From NCBI GenBank assembly GCA_017849585.1, contig JAFIGT010000012.1, forward strand, positions 1-64,000: a DNA stretch of 64,000 nt. Reading direction: 5' to 3'. The notes beneath the pieces are model-generated. The model saw only the letters and a list, made by a program, of their open reading frames with translations, did not search any database and was not told where the DNA came from. This document shows, one piece after another, positions 1 through 64,000 of the stretch; position 1 is the stretch's first letter, and each line of letters begins with the position of its first letter. The translations under genes were made by a program, and so were the position numbers. Source of the DNA: Verrucomicrobium sp. (GTDB taxonomy: Bacteria; Verrucomicrobiota; Verrucomicrobiia; Methylacidiphilales; UBA1321).

Positions 1-1490
1 CATTCCCTTTGGCGGGGGTCAGGGGGCAGAGCCCCCACCCGTGGACGCCACACCTGCAATTGGTAATCCCAGCAATTGAGCGGCAACGGCGGATCCTGCG
101 GCGAACCGAGCGAGAGCGGCTGGAGCTCCCATTCTCCGCCCAGCGCCCGCAGCACGGCGGGAGCGAATAACGGACGCACCACGATTACCGTGATCGAGCG
201 TCGCTCCGCTTCCGAGAGGACCGGACTCGTCACATACGACTCCGAATAAAAACGTTTCGCGCGCGGCAGCAACGCGTAATAGCTCGCGAAATCCCCCACC
301 GCGACATCCCCCGGTTTCACCACCTGCGAGACCAAAGTCTCCACCGCCGCAAGATTTCGTCTTGGCGCCATCGACGACGCCAGCGCGATCCACACCGGCA
401 GCCAGGCCAGCGATAAAACCGTAACCGCCACCAGCACCACCCGGCTTTGCCGCAGACTCGCCAGCGACTCCGCCGCGGCGCACACGCATGCCGCCACCGG
501 CAGGATCGCCATCCACGCGTAATAGAGAGGAAATCGTCCCAGTTGCAACATCGCCACGGAAATCCACATCACCGACACCACGCCCAAAAAAGACCGCTTC
601 GCCGCGTGTGAACGCCACGAATGCCGCGCCGCCGCCAATCCCAACACCACCGCGACCAGCAGCAATCCCAGCAGACTCGGGTCCAGCATTCCGCCGCCCC
701 AATGCACATTCCAGTCCGCCAGACTGCGCCAGCCCGAAAAATGTCCCTGCGCCGTCGCCTGCCCCGCAAAAAGATCGCTCACACCTTGCGCGGCATACAG
801 TCCCTTCAACCCCACCCAGCCCGCGAGAATTCCCAGCGCCAGAGCCACCACACTGCGCCAGTTACGACCTCGCAACACCACTAGCAACAAAACCGAAACC
901 ACCGCCGCATACGCCGCGATCTGCAGCCCCGCCCACGGCATCACCGCGCCGCACACACCCAAGGCCAGCAATCGAATCCCGCGTCGCTGAATCGACGCCG
1001 CCAGCGTCGTCACCGCGCTGATCCAGATTCCGATCGCATCCTGCCGACCGCTGCCCACCGCATAGTAGCTTCCACTCGAAAGCAGTGCGATGAGAAAAAA
1101 AGCGAACCGGCCTCCCGCCGTCCGCACCAACCCCAACCGACCGCTCGCGAGCCAAAAAATCCAGCAGGCCGACACCAGCCACAGCACATTCATTGCCTGC
1201 ATCACCGCGCGATGCACCCCGAATAGTTTGAAGCCCCCTGCCAGCAACCACGGATGCAGCGGCGTATTGCTCGCAAAAAAACGATCCGCCGGTTGCCCCG
1301 GCCACACGCTCGAGGTCAAACCCCGCCCCGCGCTCAGATTCACCGCCGGGTCCGTATAACACATCTCGTCCACCCACACGGCCGAATACCAGAACATCAC
1401 CCCAAACAGCAGCAAAGCGCCCACCAGCCCCGCCCCGAATACGCGCCGGAACTCCCCTTTCCCGATCGGTTCTCTGGCGATGGCGTCCAT
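1..1490 (-). CDS. Membrane glycosyltransferase-like protein (GT39/PMT type), partial
   Basis: Reading the minus strand from the ATG at 1488-1490 gives an uninterrupted frame of about 496 codons that runs off the left window edge, so the C-terminus is missing. The N-terminus has a membrane segment (about residues 20-36) followed by an acidic pair in WVDEMCYTDPA. That layout, then a loop with a NTPLHPWLL-like segment and many further hydrophobic helices, is typical of the dolichyl-phosphate-mannose mannosyltransferase/ArnT-like (GT39 clan) membrane enzymes, which move a sugar from a lipid carrier to a periplasmic acceptor. The acceptor cannot be told. The other frames here are composition-driven shadows. 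The family call rests on topology and the acidic first loop only, so the fold is moderately sure and the substrate unknown. Confidence 0.7.
   Translation of the reverse strand, partial: MDAIAREPIGKGEFRRVFGAGLVGALLLFGVMFWYSAVWVDEMCYTDPAVNLSAGRGLTSSVWPGQPADRFFASNTPLHPWLLAGGFKLFGVHRAVMQAMNVLWLVSACWIFWLASGRLGLVRTAGGRFAFFLIALLSSGSYYAVGSGRQDAIGIWISAVTTLAASIQRRGIRLLALGVCGAVMPWAGLQIAAYAAVVSVLLLVVLRGRNWRSVVALALGILAGWVGLKGLYAAQGVSDLFAGQATAQGHFSGWRSLADWNVHWGGGMLDPSLLGLLLVAVVLGLAAARHSWRSHAAKRSFLGVVSVMWISVAMLQLGRFPLYYAWMAILPVAACVCAAAESLASLRQSRVVLVAVTVLSLAWLPVWIALASSMAPRRNLAAVETLVSQVVKPGDVAVGDFASYYALLPRAKRFYSESYVTSPVLSEAERRSITVIVVRPLFAPAVLRALGGEWELQPLSLGSPQDPPLPLNCWDYQLQVWRPRVGALPPDPRQRE
22..36. repeat. 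GC-rich palindrome at the 3' end of the glycosyltransferase gene
   Basis: Positions 22-27 (GGGGGC) and 31-36 (GCCCCC) form a perfect 6-bp hairpin with an AGA loop, inside a G/C-rich stretch (positions 12-40). It resembles the dispersed gene-end repeats of many GC-rich bacteria, but copies elsewhere cannot be checked here. The reading frame of the gene above stays open through it. Confidence 0.45.
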
Positions 1491-1549
1491 ACGATAAACG
1501 TCCTTTTATCAGGCTCTTACTCCTTTGACAGCAGGAATCCTCTTAACTA

Positions 1550-2518
1550 ATGGCCCGACTGTCCGATGTTGAAAGCAACCGCTTATCCCTCATCATGTCC
1601 TCGCCCCTCATTAATTACGGAGTCACCAGCCCCTACGCCGACGGCAGTAAGGAAGAGGCCGCCCGCTGGATGACGGCCTGCCAGATGCTCGAGGACGCCG
1701 AAGATCTGCCCACCGCGCCTCCTATTGCCTTCAAGATTCTCTCCCTCATGAGGCGCAGTGATTACGACAACAACGACCTCGTGGAAGTCATCCGCTACGA
1801 TTCCGAGCTTACCGCCAAACTCCTCAAAATCTGCAATTCCGCTCTCTACCGACCCGCCGAACCCATCATGTCGATCAATCAGGCTCTCTTGCGCCTGGGC
1901 CAGATCGTCGTCTACGAGCAAGTCCTCACCATCGCCATGGGCCGCACCACGAAGGGCAAGAGCGCTCGCAGCCAGTACGGACAATGCGCCTTCGATCTCT
2001 GGCGTCGCTCCGTCTCCTCGGCTGCAGCCGCCCGCTATCTCGGTCCACGCTGCGCTGGCATCGCCGCCGACCGCGAAACGTGCTTTACCATCGGACTGCT
2101 CCACAACATCGGTCAGATCGTCCTCAGCATTTCGATACTACCTGCCATCGCGCAAATTCCGCTCCTCACGCAGGACAATAAAATGAGTCTCGTCGATGCG
2201 GAACGCGAAGCCCTCGGCACCGACCATGCCGCCATCGGCGGTGCCCTCCTGCAAAAATGGAATCTGCCGCAGGATGTCGTCAACGCCGTGCGCTACTATC
2301 TCGAGCCTGATTTGGACAACTCCGGACTCGCCAATGTCGCCCACCTCGCCGACTTCTGCGCCCTCGTCGGCAACGGATCCTGGCAACAGATGCAAACCGA
2401 CATGACCGCCCATGTCGCCGAAAAAGTCGGTCTCAAACCGAGCGATCTCGAAGAGACGCTCAACCAGCTCAAAAAAGAAGCCGCCGCCATTGAAGCCTTC
2501 GTCATGGTCGCCATGTAG
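1550..2518 (+). CDS. HDOD domain signalling protein
   Basis: A 322-residue soluble protein. Residues about 50-240 form an HDOD domain, a relative of the HD phosphohydrolases that has lost the metal-binding histidine-aspartate set. Recognisable pieces are LPTAPPIAFKILSLM, the following DLVEVIRYDSELTAKLLKI with CNSALY, and the INQALLRLG segment, followed by a TIGLLHNIGQIVLS helix. Proteins of this family act as signalling or scaffold modules, often linked to two-component or second-messenger control. No output domain is attached here, and the C-terminus is a helical tail. The ATG at 1550 is preceded by a weak AGGA about 13 bases upstream. The gene stands alone and its partner is not evident. 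Confidence 0.88.
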   Translation: MARLSDVESNRLSLIMSSPLINYGVTSPYADGSKEEAARWMTACQMLEDAEDLPTAPPIAFKILSLMRRSDYDNNDLVEVIRYDSELTAKLLKICNSALYRPAEPIMSINQALLRLGQIVVYEQVLTIAMGRTTKGKSARSQYGQCAFDLWRRSVSSAAAARYLGPRCAGIAADRETCFTIGLLHNIGQIVLSISILPAIAQIPLLTQDNKMSLVDAEREALGTDHAAIGGALLQKWNLPQDVVNAVRYYLEPDLDNSGLANVAHLADFCALVGNGSWQQMQTDMTAHVAEKVGLKPSDLEETLNQLKKEAAAIEAFVMVAM

Positions 2519-2533
2519 CCAGCGTGACGCTGG
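2519..2533 (+). terminator. Hairpin just after the HDOD gene
   Basis: CCAGCG at 2519-2524 pairs with CGCTGG at 2528-2533 across a TGA loop, directly after the stop codon. There is no T-run, so intrinsic termination is uncertain; it lies between two convergent genes. Confidence 0.35.
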
Positions 2534-2617
2534 ACCCTGTAGAGCCTTATCTCAGGCGGATTTTCGACAGTGTACGGCGGTTGTACCGCAGGGATGCCAT
2601 GTCGCATCTCGCTCGAT

Positions 2618-3016
2618 TCAGAGCAGTACAGGCCTCGCCAACGTAATCAACATCCCGATTACAAAGCCCACAATCATTCCAACATCTCGTTTGGAACGAC
2701 GCTTGATGCAATCTCGAATGGCCAAGTAGGTAATACCGCCCACCACACAACCTACGACGCACCAGAACGAGAGACCGAAGTATGCTCCAAAAATAACCCA
2801 TGGCACCATCTGCATTTTGGTGAGTGAATCGACAGCCCAGACTAACGCGACCGTGGTGAGCGAATCCAGCCAGATGGGCCGCACCTGCTTAGCCACCATA
2901 CAATACGTGTAGCCAATCACCAGCGGGCAAAAAACGAACGCCGCTGGATAAAAATACTCCCACGCCGAATCGTACGGAAGTTCCCCTCCGCTAAGATGTG
3001 CGAATGTCAACAGCAT
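2618..3016 (-). CDS. Small polytopic membrane protein, unknown
   Basis: The 132-residue product has about four hydrophobic segments (roughly residues 25-40, 50-66, 72-98 and 112-130) separated by short charged loops such as RDCIKRRSKRD, which looks like a genuine inner-membrane protein. No motif points to a function. It starts with ATG at 3014-3016 and lies convergent to the HDOD gene. Its base composition is slightly less GC-rich than its neighbours. No family recognised. Confidence 0.6.
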   Translation of the reverse strand: MLLTFAHLSGGELPYDSAWEYFYPAAFVFCPLVIGYTYCMVAKQVRPIWLDSLTTVALVWAVDSLTKMQMVPWVIFGAYFGLSFWCVVGCVVGGITYLAIRDCIKRRSKRDVGMIVGFVIGMLITLARPVLL

Positions 3017-3115
3017 CGGATGCTCTGCACAAGACTTCTCCGCAATTCATCTCCAGTCAAGCCACACTCCCACCTCCCTTGCATTAATTCCCAAGCGTGC
3101 TACCCTTGACCCCTT

Positions 3116-3619
3116 ATGAAAACGAATAACCCGTTATTCCGTTTCGCGTTCATCGTAGCCCTCGCCTTGGGTTTGATCGCCGCCGAAGCCAAGTCCACCA
3201 CAAGCTCCAACTCCAAAGGCTTTGCTCCCGTGAAGTTCAACGAAAGCGCCTCCCTTTCCTCCGACAGCGACGACGAGGACGACGACGATGCGCCCCGTGG
3301 TAAATCCACCGTAAAAATCCCCGTTGGCTTCACCCAACGCGGCGAGGCCTCCTACTACGGTGGCTACTGGAATGGCCGCAAGACCGCCACTGGTGAGATC
3401 TACAACCAGATGACCCTGACCGCCGCGCACAAGACGCTCCCCTTCAACTCTCGCGTCAAAGTCCGTAACCTCGTCAACAACAAGGAAGTCGTCGTCCGCA
3501 TCAACAACCGTGGCCCCTATCGCAAGGGCCGCATCATCGACCTCTCCGTGGCGGCGGCCAACAAGCTCGATATGCGCAATGCCGGTGTCGTGCCGGTAGA
3601 AATCGTGGTTATCCAATAA
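3116..3619 (+). CDS. rlpA: RlpA-like double-psi beta-barrel protein
   Basis: A 167-residue exported protein. Residues 1-25 form a signal peptide with a cleavage-like AEA site, but no lipobox cysteine is present, so unlike E. coli RlpA it is probably periplasmic rather than lipid-anchored. A short Asp/Glu-rich linker (about residues 50-60) precedes the double-psi beta-barrel domain at residues about 75-167, marked by GEASYYG, TATGE, LTAAHKTLPF and VVVRINNRGP followed by RIIDLS. Family members are septal-ring lytic transglycosylases acting on peptidoglycan strands lacking stem peptides. The SPOR domain usual in RlpA is absent. Enzymatic activity is inferred from the family. Confidence 0.85.
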   Translation: MKTNNPLFRFAFIVALALGLIAAEAKSTTSSNSKGFAPVKFNESASLSSDSDDEDDDDAPRGKSTVKIPVGFTQRGEASYYGGYWNGRKTATGEIYNQMTLTAAHKTLPFNSRVKVRNLVNNKEVVVRINNRGPYRKGRIIDLSVAAANKLDMRNAGVVPVEIVVIQ

Positions 3620-3767
3620 GGCGACCTGCCAAAACGCAACGGTCCAAGTTAAAGCGCTTCGATCCTGTCAGATGAATGAGAGATGCGGGCGTTTTTCAGC
3701 AGCCCACTACGACTGTCTTCGCGGATGAAGCGCCTGACAGGGCAGGTGCGTGCGCGTTTAGCAACTG

Positions 3768-4553
3768 CTAGTGAGCAACCGCCACAGAGGCCTTGGGCGT
3801 TTCAATCATCGCAGTGCCGGCTTTCAACTTGGCACGTTCGTCGAGCCACGCCTTGTAGTCTTCCGCCGAGTCGACGACGAGCATGCCGCGCATGAGCCCG
3901 TGACCGCTGCCGCAGAGCTGGCCGCAGATGATTTCATATTCTCCCACGGTGATCGGCTTGAACCAAAGTGGAACCATGGTACCGGGGATGGCGTCCTGCG
4001 CCACACGCATGCTGGGCAGGGCATAATTATGAATCACATCCTTGGAGGTGAGATCGACTACGATGGTCTGCCCGACCGGGGTGTGCATTTCGTTGACAGA
4101 GACAAGGTCATCCTTGCTGGCGGGATCGTTGGGGTCGAGGCCGATGGGGTTATTCGAACTAATGAGCTTGGGATCGCGACGGCCAAAAACACCGTCGGGA
4201 CCGGGATAATGGAAGTTCCATCCGAATTGCTGCGCGATGCCGCGAACGTGGACGGAGGCGTCTTTCGGGGAGTACACACGACCGCTCCAGAGCGGGATGG
4301 CGAAGCCGAGGAGGAGCATACCCTCGATGAGGATGACGGAAAATTCCAAGTGAGTAGAGACGTGATTGCGCACGCCGAAATACTCCGCCTTGGGTTGGCG
4401 GGAACGGTGAAAACGCCAGAGGGTGTAGACAAAGAAACAGCCCCAGCCGACAAAGAGGATGAGCATGAACCAGTGGCAGAATTCGAGGAGGCCATCGATT
4501 TCGACGCCGTTGAAGGAGGCGTTTTTCTGGATGCCGAGGAAGTCAATTAGCAT
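3768..4553 (-). CDS. coxB: Cytochrome c oxidase subunit II (CuA)
   Basis: Subunit II of the aa3-type oxidase, 261 residues. Two N-terminal membrane helices (about residues 25-45 and 70-92) are followed by the periplasmic CuA cupredoxin domain, with the aromatic QQFGWNFHYPG segment and the binuclear copper motif CGQLCGSGHGLM near residue 220. It accepts electrons from cytochrome c and passes them to heme a in subunit I. The copper loop has Gln where most CoxB proteins have Glu (CSELCG). There is no fused cytochrome c domain, so this is an aa3 rather than a caa3 enzyme. It is the last gene of the respiratory locus; the ATG lies at 4551-4553. Confidence 0.93.
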   Translation of the reverse strand: MLIDFLGIQKNASFNGVEIDGLLEFCHWFMLILFVGWGCFFVYTLWRFHRSRQPKAEYFGVRNHVSTHLEFSVILIEGMLLLGFAIPLWSGRVYSPKDASVHVRGIAQQFGWNFHYPGPDGVFGRRDPKLISSNNPIGLDPNDPASKDDLVSVNEMHTPVGQTIVVDLTSKDVIHNYALPSMRVAQDAIPGTMVPLWFKPITVGEYEIICGQLCGSGHGLMRGMLVVDSAEDYKAWLDERAKLKAGTAMIETPKASVAVAH

Positions 4554-4574
4554 AAGGCGGGAGGGGTGTAGTTT

Positions 4575-4820
4575 TTAAAGGGGGTGATCCGTGGAGTCGG
4601 GCAGCGAGGCACTCGCGCGGCGGCGCAGGTAAAAGAAAAACGCCACGAGAAATCCGAATATGGCGGCCAGAATCAGCAGCATGAAACCAATCGCCATGGC
4701 CATGGCGTCGTTGACATTGCTGCCGGGCGCGCCAAAGCAAACAGCACAGGCTTGCGCGGAAGGCGTGGTGATCCACGCGATTCCAGCAGTCCATCCCAAG
4801 AGGCGCAGCGCAGGTTTCAT
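4575..4820 (-). CDS. Small membrane protein of the cox cluster
   Basis: An 81-residue protein with a signal-like N-terminal segment ending at CAVCFGAPGS and one membrane helix (about residues 44-66) followed by Arg residues. It lies in the cox run, between coxB and another small membrane protein, with gaps of a few bases. The CxxC pair (CAVC) could bind copper or form a disulfide, which would fit oxidase assembly, but that is inference. No named family recognised. Confidence 0.65.
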   Translation of the reverse strand: MKPALRLLGWTAGIAWITTPSAQACAVCFGAPGSNVNDAMAMAIGFMLLILAAIFGFLVAFFFYLRRRASASLPDSTDHPL

Positions 4821-4823
4821 GAT

Positions 4824-5030
4824 TTATTCGAGAGGGAGACGCTTGAGTTTTTTCCAGACCCAGACGCCATAAAAAACCGCGGCGATGGCCACTAGAATGC
4901 CACCGATACCTGCGGCGTGATAGCTCGTGGTCTGCGGAGAGTCGGGCGAGAAAAAGCACCACGCGGCGAAGCCGAGGGCGAGCAGTGTCGCAGCGGTAAC
5001 AAAAATCATGTGAACGTACTTGATGGACAT
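4824..5030 (-). CDS. Small two-helix membrane protein of the cox cluster
   Basis: A 68-residue protein with two hydrophobic helices (about residues 5-26 and 38-58) and a basic end (WVWKKLKRLPLE). Four bases separate it from the next gene and one from the subunit IV gene upstream, so it is almost certainly co-translated with the oxidase. It may be an accessory subunit; the function is not known from sequence. Confidence 0.65.
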   Translation of the reverse strand: MSIKYVHMIFVTAATLLALGFAAWCFFSPDSPQTTSYHAAGIGGILVAIAAVFYGVWVWKKLKRLPLE

Positions 5031-5031
5031 A

Positions 5032-5388
5032 TCAGTGATGCGTGCCGGGAATGGTGTTAAAGAAGGCGAGGAGCGAGACGAGCATGAGCACGGCGGAAAA
5101 GACGGCTGTCATGATGAGGAAGTATTTGATCGTGCCACCCTGCCCCTTGAGGTGCATGAGATAGCGCAGGTTGAGAAACGCCTGCGCGGAGGCAACCAGC
5201 AGCGTGAGGACAATCTGCCATCCGAGCCCGATCTGGAAATACCAGAACGCGAAGGAGACAAGCGAGAGCACCAACAGCGATCCGAAGATCGCAAGGTAAT
5301 TGCGAACGTGGTCGTTGAACTCCTGTTGCGTCAGGGAGGGCGCGTGCCGATCGACGGATTCCGGGTTGGGCGTGGAGTGATCGCTCAT
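5032..5388 (-). CDS. Cytochrome c oxidase subunit IV-like protein
   Basis: A 118-residue membrane protein starting at the ATG at 5386-5388; a longer in-frame extension upstream lies inside the coxAC gene and reads as Ser/Arg-rich nonsense, so the short start is preferred. Three hydrophobic segments follow a polar N-terminus. The sequence around LNLRYLMHLKGQGG, just before the last helix, matches the prokaryotic subunit IV (COX4_pro) pattern of a helix pair with an internal R-x-x-MHL motif. This subunit stabilises the CuB site assembly in aa3-type oxidases. It lies 4 bases downstream of the fused subunit I/III gene. Confidence 0.8.
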   Translation of the reverse strand: MSDHSTPNPESVDRHAPSLTQQEFNDHVRNYLAIFGSLLVLSLVSFAFWYFQIGLGWQIVLTLLVASAQAFLNLRYLMHLKGQGGTIKYFLIMTAVFSAVLMLVSLLAFFNTIPGTHH

Positions 5389-5392
5389 AGAT

Positions 5393-8170
5393 TTACAGAA
5401 GGTAAAGGACGGGGAAGAGGAAGATCCAGACGAGGTCGACGAAGTGCCAGAAGAGGCCGCACACTTCAAGACGGTTCGCCTGATGCTCCGGGTTCTGCCG
5501 GTAGATGCGGCTGCCGAAGAAGTAGAAGTAGGCGAGGACCACAATGCCACCGATCAAGTGCAACACGTGGAGTCCGGTGAGCGTGAAGTAGATCGCGAAG
5601 AAGCTGCTGTACTTCGGATAAAATGCGCCCCAACGCTCCACATCTGCGAGCGCGATATCGACTTCCTTCGCTTCCGTGGGAACGCCTCGCTTCAGGTCGG
5701 GCAGCAGTACAATTTCCTCGGCAGTCGATTTCTCGAGATGGCCGGTGACTTCGTAGAGCTTGGTCTCAGGATGATAGGTGACGCGCGCGCCCTCGGCTTC
5801 CAGCACGTTTTTGTATTTGGAGTAGGACTCCTGCTTGATGAAGGCACCGTAGTGGTGGAACTTGTCACTGTATTCCTTGGCCTTCACGCCGAGGAAGAGC
5901 ACGCCCAAAAGAATCGTGGCAAGCAGCCAGCGTTGCGAACTCTGGAAGTTGCGCATCTTCAAACTGGCCCACGACATGAGCATGGTAATACTGGAACTGA
6001 TCAGCACCGTGGTGTTGAACAATCCCATCCATGTATTCAGATAGCCCCGCGGCCAGACATCGGCACCGAGGCGGAGGAAGACATAGGCCGAAAAGACACC
6101 CGCGAAAAGCATCACTTCCGAGGCGAGGAACAGCCAGATGCCGAGCTTGGCGTTGTAGAGTCCGGTGTCGGGCCGCGCGTGCACGGTGTAGGGAATCTCC
6201 ATGTCGTGCGGGGGCGGACCAGCGTCGGTCTTGCCGTCGTTGATGTCCTGCATCGCGTAATCGCGGGTCATGCCGGGAACGCTGTACTCATATGGCCCCT
6301 TGTCGACAATCGGTTCGTGTAGGAAATTGCCGTGGCCGGGTGGTGTGGGTGTGGACCACTCGAGCGTGGTCGATTCCCACGGGTTGTCGGTCGCTTTCGC
6401 TCCCCATTTTAGGCTGCCAAAGAAATTGATGATGAAGGGAATTTGCGCGAGGAAGAGGAGGAATGCAGCGACGCCTATGAACTCATTCCAGTGGACGATG
6501 TTCTTGGCGAGTTCCCAGCTCTGGCCGCCATCGTACCAGCGGCGGTGCATGCCGCCCATACCCTGCAAGAACATGGGCATGAAGATGCAGTTCATGAGGA
6601 TGAAGGTTGGCCAGAAATGCAATTTCCCGAGGAAGGGACTCATCATCCGCCCCGTGGCTTTGGGATACCAAAAGTAGATGCCCGCAAAGATGGCGAAGAT
6701 GGTACCGGGCGCGACGACGTAGTGGAAGTGACCGATCACGTAGTAGGTATCGTGCAGGTAAAGGTCGGTCGCGCTGAAGGCGAGAGGAATACCGGTCAAA
6801 CCGCCAATGCCGAACATCGGCAGGAACGCGGTAGCGAACAGCATCGGCACGGTAAATCGAATTGAGCCGCCCCAGAGGGAAATCACGAGCGCGGTGAGGA
6901 TGATCACCGATGGCACAGAGATGATGATCGTCGTGGCCTGGAAGAAGGAACTGACGACCGTGCCCATGCCGGTGAGGTACATGTGGTGCGCCCAGACGAG
7001 GAAGGAAACAAAGCCGAGGAAGAAGGTGGCGAAGACGAGCGACTTGTAACCCCAGATGGGCTTGCGGGTGTTGTTGGCGATGACTTCGCAGACGATGCCG
7101 AGACCGGGGAGAATCAAGACGTACACTTCGGGATGGGCGAGGAACCAGAACAGATGCTGCCAGAGGAGCGGAGTGCCGCCGCCGCTGACGTGAACGATAT
7201 TGCCGCCGACCACGAGGCCGCTCGGCATGAAGAAGCTCGTGCCCGCCACGCGGTCCATAAGCTGCATGATGGCGGCGGATTCGAGCGGAGGAAACGCGAG
7301 GAGGAGGAGAAACGCGGTGACGAATTGCGACCAGACAAAGAACGGCAACCGCATCCATTTGAGGCCGCGCGCACGGAGTTGCGTAATGGTGCAGATGATG
7401 TTCACCGAGCCGAGCAACGACGAGGTGATGAGGAACACCATGCCGAGAATCCAGACGCTCTGGCCAGAGAGAATCGAGGGCCAATTGGGTAACTGATCGC
7501 TCACCACTGAGAGCGGCGGATAGGAGGTCCAACCCGATTTGGCCGCACCTCCGGGCACAAAGAAGCTGCTGAGCATGACGACGCCACCGACAAAGTAGGT
7601 CCAGTAGCTCATCATATTGAGCTTCGGGAAACACATGTCCGGCGCGCCGACTTGCAGCGGCATGACGTAATTACCAAAGGCTCCAGTCAACAATGGGACG
7701 ATGGCCAAAAAGACCATGATCGTTCCGTGCATCGCACCAAGGGAATTGTAGAAATCGGGAGCCATGACGCCACCGGGCATGCTCGCCTTGCCGAAGAGTT
7801 TGCCAAGCAAGGTGGGCTCGGGCTTGGCGGGATCGTACGGGGCCGCCGCCGGGAATGGCTGCGGTTTGAACTCGCGGCCCGTGAACACACTGGTGACGGA
7901 GCCAACGCCGTTGCTGACGCTGATGGAGATGTTGCCCTTGAAACGTTCCCAGTTCAGCGACTGGCCGGGGTAAGCAAGCTGCCATCGCATGAGGAGCATG
8001 AAGCTGAAACCGATGAGCAGGAATACGAGGGCCGTGACGAGGTACTGCATGCCGACGACTTTGTGGTCGATGGAAAAGACGTACTGACGCAACCAGCTTT
8101 GATGAGGGTGAGCGTGTGTGCCTGGATTGTGAGAATGGGAATCGTGGGCGAGAGTAGTGGAGGCGTCCAT
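5393..8170 (-). CDS. coxA: Fused cytochrome c oxidase subunits I and III
   Basis: A 925-residue fusion. Residues about 1-600 are the heme-copper oxidase subunit I: the heme ligand in GAMHGTIMVF, the CuB/Tyr crosslink motif AHPEVYVLILPG, the CuB pair in WAHHMYLTGM and the heme a/a3 ligands in YVIGHFHYVVAPG. Residues about 665-925 are subunit III, with LGIWLFLASEVMLFAGVF and the TGLHVLHLIGG helix. It reduces oxygen to water and pumps protons. The subunit III half carries an extra soluble stretch of about 70 residues (around 780-848) between two helices, and subunit I has a Gly/Pro-rich periplasmic insertion around residues 70-125. The 118 bases upstream separate it from the cbb3 genes and are AT-rich, so it may have its own promoter. 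Confidence 0.95.
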   Translation of the reverse strand: MDASTTLAHDSHSHNPGTHAHPHQSWLRQYVFSIDHKVVGMQYLVTALVFLLIGFSFMLLMRWQLAYPGQSLNWERFKGNISISVSNGVGSVTSVFTGREFKPQPFPAAAPYDPAKPEPTLLGKLFGKASMPGGVMAPDFYNSLGAMHGTIMVFLAIVPLLTGAFGNYVMPLQVGAPDMCFPKLNMMSYWTYFVGGVVMLSSFFVPGGAAKSGWTSYPPLSVVSDQLPNWPSILSGQSVWILGMVFLITSSLLGSVNIICTITQLRARGLKWMRLPFFVWSQFVTAFLLLLAFPPLESAAIMQLMDRVAGTSFFMPSGLVVGGNIVHVSGGGTPLLWQHLFWFLAHPEVYVLILPGLGIVCEVIANNTRKPIWGYKSLVFATFFLGFVSFLVWAHHMYLTGMGTVVSSFFQATTIIISVPSVIILTALVISLWGGSIRFTVPMLFATAFLPMFGIGGLTGIPLAFSATDLYLHDTYYVIGHFHYVVAPGTIFAIFAGIYFWYPKATGRMMSPFLGKLHFWPTFILMNCIFMPMFLQGMGGMHRRWYDGGQSWELAKNIVHWNEFIGVAAFLLFLAQIPFIINFFGSLKWGAKATDNPWESTTLEWSTPTPPGHGNFLHEPIVDKGPYEYSVPGMTRDYAMQDINDGKTDAGPPPHDMEIPYTVHARPDTGLYNAKLGIWLFLASEVMLFAGVFSAYVFLRLGADVWPRGYLNTWMGLFNTTVLISSSITMLMSWASLKMRNFQSSQRWLLATILLGVLFLGVKAKEYSDKFHHYGAFIKQESYSKYKNVLEAEGARVTYHPETKLYEVTGHLEKSTAEEIVLLPDLKRGVPTEAKEVDIALADVERWGAFYPKYSSFFAIYFTLTGLHVLHLIGGIVVLAYFYFFGSRIYRQNPEHQANRLEVCGLFWHFVDLVWIFLFPVLYLL

Positions 8171-8288
8171 GGGCGAATTAGCTATTATTTATTTTACGCA
8201 ATACTTCTAATATTACAAAGACAAGAAATGTCCTGTTTTCATTTAGTAGCGTATCTTGTGATTGAGTTCAGGAAAAAGAGCGGGCGTC
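8171..8288 (-). promoter_or_regulatory. AT-rich gap before the fused cox gene
   Basis: This 118-base gap is by far the longest between genes in the respiratory locus and is clearly AT-rich (positions 8180-8270). It is a plausible site for a separate promoter for the aa3 genes. I see no convincing -35/-10 pair or operator and mark it only as a probable control region. Confidence 0.3.
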
Positions 8289-9029
8289 CTACTTGAACGC
8301 CTTCAGTTCGGCCTCGGTCCACGCGGTCGTTCTCGACGCGGTGGCCTTGCGGACCTCGGCAACGAGTTCCGGCGTGACCGGCCCGGCTTTGTTGCCCCAA
8401 GCCTGACGGATATAGGTCATGATGGCGGCAATCTTCTTGTCGTTGAGCGTGGTGCCCCACGCCTGCATCTGGCTGTTGAATTGCTGACCGTTCACCGTGA
8501 TAGGTCCCTGCACGCCATGCAGCACGATGGCCGCAAGACGTTTTTCATCACCCACCACATATTCCGATCCAGCGAGCGGCGGATAAGCCCCCGCCTGGCC
8601 GAGACCAGTTGCTTGGTGACAGGAAACACAGGTTTGCGTGAAGAAACGCTGCCCCAGCTTGAGGGTATCGTCGCCCTTGGCTGCGCCGCCTTCGGCACCT
8701 CCGGTCGCCGCACCCGCTTCGCCCTTCCCATCGGCCTTGGAGACAAAAGGAGTAGGTCCGCCGAGGGGCACCGTATCGTAATACATGCCACTAAAGCCGC
8801 CGCTGTACGTCATGAAATAGGCGCCAGACCAGAAAACAACCAGACCGATAATGGCGACCAGCCAGAGCGGTACGGGCTCGCGACCATCGCGAGGCTCTTC
8901 TTTTTCGCGCATGATCGCTGAATGCAACCGGCGCACGTCGATGTCCTCGGAATAATCCGGAGAACTCGGGGCGTTCTCGGGAAGATGCGAGTGGTCGGGA
9001 GGCGTGGGTTGTTGGTATTCCGTGCTCAT
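8289..9029 (-). CDS. Membrane-anchored monoheme cytochrome c of the cbb3 cluster
   Basis: A 246-residue protein with a polar N-terminus, one membrane helix (VPLWLVAIIGLVVFWSGAYF, about residues 50-70) and a periplasmic class I cytochrome c domain with one heme site, TCVSCHQATG (near residue 134), and a likely axial Met in the SQMQAW segment. It occupies the position of ccoP next to ccoO and ccoN, but a canonical CcoP has two CxxCH motifs. It probably delivers electrons to the cbb3 oxidase or links complex III to it. The gap to ccoO is 24 bases. Confidence 0.85.
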   Translation of the reverse strand: MSTEYQQPTPPDHSHLPENAPSSPDYSEDIDVRRLHSAIMREKEEPRDGREPVPLWLVAIIGLVVFWSGAYFMTYSGGFSGMYYDTVPLGGPTPFVSKADGKGEAGAATGGAEGGAAKGDDTLKLGQRFFTQTCVSCHQATGLGQAGAYPPLAGSEYVVGDEKRLAAIVLHGVQGPITVNGQQFNSQMQAWGTTLNDKKIAAIMTYIRQAWGNKAGPVTPELVAEVRKATASRTTAWTEAELKAFK

Positions 9030-9053
9030 GGATGGAGAGTGGTAATCGCTCGC

Positions 9054-9671
9054 TTATTTTTCAGGCGCTTCCTTCAGAGGATAACGGCGGTTGAGGGAGA
9101 TCAGGTAAGCCGCCAGCGCCTTGGCGTCTTCGGACGGCACGACTTCGTAGCCGGCGGGGGGAGCGTCGTCGCCCTTCAAGTCCAGCGCATCCTCGGATTT
9201 CTGACCGACGATTTTGCGGGTAATGTAGAGATACTTGAAGGAGGGCATGATCGAATACGCATTCAACGAACGCGGATTGTACATGTGGAGGTGGTGCCAC
9301 TTGGCATCGGGAAAGCGGAAGCCGGCATCGGAAAGATCGGGACCGGTGCGCATCGTGCCGAGGAACACTTTCGACTGACGGATGTAATCGCGTGGCACGG
9401 TGCGGCGCGAACCCCAACCGCGGGCGAGATCGGACCCGGCATCCTCGGGACGAATCTGCTGGCTGTGGCAATAGACGCAACCGTTGGCGGCATAGACCTT
9501 TTGGCCCGCCTCGGCAAGACCGCTCGGGGTGGGTGGGAAGACGTCGCCGGTATCGGCATTCACCTCCGGCTGGAGGCGTCCAATCTGGGCGTAAGGCATC
9601 ACGACCAATCCCACCCACGCGAAGGCGAAGGTAAAGAGGATGCCGATAAAAAGGGTGGGAAGTCGGTTCAT
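9054..9671 (-). CDS. ccoO: cbb3-type oxidase monoheme subunit CcoO
   Basis: A 205-residue protein with one N-terminal membrane helix followed by a periplasmic cytochrome c domain. The heme motif is NGCVYCHSQQIRPED near residue 68, followed by the family-typical DLARGWGSRRTVPRDYI and the axial-ligand region IMPSFKYL. CcoO passes electrons from c-type cytochromes to the low-spin heme b of CcoN. Its ATG overlaps the ccoN stop (ATGA type), showing translational coupling. Length and motifs are normal for the family. Confidence 0.95.
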   Translation of the reverse strand: MNRLPTLFIGILFTFAFAWVGLVVMPYAQIGRLQPEVNADTGDVFPPTPSGLAEAGQKVYAANGCVYCHSQQIRPEDAGSDLARGWGSRRTVPRDYIRQSKVFLGTMRTGPDLSDAGFRFPDAKWHHLHMYNPRSLNAYSIMPSFKYLYITRKIVGQKSEDALDLKGDDAPPAGYEVVPSEDAKALAAYLISLNRRYPLKEAPEK

Positions 9672-11170
9672 AAAGCGGCGGGCTCCGTCTTGTCATGTGC
9701 CGTGGAAAGAGCGGGCGTGGTGAAGAGCGTCGCCTCGCCCTGGGGACGACCCAGACGCAGCAACATCAACACGAAATGGTAGGCAAAGACAAAGTGCGCA
9801 ATCGTCAGCAGGATACCCGAGAGCGAGCGTCCGATCAGATACGGAATCGTGCTGTTGGTGATCATCTCAAAAGACTTGTTCGGATCATTCAATCCAAGCC
9901 CCTGTAAGAAGCCACCGATGTGCAGGGCAAGCATCATCAGGATGACGCCATAGAAGCAGGCCCAGAAGTGCAATTTGATCAGGGTCGCGGAGCGCCATTC
10001 GCAACCCACCAATCGCGGCACGATGTAGTACATCGAACCGAACATGACCATGGTGAAGAAGGCGTACATGCCCAGGTGCGCATGGGCGATGGTGAGCTGT
10101 GTAAAGTGGTATACCTTGCTGTAGGAACGAAACGCCATCAGCGAGCCTTGGAAACTCACGAGCGTGTAGCACATCGCGCCAAAGACGATGAAGCGCAACG
10201 TCGGACTGGTCGCGAGCAGATGAAACTTCCCACGCATGGTCATGTGGTGATTGATGGCCACGACGGTGACCGGGATGAACATCATGAAGCTGGCCACAAT
10301 GCTGGCGGAGACTACCCACGTGGGCACTGGACCGCCGATCAAGTGGTGCGCGCCGTTCCAGTTATAGAAGAGGGCGAGCGACCAGAAACCGAGCGCAGAC
10401 AGATAGTAGCTGTGCACCGGCTTGCCAATGACCTTCGGAATAAAATAGTACGCGGCGGCAAGACCCATGGGAGTAAACCAGAGTCCGAGCACGTTGTGCG
10501 CGAACCACCAGTTCACGATCGCCTGAATCGAGCCCTGTACCGGATGCACGATCAGGAGCAGCTGCACGGAACCGTAAAGCCACGGGAACCAGAACAACGC
10601 GGCGATCAGGTACCATTGCGACACGTAGACGTGCCCCGGAGCGCGAAAACGGAACATGATGACGCCCCAGATGCCGACGAGCGCATAACCGACAAAGAGC
10701 AGCGGCGTGGAGTAGCCGGGAAACTCGAGCCATTCGATGCTGGTGCTGTCGCCGCCGAGAATGCCGAGCGTGCCAATGACGAGGCCCAGATTCCATACTC
10801 CGCAGGCGACCAGCAACATGCGCGGGTGACGCAGACGCGTGCGGCACAGACGGGCCATCAGCCAGATGGTGACGCCGATGCCAGCGGTCGAAGCCCAGCC
10901 GAAGATAACAGTGTTGAGGTGCGCCGGACGCACGCGACCAAAGGTCAGCCAGCTCACATCGCCGAGGAATTCGGGGCTGTGCAACTTGAACGACGAGATC
11001 ATTGCGAATACCGTGCCGATCAACAGCCAAATAATGGAAGTCGTGAAGAAGGCCAGCACCGGCAGCCGGGTGGAGCGGTCGATCTCGCCGCGCTCAATGT
11101 TCTCCTCGACCGTGGGTTGATGCCCCGGCGAGAGCGATTGGAGTAAAGTGGGAGCGGAAGCGTCGCTCAT
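9668..11170 (-). CDS. ccoN: cbb3-type oxidase catalytic subunit CcoN
   Basis: A 500-residue, about 12-helix heme-copper oxidase of the C family. Typical features are the helix with FGRVRPAHLNTVIFGW (His ligand), the metal-site segment NWNGAHHLIGGPVPTW, the AINHHMTMRG stretch, and the TIAHAHLGMYAFFTMV histidines. It reduces oxygen with high affinity, which suits growth at low oxygen. It overlaps ccoS upstream and ccoO downstream by four bases each, so ccoS-ccoN-ccoO form one tightly coupled unit. Confidence 0.95.
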   Translation of the reverse strand: MSDASAPTLLQSLSPGHQPTVEENIERGEIDRSTRLPVLAFFTTSIIWLLIGTVFAMISSFKLHSPEFLGDVSWLTFGRVRPAHLNTVIFGWASTAGIGVTIWLMARLCRTRLRHPRMLLVACGVWNLGLVIGTLGILGGDSTSIEWLEFPGYSTPLLFVGYALVGIWGVIMFRFRAPGHVYVSQWYLIAALFWFPWLYGSVQLLLIVHPVQGSIQAIVNWWFAHNVLGLWFTPMGLAAAYYFIPKVIGKPVHSYYLSALGFWSLALFYNWNGAHHLIGGPVPTWVVSASIVASFMMFIPVTVVAINHHMTMRGKFHLLATSPTLRFIVFGAMCYTLVSFQGSLMAFRSYSKVYHFTQLTIAHAHLGMYAFFTMVMFGSMYYIVPRLVGCEWRSATLIKLHFWACFYGVILMMLALHIGGFLQGLGLNDPNKSFEMITNSTIPYLIGRSLSGILLTIAHFVFAYHFVLMLLRLGRPQGEATLFTTPALSTAHDKTEPAAL

Positions 11171-11388
11171 GATTGTTTCTCTTTCGATGCGGTTTTCGAC
11201 GTTTTCTTCTGGGACGGCGGGAATGAATCGGTCACCGCGCCCACCGGTTCATTCGCGTCAAAAATCACCTGAGCACTAGTCTCCATGTGCTTGAACTGTC
11301 CGTCCCGCGCCGCCCAGAACAGGGCCACGACTGCGGCCGCACCAAAGGCGGCCATCATCAGGAATATGATTGTGGTGACGAGAAGCAT
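11167..11388 (-). CDS. ccoS: cbb3 oxidase assembly protein CcoS-like
   Basis: A 73-residue protein starting at the ATG at 11386-11388. An N-terminal membrane helix (LLVTTIIFLMMAAFGAAAVV) runs into ALFWAARDGQFKHMET and an ILFD-like VIFDAN, the signature of CcoS, which is needed to insert heme and copper into CcoN. The C-terminus is a Lys-rich cytoplasmic tail. The upstream in-frame extension is Pro/Arg-rich and is a shadow of the preceding gene. The stop overlaps the ccoN start. Confidence 0.85.
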   Translation of the reverse strand: MLLVTTIIFLMMAAFGAAAVVALFWAARDGQFKHMETSAQVIFDANEPVGAVTDSFPPSQKKTSKTASKEKQS

Positions 11389-11389
11389 G

Positions 11390-11914
11390 TTATTTGGGAG
11401 TGGTCGGTTGCGCCGCTGGGGTTGCGGGGGCTGGCGTGACGGCCGGAGCAGGAGCCGCACCGGGAGCAGGGGTTCCTTTTGCAGCTGCAGTCGGGGCCGG
11501 AGCGGTCGGCTTCGCAGCGTCGGCCTTCGGCGCAGGGGCCGGGGCAGCCGTGGCGCTGGCGGGAACCGGAACGGCGGCTCCAACTGCATAGGTCGCGGGA
11601 CGGGGCTTTTCCTGTTTCAAAGCGGCAAGCTCGAGCGCCATGGCGTCCTCGAGCGGAATGCGGACAATCCCCTTCCCCTGGTCAACCCAGCCGGACTTGG
11701 TAAGAAGCTCCTTCGCTTCCGCCTCAATTTTCTGGCGCGCCTCAATGCGCTTCTTCGCGCGTTCCAGTTCGTAAGCGTCCGTGCCACCCATCTGACGCTG
11801 GAGCACGAGCGTCGCCACGCCGCCGAGCAAGAAGATCAGCAGGCCGAAGACGTACCATTTCAGCGTGCCGAAGCGCGGGGGGATATTGGGAGTAATGGAA
11901 GTGGGAGCGCTCAT
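11390..11914 (-). CDS. Membrane protein with Ala/Pro-rich tail, ACIII-cbb3 junction
   Basis: A 174-residue protein: one membrane helix (about residues 20-40), a charged helical stretch, then GWVDQGKGIVRIPLEDAM and a low-complexity Ala/Pro/Lys tail from residue about 105. The VRIPLEDAM segment recurs in small proteins encoded beside bacterial oxidase and complex III genes. It sits one base from actF and one from ccoS, so it is part of the respiratory operon. It might be the small ActG-like subunit or an assembly factor; the sequence does not decide. Confidence 0.6.
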   Translation of the reverse strand: MSAPTSITPNIPPRFGTLKWYVFGLLIFLLGGVATLVLQRQMGGTDAYELERAKKRIEARQKIEAEAKELLTKSGWVDQGKGIVRIPLEDAMALELAALKQEKPRPATYAVGAAVPVPASATAAPAPAPKADAAKPTAPAPTAAAKGTPAPGAAPAPAVTPAPATPAAQPTTPK

Positions 11915-11915
11915 A

Positions 11916-13115
11916 TCAGTTCGTCAGCTTGATGCAATCGTTCAGACGCGGGTCGCGCGCCGGAAATAATCCGGCCGAGCCAAGAATGCGGATGAAAACG
12001 TAAACGAGGATGCCCGCCAGCCCAATGAAGCTGGTGAAGTCGGTCCAGCGCATGGAAAAACCATCGGGACGGACGACCGGGGCAATGATCCAAAAATGAT
12101 CCACGCCGTGCATAAACAGAATCCAGACGGCGATCACACTCAGCGAGGCCCAGCTCTTCTTCACCGCCTGCGTGAGCAGGTAAATGAACGGGAAGATGAA
12201 GTGCCCGGCGACAAGGAAGACGCTCAGGTAGGTCCAGGAACCGTTGTTGCGCTTGATGAAGAACACCGTTTCTTCCGGGATGTTCGCGTACCAGATGAGC
12301 ATGTACTGGCTGAACGCGATGTAGGCCCAGAACACAGTGAAGGCGAAGAGGAGCTTGCCCATGATGTGGGCGTGCTCGCCGGAGAGCGGCTTCAGGTAAC
12401 CAGCCTTGCGCAGCAGGAATACAATCAGGATGCAGGTCGCCATGCTGCTTTGCGCGGAACCGGCAAAGATGTAGACGCCCCACATGGTCGAGTACCAGTG
12501 GTAATCGAGCGCCATGAGCCAATCGAGCGCGGAGAACGTGATGGCCAATCCGAAACCGATGATGCTCAGCGGCGACCACCAGCGCAAACGCCAGCTATGG
12601 ACGATGCTGCCGTCGCTGTCCTGCGCGGTCGAAAGTTTGCGGTAGAAGTAGGCCGCGCCGGTGAAGAATCCAAAGTAGAAGATCAGGCGCACGATGAAGA
12701 ACGGCATATTCAGGTAGCCGTGCTTCTCCTGCAACAAGACGCTGTGTGCGAGCTCGGATGGCTGCGTCCACTTCCAAATATCTTCGCGGAAGATAAAAAG
12801 CGGAATAAAACCGACCGCCATGACGCCCATCAGGTTCGCAACATTTTCAAACTGGCGGCGCACGATGACCGACCAGTTCGCATCGACCGCATGATGGAGG
12901 ATCGTCCAGAAGAACGCGCCAGCCATGATGGTGTAAAAATACATGAAGGCGAAGAGGTACGAATGCAGTGCCTGCACTCGGTCGCAATAACCACCCACCG
13001 CGGACGAAATCAGGGCGATCACGCCAATGGCCAGCGAGATCTTGCTGACCCGGTCGAGGTCGTGCGTCAAACGCTCGGGCGAAGGCGGTGTGAAAGTGTG
13101 GGAGTGGTCGCTCAT
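11916..13115 (-). CDS. actF: Alternative complex III subunit ActF (membrane, NrfD-related)
   Basis: A 399-residue protein with about ten membrane helices. Segments such as LSIIGFGLAITFSALDWLMALDYHWYSTMWG and YMLIWYANIPEETVFF match the ActF/ActC-related quinol:cytochrome c oxidoreductase membrane subunit. In the family this subunit lies in the membrane beside ActC and takes part in quinol and proton handling. Its ATG overlaps the actE stop by four bases. The order actA-B-C-D-E-F is complete in this locus. Confidence 0.93.
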   Translation of the reverse strand: MSDHSHTFTPPSPERLTHDLDRVSKISLAIGVIALISSAVGGYCDRVQALHSYLFAFMYFYTIMAGAFFWTILHHAVDANWSVIVRRQFENVANLMGVMAVGFIPLFIFREDIWKWTQPSELAHSVLLQEKHGYLNMPFFIVRLIFYFGFFTGAAYFYRKLSTAQDSDGSIVHSWRLRWWSPLSIIGFGLAITFSALDWLMALDYHWYSTMWGVYIFAGSAQSSMATCILIVFLLRKAGYLKPLSGEHAHIMGKLLFAFTVFWAYIAFSQYMLIWYANIPEETVFFIKRNNGSWTYLSVFLVAGHFIFPFIYLLTQAVKKSWASLSVIAVWILFMHGVDHFWIIAPVVRPDGFSMRWTDFTSFIGLAGILVYVFIRILGSAGLFPARDPRLNDCIKLTN

Positions 13116-13735
13116 TTGGCTGCGGGGGTAAGTTTGGCTCGTAAGGATTCGGGCAATTCCGCCAACACCGTGTTCTGGCTGCGTTGCAAGGCGCGCAGGT
13201 AGGCGATGATCTTCCAGCGATCCTCGATGGAGACGTTCGCGCCGTAAGCGTTCATCGTCGCCTTGCCGTGGGTGATCGTGTTGAAGATTTCCCCGTCCGC
13301 CATGTAGCGGATGCGCGGGTCCTGCAAATTCGCAATCGTGGCGAGGCCGTACTGCTTCACAATGCCGTCGCCGAGAGCGACCGGCCCGTGGCAGATCGCG
13401 CAGTTGATCGCGTAGCGCTCCTGACCGCGATGCATGGCGGCCTCGTCCATCTCAATCGGAATGCCATCGCCCCACTTATCGCCCATCTTGCCGGTGCTGA
13501 AGTAATCGTTCTGCGCGGGCATGCCCTTCGCGATCGTGCCATCAACAGGCATACGGGCGGCGGAGCCATTGGCAAAGAATTGGCTGGGGGTCTGGGGCTT
13601 GAACTTCGCCTGATGATCCATGTCGGGGAAGATCTCGATCGGACGATTCTCCGTCTTCGAACCACGGAAGCCCGCGATCGCGAGTAGCGCGAACACCAGC
13701 AGGGCCAGACTGAGGAAGAAGTAGCGCATGGGCAT
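13112..13735 (-). CDS. actE: Alternative complex III monoheme cytochrome ActE
   Basis: A 207-residue periplasmic cytochrome c with an N-terminal hydrophobic anchor (about residues 5-22, no lipobox seen). The single heme site is YAINCAICHGPVALGDG at about residue 133, and the axial Met is probably in KATMNAYG. ActE carries electrons from the pentaheme ActA towards soluble cytochrome c or the terminal oxidase. The ATG lies at 13733-13735, a few bases after actD. Confidence 0.92.
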   Translation of the reverse strand: MPMRYFFLSLALLVFALLAIAGFRGSKTENRPIEIFPDMDHQAKFKPQTPSQFFANGSAARMPVDGTIAKGMPAQNDYFSTGKMGDKWGDGIPIEMDEAAMHRGQERYAINCAICHGPVALGDGIVKQYGLATIANLQDPRIRYMADGEIFNTITHGKATMNAYGANVSIEDRWKIIAYLRALQRSQNTVLAELPESLRAKLTPAAK

Positions 13736-13738
13736 GGT

Positions 13739-14285
13739 TTAGTCTCTCGGAATTAAAGTGATGTTCGACGCGCCAAGCGACTCCAGCAGCTTCGGCGTGT
13801 CGGTCTCGGAATAGCGCGGGTCGGCCACCTCGATGACGATGAAGAATCCGTCGTCTGTCGCCTTTTGGCAGAATCGTTCCCAGTTGAAAATCGGGTGGTG
13901 CAGGCGTGGCAGCAAATTGACCGTGAACATGCCGAAGACCGTCGCGAAGGCGGTAAAGAGCACGGTCAACTCGAACATGATCGGGAAAAACGCGGGCAGG
14001 CTGAAGTAAGGCTTACCCTGCACGATCATCGGGTAGATGAAGACGCTGGGAATCGTCTGCAGCAACACGGCGGTGGTCAAACCGGTGGCGGCACCGGCCA
14101 GCGAGATGGCGGAGACCCACGACTTGCCCAAGCCCATGGCGGCGTCCATCCCGTGGATCGGATAGGAGGAATAGACATCCCACCATTTGAAGCCCTGGTC
14201 GCGCACTTTCTGCGCGGCTTCAAAGACGGCGGCCGCACTCGGGAATTCCGCGCCGATGGCGTAGATCTCGACCGACTGGCCCTCG

Positions 14286-14308
<23 letters not shown>
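13739..14308 (-). CDS. actD: Alternative complex III subunit ActD (DUF3341)
   Basis: A 189-residue protein beginning [10 protein letters not shown], with two membrane helices (about residues 65-85 and 100-125) and flanking cytoplasmic parts, matching the DUF3341 ActD family ([17 protein letters not shown] near the start, and HPIFNWERF with [12 protein letters not shown] at the end). It is a structural subunit at the membrane side of the complex. The start lies inside the end of actC, so the two are translationally coupled; a longer start upstream would give an Arg/Pro-rich extension and is rejected. Confidence 0.9.
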
Positions 14309-15712
<1,404 letters not shown>

Positions 15713-15713
<1 letters not shown>

Positions 15714-18700
15714 TAGTGCTTCTCTCCATGTTCAGAGCCGTGGCCCGGGGCGGCGCCATGCCCTCCACCCTCGTGTCCGCCCCCATGCTCGATGGGCGAG
15801 GCGGTGCCGACCTTCTCCGCTCCCGGCATGGCCGGATTCGGATTGCGGACGCGGCCGAGGTACGATGTGCGCGGCTTGATGCCGAGGTAATCGAGCATCG
15901 CGTAGTTGCGGGCGTTGTTCTTGAGTTTGGAAACCTTGCTCTCGGGATTCTTGATGTCGCCGAAAACAATCGCTTCCGCCGGGCAAACCTGCTGGCAGGC
16001 GCTCTGGAAGGAATCGGCCTTCACGACGGTATTCGGGGAATCCTTCGCGATACGGAGTTGATTGATCTTCGCCTCCTCGATGCGCTGGACGCAGTAGGTG
16101 CATTTCTCCATGACACCGCGCATACGAACGGTGACGTTCGGATTCTTCTGCATCTTGATCGTCTCGGCGCTGCCCTTCTTGGCGAGCGGACCCCAGTACA
16201 ATTGATCGAGCGGACGCTCGTTGTAACCGAAGAAATTGAAGCGGCGGACCTTGTACGGGCAGTTGTTCGCACAGTACCGGGTGCCGATGCAGCGGTTGTA
16301 GGCCATGACATTGAGGCCGTCCTCGCTGTGGACCGTGGCGTTGACCGGGCAAACCGTTTCGCACGGGGCGTTTTCGCACTGCATGCAGGCCACCGGCTGG
16401 ATGATCATCTGCGGATCTTCCAGTTCGCCGGAGAAGTAACGGTCATTACGAATCCAGTGCATTTCGCGGCCATACATGACCTGCTCTTTGCCAACGATGG
16501 GAATATTGTTCTCCGCCTGACAGGCAATCATGCACGCGTTGCAACCGACGCAGGTATTCAGGTCGATGACCATGCCCCACTGCATCGCGGCATCAAGCTT
16601 CGGCTGATCGGCCTGATAGATGGCCGGGAAACCTTCCTTGTAGCCAGGCATGTGCGACGACTCACCGATCTGTTGGACCCAGCCGGGATTCTTCGTGTTG
16701 TCCTCAAGCGTGATTTCGCGCGCGAGTCCACGACCTTCCATGCTGTTGTGTTCCTGCGTGATCGCGAGGTTGTAATCGCCCGCCACCTTCTTGACGGAAA
16801 CGCCCGTGATGAAACCGGTGTTTGCCGATGTGCGCAAGGCGTAGGCATTGAAGCCGCTACCCTTGCCAACATGACCTATGGTAGTGCGACCATACCCAAC
16901 CGCGATAGCGATGGAGTAGTCAGCCTGACCGGGGGAAATCAACGCAGGCAACACGAGAGTGCGACCGTTCGCGGTGATCTCGATCATCGGGAATCCATTC
17001 TTGTTGCCCAGCTCGGGCTGGACCGCGACGTTTGTTCCGGGCTTGTCGATCGGATCGACGCCGGGGAAACCGCTCTTGTCGCCGGGCATTTCGATACCCA
17101 GCTTCTTCGCGAGAGCAGGCGAGATGAGCGCCGCGTTGTCCCACGTGAGCTTCGTCATCGGCTCGGGTAATTCTTGCAACCAGCCGTTGTTGATATAGCG
17201 GCCGTCATCAATATTCGCCGCGTAGAAGGTGACTTCGATTTCATCCGCCTTGGATGGCTTCGCGAGTTGTGCGGCAAAGCCCTTGGCCGAGGTCGTCACC
17301 GAGGCGAACGCGCTGTTCGCGAGGAAGCCGTCGTGCACGAATTGACGCCACGCGTTGGCGATGTCGCCCGTGACTTTCGCAATCTGCTTGAAGGTCTCCT
17401 GCACGTGCTCGGGAGTTTCCGCCGGGAACGCCGTGGGCGGAGTGGTCGCCGCCGGAGCGGCCGCACCTGCTGCAGCGGGAGCCGCGACAGCCGGAACGAG
17501 CCCGAGCAAGCGGGTCAAAATCTGCGTCTCGGAAATCCCCCCCCAGAGCGGGAGGATCATCGGTTGACGGGAAAGATAACTACCGTCGCGGCCACGCGCA
17601 TCGCCCCACGTTTCGAGGAAATGCGCCGCCGGAACCTGCCATGCGACAGTGGATGTGATGGCCGAAGTTTCGTCCTCGTGCAGACTGTGGCGCACCACCG
17701 TGGCGACCTTCTTCTGCGCGTCGGCCCAGTTCAATTCCGCCGGAGCGTTGAAGGCCGGATTGCCGCCCAGCACAAAAAGCGCCGTCACCTTGCCTGCATT
17801 GATATCGGTCACGAGCTGCTGAATCGAGAGCGTTGCGTCCGTGAGCGCCGGAATGACGAGCACGGTCTGACCGATATTGCCGAGAAGCGAGTTGATCGAG
17901 TAAACGAGCGCATGCACACCGGCAGGTTGCTGGCTCCCCGCCACGACGAGGCTCTTGCCCTTGTTGGCGATCAAATCCTTCGCGAGTTCGGAAATCCATT
18001 TATCATCCGTCTTGCCGCCCGCCGTAATGGCCGCAGCAAGCGTCTGCGCAAACGCGCCGATGTCGCCCGAGTTCAAGCGCAACCGGTGATCCGCTGCACC
18101 GCCTGTGAGCGAGAATCGACTTTCCACTGAGTAGAGGCGATTCATCTTCGCACCCTTTTCTTCCAAGCGACGACGACCGGCGGCGAAACCACGAATCGCC
18201 TCGAGTCCACCGTCTTCGCTACCCAGGAAATCGCAGTCGAGGGAAAGAATGACATCCGCCTTCTCGTACTTCGCCACGGCCTGATAACGACCGCCGAACA
18301 CGTTCTGCGCCGCGTCAATTTCGTTTTGGTTGCCAAGCGGCTCGTAGGAAGCCCAACGCAAGGCAGGGAACTTCTTCCCCAGTTCGCCACGCAAGCGTGA
18401 GAGCGTCGGCGAGGTGGAAGATTCCGTCAGGAACGCGAGCCCTTCGCCCTTGTTTGCAGCAAAGGTCGCGGCAATGCGATCAAGTTCATCCGCAAAGTCT
18501 TTCGCGGTGACCACGTCGCCGTTCTTTTTGAATTCCTTCGCGCGATCCGGATCGTACAGATCGAGAATCGCTCCCTGCGCAAAAATATCGCTGCCACCAT
18601 TGGAGAGCGGCGCATGCGGGTTGCCATCCAGCTTGATCGGACGACCATCCACCACTGTCGCAAGCAGGGGGAGCGCTCCGCGACGGCGAGGCATGGAGGT

Positions 18701-18997
18701 GGCATACTGAAGCGATTTGCCCGGCACAATCCATTCGGGGCTCTTCGTGTAGGGAACGAGGAACGCTTCGGGGCGGCGGCAACCGGCAAGACCGAGTCCG
18801 GCGAGCGCCATGGAAGCACCCATCAGGCGGAGGAAATTGCGACGGGAAAGCCCGTCGGCCTCCATCTCCGCCGCTCCGGCGGGAAATTCGCGATGCAGCC
18901 ATTCCTTGAATTCCGGCTTGTCGGCCAGTTCATTCAAGCTGCGCCAGTAACGCTTGCCGTTGGCGGCTTCGGGAGGATGTTGGAATTGGCGTTTCAT
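15713..18997 (-). CDS. actB: Alternative complex III iron-sulfur/molybdopterin-like subunit ActB
   Basis: A 1094-residue protein starting [11 protein letters not shown] at 18997; the 14-residue longer version overlaps actA and is less likely. A twin-arginine-like signal, [17 protein letters not shown], lies at about residues 50-66. Residues about 80-750 resemble a molybdopterin oxidoreductase fold that in ACIII carries no cofactor. Residues about 800-1050 are a four-cluster ferredoxin domain: [49 protein letters not shown] and CQQVCPAEA. It transfers electrons from the quinol site to the ActA hemes. TatC for export is encoded at 49.2 kb. Confidence 0.95.
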
Positions 18998-19656
18998 CGA
19001 TGGCAACCGGCACAGTTGGTAGGCGGACGGACATTCCACTCGGCCACGAGTTGTTTGCCGACCTCAAGTTGGTTCTTGCCTTCAGAGGCGGCTGTCCAGT
19101 TTAAGTCATACACCTTGGCGAGCGGACGCAGGTTGTTCTGCGGTGCGCGGTGACATTCCAGACACCAGCCCATGCTGAGCGGCTTGTCTTGCCACACCAC
19201 TTCCATTTCGTTGATCTGGCCGTGGCAGCTCACGCAGCTGACACCGCGATTCACGTGCGCGGAGTGGTTAAAGTAAACGTAATCGGGTACGAGGTGAATC
19301 TGCTTCCATTGGATCGGAATATTCTTCTCCACGCTCTGGCGCAACACCGCGAGTTTGGGATTATCCCACTGCACTCCACCCTCTTTATGACAGTTGTTAC
19401 AAGTCTGGCTGTTGGGAATGTTGGCGTGCGCGGCCTGGTCGACAAAGCTGTGACAGTAACGGCAGTCCATGCCGAGCTGCCCCACATGCAATGCGTGGCT
19501 GTACGCCACCGGCTGCGTCGGCTGGTAGCCCACGCGCGTGTACTTGGGTGTGAAATAATACCAGACACCCGCCACGACCAGCAGACCGATCACCGAGAGG
19601 CCGAGACCGATCTTGATCGGTAAAATGTTCGCTGACTTAGGAAAGATATTGGCCAT
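18994..19656 (-). CDS. actA: Alternative complex III pentaheme cytochrome ActA
   Basis: A 220-residue protein with one N-terminal membrane helix (about residues 15-35) and five CxxCH heme sites at about residues 65-69, 86-90, 141-145, 165-169 and 215-219, the pentaheme ActA pattern. It receives electrons from ActB and hands them to ActE. It is the first gene of the respiratory locus; its ATG (19654-19656) lies about 140 bases downstream of the Rex-type operator. Confidence 0.95.
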   Translation of the reverse strand: MANIFPKSANILPIKIGLGLSVIGLLVVAGVWYYFTPKYTRVGYQPTQPVAYSHALHVGQLGMDCRYCHSFVDQAAHANIPNSQTCNNCHKEGGVQWDNPKLAVLRQSVEKNIPIQWKQIHLVPDYVYFNHSAHVNRGVSCVSCHGQINEMEVVWQDKPLSMGWCLECHRAPQNNLRPLAKVYDLNWTAASEGKNQLEVGKQLVAEWNVRPPTNCAGCHR

Positions 19657-19763
19657 TACGAGTAAATCCGAAAAGGTGCGGGTTCCTCGGAAAGACCGCG
19701 CCGGGGTTTATGCCGAACTGTTGCAGCGATAACCATATTTCGTGTGAATTCTTTTGAGGAATT

Positions 19764-19793
19764 AGCATACTGTTTCGGCACGACGCAACTGAA
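19764..19793 (-). promoter_or_regulatory. Candidate promoter of the act-cco-cox locus
   Basis: On the minus strand TTCAGT (19793-19788) and TATGCT (19769-19764) are separated by 18 bases, a weak sigma70-like pair, 107 bases before the actA ATG. The -35-like element directly abuts the Rex-type operator, a geometry expected for repression. The match is modest and not the only possibility. Confidence 0.35.
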
Positions 19794-19813
19794 TTTGTGA
19801 ATTTTTTCACAAA
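19794..19813. promoter_or_regulatory. Rex-type operator between actA and rex
   Basis: TTTGTGAATTTTTTCACAAA is a perfect 8-bp inverted repeat with a 4-base A/T centre. It matches the known Rex operator pattern TTGTGAA-N4-TTCACAA. It lies in the divergent region between actA and rex, so Rex probably represses the respiratory genes, and perhaps itself, when NADH is low. The assignment is by consensus and context. Confidence 0.85.
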
Positions 19814-19932
19814 CTATTATCCGGCCATTAGCATATCTGATTTTGACGCATTAGAAAAATTCAAATAACTGTTTAACTCTCTCTGATCAAACGTCTTTCC
19901 AAAAGTAAATGCGACTCCTCGCTTGCGCCGAC

Positions 19933-19962
19933 TTTGTGAAAACATTAGCTTCTTTTCACATG
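19933..19962. promoter_or_regulatory. Second TGTGAAAA/TTTTCACA inverted repeat upstream of rex
   Basis: TGTGAAAA at 19935-19942 and TTTTCACA at 19953-19960 form a perfect 8-bp inverted repeat with a 10-base spacer. The half-sites look like Rex half-sites, but the centre is 10 bases (one helical turn) longer than in the canonical operator. It lies about 75 bases before the rex ATG and could be an autoregulatory site. Confidence 0.45.
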
Positions 19963-20036
19963 ATTCCCGCATTCGCCTTTTTCATTCCCGGCAAGTTGTT
20001 GATGCCGTTGATACAAATGAGTCTCATTTGAGTGCC

Positions 20037-20660
20037 ATGACTTCAAGACTAAAAATACCCCGCAAAAGTATTTATCGTCTCTCGGTCTATTCGCGGTGCT
20101 TGAACCGGCTCCTCGATAATCATGTGGAGACGGTCTCCTCCGACACACTGGCGAAGGCAGCGGGTGTGAAGCCCGCGCAGTTGCGCAAGGATCTGACGTA
20201 CCTCGGAAATTTTGGTCGGCGCGGTCTCGGCTACAATGTCGCGGAGCTCTGGCAGCGGATCAATTCCACGATGGGGACCAACCGACTGCTGCCGGTGGTT
20301 CTCGTCGGTGTGGGCAATCTCGGCTCCGCGCTGCTTTCGTACCAAGGGTTCGCCAAGGAGGGTTTCGAAATCATCGCGGCATTCGACGCGGAACCCGAGC
20401 GGCGGCGACACCGTCAATCGGCTATTCCGATCTATGACATGAATCGAATTGGCCCGTTTCTCAAAGCCAACAAGGTGAAGCTGGCCATCATCGCCGTACC
20501 TGCTGAGGCCGCACAGGAAGTAGTCAATCGCCTCGTGAGCCACGGTATTCAGGGCATTCTCAATTTCTCCCCACTCCTACTCCAATCGCCGCCGGACGTG
20601 ATGGTGAACAACGTTAACCTCGCCATCGAGCTGGAAAATCTGGCGTATTTCGTGAGGTGA
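20037..20660 (+). CDS. rex: Redox-sensing transcriptional repressor Rex
   Basis: A 207-residue protein. The ATG at 20037 gives the usual Rex length, starting MTSRLKIPRKSIYRLSVYSR; an upstream in-frame extension crosses the putative operator and looks non-coding. Residues about 10-75 are the winged helix with AQLRKDLTYLGNFGRRGLGY, and residues about 80-207 are the Rossmann NAD(H)-binding domain with VLVGVGNLGSALL. Rex dimers bind operators when NAD+ is high and release them on NADH binding. The gene is divergent from actA with a perfect operator between. Confidence 0.95.
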   Translation: MTSRLKIPRKSIYRLSVYSRCLNRLLDNHVETVSSDTLAKAAGVKPAQLRKDLTYLGNFGRRGLGYNVAELWQRINSTMGTNRLLPVVLVGVGNLGSALLSYQGFAKEGFEIIAAFDAEPERRRHRQSAIPIYDMNRIGPFLKANKVKLAIIAVPAEAAQEVVNRLVSHGIQGILNFSPLLLQSPPDVMVNNVNLAIELENLAYFVR

Positions 20661-20709
20661 GGAAGACGGGAAGTCCGCAGGCGACGCGCCTCGCGCGTCA
20701 GCAACTGGA

Positions 20710-20726
20710 GGCAACGTCACGTTGCC
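20710..20726. terminator. Hairpin between rex and the SpoIIE-type gene
   Basis: GGCAACG (20710-20716) pairs with CGTTGCC (20720-20726) with a TCA loop, at the convergent 3' ends of the two genes. No T-run follows, so termination is only suggested. Confidence 0.35.
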
Positions 20727-22489
20727 CGTTGCACCATCAACACCGTGCGGTCGTCCGTCGATGGCGCGCTGTGGGAAAAGATGTTCAGGTATTCAAAGAG
20801 CGCGTTGCTGAATTGCTCGGGTGATTCCTTCCAGAGATTGGGCACATCGGCGGCGAGTTGTTCCATCCCGAGCATGTGATGTCCGGCATTCTCGATTTCA
20901 AAAATACCATCCGTGAGGAAAAGCAGGCGATCCCCCGGATCGAGAGCGATGACCTCCTCCTTGAACCGGATGGAACCTCCGACGCCCAGCGGATAGCCCT
21001 GAATGCCATGACGCTGCGCCGGACCGGAACCGCTGCCGCCGAGCCGCAGCAAGGGACAGTGACCCGCATTCGCGAGAAAGAGCCGGTGCGTTTCGTAGCA
21101 AAGATACGCCACCTGTGCGGTGATGAACATATCAAGCCGGTAGAGGTCGTCACTGATCTGTTGGTTCACCGCGCTCAAGAGCAGTCCTGGCCGCGTGGCC
21201 AGATCGAGACGGCTGCGCACGGCGGTGCGGAAAATCGTGGCAAGCAGCGCGGCAGGCACGCCCTTGCCCATCACGTCGGCAATCACGAGCAATACGCCCA
21301 CATTACGCACCGGCAGTACGTCGAAGTAATCGCCCCCCACTTCCATCGCGCTGCGGGATTGACCGAAGATGCGATAGTTCGAGTTTTCCGGAAACTCGCG
21401 CGGCAGGAGCGCGGTCTGAATCGTCGCGGCGATTTCCAACTCGCGCGAGGCCCGCTCGCGCGCGGAGCGTTCGCCCTGCAGGCTGAGCGTGGTCAGCGCG
21501 ATGCCGAGAAAGTCCGACACGCTGCGCACGAAATTCGCCTGCCGTTCCGAGAAGGGTTGCGTCGCTTTCGGCTGCACGACGGTGAACACGCCGAGAATTT
21601 TATCCTGAAACAAAACCGGATCGGCGAAGGCGCACCCGCTCGTGGCATGCAAGGGATCGTCCAGCGGCAGGGCGGAGCAATGATACACTTTTTCCTCATG
21701 CCGATTCCGGACCACAAGACGCTCCACACATTCGCGCGTCGCTTCCAAGCGCAGCGGTACAGGGCGCTGACTCTCGCCGTAAATCATCTCTAGGCTGCCG
21801 TCATCCTCCAGCAGGCGTAGGCTGCAGCAACTTTCCACCTGCAACAATTCCCGCAACCGGCGGCAAGCCATTGCAACAAAAGCTTCGAAAGTGCTCGCGG
21901 TGGCCAGATCCTCGCTGAGGCGCAACAGGGCGGAGAAATCCTCATACGTCACATGCAGGTCAGCAGCCATCGTCTCGACTGCCTGCTGCAATTGCTCCAA
22001 CGCGGAGGCACGTGGTTTCGCTAGGCCCACTTTTTTGCGCAAGGTCAGTTCATGCCCCGCCTCGACGAGTCGGTGCTGCACTTCGTCGACCAGCGATGCC
22101 ATTAAAAACAACCCCCGGCCCGATTCCTTCAACGGATCGTTTGGTAATGCCTGTCGCGGATCTCCCGGTGTGAAGGAGCCGGGATCAAGAATGCGGACTT
22201 CAAAAATCTCACCCGACCACCCCCAGACCACGCGAATCAGCGCCTCCGCTTTTCCCATGCAGCCATGTTCAATGGCATTATTGATGCCTTCGGCGGCGGC
22301 CAGCTCAATGGCGCGACAGCTCTCCGCGTCCAATCCCCGCTCCCGAGCAAAGGCGGTAAGCTCGTCCAAAACCTGTCGCCCCAAGTCCAAACTGGCGGAA
22401 AGCTCGCATTGCATCCACTCGCTGCGAGTCAGTCGCCTCCCCTTGCCTTCCTCTGATGGTATTGGAACCGAAAGAGAGGTAAGGCTCAT
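20717..22489 (-). CDS. PP2C/SpoIIE phosphatase with HATPase and GAF domains
   Basis: A 590-residue soluble regulator. Residues about 30-155 form an RsbW/anti-sigma-type histidine-kinase ATPase (AAAEGINNAIEHG, ILDPGSFTPGD, GRGLFLMASLVDEV). Residues about 175-335 look like a GAF sensor domain. Residues about 345-590 are a SpoIIE/RsbU PP2C phosphatase with IFGQSRSAMEVGGDYFDV, IADVMGKGVPAALLAT and DPGDRLLFLTDGIFE. The family acts on phosphorylated anti-anti-sigma (STAS) proteins in partner switching. Having kinase and phosphatase domains in one chain suggests a self-contained switch. No STAS partner lies next to it. Confidence 0.9.
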   Translation of the reverse strand: MSLTSLSVPIPSEEGKGRRLTRSEWMQCELSASLDLGRQVLDELTAFARERGLDAESCRAIELAAAEGINNAIEHGCMGKAEALIRVVWGWSGEIFEVRILDPGSFTPGDPRQALPNDPLKESGRGLFLMASLVDEVQHRLVEAGHELTLRKKVGLAKPRASALEQLQQAVETMAADLHVTYEDFSALLRLSEDLATASTFEAFVAMACRRLRELLQVESCCSLRLLEDDGSLEMIYGESQRPVPLRLEATRECVERLVVRNRHEEKVYHCSALPLDDPLHATSGCAFADPVLFQDKILGVFTVVQPKATQPFSERQANFVRSVSDFLGIALTTLSLQGERSARERASRELEIAATIQTALLPREFPENSNYRIFGQSRSAMEVGGDYFDVLPVRNVGVLLVIADVMGKGVPAALLATIFRTAVRSRLDLATRPGLLLSAVNQQISDDLYRLDMFITAQVAYLCYETHRLFLANAGHCPLLRLGGSGSGPAQRHGIQGYPLGVGGSIRFKEEVIALDPGDRLLFLTDGIFEIENAGHHMLGMEQLAADVPNLWKESPEQFSNALFEYLNIFSHSAPSTDDRTVLMVQRAT

Positions 22490-22686
22490 AACTCGAAGTC
22501 ATGGGGATAAATCATAAGGGGATCGCCCGCGCCTGATAGGGTTCCATATTTCATATGTCGGCAAAAAATGCCATCACTGAAGTGTTTCCCATACGAATCG
22601 ACTTCCGACGCAGCCTTTTGCCCTGGCCGTAAGCGCCAATAAGCCGCTGTTGACGAGACGCCCTGACGCTACCATAGTACCGACTT

Positions 22687-23430
22687 ATGCTCATGCCGGT
22701 ATCGGTTCCCTGTTTTGCCGCCAGCGGCGGTATTCTGTATGCCCTCCAACATGCCACCATTGAGGGCCAGGTTATCATCTTGCTGCTCATCGTCGGGTCG
22801 ATCTTCAGTTGGTCCGTCATGATTACCAAATTTATCATGGTCCGGCGAGTGCGACGTGAAACAACTACCTTTCTCAAGAAATTCCGCACCAGCCGCCGTC
22901 CCCTGACGCCATTCCAGAACCGCGATTCGTTCCCCGGATCTCCCGCTTTCTGGGTCTATCAGGCTGGCTGCCGAGAACTGGTTTTCCACATGCTGGGCTC
23001 CACCGAACTGGATGAATCGCTGGCCGTGCGACTCTCCGATTCCGACAAAATCTCGCCTGTGGCCATGTCCGCCGTCCGCTCCGCCATGGAGCGCGAAGTG
23101 GGCGAACAGGCACTGCTGCTCGAACACCGCATGATTCTTCTCGCCACGGCTGTCAGCGGTGCCCCATTTCTCGGACTGCTGGGCACGGTGTGGGGCGTCA
23201 TGGATACTTTTGCCGGTGTCGCCTCGGCCAACAGCGCCAGCCTTGCCGCCATGGCACCCGGTGTTTCCGCCGCGCTGATCACCACGGTCACAGGCCTGCT
23301 CGTCGCCATCCCGGCGATGTTCGGGTACAACTTCCTCGTGGTCACGGTGCGCAGCCTCACGGTTGAGCTCGATAATTTCGCCGCCGAACTTGCCGCCGCA
23401 TTCGAACACCGCTACCTGCGCAATGCCTGA
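22687..23430 (+). CDS. tolQ: TolQ/ExbB-type proton channel protein
   Basis: A 247-residue protein with three membrane helices (about residues 18-42, 145-170 and 195-215). The family core reads GLLGTVWGVMDTFAGVA in the second helix and LVAIPAMFGYN in the third. With TolR it forms the proton-driven motor that energises TolA. It starts at the ATG at 22687 and is followed 24 bases later by tolR. Assigned TolQ rather than ExbB because tolA, tolB and pal follow. Confidence 0.92.
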   Translation: MLMPVSVPCFAASGGILYALQHATIEGQVIILLLIVGSIFSWSVMITKFIMVRRVRRETTTFLKKFRTSRRPLTPFQNRDSFPGSPAFWVYQAGCRELVFHMLGSTELDESLAVRLSDSDKISPVAMSAVRSAMEREVGEQALLLEHRMILLATAVSGAPFLGLLGTVWGVMDTFAGVASANSASLAAMAPGVSAALITTVTGLLVAIPAMFGYNFLVVTVRSLTVELDNFAAELAAAFEHRYLRNA

Positions 23431-23454
23431 TGATTTTCCCCTAAAATACTCACG

Positions 23455-23880
23455 ATGAAACGGTTTTCCCAGCGCACCGGCTACCACACGATGGCGGAGT
23501 TGAATGTAACTCCGCTGCTCGATCTGGCGTTCGTGCTGTTAATCATCTTCATCATCACCACGCCGTTGCTCGAGCAGAGCATCCAGGTGAATCTCCCCAC
23601 CGCCACGGCCAACCCCAGCGCCGAGGTGAATCCGAAGTCGATCAAGACCATCTCGGTCAATCGCAGCGGTGAAATCTTCCTCGAAAAACAGCGCGTCACA
23701 CTGGCCGAACTCACCTCCGTCCTGACCCGCTGGCGTCAAAGCGATCCGGAAGCCTCCGCCGTCCTGCGCTTCGACAAGGACCTGCGCGTCCAACAGGTCG
23801 TCGATGTATTCGATTCGTTACGCCACGCAGGCATTTCCCGGATGGCGATGATCAACACACCCGACGAGGGGAAGAAATAG
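23455..23880 (+). CDS. tolR: TolR/ExbD-type protein
   Basis: A 141-residue protein with a short cytoplasmic N-terminus (AELNVTPLLDLAFVLLIIF) containing the conserved membrane Asp, one transmembrane helix and a periplasmic domain ending in RVQQVVDVFDSLRHAGISRM. It works with TolQ as the stator/rotor of the Tol motor. The next gene on this strand, tolA, lies 1.4 kb away because a glycosyltransferase gene is inserted in the opposite direction. Confidence 0.92.
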   Translation: MKRFSQRTGYHTMAELNVTPLLDLAFVLLIIFIITTPLLEQSIQVNLPTATANPSAEVNPKSIKTISVNRSGEIFLEKQRVTLAELTSVLTRWRQSDPEASAVLRFDKDLRVQQVVDVFDSLRHAGISRMAMINTPDEGKK

Positions 23881-23888
23881 GCACGATC

Positions 23889-25154
23889 TCAGGATTGTGC
23901 CAGCGCCACGGCAAACAGCTTTTCGTACTCCCGCATCACCAGCGGTACATCGTAGCGCTGAATGGATCGCCGCCCCGCGGCCCCCATTTTTTGACGCAAG
24001 GCAGGGTCCTCGATTAACTGAATCAATCGATCAGCAAAATCCTGAATATCGCCGGGCCGCACGAGGAATCCATCCACTTCGCGATTAATCGTATCGCGCA
24101 CGCCGTCAACATCGCTCGCAACCACCGGCCGGCCGCACACCATCGCTTCCATTGCCACGTTGCCGCGCGATTCGTACACACTTGTCATCGCCACGACATC
24201 CGCTGAGGCGATCGCCTCCATGCCGGAAGCTTTCGCTCCCATAAAAAAACACGTATCGCTGACTCCTAATTCGCGCGCGAGATTTTCCAGATACGTCCGT
24301 CGCGGACCATCTCCGACAATCCAAAGACGCGCCTGCGGACAACGCTGGATGACTCTCGGCCACGATTGCACGAGCCACATCACCCGCTTTTGATCGCAAA
24401 GACGACCCACCGAAACCACGTTGCAATGGTCATCTCGCCATCCATGTTGCTTGCGAAATTCGGCCACTTGCGCGGCCGTGGGCCGATCGTCCGGACTGAT
24501 CGCATTCGGGATCATGAGGAGTCGCCCCTCCTCCACATGCCGCCGGATGAAGTACTGATAGCGATTGCTCTCGCTCAGGGTCACCGTCCAGTCACAGAGA
24601 CGGCACGGCACCCTCTCGGATAGATGATTGCGCACCACGCGGAGCAAATCCCACGAGGTGTAAAAGGCGGGCCAGCGCGCCACATAAATCAGCTTGGGTA
24701 CTCCGGCCAAGCGTCCGGCAATCGCTCCCAATGGTCCCGCCCATTGGCCATGCACGACCAGCACATCGGGTCGCAACTGGCGCAGTCGCCAGATCAACAT
24801 CCAAAAACCAGCCAGAATGGCCTTCCCTTTCGTTTCGAGGGGAAGTTGATAAAAGGAAATCTGCAGTTCCTGACAGGTCGCAAAAACTCGCCCCCGATCC
24901 CCCGCGAGCATCACTTGATCCTGAGTGCGGTGAAAATATTTCAGCATGCGGCTGACCGAAACCGGTCCACCTCCGGAAGAATCCGAGTGCAACAGATGCG
25001 CCACCCGCGGACGCTTGGACTCACATATGTTCACCCGGTGATCGGAAGATGGCACCTCCTCCACTCGAACCGTAGACCGAAGTTGATGGACATCATCCTC
25101 CACACCCCCCGCCCAGTGCGACTCCCTCCCTACCTGATAAGCACTCCCATTCAT
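23889..25154 (-). CDS. Glycosyltransferase family 4 protein, inside the tol operon
   Basis: A 421-residue GT-B glycosyltransferase. Residues about 48-220 form the N-terminal acceptor half (VAHLLHSDSSGGGPVSVS). Residues about 235-400 form the GT4 nucleotide-sugar half, with VSVGRLCDQKRVMWLV, LWIVGDGPRRTYLENLA, SADVVAMTSVYESRGNVAMEAM and GRPVVASDVDGVRDTI; the family usually has the EX7E-like pair in this region. It likely adds a sugar to a surface glycan. It converges with tolR and is divergent from tolA, breaking the normally contiguous tolQRAB-pal order. Confidence 0.88.
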   Translation of the reverse strand: MNGSAYQVGRESHWAGGVEDDVHQLRSTVRVEEVPSSDHRVNICESKRPRVAHLLHSDSSGGGPVSVSRMLKYFHRTQDQVMLAGDRGRVFATCQELQISFYQLPLETKGKAILAGFWMLIWRLRQLRPDVLVVHGQWAGPLGAIAGRLAGVPKLIYVARWPAFYTSWDLLRVVRNHLSERVPCRLCDWTVTLSESNRYQYFIRRHVEEGRLLMIPNAISPDDRPTAAQVAEFRKQHGWRDDHCNVVSVGRLCDQKRVMWLVQSWPRVIQRCPQARLWIVGDGPRRTYLENLARELGVSDTCFFMGAKASGMEAIASADVVAMTSVYESRGNVAMEAMVCGRPVVASDVDGVRDTINREVDGFLVRPGDIQDFADRLIQLIEDPALRQKMGAAGRRSIQRYDVPLVMREYEKLFAVALAQS

Positions 25155-25307
25155 ATGTCATGTCCACAAACGTGGTACATTAGGCTCTGTACTAACAAGA
25201 GAGCCCTGGAGTAACAATACTTATTAGATGCTTGCCGCTGAACTCATTACAGTCCTGAACAATATTTTTATACGTTTTCAGGTAAAATCTGCTATCGTCC
25301 CCATTCT

Positions 25308-26285
25308 ATGGTCAGGCCGATACGTGAGCATTTTCGCCGTACCCTTGCATGGGTCGCGCTCGCGCATCTCATTTTCTTCCTGTTCCTTGGCGCGTGGTCA
25401 CTCAGTCGCCCCAAGCCGCCAAAGCCGATTGAATTCATCAACATGTTGCCCGAAGGCAGCCTCGTCCACGGTCGCCCCGGCCCGTCCGAAGGTCCTGTCG
25501 TGGGCAAGAAATTTCAAGCCCCTGCCCCTGCACCACCAGCTCCTTCCCAGCCCGCACCCAAACCCCAGCCGGTCAAAGAAGTCGAACCGCCGCCAGCCCC
25601 GGAACCCGAGCCGATCGTAGCCCCCGAGCCGACACCCACACCCGCACCGAAGATTCCCGACCCGACAGCGTGGTCACAAGAGAAAGCGAAACCAGAAAAA
25701 ATCAAGAAGCCGGCCAAACCCACTCCCGCTCCAGTCACTGACAAACCGAAGCCCAAAATCAAAGTCGATCTCAACGAAATCGAACGACCCAGCACGGGAA
25801 CTCCTTCCCGGCGCAGCCCGCAACTGGCCAAGATCCGGCCTTCAGATGTGGACGGCACCGATCCCGGTGGTACCGGCAAAGCCCGTGAAGGCGTCCCTGG
25901 CATGACGGCCGCAGGCGTTGCTGAACGATTGGGGCGGGAATTGAAAGCGTCCGGGGTCGACAAAGCTGTCGGTATCGGACCAAGCGGCAGCCCGAATGGA
26001 AGCGGCACGGGAGAGAATGCTTGGTACTACACGTTGATTCGCGATCAGATGTACCAAGCCTGGAATATGCCTATCTCGCTTGCAGGCAAAAAGCTGCAAA
26101 CGCTTATACGAATTTTAGTTGAAAAAAATGGAACCATCTCTAGGGTCGATCTGGTTCGCTCTTCGGGGAACAAGGAGCATGATGACAGCGCTCTCGCCGC
26201 CGTTCGCCGCGTCGGGCGCATTCGCGAACCTTTGCCCGAAGGTATGGACGGAAGTATTGACATCAATTTCAGATTAACTGAATAA
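25308..26285 (+). CDS. tolA: TolA-like protein with C-terminal TonB-type domain
   Basis: A 325-residue protein: one N-terminal membrane helix (about residues 14-32), a long Pro/Glu/Lys-rich linker spanning the periplasm (about residues 65-200), a Gly/Ser-rich stretch and a C-terminal TonB/TolA domain (about residues 235-325, with YYTLIRDQMYQAWNMP and ALAAVRRVGRI). It couples the TolQR motor to TolB-Pal. The linker is Pro-rich rather than the Ala-rich helix of enterobacterial TolA. It begins the second half of the split tol operon. Confidence 0.87.
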   Translation: MVRPIREHFRRTLAWVALAHLIFFLFLGAWSLSRPKPPKPIEFINMLPEGSLVHGRPGPSEGPVVGKKFQAPAPAPPAPSQPAPKPQPVKEVEPPPAPEPEPIVAPEPTPTPAPKIPDPTAWSQEKAKPEKIKKPAKPTPAPVTDKPKPKIKVDLNEIERPSTGTPSRRSPQLAKIRPSDVDGTDPGGTGKAREGVPGMTAAGVAERLGRELKASGVDKAVGIGPSGSPNGSGTGENAWYYTLIRDQMYQAWNMPISLAGKKLQTLIRILVEKNGTISRVDLVRSSGNKEHDDSALAAVRRVGRIREPLPEGMDGSIDINFRLTE

Positions 26286-26307
26286 AGAGAGCGCACGCAT
26301 CGATCCC

Positions 26308-27456
26308 ATGAACACCTCATCTGCCCCCCGACTGGCCGCCCTCGGCCTCCTCCTGCTCAGCGTCATCACCGCCACAGCGCAGGTGGACGTCACCAGCAAA
26401 GCTAAGGTCCGCGTCAGCATCACCCCGCTCTCGGGCGCCCAAGGCGCCGCCGCCACGCAAGTACTGACCAAGGATCTCGTCCGCACGCTGCTCATTGATC
26501 CGGTTCCCGCCTCGGGCGCGGGTTTCGTTGTGACTGGCACGGCCGACGCCAATGGCGTGACGGGGCAGCTCACGAGCGGCGGACAGGTTCTCGTCAGCAA
26601 GACCTACTCCGGAGACTGGCGTCATGCCACCCACCAGTTCGCCGACGACATCACACTCGCCACCACGGGAGTAGTCGGTTTTGCCACCAGCCGGGTAGCC
26701 TTCATCTCCTCGCAGACGGGACAGAAGGAACTCTACGTGATGGATATTGACGGCGCGAACATCAAGCAGCTCACGCAGGACAAGACCATCAGCAACGGTC
26801 CCGCCTGGAGCCACAACGGCAAGATGATCGCCTATACCTCCTACAAGAGCGGTTACCCCGATGTCTACCTGATCAAGCTCGATGCCGGTACCCGCACCCG
26901 CATCGCCTTCTTCCCCGGCATCAACTCCGGCCCCTCCTTCTCCCCTGACGACAGTAAAATTGCCCTCACCTTGAGCAAAGACGGCAATCCGGAAATCTAC
27001 GTGATGCCTGTCACCGGCGGCAGTCCCGACCGCCTGACCCGCACGCGCGGAGCGGAAACCTCTCCCTCGTGGTCGAACACGGGCGACCAGATCGTCTATT
27101 CTTCCGATGAGCGCGGTGCCCCCCAACTCTTCGTCGTTCCCTCCAACGGCGGCGAACCCTCCAAGCTCTCGACCGGCAGCGCCTTCAACACGGAACCCTC
27201 TTGGTCACCGGACGGCAAGAAGATCGCCTACACCTTGCGTCAGGGCGGCTTCCAGATCGGTGTCTACGATGTGAACGAACGCACCGGCAAGACCGTCTCC
27301 ACCGGCAGCGGTGAAGACCCCTCCTGGACCCGCAATTCCCGCCATCTCGTCTACGCCAGTGGTGGCTCCCTCTACATTCTCGATAGCGTTACCAAACTCT
27401 CGATGCGTCTCGAAAATGGCCTGAAAAACTGCACGGAACCTGCTGTCGGCCAGTAA
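26308..27456 (+). CDS. tolB: TolB beta-propeller protein
   Basis: A 382-residue periplasmic protein with a signal peptide ending at TATA and a C-terminal six-bladed propeller built from WD40-like repeats (FISSQTGQKELYVMDIDG, FSPDDSKIALTLSKDGNPEI, WSPDGKKIAYTLRQGG). TolB cycles between Pal and the Tol motor to hold the outer membrane during division. It lies 22 bases after tolA and 46 before pal. Confidence 0.93.
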   Translation: MNTSSAPRLAALGLLLLSVITATAQVDVTSKAKVRVSITPLSGAQGAAATQVLTKDLVRTLLIDPVPASGAGFVVTGTADANGVTGQLTSGGQVLVSKTYSGDWRHATHQFADDITLATTGVVGFATSRVAFISSQTGQKELYVMDIDGANIKQLTQDKTISNGPAWSHNGKMIAYTSYKSGYPDVYLIKLDAGTRTRIAFFPGINSGPSFSPDDSKIALTLSKDGNPEIYVMPVTGGSPDRLTRTRGAETSPSWSNTGDQIVYSSDERGAPQLFVVPSNGGEPSKLSTGSAFNTEPSWSPDGKKIAYTLRQGGFQIGVYDVNERTGKTVSTGSGEDPSWTRNSRHLVYASGGSLYILDSVTKLSMRLENGLKNCTEPAVGQ

Positions 27457-27502
27457 ACGCACCACTCCACTCTCAACAAAAAAACCAACGCCCCCTACGA
27501 CC

Positions 27503-28066
27503 ATGAACATCGCCTCACTCCTCAAACGCACCGCCACCCTGGCCCTCATCCTCGCGCTCGTCGCCGGATGTTCCTCCCCGAAGGGCAAAGGCACCTACAG
27601 CGGCGCCGGCGCCGACGGCGCTCTCCCCGGCTCTGACTCCCTCAGTCCCACGGATGTTGCCGGTGGCGGCCTGCCGAATCGTCCGGATGGTAATTTCAAT
27701 CCGGAAACCGACGTCGACTACGAGACCCTCGCCGCCTACACCGTCTACTTCGACTTCGACAGCACCACGATCAAAGCCAGCGAACGCGGCAAGCTGACCA
27801 AGGTGCAGGAATGGCTCGCCGCCAACCCCGGCAAGCAACTCTTCCTCGCCGGCCACGCCGACAAGCGCGGTACGCTCGAATACAACCGCGGTCTCGGCGA
27901 ACGCCGCGCCCAGTCGGTCCGCAGCTACTTGATCGGTCTCGATGTGAACGGTAGCATCCTCCAAACCATCTCTTATGGCATGGAAAAGCCCGCCGTGGAA
28001 GGTGACACCGAAGCCGCCTTCGCCCAAAATCGCCGCGTGCAAATCGGCGTGATCAAGAGCCACTAA
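27503..28066 (+). CDS. pal: Peptidoglycan-associated lipoprotein Pal
   Basis: A 187-residue lipoprotein with lipobox LVAGC (lipidated Cys near residue 23) and a C-terminal OmpA-like domain (about residues 75-185): VYFDFDSTTIKASE, FLAGHADKRGTLEYN and LGERRAQSVRSYL. It anchors the outer membrane to peptidoglycan via diaminopimelate binding. The linker is Gly/Ser/Pro-rich. It ends the Tol operon and is followed 16 bases later by a strong terminator. Confidence 0.94.
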   Translation: MNIASLLKRTATLALILALVAGCSSPKGKGTYSGAGADGALPGSDSLSPTDVAGGGLPNRPDGNFNPETDVDYETLAAYTVYFDFDSTTIKASERGKLTKVQEWLAANPGKQLFLAGHADKRGTLEYNRGLGERRAQSVRSYLIGLDVNGSILQTISYGMEKPAVEGDTEAAFAQNRRVQIGVIKSH

Positions 28067-28082
28067 ACTTCCAGTTCTCCAA

Positions 28083-28112
28083 AAAAGCCCGCTCCTCACC
28101 GAGCGGGCTTTT
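28083..28112 (+). terminator. Rho-independent terminator after pal
   Basis: AAAAGCCCGCTC (28083-28094) pairs with GAGCGGGCTTTT (28101-28112) around a CTCACC loop, with a T-rich tail. It lies 16 bases after the pal stop. Confidence 0.92.
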
Positions 28113-28368
28113 TCTTTGACCTGGTACTGGAGTAATCGAAGCACCGAGTAATGCGGGCGAAGCCCTTGAAGCAGGCAAAGGAGCTTGCGATTGCCATTTT
28201 CCCGCCAACCCTCTACAACAATCGTTGATGTGGATGAATGCCTATTCGCAGTACTGGCCTTCTCGCGCCCCGAGTATCGCAAACAGCTTTCTATCCATCA
28301 AAAGTCTGTGAATGGCAGCTTCGGCGGATTTATCAGAATCCACGCAGGCTGCTTACCATAAACTATTT
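28113..28368. other. Gene-free stretch before the tRNA
   Basis: About 256 bases between the pal terminator and the tRNA-Arg gene. It still has the GC-rich composition of the flanking chromosome. I see no convincing gene, repeat or site in it; it should contain the tRNA promoter. Confidence 0.5.
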
Positions 28369-28441
28369 GCTCCCATAGCTTAACGGATAAAGCAACGGTC
28401 TTCTAAACCGTAGAGTGTTGGTTCGATTCCAACTGGGAGCG
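28369..28441 (+). tRNA. tRNA-Arg (anticodon TCT)
   Basis: The 5' strand GCTCCCA and the 3' strand TGGGAGC form a 7-bp acceptor stem. The anticodon stem ACGGT/ACCGT holds the loop CTTCTAA, giving anticodon TCT (reads AGA). The T-arm is GTTGG-TTCGATT-CCAAC. CCA is not encoded. The 3' part (28397-28442) is repeated exactly at the right end of the island (41942-41987), so this gene is the integration site and its 3' half was probably replaced by an identical element-borne copy. Confidence 0.95.
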
Positions 28442-28442
28442 C
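28397..28442 (+). repeat. attL, left copy of the 46-bp direct repeat
   Basis: It runs from the 3' base of the 5' anticodon stem strand through the T-arm to just past the acceptor stem. The second copy is at 41942-41987 with no mismatch. The next bases differ on both sides. Its position next to the integrase gene is typical of tRNA-targeted islands. Confidence 0.95.
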
Positions 28443-28488
28443 GCTTATAATAAACGACTTACAAATAAATAGGCATTACAAAATAGTC

Positions 28489-28515
28489 TTTTGCTTTGCA
28501 TTTACTTTGCAAATT
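28489..28515 (+). repeat. Candidate integrase arm-type sites, left end
   Basis: TTTTGCTTTGCA (28489-28500) and CTTTGCAAATT (28505-28515) lie about 50 bases inside attL. Both words recur, overlapping, at 41794-41809 near attR. Paired short repeats at both ends of an element are expected for integrase arm binding. Confidence 0.45.
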
Positions 28516-28530
28516 TGAGACTGTTTTTGC

Positions 28531-29847
28531 ATGGCAAAGCGGCGCAAGGCAAAGCTCAAGGTTCACCGCAAAGAGTTCCCCCGTGTACGGGAAATCATCT
28601 CCAGAGGACAACTCTTCTATTCGGTTGATTGCCGAAAGAAGGGGACTCTGGGCAAGCAGGAGACCTATTCTAACTTGGAGGAAGCTCTCGCCTATGCGGA
28701 GACGGTAGGAAAAGAGCAAAAGACATCCGGCACCGAAAGCCTCGACATCACAGCCAATCTGCGGTTGATGGCGTTAGAGTGCGAAAAGGAATTGTCTGCT
28801 TTCAAAAAGACGATTCGGGATGCCACGACTTATTACGTTGCTCATCTTAAGGAAGACTACGCCAAAAAGAACAGCAAACCTCTTACGGAATGCTTGGATG
28901 AATTTTTGAAAGATAAGGCTGATTCCACAGAAAAAGTTCGTAGCAAGCGGACATTGGACGAACTGAAAGTCCTGTCTAGGCGACTCAAAAACGCATTTCC
29001 GGCATCAAAGGTTGCTCAACTCGATGAAAGCGATATTCGCGCTCTCTTAAAAAAGGAATATTCGGCGCGTACCAAAAAGAACATCATCAACAAGGCGAAT
29101 CAGTTTTTCAGATGGACAGTCAAAAAGGGCTATCGTCTCAAAAATCCTTGCGAGCACATCAATATTCACGTCCCGAATCAGGATGAGATTGTCAAACTGA
29201 GTGCTCAAGAAGCCTTGGATTTAATGCGTAAGTGTGAGTCCGATTTCCCAGAGCTTATTGCGTATTCGGCGGTTTGTTTATTTGGCGGACTGCGCCCAAA
29301 TTCCGAGGCTTTGGGATTAACTTGGGAAAACATCTACCTCAATCAAAAGGTGCCGCAGATTCGTATTTTAGCGTCTACCTCCAAGGTCAAAGAAACCCGC
29401 TTATTTGAAATTGAAGAGAATCTAGTCCAATGGTTGACGTATTATGGTAAAGGGAAAACTGGATTAATTGTCCCCGAGAATTTACGACAACTTACTGAGG
29501 CTTTGAGAATTTCCTTGGGGTATAAATTACAGGACGAAAATGAAAAAGGGCGCGAATGGGTTCCCGATTGCATGCGCCACTCGTACGCTTCCTACTGGCT
29601 GGCGAAACACAAAGACCGATACAAATTGGCTGAATACATGGGGACTTCTTTGACCATGATTAAAAACCACTACAAAAACGTGGTGTCACCGGAAGAATCG
29701 GAAAATTTTTGGGGTATTATCCCTAAGCCGCTTGCTGAAGCTGCGGAGCTACGCAAGAAGAGCGGTAAGCAGTTGGACTCTTCCCTATTATTGACTCGCT
29801 CACGTCGTCGGCAAACTCCTGTGCGAGTTGCGCCCGACGCATCTTGA
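28531..29847 (+). CDS. int: Tyrosine recombinase (island integrase)
   Basis: A 438-residue site-specific recombinase encoded 90 bases from the tRNA. An N-terminal arm-binding part (residues about 1-75) and a SAM-like core-binding domain (about 110-200) precede the catalytic domain. The first catalytic Arg is in LFGGLRPNSEALGL (about residue 254), box II is PDCMRHSYASYWLA (about 347) and the catalytic Tyr is in IKNHYKNVV (about 380). The usual box II His before Arg is Asp here. It should integrate and excise the island at the tRNA 3' half. Its composition is AT-rich like the rest of the island. Confidence 0.92.
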   Translation: MAKRRKAKLKVHRKEFPRVREIISRGQLFYSVDCRKKGTLGKQETYSNLEEALAYAETVGKEQKTSGTESLDITANLRLMALECEKELSAFKKTIRDATTYYVAHLKEDYAKKNSKPLTECLDEFLKDKADSTEKVRSKRTLDELKVLSRRLKNAFPASKVAQLDESDIRALLKKEYSARTKKNIINKANQFFRWTVKKGYRLKNPCEHINIHVPNQDEIVKLSAQEALDLMRKCESDFPELIAYSAVCLFGGLRPNSEALGLTWENIYLNQKVPQIRILASTSKVKETRLFEIEENLVQWLTYYGKGKTGLIVPENLRQLTEALRISLGYKLQDENEKGREWVPDCMRHSYASYWLAKHKDRYKLAEYMGTSLTMIKNHYKNVVSPEESENFWGIIPKPLAEAAELRKKSGKQLDSSLLLTRSRRRQTPVRVAPDAS

Positions 29848-30028
29848 TAAAAAGTTCCATTTTGGACAGCAAGATAAGTTCGGCATGCTCGCTATCCTTT
29901 GTGTCTTGGTAAAAGTCAAAGGAGTTATCCTCGTTAAGATAGAACGCAAGAACGCCATTCGTGAACTCTCCGAAGCGTTTGGCCGCCTCAGAAGCATCAT
30001 CAATCGTCTTGTGTAGTATCTCGCTCAC
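29723..30028 (-). CDS. Small acidic protein overlapping the integrase 3' end
   Basis: A 101-residue reading frame with a GTG start at 30026-30028. Residues 1-85 look like a real soluble alpha/beta protein (SEILHKTIDDASEAAKRFGE, NEDNSFDFYQDTKD), while the last part reads antisense through the integrase end (125-base overlap). It could be a small regulator such as an excisionase-type or antitoxin-like protein, but no motif supports that. If real, its transcript would be antisense to the integrase mRNA. Confidence 0.5.
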   Translation of the reverse strand: MSEILHKTIDDASEAAKRFGEFTNGVLAFYLNEDNSFDFYQDTKDSEHAELILLSKMELFIKMRRAQLAQEFADDVSESIIGKSPTAYRSSCVAPQLQQAA

Positions 30029-30335
30029 AAGCTCGATTGTATCTGATTTTAATTTTATGTCAAGGTAAATCTTTGGGCTGCAATATTTTATGTAAGATAC
30101 TGATTTTCTAGAGCGAAATCCAAATAGATAACTATACAGTTTATTATTTTATTAATTATAAAACTGTCGTTTATTTGTATTTTTTTCGGAAATATTGGAA
30201 ATATAAGCTGAATAAACCCGAATTAAGCAAAAAATAAGGACTATATTCTCAAAGAGAATCAAATAAACCCCTAAAATAAGGTTTTGGCGCTATCGAAAGG
30301 AAATATAGCGCGAAATTATCCCAAGATACCTTTTA
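30029..30335. other. AT-rich gene-free stretch with short repeats
   Basis: About 307 bases of A/T-rich DNA. AATAAACCC occurs twice as a direct repeat (30211-30219 and 30262-30270). Inverted repeats are ACAGTTT/AAACTGT (30136-30142 and 30161-30167), ATTCTC/GAGAAT (30245-30250 and 30254-30259) and GCGCTAT/ATAGCGC (30287-30293 and 30305-30311); the last is placed to end transcription of the next minus-strand gene. No gene seen. Confidence 0.5.
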
Positions 30336-30761
30336 TTAAGGAACGGGATTGCTCAAATCTATTTGAAAACCAGTAGGAAGAGTTTCGCCGTCCCCTGCTC
30401 TAGCCGTAGGCGCAGTAGCCGCTGTCGGTATAGAGTAAATGTCATACCCCATTTCCAACATTATCTTTTCTCTTAAAGGTAAATCATGCCAATTAATGGC
30501 TCCATGCTCTGACTCATATTTCAGGCGCAAAGCTAATTCCTCAGCTTTTGCGCGAGGAGCGCGGCTTAATCCTCGTTCAGCTAGCCGTGCCTTATTACGG
30601 TCATTCAAATTACCCGTAACCTTCTCTTGAGGGGTTGCGCTGGCTGCGGTGGTTACGGTTGCACCTTCAAGCAGGTTCTCTTGTCGCAAGAGACCAAGAA
30701 CCTCACGTAAAGAGTCGGCGTCAGCAATGGTGATATTCAAGGAAACCGTTATATTTTTCAT
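30336..30761 (-). CDS. Hypothetical protein of the island
   Basis: A 141-residue protein starting with ATG at 30759-30761. The N-terminal 35 residues (KNITVSLNITIADADSLREV) have a ferredoxin-like beta-alpha pattern. A middle basic part (NDRNKARLAERGLSRAPRAK) and a helical segment HGAINWHDLPLREKIMLEMG follow. No family recognised; a DNA-binding accessory or antitoxin-like protein is possible. It stands alone between two gene-free stretches. Confidence 0.6.
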   Translation of the reverse strand: MKNITVSLNITIADADSLREVLGLLRQENLLEGATVTTAASATPQEKVTGNLNDRNKARLAERGLSRAPRAKAEELALRLKYESEHGAINWHDLPLREKIMLEMGYDIYSIPTAATAPTARAGDGETLPTGFQIDLSNPVP

Positions 30762-31330
30762 AAATATCCGCTATTTAATTAGCTAAGGAGAGAATATTTC
30801 AGCAAAAATTTCGCTTAATAAGCTTATTTCGAGCAACTTAAATCTATTTTCTGGCTATGTAAATTATAATTTTGGCGCAAAATATAACTCAAGATGCTGG
30901 ATTAGGTATCAACTCATTCAGTAAGACATCAAGAACAAGGAACCATCTCCTTGTCAGGTAGTTCTTTTATTTGAGCGCAAAGGCACGTTTTAGCGGCGCG
31001 GCTCAATAAACTATCAAAGGATACTCTCTTTTCCTTTGTCGCCTTATACGTCGTTTTAGGAATTAAGTCAGAAACTCTGATTTATTGGTATCAGGTATTT
31101 TTAAAAGAAATGCGCCGAATCCATTATTTTGGGTTTTGCGCCTATAAAATAATCAAAAGAAAGATTACTTTTTAAAGAATTAGCCAAAAAGTTTTGTGCG
31201 CTCATATACCACACAATTAAACAACTATTATCTTACATTAAATCTAAGAGGATATATTCATTCATTTGATTTGAGCATAGTTATCCTTAAGCCTTAACAT
31301 ATAATTTATATTGAATTCGGCGTAGCATTA
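30762..31330. other. Gene-free AT-rich stretch with several hairpins
   Basis: No plausible gene on either strand. Hairpins seen: AAGAAC/GTTCTT closing an inner ACAAGG/CCTTGT stem (about 30930-30966), CAAAGGA/TCCTTTG (about 31014-31038), TCAGA/TCTGA (31068-31080), GCGC-GAATCC/GGGTTT-GCGC (about 31111-31141) and TAATC/GATTA (about 31149-31167). CTCAA near 30887 and TTGAG near 30971 could close a multi-branched domain around the first hairpin. This is the left part of a 1.3-kb region that may encode structured RNA. Confidence 0.4.
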
Positions 31331-31332
31331 GT

Positions 31333-31530
31333 CAATTGATTGTTCTTGTTTTCAATTTCCTTCATATAAAAATATTAAGTTAATGTATCGTCTTGGCTTG
31401 GGCGGCCTTATTTATCTAATGATAAAGGTGAGCTTCTTTAAATTAGCCCAAAGCCGCGACGACACATCAGTCGGAGCGCGGGCGAAGATAAATAACAAGA
31501 ACAATATTTAAAAGATGAAGCTCGCCGTTT
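31333..31530. other. Structured region with long-range helix, candidate RNA domain
   Basis: TTGTTCTTGTT (31340-31350) is exactly complementary to AACAAGAACAA (31492-31502). Between them lie GGCTTGGGC (31395-31403)/GCCCAAAGCC (31445-31454), a hairpin CCTT-TTATC-TAAT-GATAA-AGG (31405-31428) and a CG-rich hairpin CCGCG-CGAC/GTCG-CGCGG (31453-31481). GGTGAGCTTC (about 31428-31437) also pairs with GAAGCTCGCC (about 31519-31528), which would form a pseudoknot or alternative fold. GC-rich stems in AT-rich DNA point to selection on RNA structure. Strand not determined. Confidence 0.4.
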
Positions 31531-31644
31531 TAATTTACAAAATTACTTCATTAAACTTATCAAGATTAATATTATTAATATACATTCTTGATTAAAAATA
31601 GTAGCGGCTCGCAGAGACGCGAATTTCAATAAAAGTACATAAGC

Positions 31645-31990
31645 ACAACAGTCCCTAGGAACGCATTTTGCGCTAGGGACTTTGCAAGCCTTGAAATTAC
31701 TTTCAAGGCTACAGGAGCTATCGTAGGCTTAAGGTTTCCAAGGATGGCCTGTGTAGCACTTTCGCGTGCTATCTCCTGCGTTTGTCGCCCCTCATTATGA
31801 GGGTATGTCTACTTGTCTCTTTTAGGGCGACCTTAAGCGAAATTTTGTTATTCCGCTGCTTTGCATTGCGTCTTGCGATTGTCTCCCGACGATTAAACAA
31901 CTATCGCCGATTATGTCCCGCCTTACCTTCATGCAACCTTAATTTCTTGGCTTCGGCTCACAAGCATTATGTGACGAAACCCTTCGTTTT
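31645..31990 (-). ncRNA. Candidate structured noncoding RNA of the island
   Basis: On the minus strand a promoter-like sequence (31997-32025) precedes about 345 bases full of perfect helices: GTCGCCC/GGGCGAC (31784-31790 and 31825-31831) around CCCTCA/TGAGGG; CAGGAG/CTCCTG (31712-31717 and 31773-31778) enclosing TAGCAC/GTGCTA (31754-31759 and 31766-31771) and AGGC/GCCT, a three-way junction; a 10-bp stem (31687-31696 and 31701-31710) with loop GTAA, a GNRA tetraloop only on this strand; and GTCCCTAG-CGC/GCG-CTAGGGAC (31651-31680) near the 3' end. I could not match it to tmRNA, RNase P, 6S, GOLLD, ROOL or another family from memory. A 43-codon TTG-initiated basic frame inside is noted but not called. 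Confidence 0.45.
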
Positions 31991-31996
31991 AAGATG

Positions 31997-32025
31997 TCAT
32001 TATTATTATAAATAGCGGCAGTCAA
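31997..32025 (-). promoter_or_regulatory. Promoter-like sequence for the candidate RNA
   Basis: On the minus strand TTGACT (32025-32020), a 17-base spacer and TAATGA (32002-31997) form a sigma70-like pair. It is upstream of the hairpin-rich stretch and downstream of the 32.1-kb gene. Confidence 0.4.
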
Positions 32026-32067
32026 AAATTCAAAAAAATCATTAAAAATATAATTGCCTCAATTTGC

Positions 32068-32538
32068 TTAACTTTGTTTTGGGACAGGAAGCGGCCATTC
32101 GCCGTAAATATCCTTTATGATGGCAGGGTCTTTAATTGCCTTTTGAAAACTATGCCATGCGATTGGGTCTCGAACTGAATCGGGACAATATTGTGATTGC
32201 ATAGAAGCGGCTCGAACCACTCCACCAAGCGTTCTATCAATAGCCTTCGTCGAATCGTCTCTCGTTAAGCCAAGATTGCAGGTAAGTGAACTAATAATAG
32301 CCCAATAATCGGGTTTGCCTCTCGCTTCATTAAGGATGCTAGAAACTATTTTATCGTACGTCACTCCCGCAGGTAATGAAATCGTTACGCTGAGGTCGTT
32401 ATCATCAAGAAGTTCTTCGGAGGCAGCAAGTAAGTTGGAATCCCATGTAGAGGCTACTTGGCGACTTACTCGGTTTTGATGCAGAATATATATAGCATGC
32501 CGTATACTTCTTAACCATAGTATTAAGTGCTTCACCAT
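32068..32538 (-). CDS. Hypothetical protein downstream of the PvuII-type endonuclease
   Basis: A 156-residue protein with ATG at 32536-32538 and a basic N-terminal helix (MVKHLILWLRSIRHAIYILH). The rest is mixed alpha/beta with no motif I recognise (PDYWAIISSLTCNLGLTRDD, GGVVRAASMQSQYC). It lies 57 bases after the endonuclease on the same strand, so it may be co-transcribed with the controller and endonuclease genes. Whether it belongs to the restriction system is not known. Confidence 0.6.
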   Translation of the reverse strand: MVKHLILWLRSIRHAIYILHQNRVSRQVASTWDSNLLAASEELLDDNDLSVTISLPAGVTYDKIVSSILNEARGKPDYWAIISSLTCNLGLTRDDSTKAIDRTLGGVVRAASMQSQYCPDSVRDPIAWHSFQKAIKDPAIIKDIYGEWPLPVPKQS

Positions 32539-32595
32539 AATACTCTCACCGATTCTATTAAACGGCCAGCCTATTTGAGATAAGAAACTGTATGT

Positions 32596-33150
32596 TTAAC
32601 TATCTGCCTTTTCTGGATTTAATGGAGGAGTTATTGGAAAAATGGGAATTTCATGGACGGCCGCTTTGTAAATAAGAGTGCCATAGCTTTCTACAAATTT
32701 AGTCGGTATCTTGGGATTGTTGATATCTTTTCCTCCGTCAGTATGCCACTTTGTTTCCCATTTTTTGAAAAATGGCTCTTCCAAAACCGAAGGCTCCATA
32801 TAATAGACCGATTGAAGTTCTATTCCTTTATAAAAGCCAAAAAACCATCCGACTTTCCGATATTTAGCTATAATGGTTGGATTCAGATGATGATGGGTAG
32901 TGAAACTCTTAACCAATAAGACATTTGCTGACTTCAACTCATATTCTTTACCATCTTGGTCTTTAGCATCGTTTCCTTCACGGCTACCAAGAACTTTCAA
33001 TCCCGTAATCAAGATAAGTTGAAGAAGTTTCCCTCCATTGTCCTGAAAAATATCTCCGATACCATGTTTAGAAGCTAATTTTTGGTATTCGCGTATACTT
33101 GGGAAAAGTTTTTCCAAAAGTGCTGCATCGGGATGTGGAGTCCGCTTCAT
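32596..33150 (-). CDS. pvuIIR: PvuII-like type II restriction endonuclease
   Basis: A 184-residue homologue of R.PvuII (157 residues, cuts CAGCTG), recognised from shared blocks [47 protein letters not shown] and [12 protein letters not shown]. The catalytic triad corresponds to Asp61, Glu71 and Lys73 (D58, E68 and K70 in PvuII). The DNA-recognition His pair (H84/H85 there) lies in the THHH block and the recognising Asn in DINNPK. It acts as a homodimer leaving blunt ends. About 25 extra C-terminal residues (from IYKAAVHE) are not in PvuII. Its ATG overlaps the stop of the controller gene. Confidence 0.95.
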
Positions 33151-33377
33151 TCGGCGCTCCTGTCACTGAAAAGGATATTTATCGGAACTTTCAACGCTAC
33201 GGCGATACGCTCAATGTTATCGATTGAGATATTACGCTCGCCACGCTCAATGGAACCAATGTAAGTACGGTGCAATTCCGCCAGCTCTGCAAAATCTTCC
33301 TGTGACAACCCTTTCTCTTGGCGAAATAAGCGCACATTTTTCGCAAATGTCTTTCTCAAGGAGCCGAGTTTTGGCAT
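33147..33377 (-). CDS. pvuIIC: Controller (C) protein of the PvuII-type system
   Basis: A 76-residue helix-turn-helix protein of the XRE type: [20 protein letters not shown], then [20 protein letters not shown]. This is the form of restriction-modification controller proteins. C protein binds C-boxes upstream of its own gene, first activating and later repressing the C-R operon, and so delays endonuclease synthesis until the DNA is methylated. It is upstream of and overlaps the endonuclease gene, and is divergent from the methyltransferase, exactly as in PvuII. Confidence 0.92.
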
Positions 33378-33415
33378 GCTCTGAGATTGACCAAAATGAT
33401 GCTCTTATATCTACA

Positions 33416-33426
33416 GACTTTAAGTA
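33416..33426. promoter_or_regulatory. Candidate C-box between controller and methyltransferase genes
   Basis: GACTTTAAGTA fits the C-box form GACT-N3-AGTC except for the last base. It lies 39 bases upstream of the controller start. Nearby ATGCT and AGCAT segments, around 33400 and 33427, form a wider imperfect dyad around it, leaving room for a second site. Confidence 0.5.
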
Positions 33427-33458
33427 GCATTTTAATGTGGCTCTGCTAAACCATATCC

Positions 33459-34436
33459 ATGATTACAACTCCAAGTTACTTTACCCAGAATGGAGCCGCC
33501 TACTTAGGCGACTCAGTCAAATTACTTCAGGAGCTATCTGATTCGACCATTGATTTGGTTGTAACTAGTCCTCCTTTCGCCTTGCAGCGACAGAAGGAAT
33601 ATGGAAACAAAGAGCAAAGTGAATATGTCGAATGGCTGACCGAATTTGCGAGGCTCGTATATGCTAAATTGAAACCGACAGGGAGCTTTGTTTTAGATTT
33701 GGGTGGGGCTTACGAAAAGGGGATACCCGTACGCAGTTTATACAACTTTCGCGTTCTTATTCGTTTTTGCGACGAAGTTGGATTCCGTTTAGCAGAAGAC
33801 TTTTATTGGTTTAATCCGTCTAAGCTACCCAGTCCTATCGAATGGGTTAATAAGCGCAAGCTACGTGCTAAGGATTCAGTGAACACAGTTTGGTGGCTTT
33901 CAAAAAGCGAGTGGCCTAAAGCAAATGTGAGTCAAGTTTTGGCTCCCTACAGTGATAGAATGAAAAAGTTAATAGCTGACCCAAGCGCCTATTATACTCC
34001 CAAAAAACGCCCAAGTGGACACGACATTGGAGAAGGATTTGCTAAGAACAATGGCGGCGCTATTCCTTCGAATCTTTTACAGATTCCAAATAGCGAATCG
34101 AATGGTCAGTATCTTTCCGGTTGCAAATTAGTCGGTGCGCGTCAGCATCCAGCTAGATTTCCAATTAAGTTGCCAGAGTTTTTTATCAAATTCTTAACAG
34201 AACCGGGCGATGTCGTACTCGACATATTCGCAGGGTCTAACACTACAGGTCAGGCTGCTGAACAACTGCAAAGAAAATGGTTAGCCTTTGAAAATGACCG
34301 CGAATATTTAGCTGCTTCAACTTTTCGTTTTTTTGACAAAGATGCCTCTGAGGATGAGTTGAAACACGTTTACCAAGACATTTTGGACTCAAAAAGTATC
34401 GATTTACGTGCAAAGAAAGAATTAAACCTCTTGTAA
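33459..34436 (+). CDS. pvuIIM: PvuII-like N4-cytosine DNA methyltransferase
   Basis: A 325-residue homologue of M.PvuII (336 residues), sharing the catalytic motif IV TSPPFALQRQKEYGNK, then PVRSLYNFRVLIR, FYWFNPSKLPSPIEWVNK, VLAPYSDRMKKLI, RPSGHDIG, HPARFP-KLPEFFIK and the AdoMet-binding motif I DIFAGSNTTG. Motif order (IV before I) marks the beta class. It methylates N4 of the inner cytosine of CAGCTG by analogy, protecting DNA from the endonuclease. It is divergent from C and R, with 81 bases between. Confidence 0.95.
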   Translation: MITTPSYFTQNGAAYLGDSVKLLQELSDSTIDLVVTSPPFALQRQKEYGNKEQSEYVEWLTEFARLVYAKLKPTGSFVLDLGGAYEKGIPVRSLYNFRVLIRFCDEVGFRLAEDFYWFNPSKLPSPIEWVNKRKLRAKDSVNTVWWLSKSEWPKANVSQVLAPYSDRMKKLIADPSAYYTPKKRPSGHDIGEGFAKNNGGAIPSNLLQIPNSESNGQYLSGCKLVGARQHPARFPIKLPEFFIKFLTEPGDVVLDIFAGSNTTGQAAEQLQRKWLAFENDREYLAASTFRFFDKDASEDELKHVYQDILDSKSIDLRAKKELNLL

Positions 34437-34446
34437 GCACGCTATT

Positions 34447-35037
34447 CTAGGATAGGTCAACGGGTGAAACGGGCGCTTTTGGCACTTTAAAATCCAATAA
34501 GGTTTCAAAGTTTACGGTCTTATCAACGTCAGGAGTTCTACGCCTAATTTCAAAAACAAAGACTGTACTTCTAACCTCACCAACAGCGGTTCGGTATTTT
34601 ATCCCAACGTAATTTACTCTCCCATCATTATAGTTTGTTAAAATAAATTGACCTGTTCCGTTATGGTCAATGAAATTGTCTGGTTGCAGCTCAAAATTAC
34701 AACCAGTAGCTCTTGTTTCTAGGATGGCAATTGCGCCGCCCTTGTTTGTGAAGTGTACTTGAGAAATACCTGGGCTAGCATTACCACCTCCCCAAATAAA
34801 TATTGGGCGAGCTTCCTTCTCTGCTTTTTGATTCTGCAAATCTATCGACTTTTGAGCAGATTCCACTTGTTTTGAAATCAATTGATTTGACTCTTGGGCC
34901 GATTCGATTTGTTTTGAAATGAGCTTATTCTGCTCTTGGGCGTCATCACGAAGTTTTTTCGTTAAATAGGTATACCATCCAATCATTCCGAGAGTGCCGA
35001 CGCTAAGAAGAATTTGCAGTTTTTCGTAAAAGGTCAT
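34447..35037 (-). CDS. Membrane-anchored coiled-coil protein, unknown
   Basis: A 196-residue protein. One N-terminal membrane helix (about residues 8-24) leads into a heptad-like coiled coil with a twice-repeated unit (NKLISKQIESAQES and NQLISKQVESAQKS). From residue about 75 it becomes a beta-rich domain (PIFIWGGG, VHFTNKGGAIAILE). This layout occurs in many accessory proteins of mobile elements, but I cannot name a function. It converges with the methyltransferase gene (10 bases apart). Confidence 0.7.
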   Translation of the reverse strand: MTFYEKLQILLSVGTLGMIGWYTYLTKKLRDDAQEQNKLISKQIESAQESNQLISKQVESAQKSIDLQNQKAEKEARPIFIWGGGNASPGISQVHFTNKGGAIAILETRATGCNFELQPDNFIDHNGTGQFILTNYNDGRVNYVGIKYRTAVGEVRSTVFVFEIRRRTPDVDKTVNFETLLDFKVPKAPVSPVDLS

Positions 35038-35156
35038 AGCTATACGACGGTAAGCTGAGATTTTTCTTCAAAAAATTAGCGTTTTCTCATCCTGCTTTGG
35101 TCAGCTTTCTTTTTCACTTGTTATAATGAGGCGCCATCTGAAAAGGTGCCGCCTTT

Positions 35157-36080
35157 TTACTTTCCTGAATAAGTTCCAAGTCCAATCGTTGCGCCGATGC
35201 GAGCAACAAGTTTTTGCTTAAAATCATCCATTGCATTTCTGTTCCACTGGATAAAATTATACTGCTTATTGTCAAAATGAACCTTGTTTAGACTAGTCTC
35301 TTCCACCGTCCAAATAACTTCCTTTCCCAAACCCTTGGCAAATCCAGCTTCATAGTAGACGCCTCCTCGATTTCCGGTAAAATCGGCTATCATAAATTTG
35401 CAGCGACGAATACCAGCAAGAATTTCGTCAATAATTTGGTTATTGTGTGGGTGCTTGTCAATCCGAACGGCTTTATATTTGGTTTCTTGAATGGCTCCTT
35501 TAATAGCGTGTTCATAGATTTCTTCCATCGAAGATTTAAACCACATTGCAACAAACACTTCTTGGCTATCCGTCTTTGAATATTTTATACTCTCAAGGAA
35601 ATCCCATCCCTTCGGCGAAATTAGATAGCTGTTGCCATCTTTTTCAAGATAGGATTTTCCATCAATGAGATAGCCATCAAGTAGATAGATAACCTCAGAA
35701 TAATCTTTACTCCAAGAGGCACTCAACAAATCCCAATCTTCACTTAATGGTACTATCTCACGACTGATTCCGTAATTTATTTTTTTTGCCAAGTATTTAA
35801 GCAGTTTTTCTGCTCTTTCGCCAACTGATGGCGTTGGTATAGTTTTAAAGAATTCAATATTTTCTTTTGTAATATAAAAACCGCTATTTTCAAAAAGATA
35901 GCTGGATACATTCGTGCGTTGTTGCTGAATATATGGGTAACGATGTAAATTTATGCAAACACTCTCATTTATCTTATAGCTTGAGCAGCGACGGCATTTA
36001 ATTTCAAAGAAATTCTTTCCCCTAGGCGATTCGATTTCGATTCCAACTCTTTCACAAATTGGACACTTTTCCATGCTCAT
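35157..36080 (-). CDS. Zinc-ribbon protein with deoxyribosyltransferase/TIR-like domain
   Basis: A 307-residue protein. The N-terminus has a four-Cys zinc ribbon (C6, C9, C29 and C32; KCPICER and IKCRRCSSY). The middle is helical. The C-terminal 120 residues (EVFVAMWF, AVRIDKHPHNNQIIDEI, MIADFTGNRGGVYYEAGFA, GLGKEVIW) match the nucleoside 2-deoxyribosyltransferase-like fold related to TIR and other NAD-cleaving effectors, with the likely catalytic Glu near residue 244 (YYEAG). Such domains are used as nucleotide-depleting effectors in anti-phage systems. Sensing by the ribbon and defence function are inference. It is a single gene. Confidence 0.75.
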   Translation of the reverse strand: MSMEKCPICERVGIEIESPRGKNFFEIKCRRCSSYKINESVCINLHRYPYIQQQRTNVSSYLFENSGFYITKENIEFFKTIPTPSVGERAEKLLKYLAKKINYGISREIVPLSEDWDLLSASWSKDYSEVIYLLDGYLIDGKSYLEKDGNSYLISPKGWDFLESIKYSKTDSQEVFVAMWFKSSMEEIYEHAIKGAIQETKYKAVRIDKHPHNNQIIDEILAGIRRCKFMIADFTGNRGGVYYEAGFAKGLGKEVIWTVEETSLNKVHFDNKQYNFIQWNRNAMDDFKQKLVARIGATIGLGTYSGK

Positions 36081-36116
36081 AATGATTCTATATTTATGCG
36101 AAGACCGCTAAACGGA

Positions 36117-36806
36117 TTAAGTCTGCGTTGTCTTAAGATTTTTCCTGATTTTTGAATGCAAGGTTTTACCTATTCCAGAGACTTTCAAAAGCTCATCGTC
36201 TGTCGCTGTATCAATATCAGAAGCAGTCTTAAACCCAGCGTCAAAAAGATTCTTAGCGGTTTTCATTCCAATGCCCGGAATTGCAGTCAATTCCTTATAA
36301 AAAAATGACCTTGGGAAATCTTCATAATACCTCTTCAGTTTCAACCAAATTTCTTTATTATGCGGAGAACTTTTCGAGAGAATGGATAGCAGCTTCAGTT
36401 TCTCCGAAATGGATTTATCGCTTTCGACAATTTTACGAAAATCCTTGAGAAAGGGAAGGTACTCAGACGCTTTGGTGTAACCAATGTCAGAGGCATAAGT
36501 TTTTTCTTCTTCTTTAGAATCAGGAGCTTTTGCGCCTAACTCAGCCCATGACTTGACGCTATAGAGCCATATTCCATCCGCTTCTGTACCGTAGCTGGGT
36601 GTTTGACTGGGTAAGCCATCAAAGGATTCACCGTGATGTTCCAGAACAACAAGAGGCGTACGTATTTGTAGTGTTGCACTAAAAATAAGTCCTTTAATGA
36701 GGTCTGAATTTCCTATTGCTGTGGCGTTGTCTTTAGATTTAAAGAAAAAATGACGCGATTGCCCTGCCGTATCTCTTTTCCTAAAAATCCAATTTAAAAT
36801 TCCCAT
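36117..36806 (-). CDS. Helix-hairpin-helix protein of the island
   Basis: A 229-residue protein. Residues about 170-225 hold two helix-hairpin-helix units (TAIPGIGMKTAKNLFDAGF and LLKVSGIGKTLHSKIRK), which bind DNA non-specifically. The N-terminal 100 residues (NWIFRKRDTAGQSRHFFFKS) are unassigned. It starts at 36806 and lies 36 bases before the zinc-ribbon gene on the same strand, so the two may be co-transcribed; a DNA-sensing partner is possible but unproven. Confidence 0.7.
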   Translation of the reverse strand: MGILNWIFRKRDTAGQSRHFFFKSKDNATAIGNSDLIKGLIFSATLQIRTPLVVLEHHGESFDGLPSQTPSYGTEADGIWLYSVKSWAELGAKAPDSKEEEKTYASDIGYTKASEYLPFLKDFRKIVESDKSISEKLKLLSILSKSSPHNKEIWLKLKRYYEDFPRSFFYKELTAIPGIGMKTAKNLFDAGFKTASDIDTATDDELLKVSGIGKTLHSKIRKNLKTTQT

Positions 36807-36924
36807 ACGCTAATGCCTTAGCTCGAAGTCTAAGGCATACTGTCATACAAAATAAAGCTCTAGTCTTTTGAGAAATCGTTCAAGCGCGCTTTGAATGCGC
36901 TTCAACTAGTATCTTCAATTGCGA

Positions 36925-37212
36925 CTAATTTCTGCGATGAACTTTGGCTTTTGGCTTATCTGACAAGACAATCTTGGGGCAATTAGGAGAAAAGAGTTCG
37001 TGTAAGGTAATCCCGTATGCCCACGCCAGTCTATCAAGGGTTTTAAGTTGGAGATTGCTTCGCCTTCCAGCTTCGATGTGCTGATAGACCTTGAGCGTAA
37101 AACCTGAAATTTCAGAAAAAGCCTCTTGAGTTAATCCGGCTTTTAGGCGCAATTCACGCAGTCTTTTTATTAGGAAGGTGGATGATGACGGAATGCGTGG
37201 CACGCTCGCCAT
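36925..37212 (-). CDS. XRE-family transcriptional regulator
   Basis: A 95-residue protein with an XRE/Cro helix-turn-helix at residues about 15-70: IKRLRELRLKAGLTQEAFSE, then VYQHIEAGRR and LDRLAWAYGITLHELF. It ends in a basic tail (KPKAKVHRRN). It probably represses island genes; it lies upstream of the HhH and zinc-ribbon genes on the same strand and divergent from the lipoprotein gene. Its composition is AT-rich. Confidence 0.87.
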   Translation of the reverse strand: MASVPRIPSSSTFLIKRLRELRLKAGLTQEAFSEISGFTLKVYQHIEAGRRSNLQLKTLDRLAWAYGITLHELFSPNCPKIVLSDKPKAKVHRRN

Positions 37213-37354
37213 TTTTAAGCGTATTCATGACTCGTAAACCTCCATGCCGTTACACAAGGCTTGCGTTCAAATTTTAACATGATACAAAGGCAATTTATGA
37301 GGGAATATCATTCGATTAGGTTTCCCCGTAGTTAAATTTCATGGGGGATTGAAA

Positions 37355-37798
37355 ATGAGAATCAGTGGTTTGGCGTTGCTCGGAATATTATTGTTTGTGG
37401 CTGCTTGCGCTACTGCCCCGATAGCATCTCAGGCAGAAAAACAAGCCGCAGAATCCTTTATTCCACCAGCAGGAACGGCAAATATTTACCTGATTCGTCG
37501 TGAGGCTTGGGCAGGTGCCGCGATTCTGGTTCAAACAGCCATAGACGGTCAAATGTCCGGTGCTCTTCAAACAGGCAGTTATATTCTTAAGAGCGTTCCG
37601 GCGGGGAGTCATACGATTAGCGTTTTCTCAAACGAAAATCAGGACTCCATTACGATTACAACCGAAGCCAATCAGAATTACTTTTACGATGTGAAAAGTC
37701 GAATGGGTATGGTTTCAGCGCGTTTTACCATTGAACAGATTGCCGAAGCAGACGCAAAAGACGCGGTTCTGAGAAACAAGCGCGTTAAGGGCATGTAG
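37355..37798 (+). CDS. Lipoprotein, DUF2846-like
   Basis: A 147-residue lipoprotein. The ATG at 37355 has GGGGGA six bases upstream; a TTG two codons earlier is the only alternative. Lipobox FVAAC follows a hydrophobic signal. The mature part (NIYLIRREAWAGAAILVQTA, GSYILKSVPAGSHTISVFS) fits the DUF2846-type beta-sandwich. Its function is unknown. It begins a plus-strand run with the two GYF-domain genes, spaced 19 and 3 bases apart. Confidence 0.75.
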   Translation: MRISGLALLGILLFVAACATAPIASQAEKQAAESFIPPAGTANIYLIRREAWAGAAILVQTAIDGQMSGALQTGSYILKSVPAGSHTISVFSNENQDSITITTEANQNYFYDVKSRMGMVSARFTIEQIAEADAKDAVLRNKRVKGM

Positions 37799-37817
37799 GC
37801 ATTCCCTGAGGAATCCT

Positions 37818-38426
37818 GTGAACTACTTCATTGTAACAGAGGATGGGCGGGAAAGATGGTATAGCGCGGCGCAGGTCAAGGCGATGTATTCGGCTGGCAG
37901 TCTCGATGCCCGTACTCCGATTAAGAGTGAGAGAATGGGTTATAGTCTGTCATGGCTTGAACTGGATGCGGACACACGTACCGACATCAATAATGCGGGA
38001 TTACCCTCTCTTGAAGAACAAAAGGAGTTGATATTACCCGTTCAAAAGACGCCCCAAAAGCAGTCTTACAAATCTGGCTGGTCGGACTTACCAGCAGCGC
38101 AACAAGGATTATTGATAGGAGGCTGTCTTTTCGTTTTTTGTTGGATTTTGAGTGCGTTGAATGGAGGCAGGTCATCTTCCGTGATGGCTCAAAACAGCAG
38201 TTGGGATAATTCCGTTCCTAACGTGAAATTGTATCTCAAAGAAACTCGGCTTGACCCAAGTTCATTGGAAATAATTGAAACCTCTTCTGTTCGCAAAAAC
38301 TCAGATGGTTCCTCTTCGGTTGATTGTACGTATCGAGCAAAGAACGTATTTGGCGGCTATGTCGTAGAGAAAAAGACATTTCAGATGGATTCAACGGGAA
38401 AGGTCATTGGAGCCAGAGACCAATAG
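37818..38426 (+). CDS. GYF-like domain membrane protein
   Basis: A 202-residue protein with a GTG start and GAGGA six bases upstream. An N-terminal GYF_2-type domain (FIVTEDGRERWYSAAQVKAM, about residues 3-50) is followed by a membrane helix (about residues 93-112) and an extracytoplasmic domain (LYLKETRLDPSSLEI, SSVDCTYRAKN). The GYF_2 fold binds proline-rich peptides or acts as a membrane adaptor. It is paired with the next gene, which has the same N-terminal domain. Confidence 0.75.
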   Translation: MNYFIVTEDGRERWYSAAQVKAMYSAGSLDARTPIKSERMGYSLSWLELDADTRTDINNAGLPSLEEQKELILPVQKTPQKQSYKSGWSDLPAAQQGLLIGGCLFVFCWILSALNGGRSSSVMAQNSSWDNSVPNVKLYLKETRLDPSSLEIIETSSVRKNSDGSSSVDCTYRAKNVFGGYVVEKKTFQMDSTGKVIGARDQ

Positions 38427-38429
38427 AAA

Positions 38430-38855
38430 ATGAATACCTATTTTCTTATCCTCAATGGGGTGCAAAAGGGCAGATACAGCGCGGCTCAAATCAAAGCGAT
38501 GTACGAGGCTGGGACAGTAACTGCCGATACGCTTTATTGGACAGAGGAATTGTACGAATGGAAGCCCGTTGACCATCTTTTTCAGAAACAGACTGTCGAA
38601 AAGGCTGCGGCTACTCCTCCCCCGTTGGTAACGCCAGCCATTCAATCGAATGATAGGACATTGGCAGAAAGAAACGATTTGATGGCTTGCCCCTCATGCC
38701 GCAAACCCGTAAGCAGAAATGCCGATTCCTGCCCGATATGCGGTCATCCGTTAAAGAGCGGTGGTATCATGGGAAAGCCCGGTTCTGCGGGGCGTGTCCT
38801 GAATGTGGTTTTCCTGATAATCGTTCTGATAGCGATTGTGTATTTCCTGTCCTAG
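38430..38855 (+). CDS. GYF-like domain protein with zinc ribbon and membrane anchor
   Basis: A 141-residue protein starting 3 bases after its neighbour's stop. Residues 3-48 repeat the GYF_2-type domain (YFLILNGVQKGRYSAAQIKA), then comes a four-Cys zinc ribbon (ACPSCRKPV, SCPICGHPL, about residues 88-110) and a C-terminal membrane helix. The two GYF proteins are probably a duplicated pair with divergent tails. No function can be named. Confidence 0.75.
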   Translation: MNTYFLILNGVQKGRYSAAQIKAMYEAGTVTADTLYWTEELYEWKPVDHLFQKQTVEKAAATPPPLVTPAIQSNDRTLAERNDLMACPSCRKPVSRNADSCPICGHPLKSGGIMGKPGSAGRVLNVVFLIIVLIAIVYFLS

Positions 38856-38944
38856 TCGTCCTGATGCTTCTCTTTGTTACAGCCTGTCTGGTGCTGTATT
38901 TCTCCTCAGAGAGTTATTGGGGGTAGCTCTGGCTTGACTCTTGA

Positions 38945-38972
38945 CGTATCACGGTTGAGCATTGACGATACG
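38945..38972. promoter_or_regulatory. Inverted repeat upstream of the nuclease-ATPase pair
   Basis: CGTATC (38945-38950) and GATACG (38967-38972) form a perfect 6-bp inverted repeat with a 16-base spacer; TTGAC occurs three times in and before it (from about 38935). It lies 50 bases before the 39.0-kb gene and could be an operator and promoter for the pair. Confidence 0.35.
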
Positions 38973-39022
38973 GGGGCTTGTCATGAAAGAGCGTAAACTT
39001 GAATAAGTGAGGCACGGGATTT

Positions 39023-39676
39023 ATGGATGCAATTTCTGAATGTAACGATATATCAGAAAAGCTATGGGATGCTTTTCAAAATTCCTTCAAAAAAGCCTTT
39101 GAAAAATGGTCTCCAGAGGAGTTAGGAAGATTTTGGCATACATCCAGTGAAGAGCGCACATCTTATTACAAACATAAGATTTATCCCAAGTTGGCAGAGT
39201 TATTTAGCTTCCATACTGATGGCAGGAAAGTCCAAGTACAGTCTGAATTTCACACATTTGACGCAGTCTTTAGACTAAAAGAGCGTGCGCTAGGAGAGCA
39301 TCCCATTGTGTATATAGAGTCTGAAAATGCCACGAAAGATTCAACGCACGAGATTTCTAAATTCATGTGGATTAATGCGCCGCTAAAGGTGCTGATTACG
39401 TGGGCGCAGTGGGATAGTGAGCTTTATCCAGATAGCCATGAACGTAAAAAGAAAATCAAAAGCAGTTGGCAAGGGACTATTGAACTTCACCGAAAAGCTC
39501 TTGATTCAGTTGGATTAGTGCCTGTGGGTCGAATTGGATTTCTAGTGGGAGAATGTTCTCCCACGGAAGATAGCACCTTACGGTTTTACGCCTTTTCTTA
39601 CGATGAAGCTACGCGCACTTGGACGGATGAAAATATTTTGACCATTGGTTCCGCCTACCTTCCAACGGCATTTTGA
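39023..39676 (+). CDS. Possible PD-(D/E)XK-type protein paired with an ATPase
   Basis: A 217-residue soluble protein. The segment FHTFDAVFRL (Asp near residue 80) followed by HPIVYIESENATKD (Glu near residues 99 and 101) and KFMWINAPLKVLITWAQW has the alpha/beta spacing of a PD-(D/E)XK nuclease-like core, with Glu-Ser-Glu-Asn in place of the usual E-x-K. The Lys may be displaced (KD or KF) or the enzyme may be degenerate. It lies 66 bases before the ATPase gene, same strand. A nuclease or nucleic-acid sensor role is inference. Confidence 0.65.
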   Translation: MDAISECNDISEKLWDAFQNSFKKAFEKWSPEELGRFWHTSSEERTSYYKHKIYPKLAELFSFHTDGRKVQVQSEFHTFDAVFRLKERALGEHPIVYIESENATKDSTHEISKFMWINAPLKVLITWAQWDSELYPDSHERKKKIKSSWQGTIELHRKALDSVGLVPVGRIGFLVGECSPTEDSTLRFYAFSYDEATRTWTDENILTIGSAYLPTAF

Positions 39677-39742
39677 TAGGGAAACAAAAGTGGAATAAAC
39701 CCGTTTCCGTTTTATTCGAATCACCCAAAAAATGGCGAAAAC

Positions 39743-41188
39743 ATGCATATTTCAAAAATTACTCTTCACAATTTCAAAGGCTTCAAAGATGACTGCACTA
39801 TTAAGCTCGATAAGGGCATAAATTTCTTTGTTGGTGACAATAATTGCGGGAAATCATCTATTTTCGAAGCCATTGATTTTATAAGAGCCAAGAAATCCAG
39901 AGATGAGGTCATAACAAAAAATGCAACCGAGAGTGACTACGTATCTGTAGAAATTGAGCTTACAGGCGACAGGTTAGAGGCATTACTTGAAACAGATTCA
40001 CTAAAAAAATATAAAGATTATCTGATAGATAATTCTGGAGTGAAAACGCTACGCATAAAGCGTTCGAGCAAGGACGAAAATATCACGCAGGGTAATAAAC
40101 CCAAGGCGTTATCAATTGCAAATGTTAGAGTTTTCAATGAAAAGTCGAATCAGTTTGAAAATCCAACTGGGGTTGATAACACAATCACGGCATTGTTTGA
40201 TGCACAATTTGTTTGGGCAGATACAAATTCTGGAGATATAGCGGATTTCCAGAAGACCAAGCTTTGCGGGAAACTCATTACTGCCATCACTAAGGATTTC
40301 GTTAAATCTGACACTTGGAAAAACTTCCAGCAATCACATGAAGCAACTTTTGGCGAAGGTGAAAACAGTTTGGCGGCAGTATTGAAGCCTATAGAGATAA
40401 AATTGCGAGATATACTAGTTGAACAATATGGAGAAACAGAAGTTCGCTTTACCTTCACGCTCCCAGAAATTGAAAGCTTTTTTAAGACCGGAAACATCTC
40501 GTTGTCTGAAAACGGAATTGAAACAAGCAGTGCTGAAAAAGGAACTGGTATGCAAAGGGCGTTAGCTCTTTCGCTTATTCAGGTATATGCTGATGTTTCC
40601 TCAAGTGGTGACGATTCTAAGCCCATTTTGTTTTTCATTGACGAGCCAGAAACATTTCTGCATCCGCAGGCACAAAACAAACTTCTTAATGCCCTAGAAA
40701 AACTATCTACAAAATCACAAGTGGTTATCATCACCCATTCGCCATATCTTTTGAAAAAGTACAAAAAAGATACACATTCGATGAATGTTTTTTCAAAGAT
40801 TAAAGAAAGCGGTCAGAATAAGGTTGCTCTAGGCAAAGAATTTGACCTGTTCGGTAACTCAAGTCCGAGTTGGGGTGAAATAAACTACTATGCTTTCGGC
40901 GTAAATTCAGAAGAGTTTCATAATGAACTTTACGGATTTATTCAGGCGAAGTTAGTCGAAACAGACGATAAGTTTGAAAAACAAAAACACTTTGATTTGC
41001 ATTTAGCGTCAAACGGCTTTACGCAAGATAAAGATTGGAGCAGAGGTTCCATGCGAATGAAGCACACCTTGGCAACATATATTAGAAACTTCATCCATCA
41101 CCCTGAAAACACGGAAAATAGCAAGTATTCGGAAAACGAATTAGCTGAATCAACTCAAAAATTGATTGTCCTATTAAAGGCAATGTAA
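39743..41188 (+). CDS. OLD-like AAA ATPase with C-terminal HEPN-like motif
   Basis: A 481-residue SMC-like ATPase. Walker A is GDNNCGKSS (residues 31-39), the ABC-type signature region is EKGTGMQRALALSL (about 264-277), Walker B is ILFFIDEPETFLHP (about 293-306) and the switch His is in VVIITHSPYLL. There is no TOPRIM domain as in OLD nucleases. The C-terminal helical part (about residues 345-481) contains RNFIHH at about 448-453, the R-N-X3-H form of the HEPN ribonuclease motif. It likely senses phage DNA or RNA and activates RNA cleavage, alone or with the upstream gene. Function is inference. Confidence 0.75.
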   Translation: MHISKITLHNFKGFKDDCTIKLDKGINFFVGDNNCGKSSIFEAIDFIRAKKSRDEVITKNATESDYVSVEIELTGDRLEALLETDSLKKYKDYLIDNSGVKTLRIKRSSKDENITQGNKPKALSIANVRVFNEKSNQFENPTGVDNTITALFDAQFVWADTNSGDIADFQKTKLCGKLITAITKDFVKSDTWKNFQQSHEATFGEGENSLAAVLKPIEIKLRDILVEQYGETEVRFTFTLPEIESFFKTGNISLSENGIETSSAEKGTGMQRALALSLIQVYADVSSSGDDSKPILFFIDEPETFLHPQAQNKLLNALEKLSTKSQVVIITHSPYLLKKYKKDTHSMNVFSKIKESGQNKVALGKEFDLFGNSSPSWGEINYYAFGVNSEEFHNELYGFIQAKLVETDDKFEKQKHFDLHLASNGFTQDKDWSRGSMRMKHTLATYIRNFIHHPENTENSKYSENELAESTQKLIVLLKAM

Positions 41189-41553
41189 CCATAAGGTTAA
41201 CATCAGCTTTTTAATGTCTAGCTATTTACAAAATTCCCAGCTGTAACAGCGGCTTTTCACGGATGCGTGATATGGCTAACGCTAATAGGAGAACATATCT
41301 AAGATGGATATATGTGCAAAGGAATCCGGTGAAAAACTCCGGTACTTATAAGCGCGTCCCCTCTGGTCGAAATTCTCATGTAAGCCGATTTTTGATTTGG
41401 AAGATTGGAGGGAGCGCCTTTCTTTTAATGCAAATTTAAATGTCAAGCAATATTTTAAATAAAATTGATTTTTCTTTGCCGTTTTATCAATTGCTCGAAA
41501 TTCGATGACTGTTGCCGACTTGGTTTGATGAATACTTTGACTATCCTGAATCT
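41189..41553. other. Gene-free stretch between ATPase and right island end
   Basis: About 365 bases without a good gene. Its middle (41235-41400) is the structured stretch described separately; the rest is AT-rich DNA without clear features. Confidence 0.5.
41235..41400 (+). ncRNA. Candidate structured RNA, partly cobalamin-riboswitch-like
   Basis: This non-coding stretch has hairpins GCTG/CAGC (41240-41250), TCACG-GATG-CGTGA (41257-41270), ACATATC/GATATATGT (41293-41315) and CCGG/CCGG (41326-41342). The stretch 41318-41342, with AAAGGAATCCGGTGAAAA and a closing CTCCGG, resembles the P5-P6 core of cobalamin riboswitches, and AAGCCGA near 41383 resembles a 3' element. The CCCGC and GCCACUG boxes are missing, so a true riboswitch is doubtful. 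A CAGCTG (PvuII) site lies at 41238-41243. Confidence 0.35.
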
Positions 41554-41733
41554 ATGACAAAGCCTTCTCGCAAGCCTGCGACGGTTTTACAGGCGTTTGA
41601 CTGGTCAAAGAGCGCGGCGTTACGGCGCGATAAAAGTAAGATGCTGATGATTAGCGCGGCGCAATCTGCGAAGCTGCTTAACGAAAATCAGGGCATGCCT
41701 TTGAAGTCTATTCAAAGGAAGCGCAAGGCTTAA
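41554..41733 (+). CDS. Small basic protein near attR
   Basis: A possible 59-residue basic protein starting MTKPSRKPATVLQAFDWSKS; an alternative TTG start 14 codons upstream exists. The sequence SAALRRDKSKMLMISAAQSA and a Lys/Arg-rich end suggest nucleic-acid binding, for example an excisionase-sized protein, but no motif confirms it. The next 208 bases to attR hold no gene. Confidence 0.4.
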   Translation: MTKPSRKPATVLQAFDWSKSAALRRDKSKMLMISAAQSAKLLNENQGMPLKSIQRKRKA

Positions 41734-41793
41734 GTTTTGCGGTAAAAATGGCTCATTCTAAGATGGAGTTTCGCGCCTTTTTTCCGCTCTCAT

Positions 41794-41809
41794 TTTTGCT
41801 TTGCAAATT
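41794..41809 (+). repeat. Candidate integrase arm-type site, right end
   Basis: TTTTGCTTTGCA (41794-41805), overlapping CTTTGCAAATT (41799-41809), matches two words at 28489-28515. It lies about 130 bases inside attR. Confidence 0.45.
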
Positions 41810-41932
41810 CATCCCAAAAAATGTTCAATTTTGACCGATTTGCAATGCAATGGGATGTAAAGTTGGATTTCTTTAAATTACGCAACTACTTAATGAAAAG
41901 ATAATTATAAAATTTTGTAAAAATAGAAAAAT

Positions 41933-41987
41933 GCTCCCCAAGGTCTTCTAAACCGTAGAGTGTTGGTTCGATTCCAACTGGGAGCGC
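41933..41987 (+). repeat. attR with a minimal tRNA-like fold
   Basis: The 46-bp copy of the tRNA-Arg 3' half lies at 41942-41987. The bases just before it, GCTCCCC at 41933-41939, are complementary at six of seven positions to the acceptor 3' strand TGGGAGC in the repeat. Together they could fold as a tRNA without a D-arm (acceptor, anticodon and T stems). GCTCCCC comes from the island side, so the element's own attachment site may carry it. A functional tRNA is unlikely. Confidence 0.85.
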
Positions 41988-42020
41988 TTTTGTATGCATT
42001 CCCCTTGAGGGGCCGAACTT

Positions 42021-42146
42021 TTATTTGCCGGGCTGGATATACGTCTCTTCCGTTGTGGTGGTGGTTGTGCGGTGCGGTTCATCGCAGGCGCAACCAGTGA
42101 GGATGACGAGGGTGGCGAGCAATCCAAGAAGCAAGTAGTTTTTCAT
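42021..42146 (-). CDS. Small lipoprotein, 41 residues
   Basis: ATG at 42144-42146 gives a 41-residue peptide: a hydrophobic signal with lipobox VILTGC, then ACDEPHR and a Thr run ending ETYIQPGK. It fits the small entericidin-like or anchor lipoproteins that often accompany secreted proteins. The composition returns to the GC-rich host type, so it belongs to the chromosome right of the island. Function unknown. Confidence 0.6.
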   Translation of the reverse strand: MKNYLLLGLLATLVILTGCACDEPHRTTTTTTEETYIQPGK

Positions 42147-42226
42147 GGCGTTTTTTCCTTGGAGGGTGATGTGGAGGGTCGCGCCTGAGTGTGAAAGCAG
42201 GCGCGACCGGAGTAATCGGATTGGGG

Positions 42227-42613
42227 TTAGGGTGTCGTGGTGGTCGTGCGGGACGTTTTCTTGACAATGACTTTTGTAGCGACCATTTGGTTGCCGTTAC
42301 GGTCGTAATAGACAGTCACAGGCTGGCCGGAGCGCACTGTCTCCATGGAGACTGGATTGCCGTCTTCGTCAACATAGGTCGTGGTTTTGGAATAGCTGTA
42401 GCTGACGGGGTCGGATGTGGTGGTGGTCCGGACGATGATCGTATTGGGGCTGAACTGGGTCACGGTTCCCGAGGAGACGGTTCCGGCAGAGGATGTCGAG
42501 GTGGTGGTGGTTGTGCTCGTTTCGACGGGCATTTGAGCGAAGGTCGCTTGGGCGGTAATCAGGAGGAGGCCCAGGAAGGTGAGACCGCTCAGGTTTCGGA
42601 TTTTCGTATTCAT
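42227..42613 (-). CDS. Secreted Thr/Ser-rich protein, unknown
   Basis: A 128-residue protein with a signal peptide (about residues 1-26, cleavage near TFAQ) followed by Ser/Thr-rich low complexity and a beta-rich part, YSKTTTYVDEDGNPVSMETV and VTVYYDRNGNQMVATKV. The product ends in another Thr run. Its neighbour at 42.1 kb has a similar Thr run, which hints at a related pair. No family recognised. Confidence 0.65.
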   Translation of the reverse strand: MNTKIRNLSGLTFLGLLLITAQATFAQMPVETSTTTTTSTSSAGTVSSGTVTQFSPNTIIVRTTTTSDPVSYSYSKTTTYVDEDGNPVSMETVRSGQPVTVYYDRNGNQMVATKVIVKKTSRTTTTTP

Positions 42614-42826
42614 GTTCTTTTCCTTTCGTTTCGTGTTGGAGCCGTCAGGCGGGCGGCGATTATCGAATATGCGGCCTGTGATTCATCTATGCGGCATAGG
42701 TCGTGCCAAGGGGTTCACCGAGAGGGGAGCGTGTTGATCGTCAAGAGGATCGGTGTGGCTCGCGCAATCCGCAATCTGGCAATTTGCCCGCCCTTGACGG
42801 GGCCTCACTGCAAAAAACGGTGGAGA

Positions 42827-44608
42827 TCAACCCTGTCCGGCGTTCCAGAGGCGGGCATAGATGCCGCCTCGGGTGAGGAGTTCGGGGCCGGTGCCGCTTT
42901 CGACGATGCGGCCTTGCTCGAGGACGAAGATTTTGTCGACGTGATGAATGGTGCTGAGGCGGTGGGTGACGATGAGGGTGGTCTGCCGCCGCATGAGATT
43001 CTTGAGGGTCTCCATGATCTCGGCTTCGGTTTCGAGATCGAGGGCGCTGGTGGGCTCGTCGAGGAGGAGAATGGGAGCGCCTTTGAGAAACGCGCGGGCG
43101 ATACCGATGCGCTGCTTTTGACCGCCACTCAGGCGGACGCCGCGTTCCCCGACGGGGGTGTCGTATCCTTTGGGAAGTTTGGTGATGAAGTCGTGGGCTT
43201 GCGCGTCGATGGCGGCGGCTTCGATCTCGGCCTTGGTGGCGCCGAGTTTACCGTAGGCGATGTTTTCGCGGACGGTGCCATTGAGGAGCAACGTGTCCTG
43301 CAACACCACGGAGATGTGTTCACGCAGCGAAGCTTTGGTGACGGTGCGGATATCGATGTCGTCGATATGGACGCTGCCGACGGTGGGATCGTAGAAGCGG
43401 GGCACGAGGGAGAGAAGCGTGGTCTTGCCCGCGCCGGTGCCCCCGACGAAGGCCACGGTTTGTCCGGCGGCGATGTCGAAGGTGAGGCCGCGCAAGATGG
43501 GTTCGTTGACCTCGTAGGCGAACTCGATTTTCTCGAAGTGGAGCGCGCCGGTGACGGCGGGAAGCTTCTTGGCGTGCGGGGCGTCAGGGACGGTATCCTC
43601 GGCGTCGAGAATTTCGAAGACGCGTTGCATGCCGGCGGCGGCCCCTTCGAGCGCCCACGCGGTGTAGCTGAGTTGCTCGAGCGGTTGGTAGAGCATGGCG
43701 AGGTAGCTCAGGAAGATCCAGAGATCGCCGACGGTGAGCTTTCCCGAAATCACGTGCTGCGTACCGACGTAGAGAATCGATGCCGTGCCGAGCGCCATGA
43801 TGACGCCGACGACGAGACTCGAGACGGAGTTGGTCATCGTGAGCTGCAGATTGGCGGTCAGGCTTTGCTTGGCTTCGCGTTCGAATTCGTTCACTTCGAA
43901 TTCCTGACGGCCGAAGGCGTGCACGATGCGGATACTGGTCAATCCCTCGGACGCGCGGGCGAGGACATCGCTTTCTTCCTGCTGCAGCGTGGTGGTCTGC
44001 TCGCGGACGCGCTTGGAATAATAGATGATCGTGCCCCAGAGGAACGGCGCGACGGCAAAGGAGAGGAACGCGAGCGAGGCGTCCATCCGGTACATGACGA
44101 CAAACGTCGCGACCAGGGTGATGACGGAGCCGAAGATGGTGGCGAAGCCGCGGTTAAAAAAAGTTTGGACGGCTTGCGAATCGTAAGCGACGCGGAAGGT
44201 GGAGTCGCCACTGCGGCGGCGATCGTGGAAGTGCAGGGGAAGGTGTTGGAGGTAGGCGTAAAGCTGGGTGCGGAGGCGCAGGAGAGTCTTGAGGCCGATC
44301 TTGATGAGAACGTAGTTGTTCCAGAGGGAGAAGGCGCCCGCGAGGAGCGTGATGCCGACGAGGGCGAGGCAAGCTACTGACAATGTTGAGATGGAGAAAT
44401 AGTAATGTCCGCCTTTTCCTGAAAGCATTTCCTCGTAGAAAGGTTCTCCAGTTTGAATTGCTCTTGGAATAATCGTATCAATCACCCACTTGATCGGCCA
44501 TGGCTTCAATAGATTGAAGCCGATGGTGATGAGCAGGAGGACGAGGGAGAACGAGATGGTTCCCAAGTACGGCCGGTAGAAGGCGGCGACGCGGCGGTAG
44601 AGGTTCAT
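42827..44608 (-). CDS. ABC transporter, fused permease-ATPase (exporter type)
   Basis: A 593-residue half-transporter of the MsbA/lipid-exporter type. Six membrane helices lie at about residues 15-300. The nucleotide-binding domain has Walker A GGTGAGKTT (about residue 389), signature LSGGQKQR (about 496), Walker B ILLLDEPTSALD (about 514) and the switch His in VTHRLSTI. It should work as a homodimer, flipping or exporting a lipid or glycolipid. It lies 48 bases after the glycosidase-glycosyltransferase gene, same strand, so probably one operon. Confidence 0.93.
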   Translation of the reverse strand: MNLYRRVAAFYRPYLGTISFSLVLLLITIGFNLLKPWPIKWVIDTIIPRAIQTGEPFYEEMLSGKGGHYYFSISTLSVACLALVGITLLAGAFSLWNNYVLIKIGLKTLLRLRTQLYAYLQHLPLHFHDRRRSGDSTFRVAYDSQAVQTFFNRGFATIFGSVITLVATFVVMYRMDASLAFLSFAVAPFLWGTIIYYSKRVREQTTTLQQEESDVLARASEGLTSIRIVHAFGRQEFEVNEFEREAKQSLTANLQLTMTNSVSSLVVGVIMALGTASILYVGTQHVISGKLTVGDLWIFLSYLAMLYQPLEQLSYTAWALEGAAAGMQRVFEILDAEDTVPDAPHAKKLPAVTGALHFEKIEFAYEVNEPILRGLTFDIAAGQTVAFVGGTGAGKTTLLSLVPRFYDPTVGSVHIDDIDIRTVTKASLREHISVVLQDTLLLNGTVRENIAYGKLGATKAEIEAAAIDAQAHDFITKLPKGYDTPVGERGVRLSGGQKQRIGIARAFLKGAPILLLDEPTSALDLETEAEIMETLKNLMRRQTTLIVTHRLSTIHHVDKIFVLEQGRIVESGTGPELLTRGGIYARLWNAGQG

Positions 44609-44656
44609 GAAAGCACTAAGTACGAGGTTCTAGGTACTAAGTAAGCAAGGCACACG

Positions 44657-47224
44657 TCATGCGGCGGTTGTTTTGCTTTCGGTCTTCGGCTTGGCGTCGT
44701 CCTTGACATGCTTGTTCACGGGCTGCAGTCCGGCGCGGATCGCACAGACTTGAACGAGCTCCGCCAGACGCCAGCGTAATTTCAAGCCGTGGATGAGCCA
44801 TGTGCCGACCGCGAAAACCCCCGTGCCGATGGCGTAGGGAATAAATCCGCGCGCAGCGAAGGAAAGTCCCAGCAGGATCAAGGCCGTGGCGAGGATCGAG
44901 CCAAAGAGGAAGGAGAAGGTGCTATTATTGAGAAAGATGCCGACCCGGGTCATACGGCGGCCATGTGGATAAATTTCCGTCATGGTGCGCATCCGCAGAT
45001 TCCACCAGCGGCTGGCAAAGACGTGGATATCCCAGTTGGTCCAGCCGGTGTCGATGGAGAATTTCCAACCTTCGGTTTCCAGTGCATCCTGCACCTTGGC
45101 GATGAGTTCTGTGCGTTCGATACCGCTTTCGCTCCAGAAGGAAAGCAGGCCCGCCTCACTCCAGCGAGGAGAGAAGTGCGGGGCGACTTCCTTCGTCTTG
45201 ATGACGGACGCGGGTGTTTCCTTGCCGCTAAGCCAGGTGAAGTAGCGGGCCCAAGCGCGACGCCAGGGTTGGAAGATAGCGAGATAGAGCAGAAGCAATC
45301 GTGCGTGGATGGAGTCGAATTTCGGTTCGATACGCGCCTGCATCATGTAGCTCAGACCAACGCAAAGCGTGAGCCCAAACATGATAAGCGGGATCAAGGC
45401 GATCTCGCGCACTGGAATGGAAATCAGGAACAGGAACAAGGTCAACCCGGCCCATTCCAGACAGCTGAGGAGACCGGCCCACGGCGAGATGCGCGTGGGG
45501 TAAATGCATTGGAACAGACCGGTACCGAAGACGCCGTGATAAATGACCGGCTTCGAGAAGAACGAGTCCATCCGCGCTTGGGTGTAAACGTTGCCATGCC
45601 AGATGGCGGTGCCGGTCGGTCCAAAATATTGCAGGTGCTTGTAGCGCAGCAGCGCCTCGGCTTCGCCGTAACCAGTCTGCTGGCTAAAGTAGGTCTTCAC
45701 CTCGAACCGGCGATAATGCCAGACAACGGCGGCAGGACTAAAACCTATCTTGTTGCCGAGTTGCATGATGCGCCAGCACACGTCCACATCGTCGCCAGCC
45801 TTGCGGTACTCGGGATCGAATCCGCCGATTTCGTCGAGAGCCCATTTATAATAGGCCATGTTGCAACCGGGCACATGCTCGGCCACGGTGTCGGTGAGGA
45901 GCACGTGGCTGGGAGATCCGGGCGCGACGGCCACGGTGGCTTGAATCCAGTCCGTGGCGGGGGGCGAAATATTGGGGCCGCCGACCGCGGCGAATTCGTG
46001 GGAGGAGGTCAGGGTGTTGACGAGGAAATAGAGCCAGTCCTGATCGGCCATGCAGTCGGAATCGGTGAAGGCGACGATCTCGCCCTGGCTCGCGTTAATG
46101 CCGACATTGCGGGCCACGCTGAGCCCCTTGTTCACCTGGCAGATGTTGCGAACCTTCGGGAAATCTTTGACGATCTCCTGCGAGTTGTCCTTCGAACCGT
46201 CGTCGACAAAGATGACTTCGTAGTTCGGATAATTGATTTTCTGGAGCGATTCCAGGCAGTCGCGCAATGTGCGCGCGCCATTGTAGCTGCAGACCACGAT
46301 CGAGACCATTGGAAACGAGGCGAGCGGGAAACGTTCGCAGAGTGGACGCTCCGGATGGCTCAGGAACGGCTGCAGCGCGTAGTAACTTTTCTTCGGCGTG
46401 CGGTCTGTCTTGACGATGCCGAAGGCCCAGTCTGTGACGTCGATGCCGTCCGTGAACCATTCGTCCGTCCACGAGAAAATGATGGTGCCCGCGAGACCCG
46501 CCTTGAAGACGGTGTTCACATGCTGGCAGAGGAGTTCGGCCTGTTCCTCCTCGGGATGGCGGATCGTGTCCATGCCAAATTCGCTGAGGATCAGCGGTTT
46601 GTCTCCGGCGAGATTTTGCAGGCGACCGAGGTAATTGTTCAGGTCCTTCTGCTTGTGCAGATAAACGTTGTAGCTGTAAAAATCGACGTTCTTCGGGAGA
46701 ACATATTCCGTTGGCGGGAAATTGGCGTAGGCGGCAAGCGCCCCGGCGTCGTGCTTCTTCACGATGCCCGCAAGCGAATCAAGGAACGCCTCCATGCGGT
46801 GCGAGCCGTACCAGCGGACGAGATCGGTCGGTATTTCGTTGTCGACAAAATAACCCATGATGGCGTTGTGGCCCGAATTGGCGATGACCGCCTCGCGAAC
46901 ATTATTGCGAATCGTTTCCACCGCGTCGGTATCGTCGAGGAAGAGCACTCGCTTGTGCCAGGGGATAGTCACCATCACGCGCAGGTGATAACGCTCCGCG
47001 AGATCCAAAAACCACCGGGGCGGCGTATGATAAATGCGCAGGACATTGATGCCGAGACCGACCATCAACTTGAAATCCTCCTCGGCGCGCGAGGGTGTGG
47101 GAAAGCAAGGTTCGCCGGGAGCTTGTGGGCGGAAGGGCCCATAGGTCACCCCTTGCAGATAAAACTTTCTATCTCCTTCAAAGAAAAATTTGGCGCGAAC
47201 TTCCAGCCGCTTCATCGGTTCCAT
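44657..47224 (-). CDS. Glycoside hydrolase fused to family 2 glycosyltransferase
   Basis: About 855 residues; ATG at 47224 is preferred, with an alternative GTG at 47251 and ATG at 47215. Residues about 1-300 form a GH-A clan TIM-barrel-like glycosidase with acid/base FVDNEIP (about residue 130) and nucleophile ILSEFGMDT (about 214). Residues about 305-550 are a GT2 domain (SIVVCSYNGARTL, VIFVDDGSKDNS, FTDSDC). Membrane helices follow (about 590-665 and near 785-830). It probably both trims and builds an exported glycan. It is flanked by two ABC exporters, one on each side. Confidence 0.87.
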   Translation of the reverse strand: MEPMKRLEVRAKFFFEGDRKFYLQGVTYGPFRPQAPGEPCFPTPSRAEEDFKLMVGLGINVLRIYHTPPRWFLDLAERYHLRVMVTIPWHKRVLFLDDTDAVETIRNNVREAVIANSGHNAIMGYFVDNEIPTDLVRWYGSHRMEAFLDSLAGIVKKHDAGALAAYANFPPTEYVLPKNVDFYSYNVYLHKQKDLNNYLGRLQNLAGDKPLILSEFGMDTIRHPEEEQAELLCQHVNTVFKAGLAGTIIFSWTDEWFTDGIDVTDWAFGIVKTDRTPKKSYYALQPFLSHPERPLCERFPLASFPMVSIVVCSYNGARTLRDCLESLQKINYPNYEVIFVDDGSKDNSQEIVKDFPKVRNICQVNKGLSVARNVGINASQGEIVAFTDSDCMADQDWLYFLVNTLTSSHEFAAVGGPNISPPATDWIQATVAVAPGSPSHVLLTDTVAEHVPGCNMAYYKWALDEIGGFDPEYRKAGDDVDVCWRIMQLGNKIGFSPAAVVWHYRRFEVKTYFSQQTGYGEAEALLRYKHLQYFGPTGTAIWHGNVYTQARMDSFFSKPVIYHGVFGTGLFQCIYPTRISPWAGLLSCLEWAGLTLFLFLISIPVREIALIPLIMFGLTLCVGLSYMMQARIEPKFDSIHARLLLLYLAIFQPWRRAWARYFTWLSGKETPASVIKTKEVAPHFSPRWSEAGLLSFWSESGIERTELIAKVQDALETEGWKFSIDTGWTNWDIHVFASRWWNLRMRTMTEIYPHGRRMTRVGIFLNNSTFSFLFGSILATALILLGLSFAARGFIPYAIGTGVFAVGTWLIHGLKLRWRLAELVQVCAIRAGLQPVNKHVKDDAKPKTESKTTAA

Positions 47225-47391
47225 AACAACAAGGGGGTGAGTCTCTCGCACCTGAGCTCAACGTGCAAGAGAGAAGAAATGGGCTCAAAAATTGATCTTG
47301 TATTGGAGGCCCCTTGCCCCATGCTCCCGATTTTAGCGACCAATTATACCTATTACCCCTGACACCTGATTCCCCCCCCACCCCTGCCTCC

Positions 47392-49212
47392 ATGAGCTCC
47401 CCTTCGGTGACCTCCCAGTTGGCGCGCGCCCGATTCCTCTCCCGGTACCCCCTCGTTGCGCTGCGCAAAATTTATTCCAGCCAGAAGAGTAACCTCATCG
47501 TGGCTGCAATCCTGTTTATCATCAAACAGTCGCCCCAGTGGATGCTGCCCGTGGCTACAGCCACCATCCTTGATCTGGTGACCGTCAAACCCGGAGAGAC
47601 ACCACATTATCTCTTTGGCATGAGTTCGGGGCAATACCTGCTGGCGGTCTGTATCTTCTATTTCGTGCTCATCGTCCAGAACGCACCGATGCACGCGCTC
47701 TTTATACGCTACCTCAGCCGGGCCGTGCGTTCGGTGCAGATGGAGCTGCGTCAATCGCTGGTTGTCAAGATGCAGCAGCTGTCCCTCTCCTTTCACGACC
47801 AATCCCGCCGCGGCGCGCTGCAATCCAAAATTCTACGCGATGTGGACAACATCGAGATGCTTTCCCGCAATGTCTATAATACGCTGCTCGGGAGTGTCGT
47901 GACGATGATCGCGGCCCTCGTCGCGACCCTGTGGACACAGCCGGTCGTGGCCCTTTATTTCCTCGTCGCCGTACCGGTTTCAGTGGTACTGATTCGCGCC
48001 TTCCACAAGACGGTACAAGAGACCCAGTCGGAATTCCGCCGCGAGGTGGAAGGCATGTCGGCGCAGGTCTCCGAGATGATCGACCGCATTCCCACCACCC
48101 GCGCCCACGGCTTGGAGACATGGGAAATTAATGCCATGGAGCAGCGACTGGAACGCATTCGCACCAAGGGCGAGAAACTTGATTTCACCACGGAATTGTT
48201 CGCCTCAAGCTCTTGGGTGAGCTTTCAGGTCTCACAGTTCGTCTGCCTGCTTTTCACCGCGTGGTTGGTCTATAAGGGCCAGATCACCGTCGGCGCGGCC
48301 ATGATGTTCCACGGTTATTTCGGCATGCTCGTCGGCTCGGTCGGCGGCATCCTCGCCATCTGGCCGATCTTCCTGACCGGGGCGGAATCCATGAAATCCA
48401 TCGGGGAAGTGCTGGAGGCTTCCGATGTGGAAACCAGCGACGGCAAGGCTTCCGTTCCGAGTGTACAAGGCGATTTCGTCTTCGATCATGTCACATTCCA
48501 GTATCCGACCCAAAAAGCACCTGCCGTGATCGATTTCCATGTGACGGTTCCCAACGGCCAGTGCATTGCGGTCGTGGGAGCATCCGGTTCGGGCAAGTCG
48601 ACCCTGATGAATCTGATCATCGGTTTCTTGCGGCCTACCAGTGGGCGTATTCTGTTGGATGGCAAGGATCTGATAAATCTGAACATGCAGGAATACCGCC
48701 GCAGCATTGCCGTGGTACCTCAGGTGACGATTCTCTTCTCCGGCACTTTGCGGGAAAATATCACATACGGATTGACGAATGTGGACGAGTCACAGTTGCG
48801 CCGGTGCGTGACCATGGCCAACCTCGACGAAGTGGTCTCGCAGATGCCCAAGGGATTGGAGACCATCATCGGCGAACGCGGTGCAACGTTATCGGGCGGT
48901 CAACGCCAGCGCGTGGCAATTGCCCGCGCCATGTTACGCAACCCTCGCGTGCTCATCCTCGACGAGGCGACTTCGGCTCTCGATGTCTTTTCGGAGAAGG
49001 TGGTGCAGGACGCACTGACCCGATTGTTACAGGGACGCACGACATTCATCGTGGCGCACCGGCTTTCGACGATCCGGCATGCCAATCGCATTTTGGTCAT
49101 GGACCACGGTAAGCTCGTCGAGTCCGGCGATCACGAATCCCTGCTCGCCGCCAATGGCGTTTATGCCCGCATGAACGCATTGCACGAACTCGCCGCAGCG
49201 ACGGAGGGGTAG
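47392..49212 (+). CDS. ABC transporter, fused permease-ATPase (exporter type)
   Basis: A 606-residue half-transporter starting at the ATG at 47392; an upstream start adds a Pro-rich tail without RBS support. Six membrane helices (about residues 40-320) are followed by the ATPase with Walker A GASGSGKST (about 395), signature LSGGQRQR (about 500) and Walker B VLILDEATSALD (about 520). It is divergent from the glycosidase-glycosyltransferase gene, with 167 bases between, and is distinct from the ABC protein on the other side, so the two may form a heterodimer or act on different substrates. Confidence 0.93.
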   Translation: MSSPSVTSQLARARFLSRYPLVALRKIYSSQKSNLIVAAILFIIKQSPQWMLPVATATILDLVTVKPGETPHYLFGMSSGQYLLAVCIFYFVLIVQNAPMHALFIRYLSRAVRSVQMELRQSLVVKMQQLSLSFHDQSRRGALQSKILRDVDNIEMLSRNVYNTLLGSVVTMIAALVATLWTQPVVALYFLVAVPVSVVLIRAFHKTVQETQSEFRREVEGMSAQVSEMIDRIPTTRAHGLETWEINAMEQRLERIRTKGEKLDFTTELFASSSWVSFQVSQFVCLLFTAWLVYKGQITVGAAMMFHGYFGMLVGSVGGILAIWPIFLTGAESMKSIGEVLEASDVETSDGKASVPSVQGDFVFDHVTFQYPTQKAPAVIDFHVTVPNGQCIAVVGASGSGKSTLMNLIIGFLRPTSGRILLDGKDLINLNMQEYRRSIAVVPQVTILFSGTLRENITYGLTNVDESQLRRCVTMANLDEVVSQMPKGLETIIGERGATLSGGQRQRVAIARAMLRNPRVLILDEATSALDVFSEKVVQDALTRLLQGRTTFIVAHRLSTIRHANRILVMDHGKLVESGDHESLLAANGVYARMNALHELAAATEG

Positions 49213-49225
49213 CGTCCTACGGGGC

Positions 49226-49996
49226 CTACTCCATCGGCATATTGTCCAACACTTCCGGCGGCTTGCCCGCCTTCAATTCCCGCAGCCATGTCAGCCACAC
49301 ACACGCCTCGTAGAGGACGTAGAGCGGCGCGGAAATCACGACGAGGCTGAAGAGATCCGAACTGGGTGTGATGCACGCGGCGATCACCACCACAATGATC
49401 AGGGCGTGGCGGCGGTACTCGACAAGGGAGGCATGCGGCAAGATGCCGAGGATATTCAGCAACATCAGCACCAGTGGAAATTCAAATGCCAGCCCTAAGC
49501 CCAAAAGCATCTGCACAGTGAAATCGATGTAATTGCTCAGCGTCCAGTTCGCCTGCACTCCCATCCATTTATTGTAGTCGATGAAGAACGCGAACGTTTG
49601 GGGCAGGACCAGAAAATAGCAGAACGCGATCCCGACCAGGAACAGCAGCGCTCCCGCAGTGAAGACGGGAGCGAGGTACTTCTTCTCGCGCGGCGTGAGG
49701 GCCGGAAGGATGAACCCCGCAATGAAGTAGAGAATGAAGGGCAGCGAAAGAATCACCCCCCCCATCATGCTGATCTGAATCTGAATGAAGAACGGGTCCG
49801 CGGGATGCAACACCACCGCGATGGTGGCCGGATCCTGCCCCGCTTGACGCAACGGCCACTCCAGCACATCGAGCAACTCCTTCGTGTAGATGAAACAGAG
49901 GGTAACTCCAATGGCGAGCGCCAGTATGGACTTTACCACGACCCAGCGCAGGTCATCCAGGTGCTCCATGAAAGGCTTGGCATTCGGGTCGCTCAT
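49226..49996 (-). CDS. tatC: Twin-arginine translocase subunit TatC
   Basis: A 256-residue, six-helix protein with the TatC signature: MEHLDDLRWVVVKS, FFIQIQISMMGGVILSLPFIL, PALTPREKKYLAPVF and VEYRRHALIIVVVIAACITPSSDLFS. TatC binds twin-arginine signals and exports folded proteins such as ActB and the aldo/keto reductase in this window. It converges with the ABC exporter gene. No tatA/B homologue is adjacent. Confidence 0.95.
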   Translation of the reverse strand: MSDPNAKPFMEHLDDLRWVVVKSILALAIGVTLCFIYTKELLDVLEWPLRQAGQDPATIAVVLHPADPFFIQIQISMMGGVILSLPFILYFIAGFILPALTPREKKYLAPVFTAGALLFLVGIAFCYFLVLPQTFAFFIDYNKWMGVQANWTLSNYIDFTVQMLLGLGLAFEFPLVLMLLNILGILPHASLVEYRRHALIIVVVIAACITPSSDLFSLVVISAPLYVLYEACVWLTWLRELKAGKPPEVLDNMPME

Positions 49997-50223
49997 ACAA
50001 GTGAGCGTAGTTTTTCATACTCACGGCAAAGCGCAAGAGAGGAGAATGAGGGGAAATACTTCACTCGATCGTACAAGAACAGGGGTTTACTCTTCATGGA
50101 ATGGTGTGTCACTGGGGAGCAAAGTATCACGCATTCTTATACTTAACTTGGATGAAGTTGTGCCGAGTAAAAATGGGAAGTGGAAAACGCCGGCCCGTGG
50201 GCGACCACAAAAGGAGGGGAATT

Positions 50224-51861
50224 ATGCTCGAGCATTTTAAGGGATCAAAACTCAGCGCCAAACTTTTCACCATGACGGGAGTTTCAGCCGTCATTTTTCT
50301 CGCCTATGCGCTTCTGTCTAATAACACACTGAGTCTGCTCAAGGTCAACGGACCGGTCTACGCCGAGATTATTCAGGGAAAGGATTTGGTGGCGGATATT
50401 CTTCCACCGCCGGAATACATCATCGAATCCTATTTGGTATGCTTGCAGGCGCTCGGAGTCAAAACCGCCGAGGAACAAAAAGCTTGTGCGGAACGCCTGG
50501 TCGGCCTGCAAAAGGATTACGCAGATCGACACGAGTTTTGGACCAAGGAGTTGGCCGAAGGGGAAATGAAAACCATTTTACTGAAAGACTCTTATGAGCC
50601 CGCGCAACGATTCTATCGACTGGTAAATGAATCGTTCCTCCCAGCGCTGCGGGCAGGAGACAAAATTCGGGCCACAGCCCTTGCCTTCGGAGAAATGCAG
50701 ACTGCTTATGAACAGCACCGAAACGCGATCGACCGGGTCGTGGCAATGGCCAACGACCGGAATTTGAAAACGGAGCGACTGGCCGCCGGATTGGTCGCCC
50801 GCCGATCGGTCTGGCTGATTTTTATCGCGGTGGGCGGCATGGCCGTGGCGGTCTCACTCGCTTGGTTTATCCAGAAATTGATCATCTCATCGCTAAGCTA
50901 TGCGAGTATATCGCTCGGGAAGGGAGCGCATGAAGTAGCGGAAACAGCCTCGCAGTTGTCCGCCTCCAGCCAATCTCTCTCTCAAGGAGCGAGCGAACAG
51001 GCATCCTCGCTCGAAGAAACCAGCTCTTCGTTGGAAGAAATGTCGGGCATGACCCGACACAATGCGGAGGATGCCCGCATGGCCTGCGAGATGTCGCAGC
51101 AATCCCGGCAGACCATACAGGAGAATGTCCGGCAAATGGACGAGCTCAAAAGTATCGTCGGAGAAGTGCGGCAGTTTTCGAAGGAAATGAGTACCTCGAT
51201 GGAGGCGATCAAGGAATCCAGCGATGCCATCAGTGCCATTATCCAAACCATCGATGGCATTGCCTTCCAAACCAATATTCTGGCGTTGAACGCGGCGGTG
51301 GAGTCTGCCCGCGCGGGTGAAGCCGGGGCCGGCTTTGCCGTGGTGGCGGACGAAGTACGCCATCTTGCCAAACGAAGCGCAGAAGCGGCCCGGCAAACTT
51401 CCAGTATCATCGAAGAATCCATCCGGCGTGGCGCAGCGGGAGTACGTGTGAACGAAAAAGTGGTGCGGAGCCTAGGCTCCATCGAAAACAAGGCGCAGGA
51501 TGTTGAAGCGGGACTCAAGCGCATGATGGAACTCTCCGAGCGTGTGGATCGACTCGTGATGGAAATTGCCCACGGCTCCAAGGAGCAGGCGCAAGGAATC
51601 GAGCAAATCAGCGGTGCTGTTCAACAACTGGACAAAGTAACGCAGACGAACTCTTCCGAATCCGAACAAACCGCCCAAGCAGCGGAAGAACTCAGTGTTC
51701 AGTCCGTGGAGTTGAAGCAAACGGTGGATGTCTTATGTCGATTGATTCATGGCGCAAGCCGGGATCTCTCGCAATCTGAAGCGGTGAACTCGGGCGGTTC
51801 GGGTGGAACGATCCGACGTCGTCAGTCCCTTCAGAATAGGCCAGAATTGGCCGCTTGTTAG
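50224..51861 (+). CDS. Methyl-accepting chemotaxis protein
   Basis: A 545-residue chemoreceptor. The start at 50224 has an unusually strong RBS (AGGAGGGG). An N-terminal helix, a periplasmic four-helix-type sensor (about residues 40-195) and a second helix (about 198-222) are followed by the cytoplasmic signalling domain with the conserved tip [20 protein letters not shown] and [17 protein letters not shown]. No HAMP domain is obvious. Its ligand is unknown. It signals to CheA, which is not in this window. Confidence 0.93.
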
Positions 51862-51876
51862 GGGCGAGGCACCTCT

Positions 51877-52074
51877 CTACAGCGCCTGACTGCCCGGCAG
51901 CACAAACCGGACGGGACGGAGCCCCAGCGCACGCTCGGCAGTAAAGGCGGCCTTGGCTTCCCGCTCGGCGATGGCCGTGGTCTTTTTGTACTCGGCCAAG
52001 CGGACCATCGTGAAATGAAACAAAACCAGAACAGCAATAGTGGCCAGGACTTTCCAGAGGTCATTTGTTTTCAT
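51877..52074 (-). CDS. Small single-pass membrane protein
   Basis: A 65-residue protein with one membrane helix (LATIAVLVLFHFTMVRL, about residues 9-26) and a charged helical tail (EYKKTTAIAEREAKAAF). It lies between the chemoreceptor (convergent) and the aldo/keto reductase (divergent). No family recognised. Confidence 0.5.
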   Translation of the reverse strand: MKTNDLWKVLATIAVLVLFHFTMVRLAEYKKTTAIAEREAKAAFTAERALGLRPVRFVLPGSQAL

Positions 52075-52212
52075 GCATACTGTTTAGTATAATACTGTTT
52101 ATATGTCAACTAATTATTTTACGCACGGCTGACACCTCTCCGCCAGAGCCCCAGGGGGAGATGCCTTGCCCTTTCGCCTTGCGTGGAATCGAAATCGTCG
52201 CAGAATCGGCCC

Positions 52213-53226
52213 ATGAACCGTCGGGACTTTCTTCTCGCGTTGGCTGCGGCCGGAACTTCCTCTCTGGCCCCCTCCTTATCGCAGGCGGCACCCGACGCGC
52301 TCGGTCAACCCCTACCGAAACGCAAGCTCGGAGCGAATGGCCCAGAGGTAACCTGTCTCGGCCTCGGCGGTTACCACATCGGCTGGACGACGGAAGCCTT
52401 GGCGCAAGCGACCATCGAGGCGGCGCTGGCGGAAGGCATCCGCTTCTTCGATACCGCAGAGGCGTATGGCCCGCGGGTGAGTGAGGAGCGTTACGGAAAA
52501 TATCTGACACCCAAATATCGCGACTCCATTTTCCTGATGACGAAATCCGAAGCGAAAGACGCCAAGACCGCGCGCCTGGCCATAGAGGGATCACTCTCCC
52601 GATTGAAGACAGACGTCATCGATCTGTGGCAGATGCATATGCTGTCCTCGCCCGAGGATGTCAATCAACGGCTGGATGGCGGTGTGCTCGAGGAAGCCCT
52701 AAAGGCAAAGAAGGAAGGAAAAATCCGGCATCTGGGTTTTACCGGGCATGCGAGTCCCTATGCACATGTGAGAATGTTGCAGCGCCTCGGCAATACACTG
52801 TCTCCCTTCACGGCCACTCAATTTCCCGTCAGCCCGGTCGACGCCGCCGCTCAGCACAGCTTCATCTCCAACGTCCTGCCTGCCGCACAGGAGAAGCAAA
52901 TTGGCATCTTGGCCATGAAGACGCTGGCCGATGGTCGTTTCTTTGCATCGAAGACGATGAATGAGAAGGTAACGTGGACGACGGCGGACCCGATTGTGCC
53001 GAACGTCCTCTCCATCGCAGATTGCATCTACTTCGCCCTGTCTTTACCTGTTTCCGTGCTCATCACCGGGGCGGAAAAACCGGAATACGTTCGCGAAAAA
53101 GCGGAACTCGTCCGTCGATTTCAGACGCTGAAACCCGCCGATCGTCAGAGGCTCATCGAAAAGGTGGCACGATTTGCGGCAGCAGGCGAAGTGGAGTATT
53201 ACAAGACCAAGCCGCTGCGGGGTTAG
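52213..53226 (+). CDS. Aldo/keto reductase with Tat signal
   Basis: A 337-residue protein starting with ATG at 52213. The N-terminus [20 protein letters not shown] is a twin-arginine signal, so it is exported folded. The rest is an aldo/keto reductase TIM barrel: [10 protein letters not shown] (catalytic Asp and Tyr), [10 protein letters not shown] (catalytic Lys), LWQMHML (His), [12 protein letters not shown] and [14 protein letters not shown]. It reduces carbonyl groups with NAD(P)H in the family; the substrate is unknown. The start is preferred over the one 10 codons upstream because it places the twin Arg at the N-terminus. Confidence 0.9.
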
Positions 53227-53258
53227 AATCGTTTTCGTCGTCCCACCACCTCTTAACT

Positions 53259-53675
<417 letters not shown>

Positions 53676-53730
53676 TCCACACGAGTAAACGCGCTTGCCG
53701 TGGGTCATAGAGCGCGCCACAATCCCGCCC

Positions 53731-54240
53731 ATGAACTGGCGTCAATTTACCTTCGTCGTTGCGGGGGGCATCGTCATGGTGGTCTTCGCCCAACTCTGGT
53801 TCAGCAATTACGTCGTGCCCGTGCAGGAAGCACGGCAGAAAAGCGCTCCCCAAAATTTGCCGCCACCCGTTATCGAACGCGCCGAAGTTGTCGTCTCCGA
53901 ATACACCATTGAGGAACTGGACTCGTACCGCTGCCTCGTACGCTATGTCGTCTCCAATCCCGGAGAAAAGGCGGCCCACAATATCCGCATCACAGTTCGT
54001 CCATGGAAGAAGGTTGTCCCCCGCGATATGGAATATGACCCTGCCAGTGGTGATCCTCCTCCGCTGGAGCCCAGCGACTCCCTTCGGGCCAGTAGCAAGC
54101 TTGATACCATCGCCACTTTGAAACCGCATGAAAGCGTGCGACGTGAGCTTACTTTTGACCTGCCCAACGGCGCCAACGACCCACTCCCTCCCCGCGTGCA
54201 ATACAAGGAAACATTCCAGATCGAATTCGACGCTCCCTAA
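53731..54240 (+). CDS. Membrane-anchored beta-sandwich protein, unknown
   Basis: A 169-residue protein starting MNWRQFTFVVAGGIVMVVF; an alternative start is 12 codons upstream. One N-terminal membrane helix is followed by a domain with alternating hydrophobic strands (YRCLVRYVVSNPGEKAAHNI, LTFDLPNG) like an immunoglobulin-type beta sandwich. It lies between yjbQ and recN (gaps of 55 and 18 bases) and may be in the same operon. No function can be named. Confidence 0.6.
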   Translation: MNWRQFTFVVAGGIVMVVFAQLWFSNYVVPVQEARQKSAPQNLPPPVIERAEVVVSEYTIEELDSYRCLVRYVVSNPGEKAAHNIRITVRPWKKVVPRDMEYDPASGDPPPLEPSDSLRASSKLDTIATLKPHESVRRELTFDLPNGANDPLPPRVQYKETFQIEFDAP

Positions 54241-54258
54241 CTCCCGCCCCTTCGCATC

Positions 54259-55926
54259 ATGATCCGTTCCCTTCGACTGAAAAATTTGGCCCTCGTCGAT
54301 GACCTCCTCTGGGAGCTCGGCCCCGGCTTTAACATCCTCACTGGTGAAACCGGCGCCGGCAAATCCATCCTCATCGACGGCCTCAATCTCCTACTCGGCG
54401 AGCGCGCCGACAAGACCCTCATCCGCACAGGCGAACAAGCCTGCACCGTGGAAGCGGACTTCGCCATAGAAGACAAGCACCTCGCCCGCGAGATCAACTC
54501 CGTGCTCGAAGAAATCGGCGCCGAACCTTGCGAAGACCACACCCTCCTGCTCAAACGCACCTTCACGGCCACCGGCACCAACAAGCAATTTGCCAATGGC
54601 AGCGCCGTGACGCTTCAAGGCCTCAAGAAATTGGGCGACCTCCTCGTCGATGTGCACGGCCCGCACGATCACCAATCGCTGCTCCTGCCCCAACGTCAGA
54701 CGGCCGTGCTTGACGCCTACGGCAAACTCACCCCCCCATTGGAAGCCGTCCAGTCCGCATGGGATTGCCTCCGCCAGATCCGGCAGAAACGCGAATCGCT
54801 CCAACTCGATGAAGCCACCCGCGCGCAAAAAGTGGATCTCCTCTCCTTTCAAGTCAAAGAAATCGAAGGCGCCCAGCTCAAGCCGGGCGATGATGAAACC
54901 GTTGAACGCGATTACAAAATCGCCAGCAACGCCCGTCAACTCATCGAGCTGGCCGGCACCATCACCGGATTCCTCAGCGAAAGCGAAAACTCCGTCCTCT
55001 CCCAGCTCGCCCATGTCGAACGCTCCCTCGCCGCCTGGCAAAAGATCGATGGCAGTCTTGAGGAAACCGCCGCGCTCAATCGCTCTGCCATTGCCCAGCT
55101 CCAGGAACTCGCCGCCAGCGTCACCGAACGCATCGAAAGCGTCGACGCCGACAGCGGCACGCTCAATCAACTGGAAGAACGCATCAACCTCATCCAAAAA
55201 CTGAAAAAGAAATACGGTCCCACCCTCGCCGAGGTCATCACCCACGGCGAACGCGCCGCCGATGGACTCGCCAGCCTGCAATCCAGCGACGAAACCCTCG
55301 CCAAACTCGCGGCCGAAGAAGTCGCCGCGCAAAAAGCCTTTGATAGTGCTGCGCAGAAACTGAGCGCCGCCCGCAAAAAAGCCGCCGCACCGCTCGGGGA
55401 AAAAATTCAAAAAGAACTCCGAGGCCTCGGCTTCTCCAAAGCACTCTTTCGCATCGATGTCACCCCCCTCACCGAAGCCGGCCGGGATGGCATCGATCGC
55501 ATTGAGTTTATTTTCGCCCCCAATGTCGGCGAGGAACCACGCCCACTCCGCGCCATTGCCTCCAGCGGTGAAATGGCCCGCGTGATGCTGGCCATCAAAA
55601 CCACCCTAGCCGAAGTCGACGAAGTTCCCGTCCTCATCTTCGACGAAATCGATGCCAATGTCGGCGGCGAAACCGCCACCCAGGTCGGCAAGAAACTGCG
55701 CGGCCTCGGCAACTCTCATCAAGTACTCTGCATCACCCACCTCCCGCAAGTCTCCGCGCAGGGACAGCAACATTTCGCCGTCGCCAAGAGCGTGCGTCAA
55801 AACCGTTCCGTGACGGAACTGACCCGCCTGACCGATAAGGAACGCATCAAGGAAATCGCGCGTATGCTGGGTGGTCAAACCACCAAGTCTCTCGCACTCG
55901 CGGAGAGCCTGTTGCAGCAGGGGTAA
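54259..55926 (+). CDS. recN: DNA repair protein RecN
   Basis: A 555-residue SMC-like protein: N-terminal Walker A GETGAGKSILIDGL (about residues 31-44), a long central coiled coil (about 170-380, with low-complexity Glu/Ala/Lys helices), and a C-terminal half with the signature ASSGEMARVMLAIK and Walker B VLIFDEIDANVGG. RecN holds broken DNA ends together for homologous recombination. The C-terminus ends RMLGGQTTKSLALAESLL. It starts at the ATG at 54259. Confidence 0.96.
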   Translation: MIRSLRLKNLALVDDLLWELGPGFNILTGETGAGKSILIDGLNLLLGERADKTLIRTGEQACTVEADFAIEDKHLAREINSVLEEIGAEPCEDHTLLLKRTFTATGTNKQFANGSAVTLQGLKKLGDLLVDVHGPHDHQSLLLPQRQTAVLDAYGKLTPPLEAVQSAWDCLRQIRQKRESLQLDEATRAQKVDLLSFQVKEIEGAQLKPGDDETVERDYKIASNARQLIELAGTITGFLSESENSVLSQLAHVERSLAAWQKIDGSLEETAALNRSAIAQLQELAASVTERIESVDADSGTLNQLEERINLIQKLKKKYGPTLAEVITHGERAADGLASLQSSDETLAKLAAEEVAAQKAFDSAAQKLSAARKKAAAPLGEKIQKELRGLGFSKALFRIDVTPLTEAGRDGIDRIEFIFAPNVGEEPRPLRAIASSGEMARVMLAIKTTLAEVDEVPVLIFDEIDANVGGETATQVGKKLRGLGNSHQVLCITHLPQVSAQGQQHFAVAKSVRQNRSVTELTRLTDKERIKEIARMLGGQTTKSLALAESLLQQG

Positions 55927-56002
55927 GAAAGTTCGATATGGATGGAGCTCCTTCTATGAGCCTGTCATATACGGACAGATCTCTAGGCTCAGTCGATAGC
56001 AC

Positions 56003-58198
56003 CTAATTCGTAAATTCGTCTTCGAATTTCTCACTTCGGCTCCGCTGCGGCGCAGCCAGACCAGGCGCATTCTTCGGCGAACCCTCACCCTGTCCCAAGC
56101 TACTCGACGGGCTTGAATGCAAATCCTTCGCCAGCTTGCGACTTCCCCGCACCAATTCTTCCAACAGGGCGACGACATGGTTCAACTCCATGGACTGTGC
56201 ATTTAACTCTTCCGCCGCCGCAGCAGTTTCCTCGGCACTGGCGGCATTACCCTGAGTCACCTTATCCATTTGATTGAGAGCAATGCTCACCTGACTGATA
56301 CCCTCGCTCTGCTCCTTGCTTGCGGTCGTGATCTCCGCAATCACTTCATCCACCTGCGAAGCCTTGTTGACAATCGCTTCGAGACTCACGCTGACCTGCT
56401 GCGCGGTCTTGTTCATATTTTCCAGATCTTCAGCCACCTTTTGCGTGACTTCCATCCCCTTGCGGCTGCTATCACTCGACTCTTTGATGATGCGAGCCGT
56501 TTGTTTGGCGGCCTCCGCACTGCGTTGAGCCAAGGCTCTCACCTCGTCGGCCACCACGGCAAACCCTGCGCCCGCCTCGCCGGCACGCGCTGCTTCCACA
56601 GCCGCATTAATCGAAAGAATGTTAGTCTGGAAGGCAATCTCATCGATTGTCTTCATAATCTGCGTGATTTCTCCACTGGAAGATTCGATCTTGTCCATGG
56701 CCACACGCAATTGTTCGGACGAATGCCCCACCGCCTGCATCGCATGACTCATGGTATCAATATCACCCGTCGCTTTACGCGCCGCATTGCTGGCATCCTC
56801 TGCCAATTTCTTCGCGCTTTGCGAATTCTCCGCATTGCGCTTGGTCATGCTGGTCATCTCCTCCATCGATGCGCTTGTCTGCTCCAGGGAGGCGGCCTGC
56901 TCGCTCGCACCAGATGCCAGATGCTGGCTGGCGGATGACACCTGATTCGAGGCCGCTACAGTCTCCCGGCTGCAAGAGCCGAGATTTTCGCAGATGGTGC
57001 TCACCTCGTGCGAAATCCGACTCGAGATCAGATAAAAACAACCCGCCGCCACCAGCGATGCCACCACCACCAGCATTAACTGGAACTGGATGGAGCGATT
57101 GATCAGATTATTTACATGATAGACCGAGCCCATGTATTCATCTTCATAGGCACTCACGCCAATGACCCAATCCCATTGCGGAAAGTACGTGAAATAGGCG
57201 ATCTTCATTCGCGGTGCCGTCTCACCACTATTCTGCCACGGATAGTATTGCGAACCCACCTCACCCGATTTCAAAACCAGGGCTTTATCTATAATCTCCT
57301 TGATGAATAACGTACCGCTGGAATCTTTCGCCCCGTAAATATTCTCGCCATCACGTTTGCCCTGATAGGAGATCACATACTTGCCCTTCGCCTCACCCTT
57401 CGCATTCAACACGAAAATATAACCACTCTTGCCGATCTTGCGGGCGATGATCGATTCCCGCAATTGCGTGGACGCCGTCTTCTCCGGCACCCCCACATAG
57501 AGAATACCGATGATCTTTCCATCCGCATCCGACAGCGGTTGATAGGCCGCCAAGTACCATTGATCCACCACAAAAGCGCGCCCTACAAAGGTCTCGCCCT
57601 TCAGCACCTTCGCAATGACCGGATTCGGCGCGCCGTCCGGATTCACCGCAGGAATATAGGTGCCAATCGCCCGCTTCCCATCCGCCTTCACCACACTGGT
57701 CGCGATCCGCAGCATATCGCCCTTGTCATTCATCCTCTGAAAGATGGTGGCTGTATCCCCCGTAACCCGGTGTACGTCGTCCACGACTGGCACATTGACC
57801 GCCGTATCATCCACCTGTCCCAGCCAGCTTTCCTTCAAATAGACCTTGGGCAAGGTCACCGACTGCGTACTTTTGTCGAATTGATTCACCGCCGTCCAGC
57901 TCACGGTCTCACCCGCGTTCACACGAATCGGCCCATGACGTTTCAACTCCGCATCGGCCATGGAAAGAATCTTCTCCAACTCTTCGTTCAAAAGCTTGTA
58001 GGCAACCTTTGCCTGGTCTTCCACAGATTGGGCCAAGTGCGTGTAGTCGTCCGAACTGAGCTTTAGCACCGATTGCGTGACATCCTTCTTGATGTCCGTC
58101 AACTGGTACCACGTGACCAAAGCCGCCAATAGTACCGGGATGATCGTGATTAAAATGCCGGTGCTAATTAATCGGAACTTCAAACTACTTTTCTTCAT
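56003..58198 (-). CDS. Methyl-accepting chemotaxis protein with Cache domain
   Basis: A 731-residue chemoreceptor with an N-terminal helix, a large extracytoplasmic Cache_3-Cache_2-type sensor (about residues 40-340, [36 protein letters not shown]), a second helix (about 385-405) and the signalling domain with tip [20 protein letters not shown] and [17 protein letters not shown]. The C-terminal part is Ser/Pro-rich. The ligand is probably a small organic acid or amine as in related Cache receptors; this is inference. The ATG lies at 58196-58198. Confidence 0.93.
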
Positions 58199-58365
58199 AA
58201 TCCCTCATGACCAAACGCCATTCCCTATTTTTGCTAGTATAGCCGTAAAAATAGTTACGTTGGCTTACGTAACTCCCTATGTAATGCGTTCGACACAATT
58301 GCCACTTAGCTTAGGAAAAAGCATTGAATCTGAAGGGAAATTCATCATCAAACCCTGTAAAAACG

Positions 58366-58401
58366 AAAAAGCCGTGATGGATGACTCCATCACGGCTTTT
58401 T
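58366..58401. terminator. Bidirectional terminator after rplQ
   Basis: AAAAAGCCGTGATGGA (58366-58381) is exactly complementary to 58386-58401 across the loop TGAC, a 16-bp stem with A- and T-runs at each end. It ends the ribosomal protein operon (minus strand) and can also stop transcription from the other side. Confidence 0.95.
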
Positions 58402-58424
58402 GCAAGCAACTCTGAGATTAAGAC

Positions 58425-58898
58425 TTATTCAGCCTTTTTCTTGGTTGTCTTCTTGGCGGGCTTTTCCGCAGCGGCTTCCGTCGCGGGAGTCTCCGTCTTG
58501 GCTTCGGCCTTTGCAGGAGCCTTGGCCACGGGGGCTTCGATGACAACGTCGGTCCACTCAATGAACGCCTCGAGGGCGGCATCCGTAGTGCGATTACCGA
58601 GCTTGATAATGCGGGTGTAACCGCCCTTGCGTTCCTGGAACTTGGGAGCGATTTCCTTGAAGAGCTTGCTCACCGCGCTCTCATTGCCCAGCTTGGCAAT
58701 GGCGAGACGGCGATGGTGCAACGTCCCCTTCTTGCCGAGAGTAACAATCTTCTCAGCGAGGGGGCGGACTGCCTTGGCCTTGGCCAGGGTGGTCTTGATG
58801 CGGTTATGTTGAATGAGGCTGACGACAAGGTTGGCCAGCAGCGACTCACGATGTTTGGTCGTGCGTCCGAGCTTGCGAATTTTAACGAGGTGACGCAT
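58425..58898 (-). CDS. rplQ: 50S ribosomal protein L17
   Basis: A 157-residue protein. The first 118 residues are L17 (MRHLVKIRKLGRTTKHRESL, VTLGKKGTLHHRRLAIAKLG, and a GGYTRIIKLGNRTTDAALEA motif), placed near the peptide exit tunnel in the large subunit. The C-terminal 40 residues are an Ala/Lys/Glu-rich tail (KTTKKKAE) not found in shorter bacterial L17. It is the last gene of the operon, 8 bases after rpoA. Confidence 0.96.
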   Translation of the reverse strand: MRHLVKIRKLGRTTKHRESLLANLVVSLIQHNRIKTTLAKAKAVRPLAEKIVTLGKKGTLHHRRLAIAKLGNESAVSKLFKEIAPKFQERKGGYTRIIKLGNRTTDAALEAFIEWTDVVIEAPVAKAPAKAEAKTETPATEAAAEKPAKKTTKKKAE

Positions 58899-58905
58899 AC
58901 AGGGA

Positions 58906-59916
58906 TTATTCCGGTTTTACTTCGGCGGGAATGTCGAGCAGGTTGGTGTCGAATTTCATACCGAGGGACAGGCCGAGTTGTTGCAGCTTGTCCTTGATTT
59001 CGTTGAGCGACTTCTTGCCGAAGTTGCGATATTTGAGCATCTCCGCCTCGGTCTTCATGGCGAGCTGTCCCACCGTGGTGATGTTGGCGTTGTTCAAGCA
59101 GTTGGCCGCGCGGACCGACAACTCGATTTCGTTGACACTCATGTTCAAAAGCTTCTTGAGCTTGGTGTTCTCCTGGCTGACGGCCGGAGCGGCTTCCTCG
59201 AATTCAATCGGTTCCTTGTCAAAGTTGACAAAGATGTCGAGGTGATGGCGAAGGATCGCCGAGGATTGCAGAAGCGCTTCGTCCGGGGTCAGGCGACCGT
59301 CCGTCCACATTTCGAGGACGAGTTTGTCGTAATCCGTGCGCTGGCCGACGCGGGTGTTTTCCACCGTGTACTTGACCTTGCGCACCGGGGAGAACAGCGA
59401 GTCAATCGGGATGACGCCGATGGACTGTTCCGGGCCCTTGTTGTGTTCGGCGCTGCAGTAGCCGCGGCCGACGCGCACCTGAAATTCGGCTTCGAAGCGC
59501 TGCTTCTTGTCGAGGGTGCAAATCAGTTGATCGGGGTTGAGCACTTCCACGCCTGCGTCGAGCTTGATGTCGCCAGCAGTTACAGCACCCTCCTTGTTCA
59601 CATTCAGGAACAAGGTGCGAGGTTCGCGGTTGGGAAGCTTGAAGAGGATCTTCTTGAGATTGAGAACGATGTCGGTGACGTCTTCCACGACACCCGGCAA
59701 CGTGGCAAATTCATGCTGCGCGCCTTCGATCTTCACATTGATGATCGCCGCGCCTTCCAGCGAGGAAAGCAATACGCGACGCAGGGAATTCCCCATGGTG
59801 TGGCCATAACCGGCCTCGAACGGTTCTGCCACGAACTTGGCGTAAGTGGGAGTGGCGCTCGCCTCGTCTTTTTGGAGACGATTCGGCATTTCGAAACGAC
59901 CTAAACGAATTGGCAT
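58906..59916 (-). CDS. rpoA: RNA polymerase subunit alpha
   Basis: A 336-residue protein with the assembly domain at about residues 1-230 (FEAGYGHTMGNSLRRVLLSS, VKIEGAQHEFATLPGV, NTRVGQRTDYDKLVLEMWTDG) and the DNA- and activator-binding alpha-CTD at about 260-325 (SVNEIELSVRAANCLNNANI, TVGQLAMKTEAEMLKYRNFG). It initiates assembly of polymerase core. 199 bases separate it from rpsD, which is unusual inside the operon. Confidence 0.97.
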   Translation of the reverse strand: MPIRLGRFEMPNRLQKDEASATPTYAKFVAEPFEAGYGHTMGNSLRRVLLSSLEGAAIINVKIEGAQHEFATLPGVVEDVTDIVLNLKKILFKLPNREPRTLFLNVNKEGAVTAGDIKLDAGVEVLNPDQLICTLDKKQRFEAEFQVRVGRGYCSAEHNKGPEQSIGVIPIDSLFSPVRKVKYTVENTRVGQRTDYDKLVLEMWTDGRLTPDEALLQSSAILRHHLDIFVNFDKEPIEFEEAAPAVSQENTKLKKLLNMSVNEIELSVRAANCLNNANITTVGQLAMKTEAEMLKYRNFGKKSLNEIKDKLQQLGLSLGMKFDTNLLDIPAEVKPE

Positions 59917-60062
59917 TTTTCTCCTTCGACCGGGTTACCCTGATTCGGCCAGCCTAGCCGACGTCGGACCAACGGTCATTGTTTGGTATCTCTTGGTTTC
60001 AATCTGCGGCCGATACCGAAATCGCAGACTGTGGTTAAAAGCGGCTGCCGTTTAAACACCGC

Positions 60063-60085
60063 AAGGCGCTTGCGGGAAGCGCCTT
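60063..60085 (-). promoter_or_regulatory. Perfect hairpin between rpsD and rpoA
   Basis: On the minus strand AAGGCGCTT (60085-60077) pairs with AAGCGCCTT (60071-60063) over a CCCGC loop, 31 bases downstream of the rpsD stop and about 150 before the rpoA start. There is no U-run. A second stem TCTGCG/CGCAGA (about 60008-60033) follows. It may be an RNA processing or attenuation element, or a binding site for S4, which controls its own operon in several bacteria. Confidence 0.4.
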
Positions 60086-60115
60086 GTTTCGGGTGCCCTA
60101 CGTCAGGCAATTGGC

Positions 60116-60724
60116 TTATCGGGAATACAATTCGACGATGAGCTGCTCGTTGACGATCGGCGCGATCTCTTCGCGGGACGGAATGCGTTTCACTTCGCCC
60201 TTGAAGTTTTCCTTGTCCTGCAGCAGCCAATCCGGAATCGGGGCAATCTGCGTGGCATCGAGGCCTTTGGTGGCCAGTGCGCGGGACACGGCCGCTTCGC
60301 GGACGGTGATGATATCGCCCACCTTCACATTGTAGCTAGCGATGGTGACCTTCTTGCCGTTGACGCGGATATGGCCGTGACCGACCATCTGGCGCGCGCC
60401 GCGACGGGAATTGTTGAAGCCCAGACGATACACCACGTTATCGAGACGGGTTTCGAGAAGTTGAAGGAGCTTTTCGCCCGTGATGCCACGACCGCGCAAG
60501 GCGATCTCAAAATAGCGGCGGAACTGACGCTCAAGAATACCGTACATCAAGCGCAGCTTCTGCTTTTCGCCCAACGCCACGGCGTATTCAGATTGTTTGC
60601 GGCGGCCCTTGTCGCCATGAACTCCCGGAGGATAATTCTTGCGTTCGAGGGCTTTGGAGGGACCAAAAAGCGGAACACCGTAGCGGCGGCTCTTCTTTGT
60701 GCGGGGACCAGTATAACGTGCCAT
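60116..60724 (-). CDS. rpsD: 30S ribosomal protein S4
   Basis: A 202-residue S4 with the usual domains: MARYTGPRTKKSRRYG at the N-terminus, the KNYPPGVHG loop, the helical region and the S4 RNA-binding domain at about residues 92-160 (RLDNVVYRLGFNNSRRGAR, HGHIRVNGKKVTIASYNVKV). It binds 16S rRNA early in assembly and is often an autoregulator of its operon. No Cys zinc motif is present, so this is the C-minus type. It starts at the ATG at 60722-60724. Confidence 0.97.
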   Translation of the reverse strand: MARYTGPRTKKSRRYGVPLFGPSKALERKNYPPGVHGDKGRRKQSEYAVALGEKQKLRLMYGILERQFRRYFEIALRGRGITGEKLLQLLETRLDNVVYRLGFNNSRRGARQMVGHGHIRVNGKKVTIASYNVKVGDIITVREAAVSRALATKGLDATQIAPIPDWLLQDKENFKGEVKRIPSREEIAPIVNEQLIVELYSR

Positions 60725-60751
60725 AGGATCGAGTAGTAAGGATTGAGTGGA

Positions 60752-61273
60752 TTACACGCGGCGTTGTTTGCGCGGGCGGCAACCGTTGTGCGGGACGGGG
60801 GTGACGTCGGTAATCGAAGTCACTTCGAGGCCGATGGCCTGCAGGGCGCGGATGGCCGATTCACGACCGGTCCCGGGACCCTTGACCTTGACGGAAACTT
60901 CCTTGAGCCCGTGGCCCATGGCCTGGCGGGAAGCGTCCTGCGCGACAACCTGGGCGACGTAAGCGGTCGACTTCTTCGAACCGCGGAAACCGCACTTGCC
61001 GGCGCTCGACCAACCGATGACGTTGCCGTTCAAGTCGGTGATCGTAACCAAGGTGTTATTGAAGGTGGCCAAGATATTGGCGATACCCACGGTGATGTTC
61101 TTGCTGCCCTTGGCTTTTACAATCTTGGGCTTCTCCATGTCGTTCGGATCGAGCGACAGGCTGGTGGAGATTGCCTCCGCCGGTTTGACTTCGGCGGCGG
61201 GCGCTTTCTTCGCTTCGGACTTTTCGGCCTTGGGCGCTTTAGCGGGTTTAACTGCGGGTTTCTCGTCTGCCAT
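60752..61273 (-). CDS. rpsK: 30S ribosomal protein S11 with N-terminal extension
   Basis: A 173-residue S11. The core starts near residue 48 ([85 protein letters not shown]). The first 47 residues are an Ala/Lys/Pro/Glu-rich extension, longer than the roughly 129-residue common form. S11 lies in the platform of the small subunit at the mRNA exit. The L17 of this organism has a similar low-complexity tail. Confidence 0.96.
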
Positions 61274-61324
61274 AGAAATGTCTCGTTTACGGATTGATGA
61301 TAGGATGCGTCAGCCTATGCGTTG

Positions 61325-61717
61325 TTATTTGGCTGCCTTCGCATCTTTGCTGCGTTGGACGCCGACGGTCTTGCGCGGTCCCTTGCGGGTACGGGCATTC
61401 GTGCCAGTGCGCTGACCGCGGACAGGGAGGCCGCGACGATGGCGGATGCCACGGTAGCAGTTGATCGCCTGCAGGCGCTTCAGATTCTGTTGGAGCTCGC
61501 GGCGAAGATCGCCTTCGATGACAAACTTGTTTTCCTGGATAACCTGAATGATGCGGTTCAATTGCTGATCGGTCAGCTCTTTAGCGCGAACGTTGGGGTC
61601 GATTTCGGCCTGCTCGAGAACGAGCTTGGCGCGGGCCGGTCCGCTGCCATAAATATAAGGCAGGGAGGCTTCGATCCGTTTGTCACCGGGGATATCAATA
61701 CCGAGAAGACGTGGCAT
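61325..61717 (-). CDS. rpsM: 30S ribosomal protein S13
   Basis: A 130-residue S13 with [20 protein letters not shown] at the N-terminus, the H2TH-like helices ([20 protein letters not shown]) and the basic C-terminal tail ([20 protein letters not shown]). It sits at the head of the 30S subunit contacting the tRNA and 50S bridges. 18 bases separate it from rpmJ. Confidence 0.97.
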
Positions 61718-61735
61718 ATGCGTGTATTACGTGGA

Positions 61736-61852
61736 TTAGCCCTGACGCTGTTTCAAGCGCGGGTTCTTTTTGTTGATGATATAAACGCGCCCCTTGCGGC
61801 GAACTACCTGGCAGTCCGCGGTGCGGCGTTTTACTGAAGCTCGTACTTTCAT
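61736..61852 (-). CDS. rpmJ: 50S ribosomal protein L36
   Basis: A 38-residue protein found by direct reading; starts [20 protein letters not shown] and ends [11 protein letters not shown]. The zinc-binding Cys/His set of the classic form is largely missing (one Cys remains), so this is a zinc-independent (C-minus) L36. Its ATG overlaps the infA stop (ATGA). Confidence 0.95.
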
Positions 61853-62091
61853 AATTTCTTCTTTTCCGTTACTTTTTCACTGCGTCGCAATATCCGGCCA
61901 CGACTCAGGTCGTAAGGGCTGAATTCTACAACAACTTTGTCGCCTGGCAAGACCTGAATGAAGTTTAATCGCATCTCGCTCGACAACCGCGTTATCACGC
62001 GGTGCCCGTTGGCCAGCGCCACGCGGTAATTCAAGCTCGGCAGCGCTTCGACAACGCTTCCTACGACTTCGATTCTGTCGTCCCCAGGCAT
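61849..62091 (-). CDS. infA: Translation initiation factor IF-1
   Basis: An 80-residue S1-type OB-fold protein starting [20 protein letters not shown], with [20 protein letters not shown] and [18 protein letters not shown]. It binds the A site and aids initiation-complex formation. The start at 62091 is supported by family length; a longer in-frame version would read into map. The gene overlaps the end of map by 31 bases and rpmJ by 3, so it is translationally coupled. Confidence 0.95.
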
Positions 62092-62843
62092 GTCAAAATT
62101 TCCGGTTCGTCCTCCGTTATTAATACTGTGTGCTCTACATGGCACGACGGCTTTCCATCCGTCGTCACCACAGTCCATCCATCGGCCAGAATCTTCACCT
62201 CGGGTCGCCCCAGGTTCACCATCGGCTCGATACAAATCGTCATTCCGGCCTTCAGTTTTGCACCCGTCCCCGCGCGGCCGTAATTCGGCACCTGCGGTTC
62301 CTCATGCAACTGGCGTCCAACGCCATGACCGACAAATTCTCTCACCACCGAGTAGCCGCGCTTGACCACGTACTGCTCGATCGCCGCTGAAATATCGTGC
62401 ACCCGGTTTCCCGCGCGCGCCTGGGCAATACCCACCATCAGCGACTCTTCCGACGCGACCAACATCTTGGCCACCGCCGGATCAATCTCTCCCACGGGGA
62501 CCGTGATCGCCGAGTCCGAGACCCAGCCGTTCAAGATCAGACCTGCGTCAATCTTCACCACGTCGCCGTATTGGATGCGACGCGATCCGCCGATGCCGTG
62601 AACGACTTCCTCGTTCACCGACACGCAGATATTCCCCGGAAACCCGCGATAATTCAAAAACGGGCTCTTGCCACCTTTGGCCTTGATCAACTCCCCCGCC
62701 CGCACATCAATCTCGCGCGTCGTCACCCCCGGCTGTGCCATGCCGCGAAGCTCGTCAAGAATCGACCGAAGCGCATGCCCGCTTTGGCGCATGTGTTCGA
62801 TTTCGGTTGCATTCTTGATCGGAATCACGGAACGGGAGGTCAT
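62061..62843 (-). CDS. map: Methionine aminopeptidase
   Basis: A 260-residue type I enzyme with the metal ligands in the pita-bread fold: GDVVKIDAGLILNGWVSDSA, FVGHGVGRQLHEEPQVPNYG, AGMTICIEPMVNLG and the C-terminal CHVEHTVLITEDEPEIL. It removes the N-terminal Met of nascent proteins. The start overlaps the secY stop (ATGA). Unlike the common order secY-adk-map, adk is not present here. Confidence 0.96.
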   Translation of the reverse strand: MTSRSVIPIKNATEIEHMRQSGHALRSILDELRGMAQPGVTTREIDVRAGELIKAKGGKSPFLNYRGFPGNICVSVNEEVVHGIGGSRRIQYGDVVKIDAGLILNGWVSDSAITVPVGEIDPAVAKMLVASEESLMVGIAQARAGNRVHDISAAIEQYVVKRGYSVVREFVGHGVGRQLHEEPQVPNYGRAGTGAKLKAGMTICIEPMVNLGRPEVKILADGWTVVTTDGKPSCHVEHTVLITEDEPEILTCLGTTESKS

Positions 62844-64000
62844 TTCGAGTTAGGAAGCAGTGAGATGACCACCGCCGCCAGGATCAAAGCGGCCACGCCG
62901 ATGTAAATCCAAATCATATGGCCATTGTCCAAGGACTGGCCCTGCGCGCCGACGCCGCCCATCGAGGTCCGGCCGCGAATGCGACCTTTCTTCAGGAAGC
63001 CATCATAATGACGCTGCAGCAAATAGGTCTCCATCTGACGCATCGTGTCGAGCATGACGCCCACCATGATCAGCAAGCTGGTGCCGCCAAAGAACTGCGC
63101 CGTGATGTAGGGAATTCCGAGCGTCTGGGTCGCCAACATGGGCAACACCGCCAGAACCGTCAGGAACACCGCACCCGCGAGCGTCAAGCGAGTCATGGTA
63201 AAATCGAGAAAATCTGCCGTCGGCTGGCCGGGACGCACACCGGGGACAAAGCCGCCGTGCTTTTTCAAGTCATCCGCAATCTGGATCGGATTGAACTGCG
63301 TCGCCACCCAGAAGTACGAGAAGAACAAGATCATCAACGTGTACAGCACATAATGAGTGACACCGCTGTTCAGCTCATGCGCCAGATCATTCACCCACGC
63401 CGATTGCGGGAAAAGGAATCCCAGAATCATCGAGGGGAACACCAAAATGGACTGCGCGAAAATGATCGGCATGACGCCCGCATAATTCACCTTTAGCGGC
63501 AGGAAAGACGTCTGGCCACCATACACCTTGTTCCCGCGAACCTGCTTGGCATACTGCACCGGAATCTTGCGCATCGCCTGGGTGATGGCAATCGTACCCG
63601 CGATGACCGCGAAGACAAACGCTAGCAAGACCACAAGCACCAACGGACTGACCCCTTCGCCACCGGCTGTCGGGAACACCTTCTGGAAACCCTGCACCAA
63701 GGCGGCGGGCAGGCGGGCGACGATACCGACAGTGATGACCATGGAGATACCGTTGCCGATACCCTTGTCGGTAATCTGTTCGCCGAGCCACATCAGGAGC
63801 ATGGTTCCCGCCGTGAGACTCATCACACAAATAAAGCGGAAGGTCCAACCCGAGTCAGGCACCAGCTTCAAACCGAGCGTGGCTTCCACCTGCTCAATGC
63901 CGTTCAACAGCGGGATGCGACCGGGATGTTCAAAACCCACCGCGAACAAGTAGCCTTGGAACAAGCAAAGCGCGATGGTGAATATGCGGGTGTACTGATT
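62840..64000 (-). CDS. secY: Protein translocase subunit SecY, partial
   Basis: The C-terminal 386 residues of SecY; the frame is open to the right window edge and the true start lies outside. Membrane helices and loops are family-typical: GIGNGISMVITVGIVARLP, LLAFVFAVIAGTIAITQAMR, YGGQTSFLPLKVNYAGVMPI, IQIADDLKKHGGFVPGVRPG and MRQMETYLLQRHYDGFLKKG. SecY forms the protein-conducting channel with SecE and SecG. The stop overlaps the map start. Confidence 0.97.
   Translation of the reverse strand, partial: NQYTRIFTIALCLFQGYLFAVGFEHPGRIPLLNGIEQVEATLGLKLVPDSGWTFRFICVMSLTAGTMLLMWLGEQITDKGIGNGISMVITVGIVARLPAALVQGFQKVFPTAGGEGVSPLVLVVLLAFVFAVIAGTIAITQAMRKIPVQYAKQVRGNKVYGGQTSFLPLKVNYAGVMPIIFAQSILVFPSMILGFLFPQSAWVNDLAHELNSGVTHYVLYTLMILFFSYFWVATQFNPIQIADDLKKHGGFVPGVRPGQPTADFLDFTMTRLTLAGAVFLTVLAVLPMLATQTLGIPYITAQFFGGTSLLIMVGVMLDTMRQMETYLLQRHYDGFLKKGRIRGRTSMGGVGAQGQSLDNGHMIWIYIGVAALILAAVVISLLPNSK

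Follow-up and report, generated by a model that had tools for sequence, protein, structure and literature searches.

What does a mobile island carry in a long stretch of DNA that holds no genes? The question is raised by about 1.3 kb within the window, a 64,000-nucleotide stretch of DNA analysed here, which comes from a contig (JAFIGT010000012.1) of the 4.8-Mb draft genome of Verrucomicrobium sp. A preliminary description had proposed a structured RNA of the island, about 345 nt long, read from the minus strand and equipped with its own promoter.

The island itself measures 13.5 kb and is bounded by perfect 46-bp repeats of tRNA-Arg: attL, in the 3´ part of tRNA-Arg(TCT), at 28397-28442 and attR, the second copy at the end of the island, at 41942-41987, both on the plus strand. 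It is AT-rich, with a GC content of about 0.40 compared with 0.58 in the surrounding DNA, and encodes a tyrosine integrase (28531-29847, plus strand), relatives of which were absent from the viral contigs and genome contigs searched. Positions 32596-34436 are occupied by a complete PvuII-type restriction-modification system consisting of an HTH regulator (the controller gene), a PvuII endonuclease sharing about 60% identity with the Proteus vulgaris enzyme, and a DNA methylase; none of the 97 relatives searched carries such a system. Further genes comprise a pair (35157-36806) encoding a TIR/nucleoside-deoxyribosyltransferase-like protein and a helix-hairpin-helix protein, both with good matches solely to PHROG families of no assigned role and, judging from sequence, possibly an undescribed defence pair, and a gene for an OLD/PtuA-like ATPase of 481 aa (39743-41188) with weak matches to retron effector families; no reverse transcriptase was seen within the island. 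By its gene content, the element may be termed a defence island. A second gene-poor stretch of about 750 bases (41189-41941), with a sole ORF of 73 aa, precedes attR.

The gene-free stretch extends from 30761, the start of an orphan ORF of 141 aa (30336-30761), to 32068, the end of an orphan ORF of 156 aa (32068-32538). Both ORFs lie on the minus strand, the former directly downstream and the latter directly upstream of the putative RNA. Relatives of the 141-aa product were absent from the viral contigs and genome contigs searched, and those of the 156-aa product from the viral contigs searched. Neither a gene nor a pseudogene was found in the stretch between them. Its longest ORF of note (77 aa, with a TTG start) was judged not convincing, and a Pfam scan with stops masked, covering five of the six frames (three of them in part), gave no match. 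No coding signal was seen in the region. A decayed gene as its source was rejected, the frames scanned showing no sign of one.

Pronounced secondary structure was found instead. The six or more perfectly complementary stems formerly noticed within 31645-31831 were all located on the minus strand, and this part folds with z about -5 relative to shuffles (-5.2 for 31630-31850 on the minus strand and -3.9 for 31600-32040, no shuffle folding as well in either case). They form a domain (domain 1, 31645-31840, minus strand) that contains hairpins with GUAA, GCGAAA and AAA loops together with crossing 9-bp and 7-bp helices. The 10-bp stem with a GTAA loop is situated at 31687-31696/31701-31710, its loop reading GUAA on the minus strand; a stem thought to comprise 8+3 bp is indeed present, but its actual size is 9+4 bp (31650-31658/31673-31681 plus 31662-31665/31669-31672). 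Another stem lies at 31754-31759/31766-31771. The 7-bp helix (31711-31717/31773-31779) was also confirmed, but it crosses the 9-bp helix (31727-31735/31830-31838), and in place of the plain three-way junction noted before, the two would form a pseudoknot or represent alternative states, judging from the crossing perfect helices alone. When the entire region of 1316 nt is folded, the energy model favours the 7-bp helix (pair probability 0.65 versus 0.005 for the 9-bp helix). A motif, CTTAAG/CGCTTAA, is repeated at 31285, 31725, 31831 and 30811; owing to this recurrence several RNA helices are mutually exclusive, and these could be a switch.

Sliding-window folding revealed, in the range 31320-31560, a second domain (domain 2, 31335-31509, minus strand), in which a long stem containing G-U pairs is closed by a 12-bp helix (31339-31350/31494-31505, with a pair probability of 0.98 in the 1316-nt fold). 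The original estimate of about 345 nt is therefore too small, as the structure reaches at least 31335. The best-supported extent of the candidate large structured non-coding RNA is 30860-31998 on the minus strand, with uncertain ends; it folds with z -6.8 on the minus and -4.9 on the plus strand, and 31335-31998 with -5.5 and -4.5, respectively (40 dinucleotide shuffles each). The 3´ half by itself (30745-31330) is not unusually structured (z -1.4), and comparison segments elsewhere in the island score mostly near 0, with one at -3.0.

Strand preference was compared separately. In a 900-nt comparison z was -5.9 on the minus versus -3.7 on the plus strand, and for part of domain 2 (31320-31479) -4.4 versus -1.8, the G-U pairs of its stem being kept on the minus strand only. 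The full 1316-nt fold is alike on both strands (z -4.5 and -4.9), and 30745-31330 leans slightly to the plus strand. In two comparisons, every segment containing the core gave the stronger z on the minus strand. The minus-strand bias, the G-U pairs and the GNRA loop point to an RNA. These observations also bear on a reading at the DNA level, according to which the inverted repeats serve the island as an origin of transfer or replication or as a recombination site, and not as an RNA. Islands without a relaxase can carry just an oriT in gene-free DNA, as is generally known, and several perfect hairpins are indeed clustered here in one place. Nevertheless, the island contains no DnaA boxes, neither attC sites with their R sequences nor iteron-like direct repeats were found, and the three strand-related features just named indicate RNA. 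We regard a DNA element as quite improbable.

Do the ends of the gene-free region belong to the same structure? Long complementary segments link them. A 10-bp helix would join 32009-32018 (5´ arm, overlapping the promoter-like region) with 30768-30777 (3´ arm, immediately before the start codon of the gene at 30336-30761), both on the minus strand, with a pair probability of 0.97 in the 1316-nt fold. Furthermore, 30805-30818 (minus strand) is a 14-nt perfect complement of 31833-31846 and rivals a helix of domain 1, at a pair probability of only 0.25. Seven long perfect helices were counted in the region against 0.95 in block shuffles, none of 500 reaching seven, although an AT-rich segment elsewhere in the island also has six, and GC-rich host DNA has no fewer than the RNA region. 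Long-range helices equal to the best one here arose in 6 of the 500 block shuffles. We therefore rely on the core (31335-31998), whereas the predicted helices that join the ends are regarded as possible only.

The 10-bp helix deserves attention for another reason. The structured RNA might be a 5´ untranslated region controlling the 141-aa gene in cis, the helix masking the stretch before its start codon. The RNA lies directly upstream of this gene on the same strand, and the high pair probability of the helix fits such an arrangement, but a leader of 1.2 kb would be exceptional, the 586 nt closest to the gene are not unusually folded, a promoter-like site lies nearer to the gene (30892-30863), and the 5´ arm may be situated upstream of the transcript start. 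Overlap with the promoter-like region may indeed leave that arm out of the transcript. A leader function is, in our opinion, unlikely, and an RNA acting in its own right is preferred.

For this RNA, the promoter-like pair proposed earlier (TTGACT-N17-TAATGA, 31997-32025) is present on the minus strand. A better pair, TTGAAT-N17-TATAAT with 10 of 12 matches, occupies 32033-32005 on the same strand and predicts a start near 31998. Its position suits the RNA, but the four promoter-like sites of the region correspond to chance level (6.4 +/- 2.0 in shuffles). The RNA end showed no intrinsic terminator. Transcription would proceed leftward from near 31998, and the 3´ end would fall somewhere between 31335 and 30760.

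Relatives of the candidate were sought widely. In agreement with the preliminary description, which could not match it to a named family, an Rfam search of the region gave nothing at gathering level, and the matches of a permissive search were weak, eukaryotic or unrelated, and well short of the cut-off. The GOLLD model matched nothing in the genome as a whole at E up to 10, nor anything in the region, its weak matches in control genomes being below cut-off; the ROOL model likewise found nothing, whether in the genome (E up to 10), in the window or, by the permissive search, in the region, and no positive control matched it either. Searches by blastn covered 190 relatives, 388 genomes of the phylum and 286 of the class, as well as phages and plasmids, and yielded short chance matches only; two short matches were rejected as homologues, both lying inside response-regulator-like genes. 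Single-sequence covariance models of both domains, run on 241, 188 and 40 genomes, gave a sole match outside the window, marginal and partial (E 0.35). Limited scans of viral contigs for five exact RNA motifs produced six loci, the best-looking of which was rejected because a protein-coding gene contains it and its fold is poor. The host genome has one copy of the element, and both same-genus genomes searched lack it. No homologue was found by any of these routes, which limits our confidence.

The same lack of homologues in all collections searched would be expected of a functionless remnant of decayed mobile sequence, or of inverted repeats arisen by chance, and the region is AT-rich, non-coding and single-copy. 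Folding energy by itself is insufficient to establish a functional RNA. Still, the fold scores lie far beyond those of shuffles and the frames scanned retain no trace of a decayed protein; we consider this explanation quite improbable as well.

Strand bias, multi-domain fold, crossing helices and lack of coding content together make a large non-coding RNA the best reading. The general traits of large ornate RNAs are found here: hundreds of non-coding nucleotides, elaborate folding and a putative pseudoknot, the last deduced from crossing helices. We therefore retain the earlier proposal of a minus-strand structured RNA of the island, its size and promoter excepted. Most likely, though with moderate confidence, the gene-free region of the island encodes one large structured non-coding RNA, present in single copy and transcribed leftward, which would act as a product and not as the leader of the downstream gene.

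Several large RNAs of mobile elements invite comparison. ROOL (RF03087), found on phages and prophages and often near tRNA islands, has a large, complex fold with pseudoknots, and GOLLD (RF02032), in many cases over 800 nt, is a mobile-element RNA of no known function (PMC12286853). The candidate resembles ROOL in its size, complex fold including a putative pseudoknot and location on a mobile element, but it resides on a defence island and not on a recognisable prophage; with GOLLD it shares being a large RNA of a mobile element. Neither model gave a match, no positive control having matched in the case of ROOL. Phage ICP1 and its satellite PLE produce abundant ORF-less transcripts (PMC7567579). 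The likeness, drawn by description, lies in an ORF-less mobile-element region of about 1 kb, that of ICP1 yielding a transcript of ~800 nt; theirs were demonstrated by RNA-seq, while the candidate is known from sequence alone. The phage-borne ROOL and GOLLD probably act as structural assemblies made of RNA alone, or cages, and by analogy with them (PMC12286853) a structural, RNA-only role is our likeliest guess.

More tentatively, and with considerable doubt, the candidate, about 0.7-1.3 kb in size, might represent a large ornate RNA of a new class, with a pseudoknotted core and long-range helices connecting its ends, located on a defence island and working as an RNA-only structure or machine. 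To our knowledge, few large ornate RNAs of bacteria have been found. If the interpretation is true, one more such RNA, unrelated in sequence and residing in a defence island, would widen the class and would tie large ornate RNAs to phage defence or island biology.

Follow-up and report, generated by a model that had tools for sequence, protein, structure and literature searches.

A candidate defence protein combining an OLD-type ABC ATPase with a HEPN-like domain on a tRNA-Arg island of Verrucomicrobium sp.

The tRNA-Arg island and its cargo

The window analysed here is the whole stretch of 64,000 nucleotides at positions 1 to 64,000 of contig JAFIGT010000012.1 (Verrucomicrobium sp., assembly GCA_017849585.1), and it contains an integrated island of 13.6 kb (28369-41994) at a tRNA-Arg gene, with a tyrosine-type integrase. 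The features on which the present analysis depends are the following:

28369-28442: tRNA-Arg, the integration site
28397..28449, + strand: left att copy, beginning inside the tRNA-Arg; first 46 bp identical to the right copy
28531..29847, + strand: tyrosine-type integrase beside the tRNA (PF00589, E=3.4e-5, below the curated cut-off)
32596-33150, - strand: PvuII-type restriction enzyme (1e-62)
33459-34436, + strand: DNA methyltransferase (2e-173), divergent to the PvuII-type restriction gene
39023..39676, + strand: upstream gene 1, 217 aa, an orphan, probably coding, outside any conserved module
39743..41188, + strand: ABC-HEPN candidate protein, 481 aa, with an OLD/AAA_15-type ABC ATPase (residues 1-~350) and a C-terminal HEPN-like domain (375-481)
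39833..39862, + strand: Walker A region (codons 31-40, GDNNCGKSSI), with K37 unchanged throughout the alignments
40631..40651, + strand: Walker B FFIDEPE (codons 297-303), whose E301 and E303 do not vary across the 19 aligned rows
40865..41185, + strand: C-terminal domain, residues 375-481, with helices, a beta hairpin, the R448 helix ending just before H453, and a last helix
41084..41101, + strand: RNFIHH motif, R448-H453 (R+5=H)
41942..41994, + strand: right att copy; the identical 46 bp are 41942-41987; island end about 750 bp past the ATPase

The flanks have a G+C content of 0.585 on the left and 0.567 on the right, compared with 0.405 for 28369-37300 and 0.376 for the ATPase gene, which is the last open reading frame of at least 100 aa before the right att copy. 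The ATPase gene is cargo of a tRNA-Arg island that also carries a PvuII-type restriction-modification (R-M) system. No hsd family was found among the scanned island genes, and the island copy lies outside any R-M operon; an hsdR-like gene is present on another contig of the same genome. Elsewhere on the island, the gene at 35157-36080 (- strand) gave a weak nucleoside deoxyribosyltransferase match (1e-5, below the cut-off) and matched a PADLOC TIR-effector model (1.4e-8), and its product is a possible nucleotide-consuming defence effector. The region upstream of gene 1 (37349-38855) encodes a DUF2846 protein, an unmatched 202-aa protein and a GYF_2/zinc-ribbon protein.

The ATPase head and the C-terminal domain

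The original prediction had described two consecutive genes, of which the second would encode an OLD-like ABC ATPase devoid of TOPRIM, in a system not obviously of a named type, and these points were all borne out: the reading frames of 217 and 481 aa, both on the plus strand, are separated by a gap of 66 bp, and the product of the second is, as judged from its sequence, an OLD/AAA_15-type ABC ATPase. Pfam AAA_15 covers residues 1-336 (E=1.7e-34), and the PADLOC model Old matches with E=3e-56 over model positions 2-345 of 578 only, the match ending at residue 355. The PADLOC models AriA (4e-35) and GajA (8e-24) match as well, while a Pfam scan found no TOPRIM family at E<=1. Labels of known systems were rejected, since the PADLOC and NCBIfam matches cover the shared ATPase core only, and the protein fits no single named system. 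Likewise, a fold search with the full-length protein retrieved SMC, Rad50, retron Eco8 and PtuA-type heads, and left the C-terminus without a specific match.

The HEPN-type motif R-N-x3-H which had been proposed at the C-terminus is present with the residue numbering originally given (R448, N449, H452 and H453). A pattern of the form R[NDH]x3H occurs somewhere in 4.3% of shuffles of the protein through composition alone, so a single copy of the motif is weak evidence; relatives were therefore gathered, and conservation across the family became decisive. In a genome scan of 80 loci, seeded on Walker A and QV.I.THS and making no use of the motif, R448 and H453 were kept in 21 of the 21 relatives whose alignment spans the motif, the other 59 loci having alignments that stop short of it. 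All 21 also share the HEPN feature Rx4-6H with a polar residue after the arginine (R448-N449-x3-H453 in the island protein): position +1 is N, H or D and position +4 is H or D, with +2 and +4 variable. Both residues are invariant in the 19 rows of a further alignment (A2) and in the 29 rows of the domain alignment (A3); seven of these 29 rows stem from a scan of viral sequences in which the motif was one of two seeds, and they are counted apart as not independent. The complete set of invariant residues in the 29-row alignment is E, A, H, E, L, R, H, N, L, S. Besides, R448 and H453 are both retained in four plasmid relatives with at least 80% query coverage, from L. helveticus, W. hellenica, K. 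quasipneumoniae and a frame-broken copy from L. curvatus.

The structure predicted by AlphaFold2 for residues 375-481 alone (29 sequences; pLDDT 96.2, pTM 0.86) has the arrangement of HEPN domains, namely a helical bundle whose next-to-last helix carries R448 and stops just short of H453, together with an extra beta hairpin. With this model as query, Foldseek gave no PDB match at E<1 and, among viral models (BFVD), no match at E<0.1. When the best Foldseek chains (703 in total) were aligned with VIA-align, the top match was the HEPN domain of Csx1-Crn2 (8y7g; Z 3.8, 84 residues aligned, 3.5 A, model 1-107 on residues 323-433), with a second structure of this protein, 8y7f, at Z 2.9. A Z of 3.8 is within the unspecific range of VIA-align, where an unrelated chain scores Z 3.2, and the list beyond Csx1-Crn2 consists of unrelated proteins. 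Counting from either end of the aligned range, R448 and H453 fall within about 1-3 residues of R397 and H402, with the same five-residue spacing; the part of PMC7293037 used here describes these as the active site of the Csx1-Crn2 HEPN RNase, inactive as H402A.

Profile comparisons did not confirm a HEPN assignment. In Pfam, HEPN_Apea reached E=0.018 to 0.15, below the cut-off, in one of the 29 members only; hhalign of the domain against HepT alignments gave a probability of at most 0.23% (the alignments being small); and a PDB profile search together with a PADLOC scan of the 29 members yielded no significant HEPN match. Csx1_HEPN had no example in 194 genomes, and Pfam, NCBIfam and PADLOC hold no model that matches the effector domain significantly. 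That neither sequence comparison nor Foldseek linked the domain significantly to a catalytic HEPN family is what would be seen if the C-terminal region were a non-catalytic HEPN-like or unrelated bundle used for nucleic-acid binding or dimerisation, in a protein acting as an ATPase sensor or DNA-repair-like factor. We consider this rather unlikely, because R and the +5 H are invariant next to variable +2 and +4 positions, which is the pattern expected of catalytic residues, and because the residue after the arginine is polar (N, H or D), as the corresponding part of Anantharaman et al. (2013; PMC3710099) describes for other HEPN RNases. The HEPN-type motif of the original prediction is supported as part of a conserved domain; this C-terminal domain is probably HEPN, and a ribonuclease output is our best guess from it.

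Relatives of the ATPase and their neighbours

The closest relative of the ATPase (64% identity) is encoded on a contig classed as viral (L112), within a type I R-M operon (L112:4415-13013). It begins 5 bp after hsdM (NCBIfam, 7e-226) and overlaps hsdS by 4 bp, with hsdR (2e-169) following; a DUF2130 gene comes after hsdR. A distant relative from the same class as the source genome (L215) starts 4 bp after the S subunit of another type I operon. Downstream of the L036 relative come genes for a BsoBI-type restriction enzyme (4e-137) and for a DNA methylase, the L040 relative lies downstream of type III Mod and Res, and in Actinobacillus genomosp. 2 (L029:3639-10940) a type I-C cas operon has the gene inserted after Cas3 and ahead of Cas5c-Cas8c-Cas7. 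At E<=1e-40 the protein of this last locus matched one of the 369 genomes of its class, namely its own. Further copies are preceded by MT-A70 (L046), by TnsD/TniQ of a Tn7-like element (L039), or directly by a phage-type integrase (L113, L114, L116 and the E. coli locus L109; two of the four integrase matches are just below the Pfam cut-off). These neighbourhoods were chosen by eye (19 loci, then 7) and serve as examples, not as frequencies, the association with R-M and CRISPR-Cas being one without a control. The occurrence of relatives in unrelated antivirus clusters suggests a portable last-resort defence.

When the Klebsiella relative served as blastn query, 10 of 5426 E. coli genomes matched, none over more than 80% of the query. 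At three of these loci (L109-L111) the gene is found next to rcnR, directly after an integrase, whose gene is frameshifted in L110, and ahead of genes of prophage or satellite type. APECO1_4465 was considered as a member of the family and set aside, as APEC O1 is not among the 10 E. coli matches listed. Those family members whose annotation was inspected were named 'AAA family ATPase', 'ATP-binding protein' or 'ATP-dependent nuclease', and nothing more specific.

The same neighbourhoods bear on gene 1, which had been read as a possible nuclease forming a two-gene module with the ATPase. Gene 1 is probably coding, given its codon score (+0.11 in frame, the other five frames being negative). The string I-E-S-E-N, taken as part of a PD-(D/E)XK-like segment, is indeed present, and the fold itself found no support in Pfam, NCBIfam, PADLOC or PDB sequences. 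There was no match at E<=1 to PADLOC and NCBIfam models, and the sole lead is phrog_36988 (E=0.003), of unknown function; a search for this family in 145 genomes gave no match, as did its control, and hence carries little weight. No convincing relative of gene 1 emerged from plasmids (E 1e-5 and E 5), phages or viral contigs, nor from 12 genomes of the family and 387 of the phylum.

A dedicated partnership of gene 1, as a possible nuclease or regulator, with the ATPase, of the kind known from PtuAB, Gabija and PARIS, would account for their adjacency at the island end, the shared strand, the 66-bp gap and the lack of any terminator-like or promoter-like site found between them. We hold it to be improbable, since no relative of the ATPase carries gene 1: tblastn gave best E values of 0.11 over 109 loci and 0.19 over 189 loci, five genomes or records of ATPase relatives gave an unconvincing best E of 0.138, and the 64% relative has hsdM directly upstream instead. 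Other relatives are preceded by cas3, hsdS or an integrase, their neighbours differing widely, and the want of convincing gene 1 relatives in plasmids, phages, viral contigs and the 387 genomes points the same way. The two-gene module was therefore abandoned: as far as these comparisons of sequence reach, the ATPase is a single-gene family, and gene 1 most likely belongs to the island cargo in its own right.

Proposed action and comparison with known systems

Fusions of ABC ATPases with HEPN domains have been described since 2013 (Anantharaman et al., 2013; PMC3710099), and Pfam, NCBIfam and PADLOC lack a model for the effector domain of the OLD-headed version. Beyond that paper, a literature search by ABC-HEPN naming returned no further one, no experimental work on the family was found among titles and abstract starts, and the available portions of PMC12839542, PMC10853773, PMC9122126, PMC8649781, PMC10952713 and PMC13092281 do not describe an OLD-headed ABC-HEPN protein. 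The nearest described group is that of ERFG_01251, for which the pertinent section of the 2013 paper reports a classical HEPN domain and sporadic CRISPR-Cas neighbourhoods in Neisseria and Kingella. It shares with the island protein an N-terminal ABC ATPase and a C-terminal HEPN domain, and with the Actinobacillus relative the CRISPR-Cas setting, whereas insertion in type I, II and III R-M loci is not stated in that section. Compared by this description alone, the ERFG_01251 group may be the same family as the OLD-headed ATPase.

RloC is a stand-alone ABC-HEPN protein, as the candidate would be, in which the ATPase is thought to restrain the RNase. It bears a Rad50-like zinc hook (CxxC) between the ATPase halves; the island protein, in contrast, has no CxxC motif in any of its 481 residues. 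PrrC, from the EcoprrI type I R-M locus, resembles the candidate by description in joining an ABC ATPase to an RNase domain with an R...H active site, and the L112 and L215 relatives are likewise placed within hsd operons; however, the protein studied here has an OLD/AAA_15-type head and the island copy has no hsd genes alongside. OLD, GajA of Gabija and AriA of PARIS share the OLD-family ABC ATPase core, but the island ATPase comes without TOPRIM and without a helicase or DUF4435 partner, and carries the HEPN-like domain instead. The dedicated partners of PARIS (AriB), Septu (PtuB) and Gabija (GajB) are lacking as well, gene 1 having matched none of the models scanned. For the C-terminal domain the best, if weak, fold match is Csx1 of Csx1-Crn2, which also has the R+5=H spacing; the gating of Csx1, however, depends on a CARF domain and cyclic tetra-adenylate, where the candidate has an ABC ATPase.

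The reading that we favour, with moderate confidence, is that 39743-41188 encodes a single-protein abortive defence factor of the ABC-ATPase/HEPN type, a guard resembling PrrC and RloC in which the ATPase would restrain a suicidal RNase. It builds on the gene and its domain architecture, the invariant R/H pair, the predicted fold, the mobile location and the relatives in R-M and CRISPR-Cas operons. The sensing and release envisaged here follow the analogy with PrrC and RloC, in which, according to the part of the 2013 paper dealing with them, the C-terminal HEPN RNase is under the control of the ABC domain, and inhibition of the type I R-M partner releases PrrC (Anantharaman et al., 2013; PMC3710099). 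The OLD-like ATPase half would serve as both sensor and lock, and the HEPN-like domain as an endoRNase that needs no metal and has R448 and H453 as active-site residues, working, if HEPN biology is a guide, as a dimer. Infection, the inhibition of a first-line defence or a disturbance of the DNA of that defence could be the trigger; an ATP-dependent rearrangement of the ATPase would then set the RNase free, which would cut cellular RNA, most likely tRNA, so that translation stops and the infection is aborted. The presence of relatives inside hsd and cas operons is the placement that a guard predicts.

HEPN domains are also common as toxins of toxin-antitoxin systems, as the respective part of PMC3710099 indicates, and the small adjacent gene and the mobile element setting would suit not antiphage defence but an addiction or maintenance function for the island, with gene 1 supplying the antitoxin. 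We regard this as very improbable, as relatives lie inside R-M and cas operons and have no constant partner, so that only the ATPase half itself could act as the antitoxin.

If the reading as an abortive guard is right, an uncharacterised family of ATP-gated RNases would be added to the antiphage repertoire. The idea of a guard that avenges an inhibited defence, argued so far from PrrC and PARIS, would become directly testable in a single protein through the relatives within type I R-M and type I-C cas operons. More tentatively, and as a possibility that we put forward with low confidence, OLD-headed ABC-HEPN proteins may be a portable guard for type I, II and III R-M systems, type I-C CRISPR-Cas, integrative elements and prophages, killing or arresting the cell once the first line is inhibited. 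The guard role of PrrC would then be one case of a general plug-in, and the island copy would guard the PvuII-type R-M system or act alone.

A minor observation concerns a divergent ABC-HEPN relative, which is adjoined by a toxin-antitoxin-like pair (L054:1424-2132, - strand) made up of a HEPN gene (PF05168, 1e-12) and a gene resembling a nucleotidyltransferase by eye.
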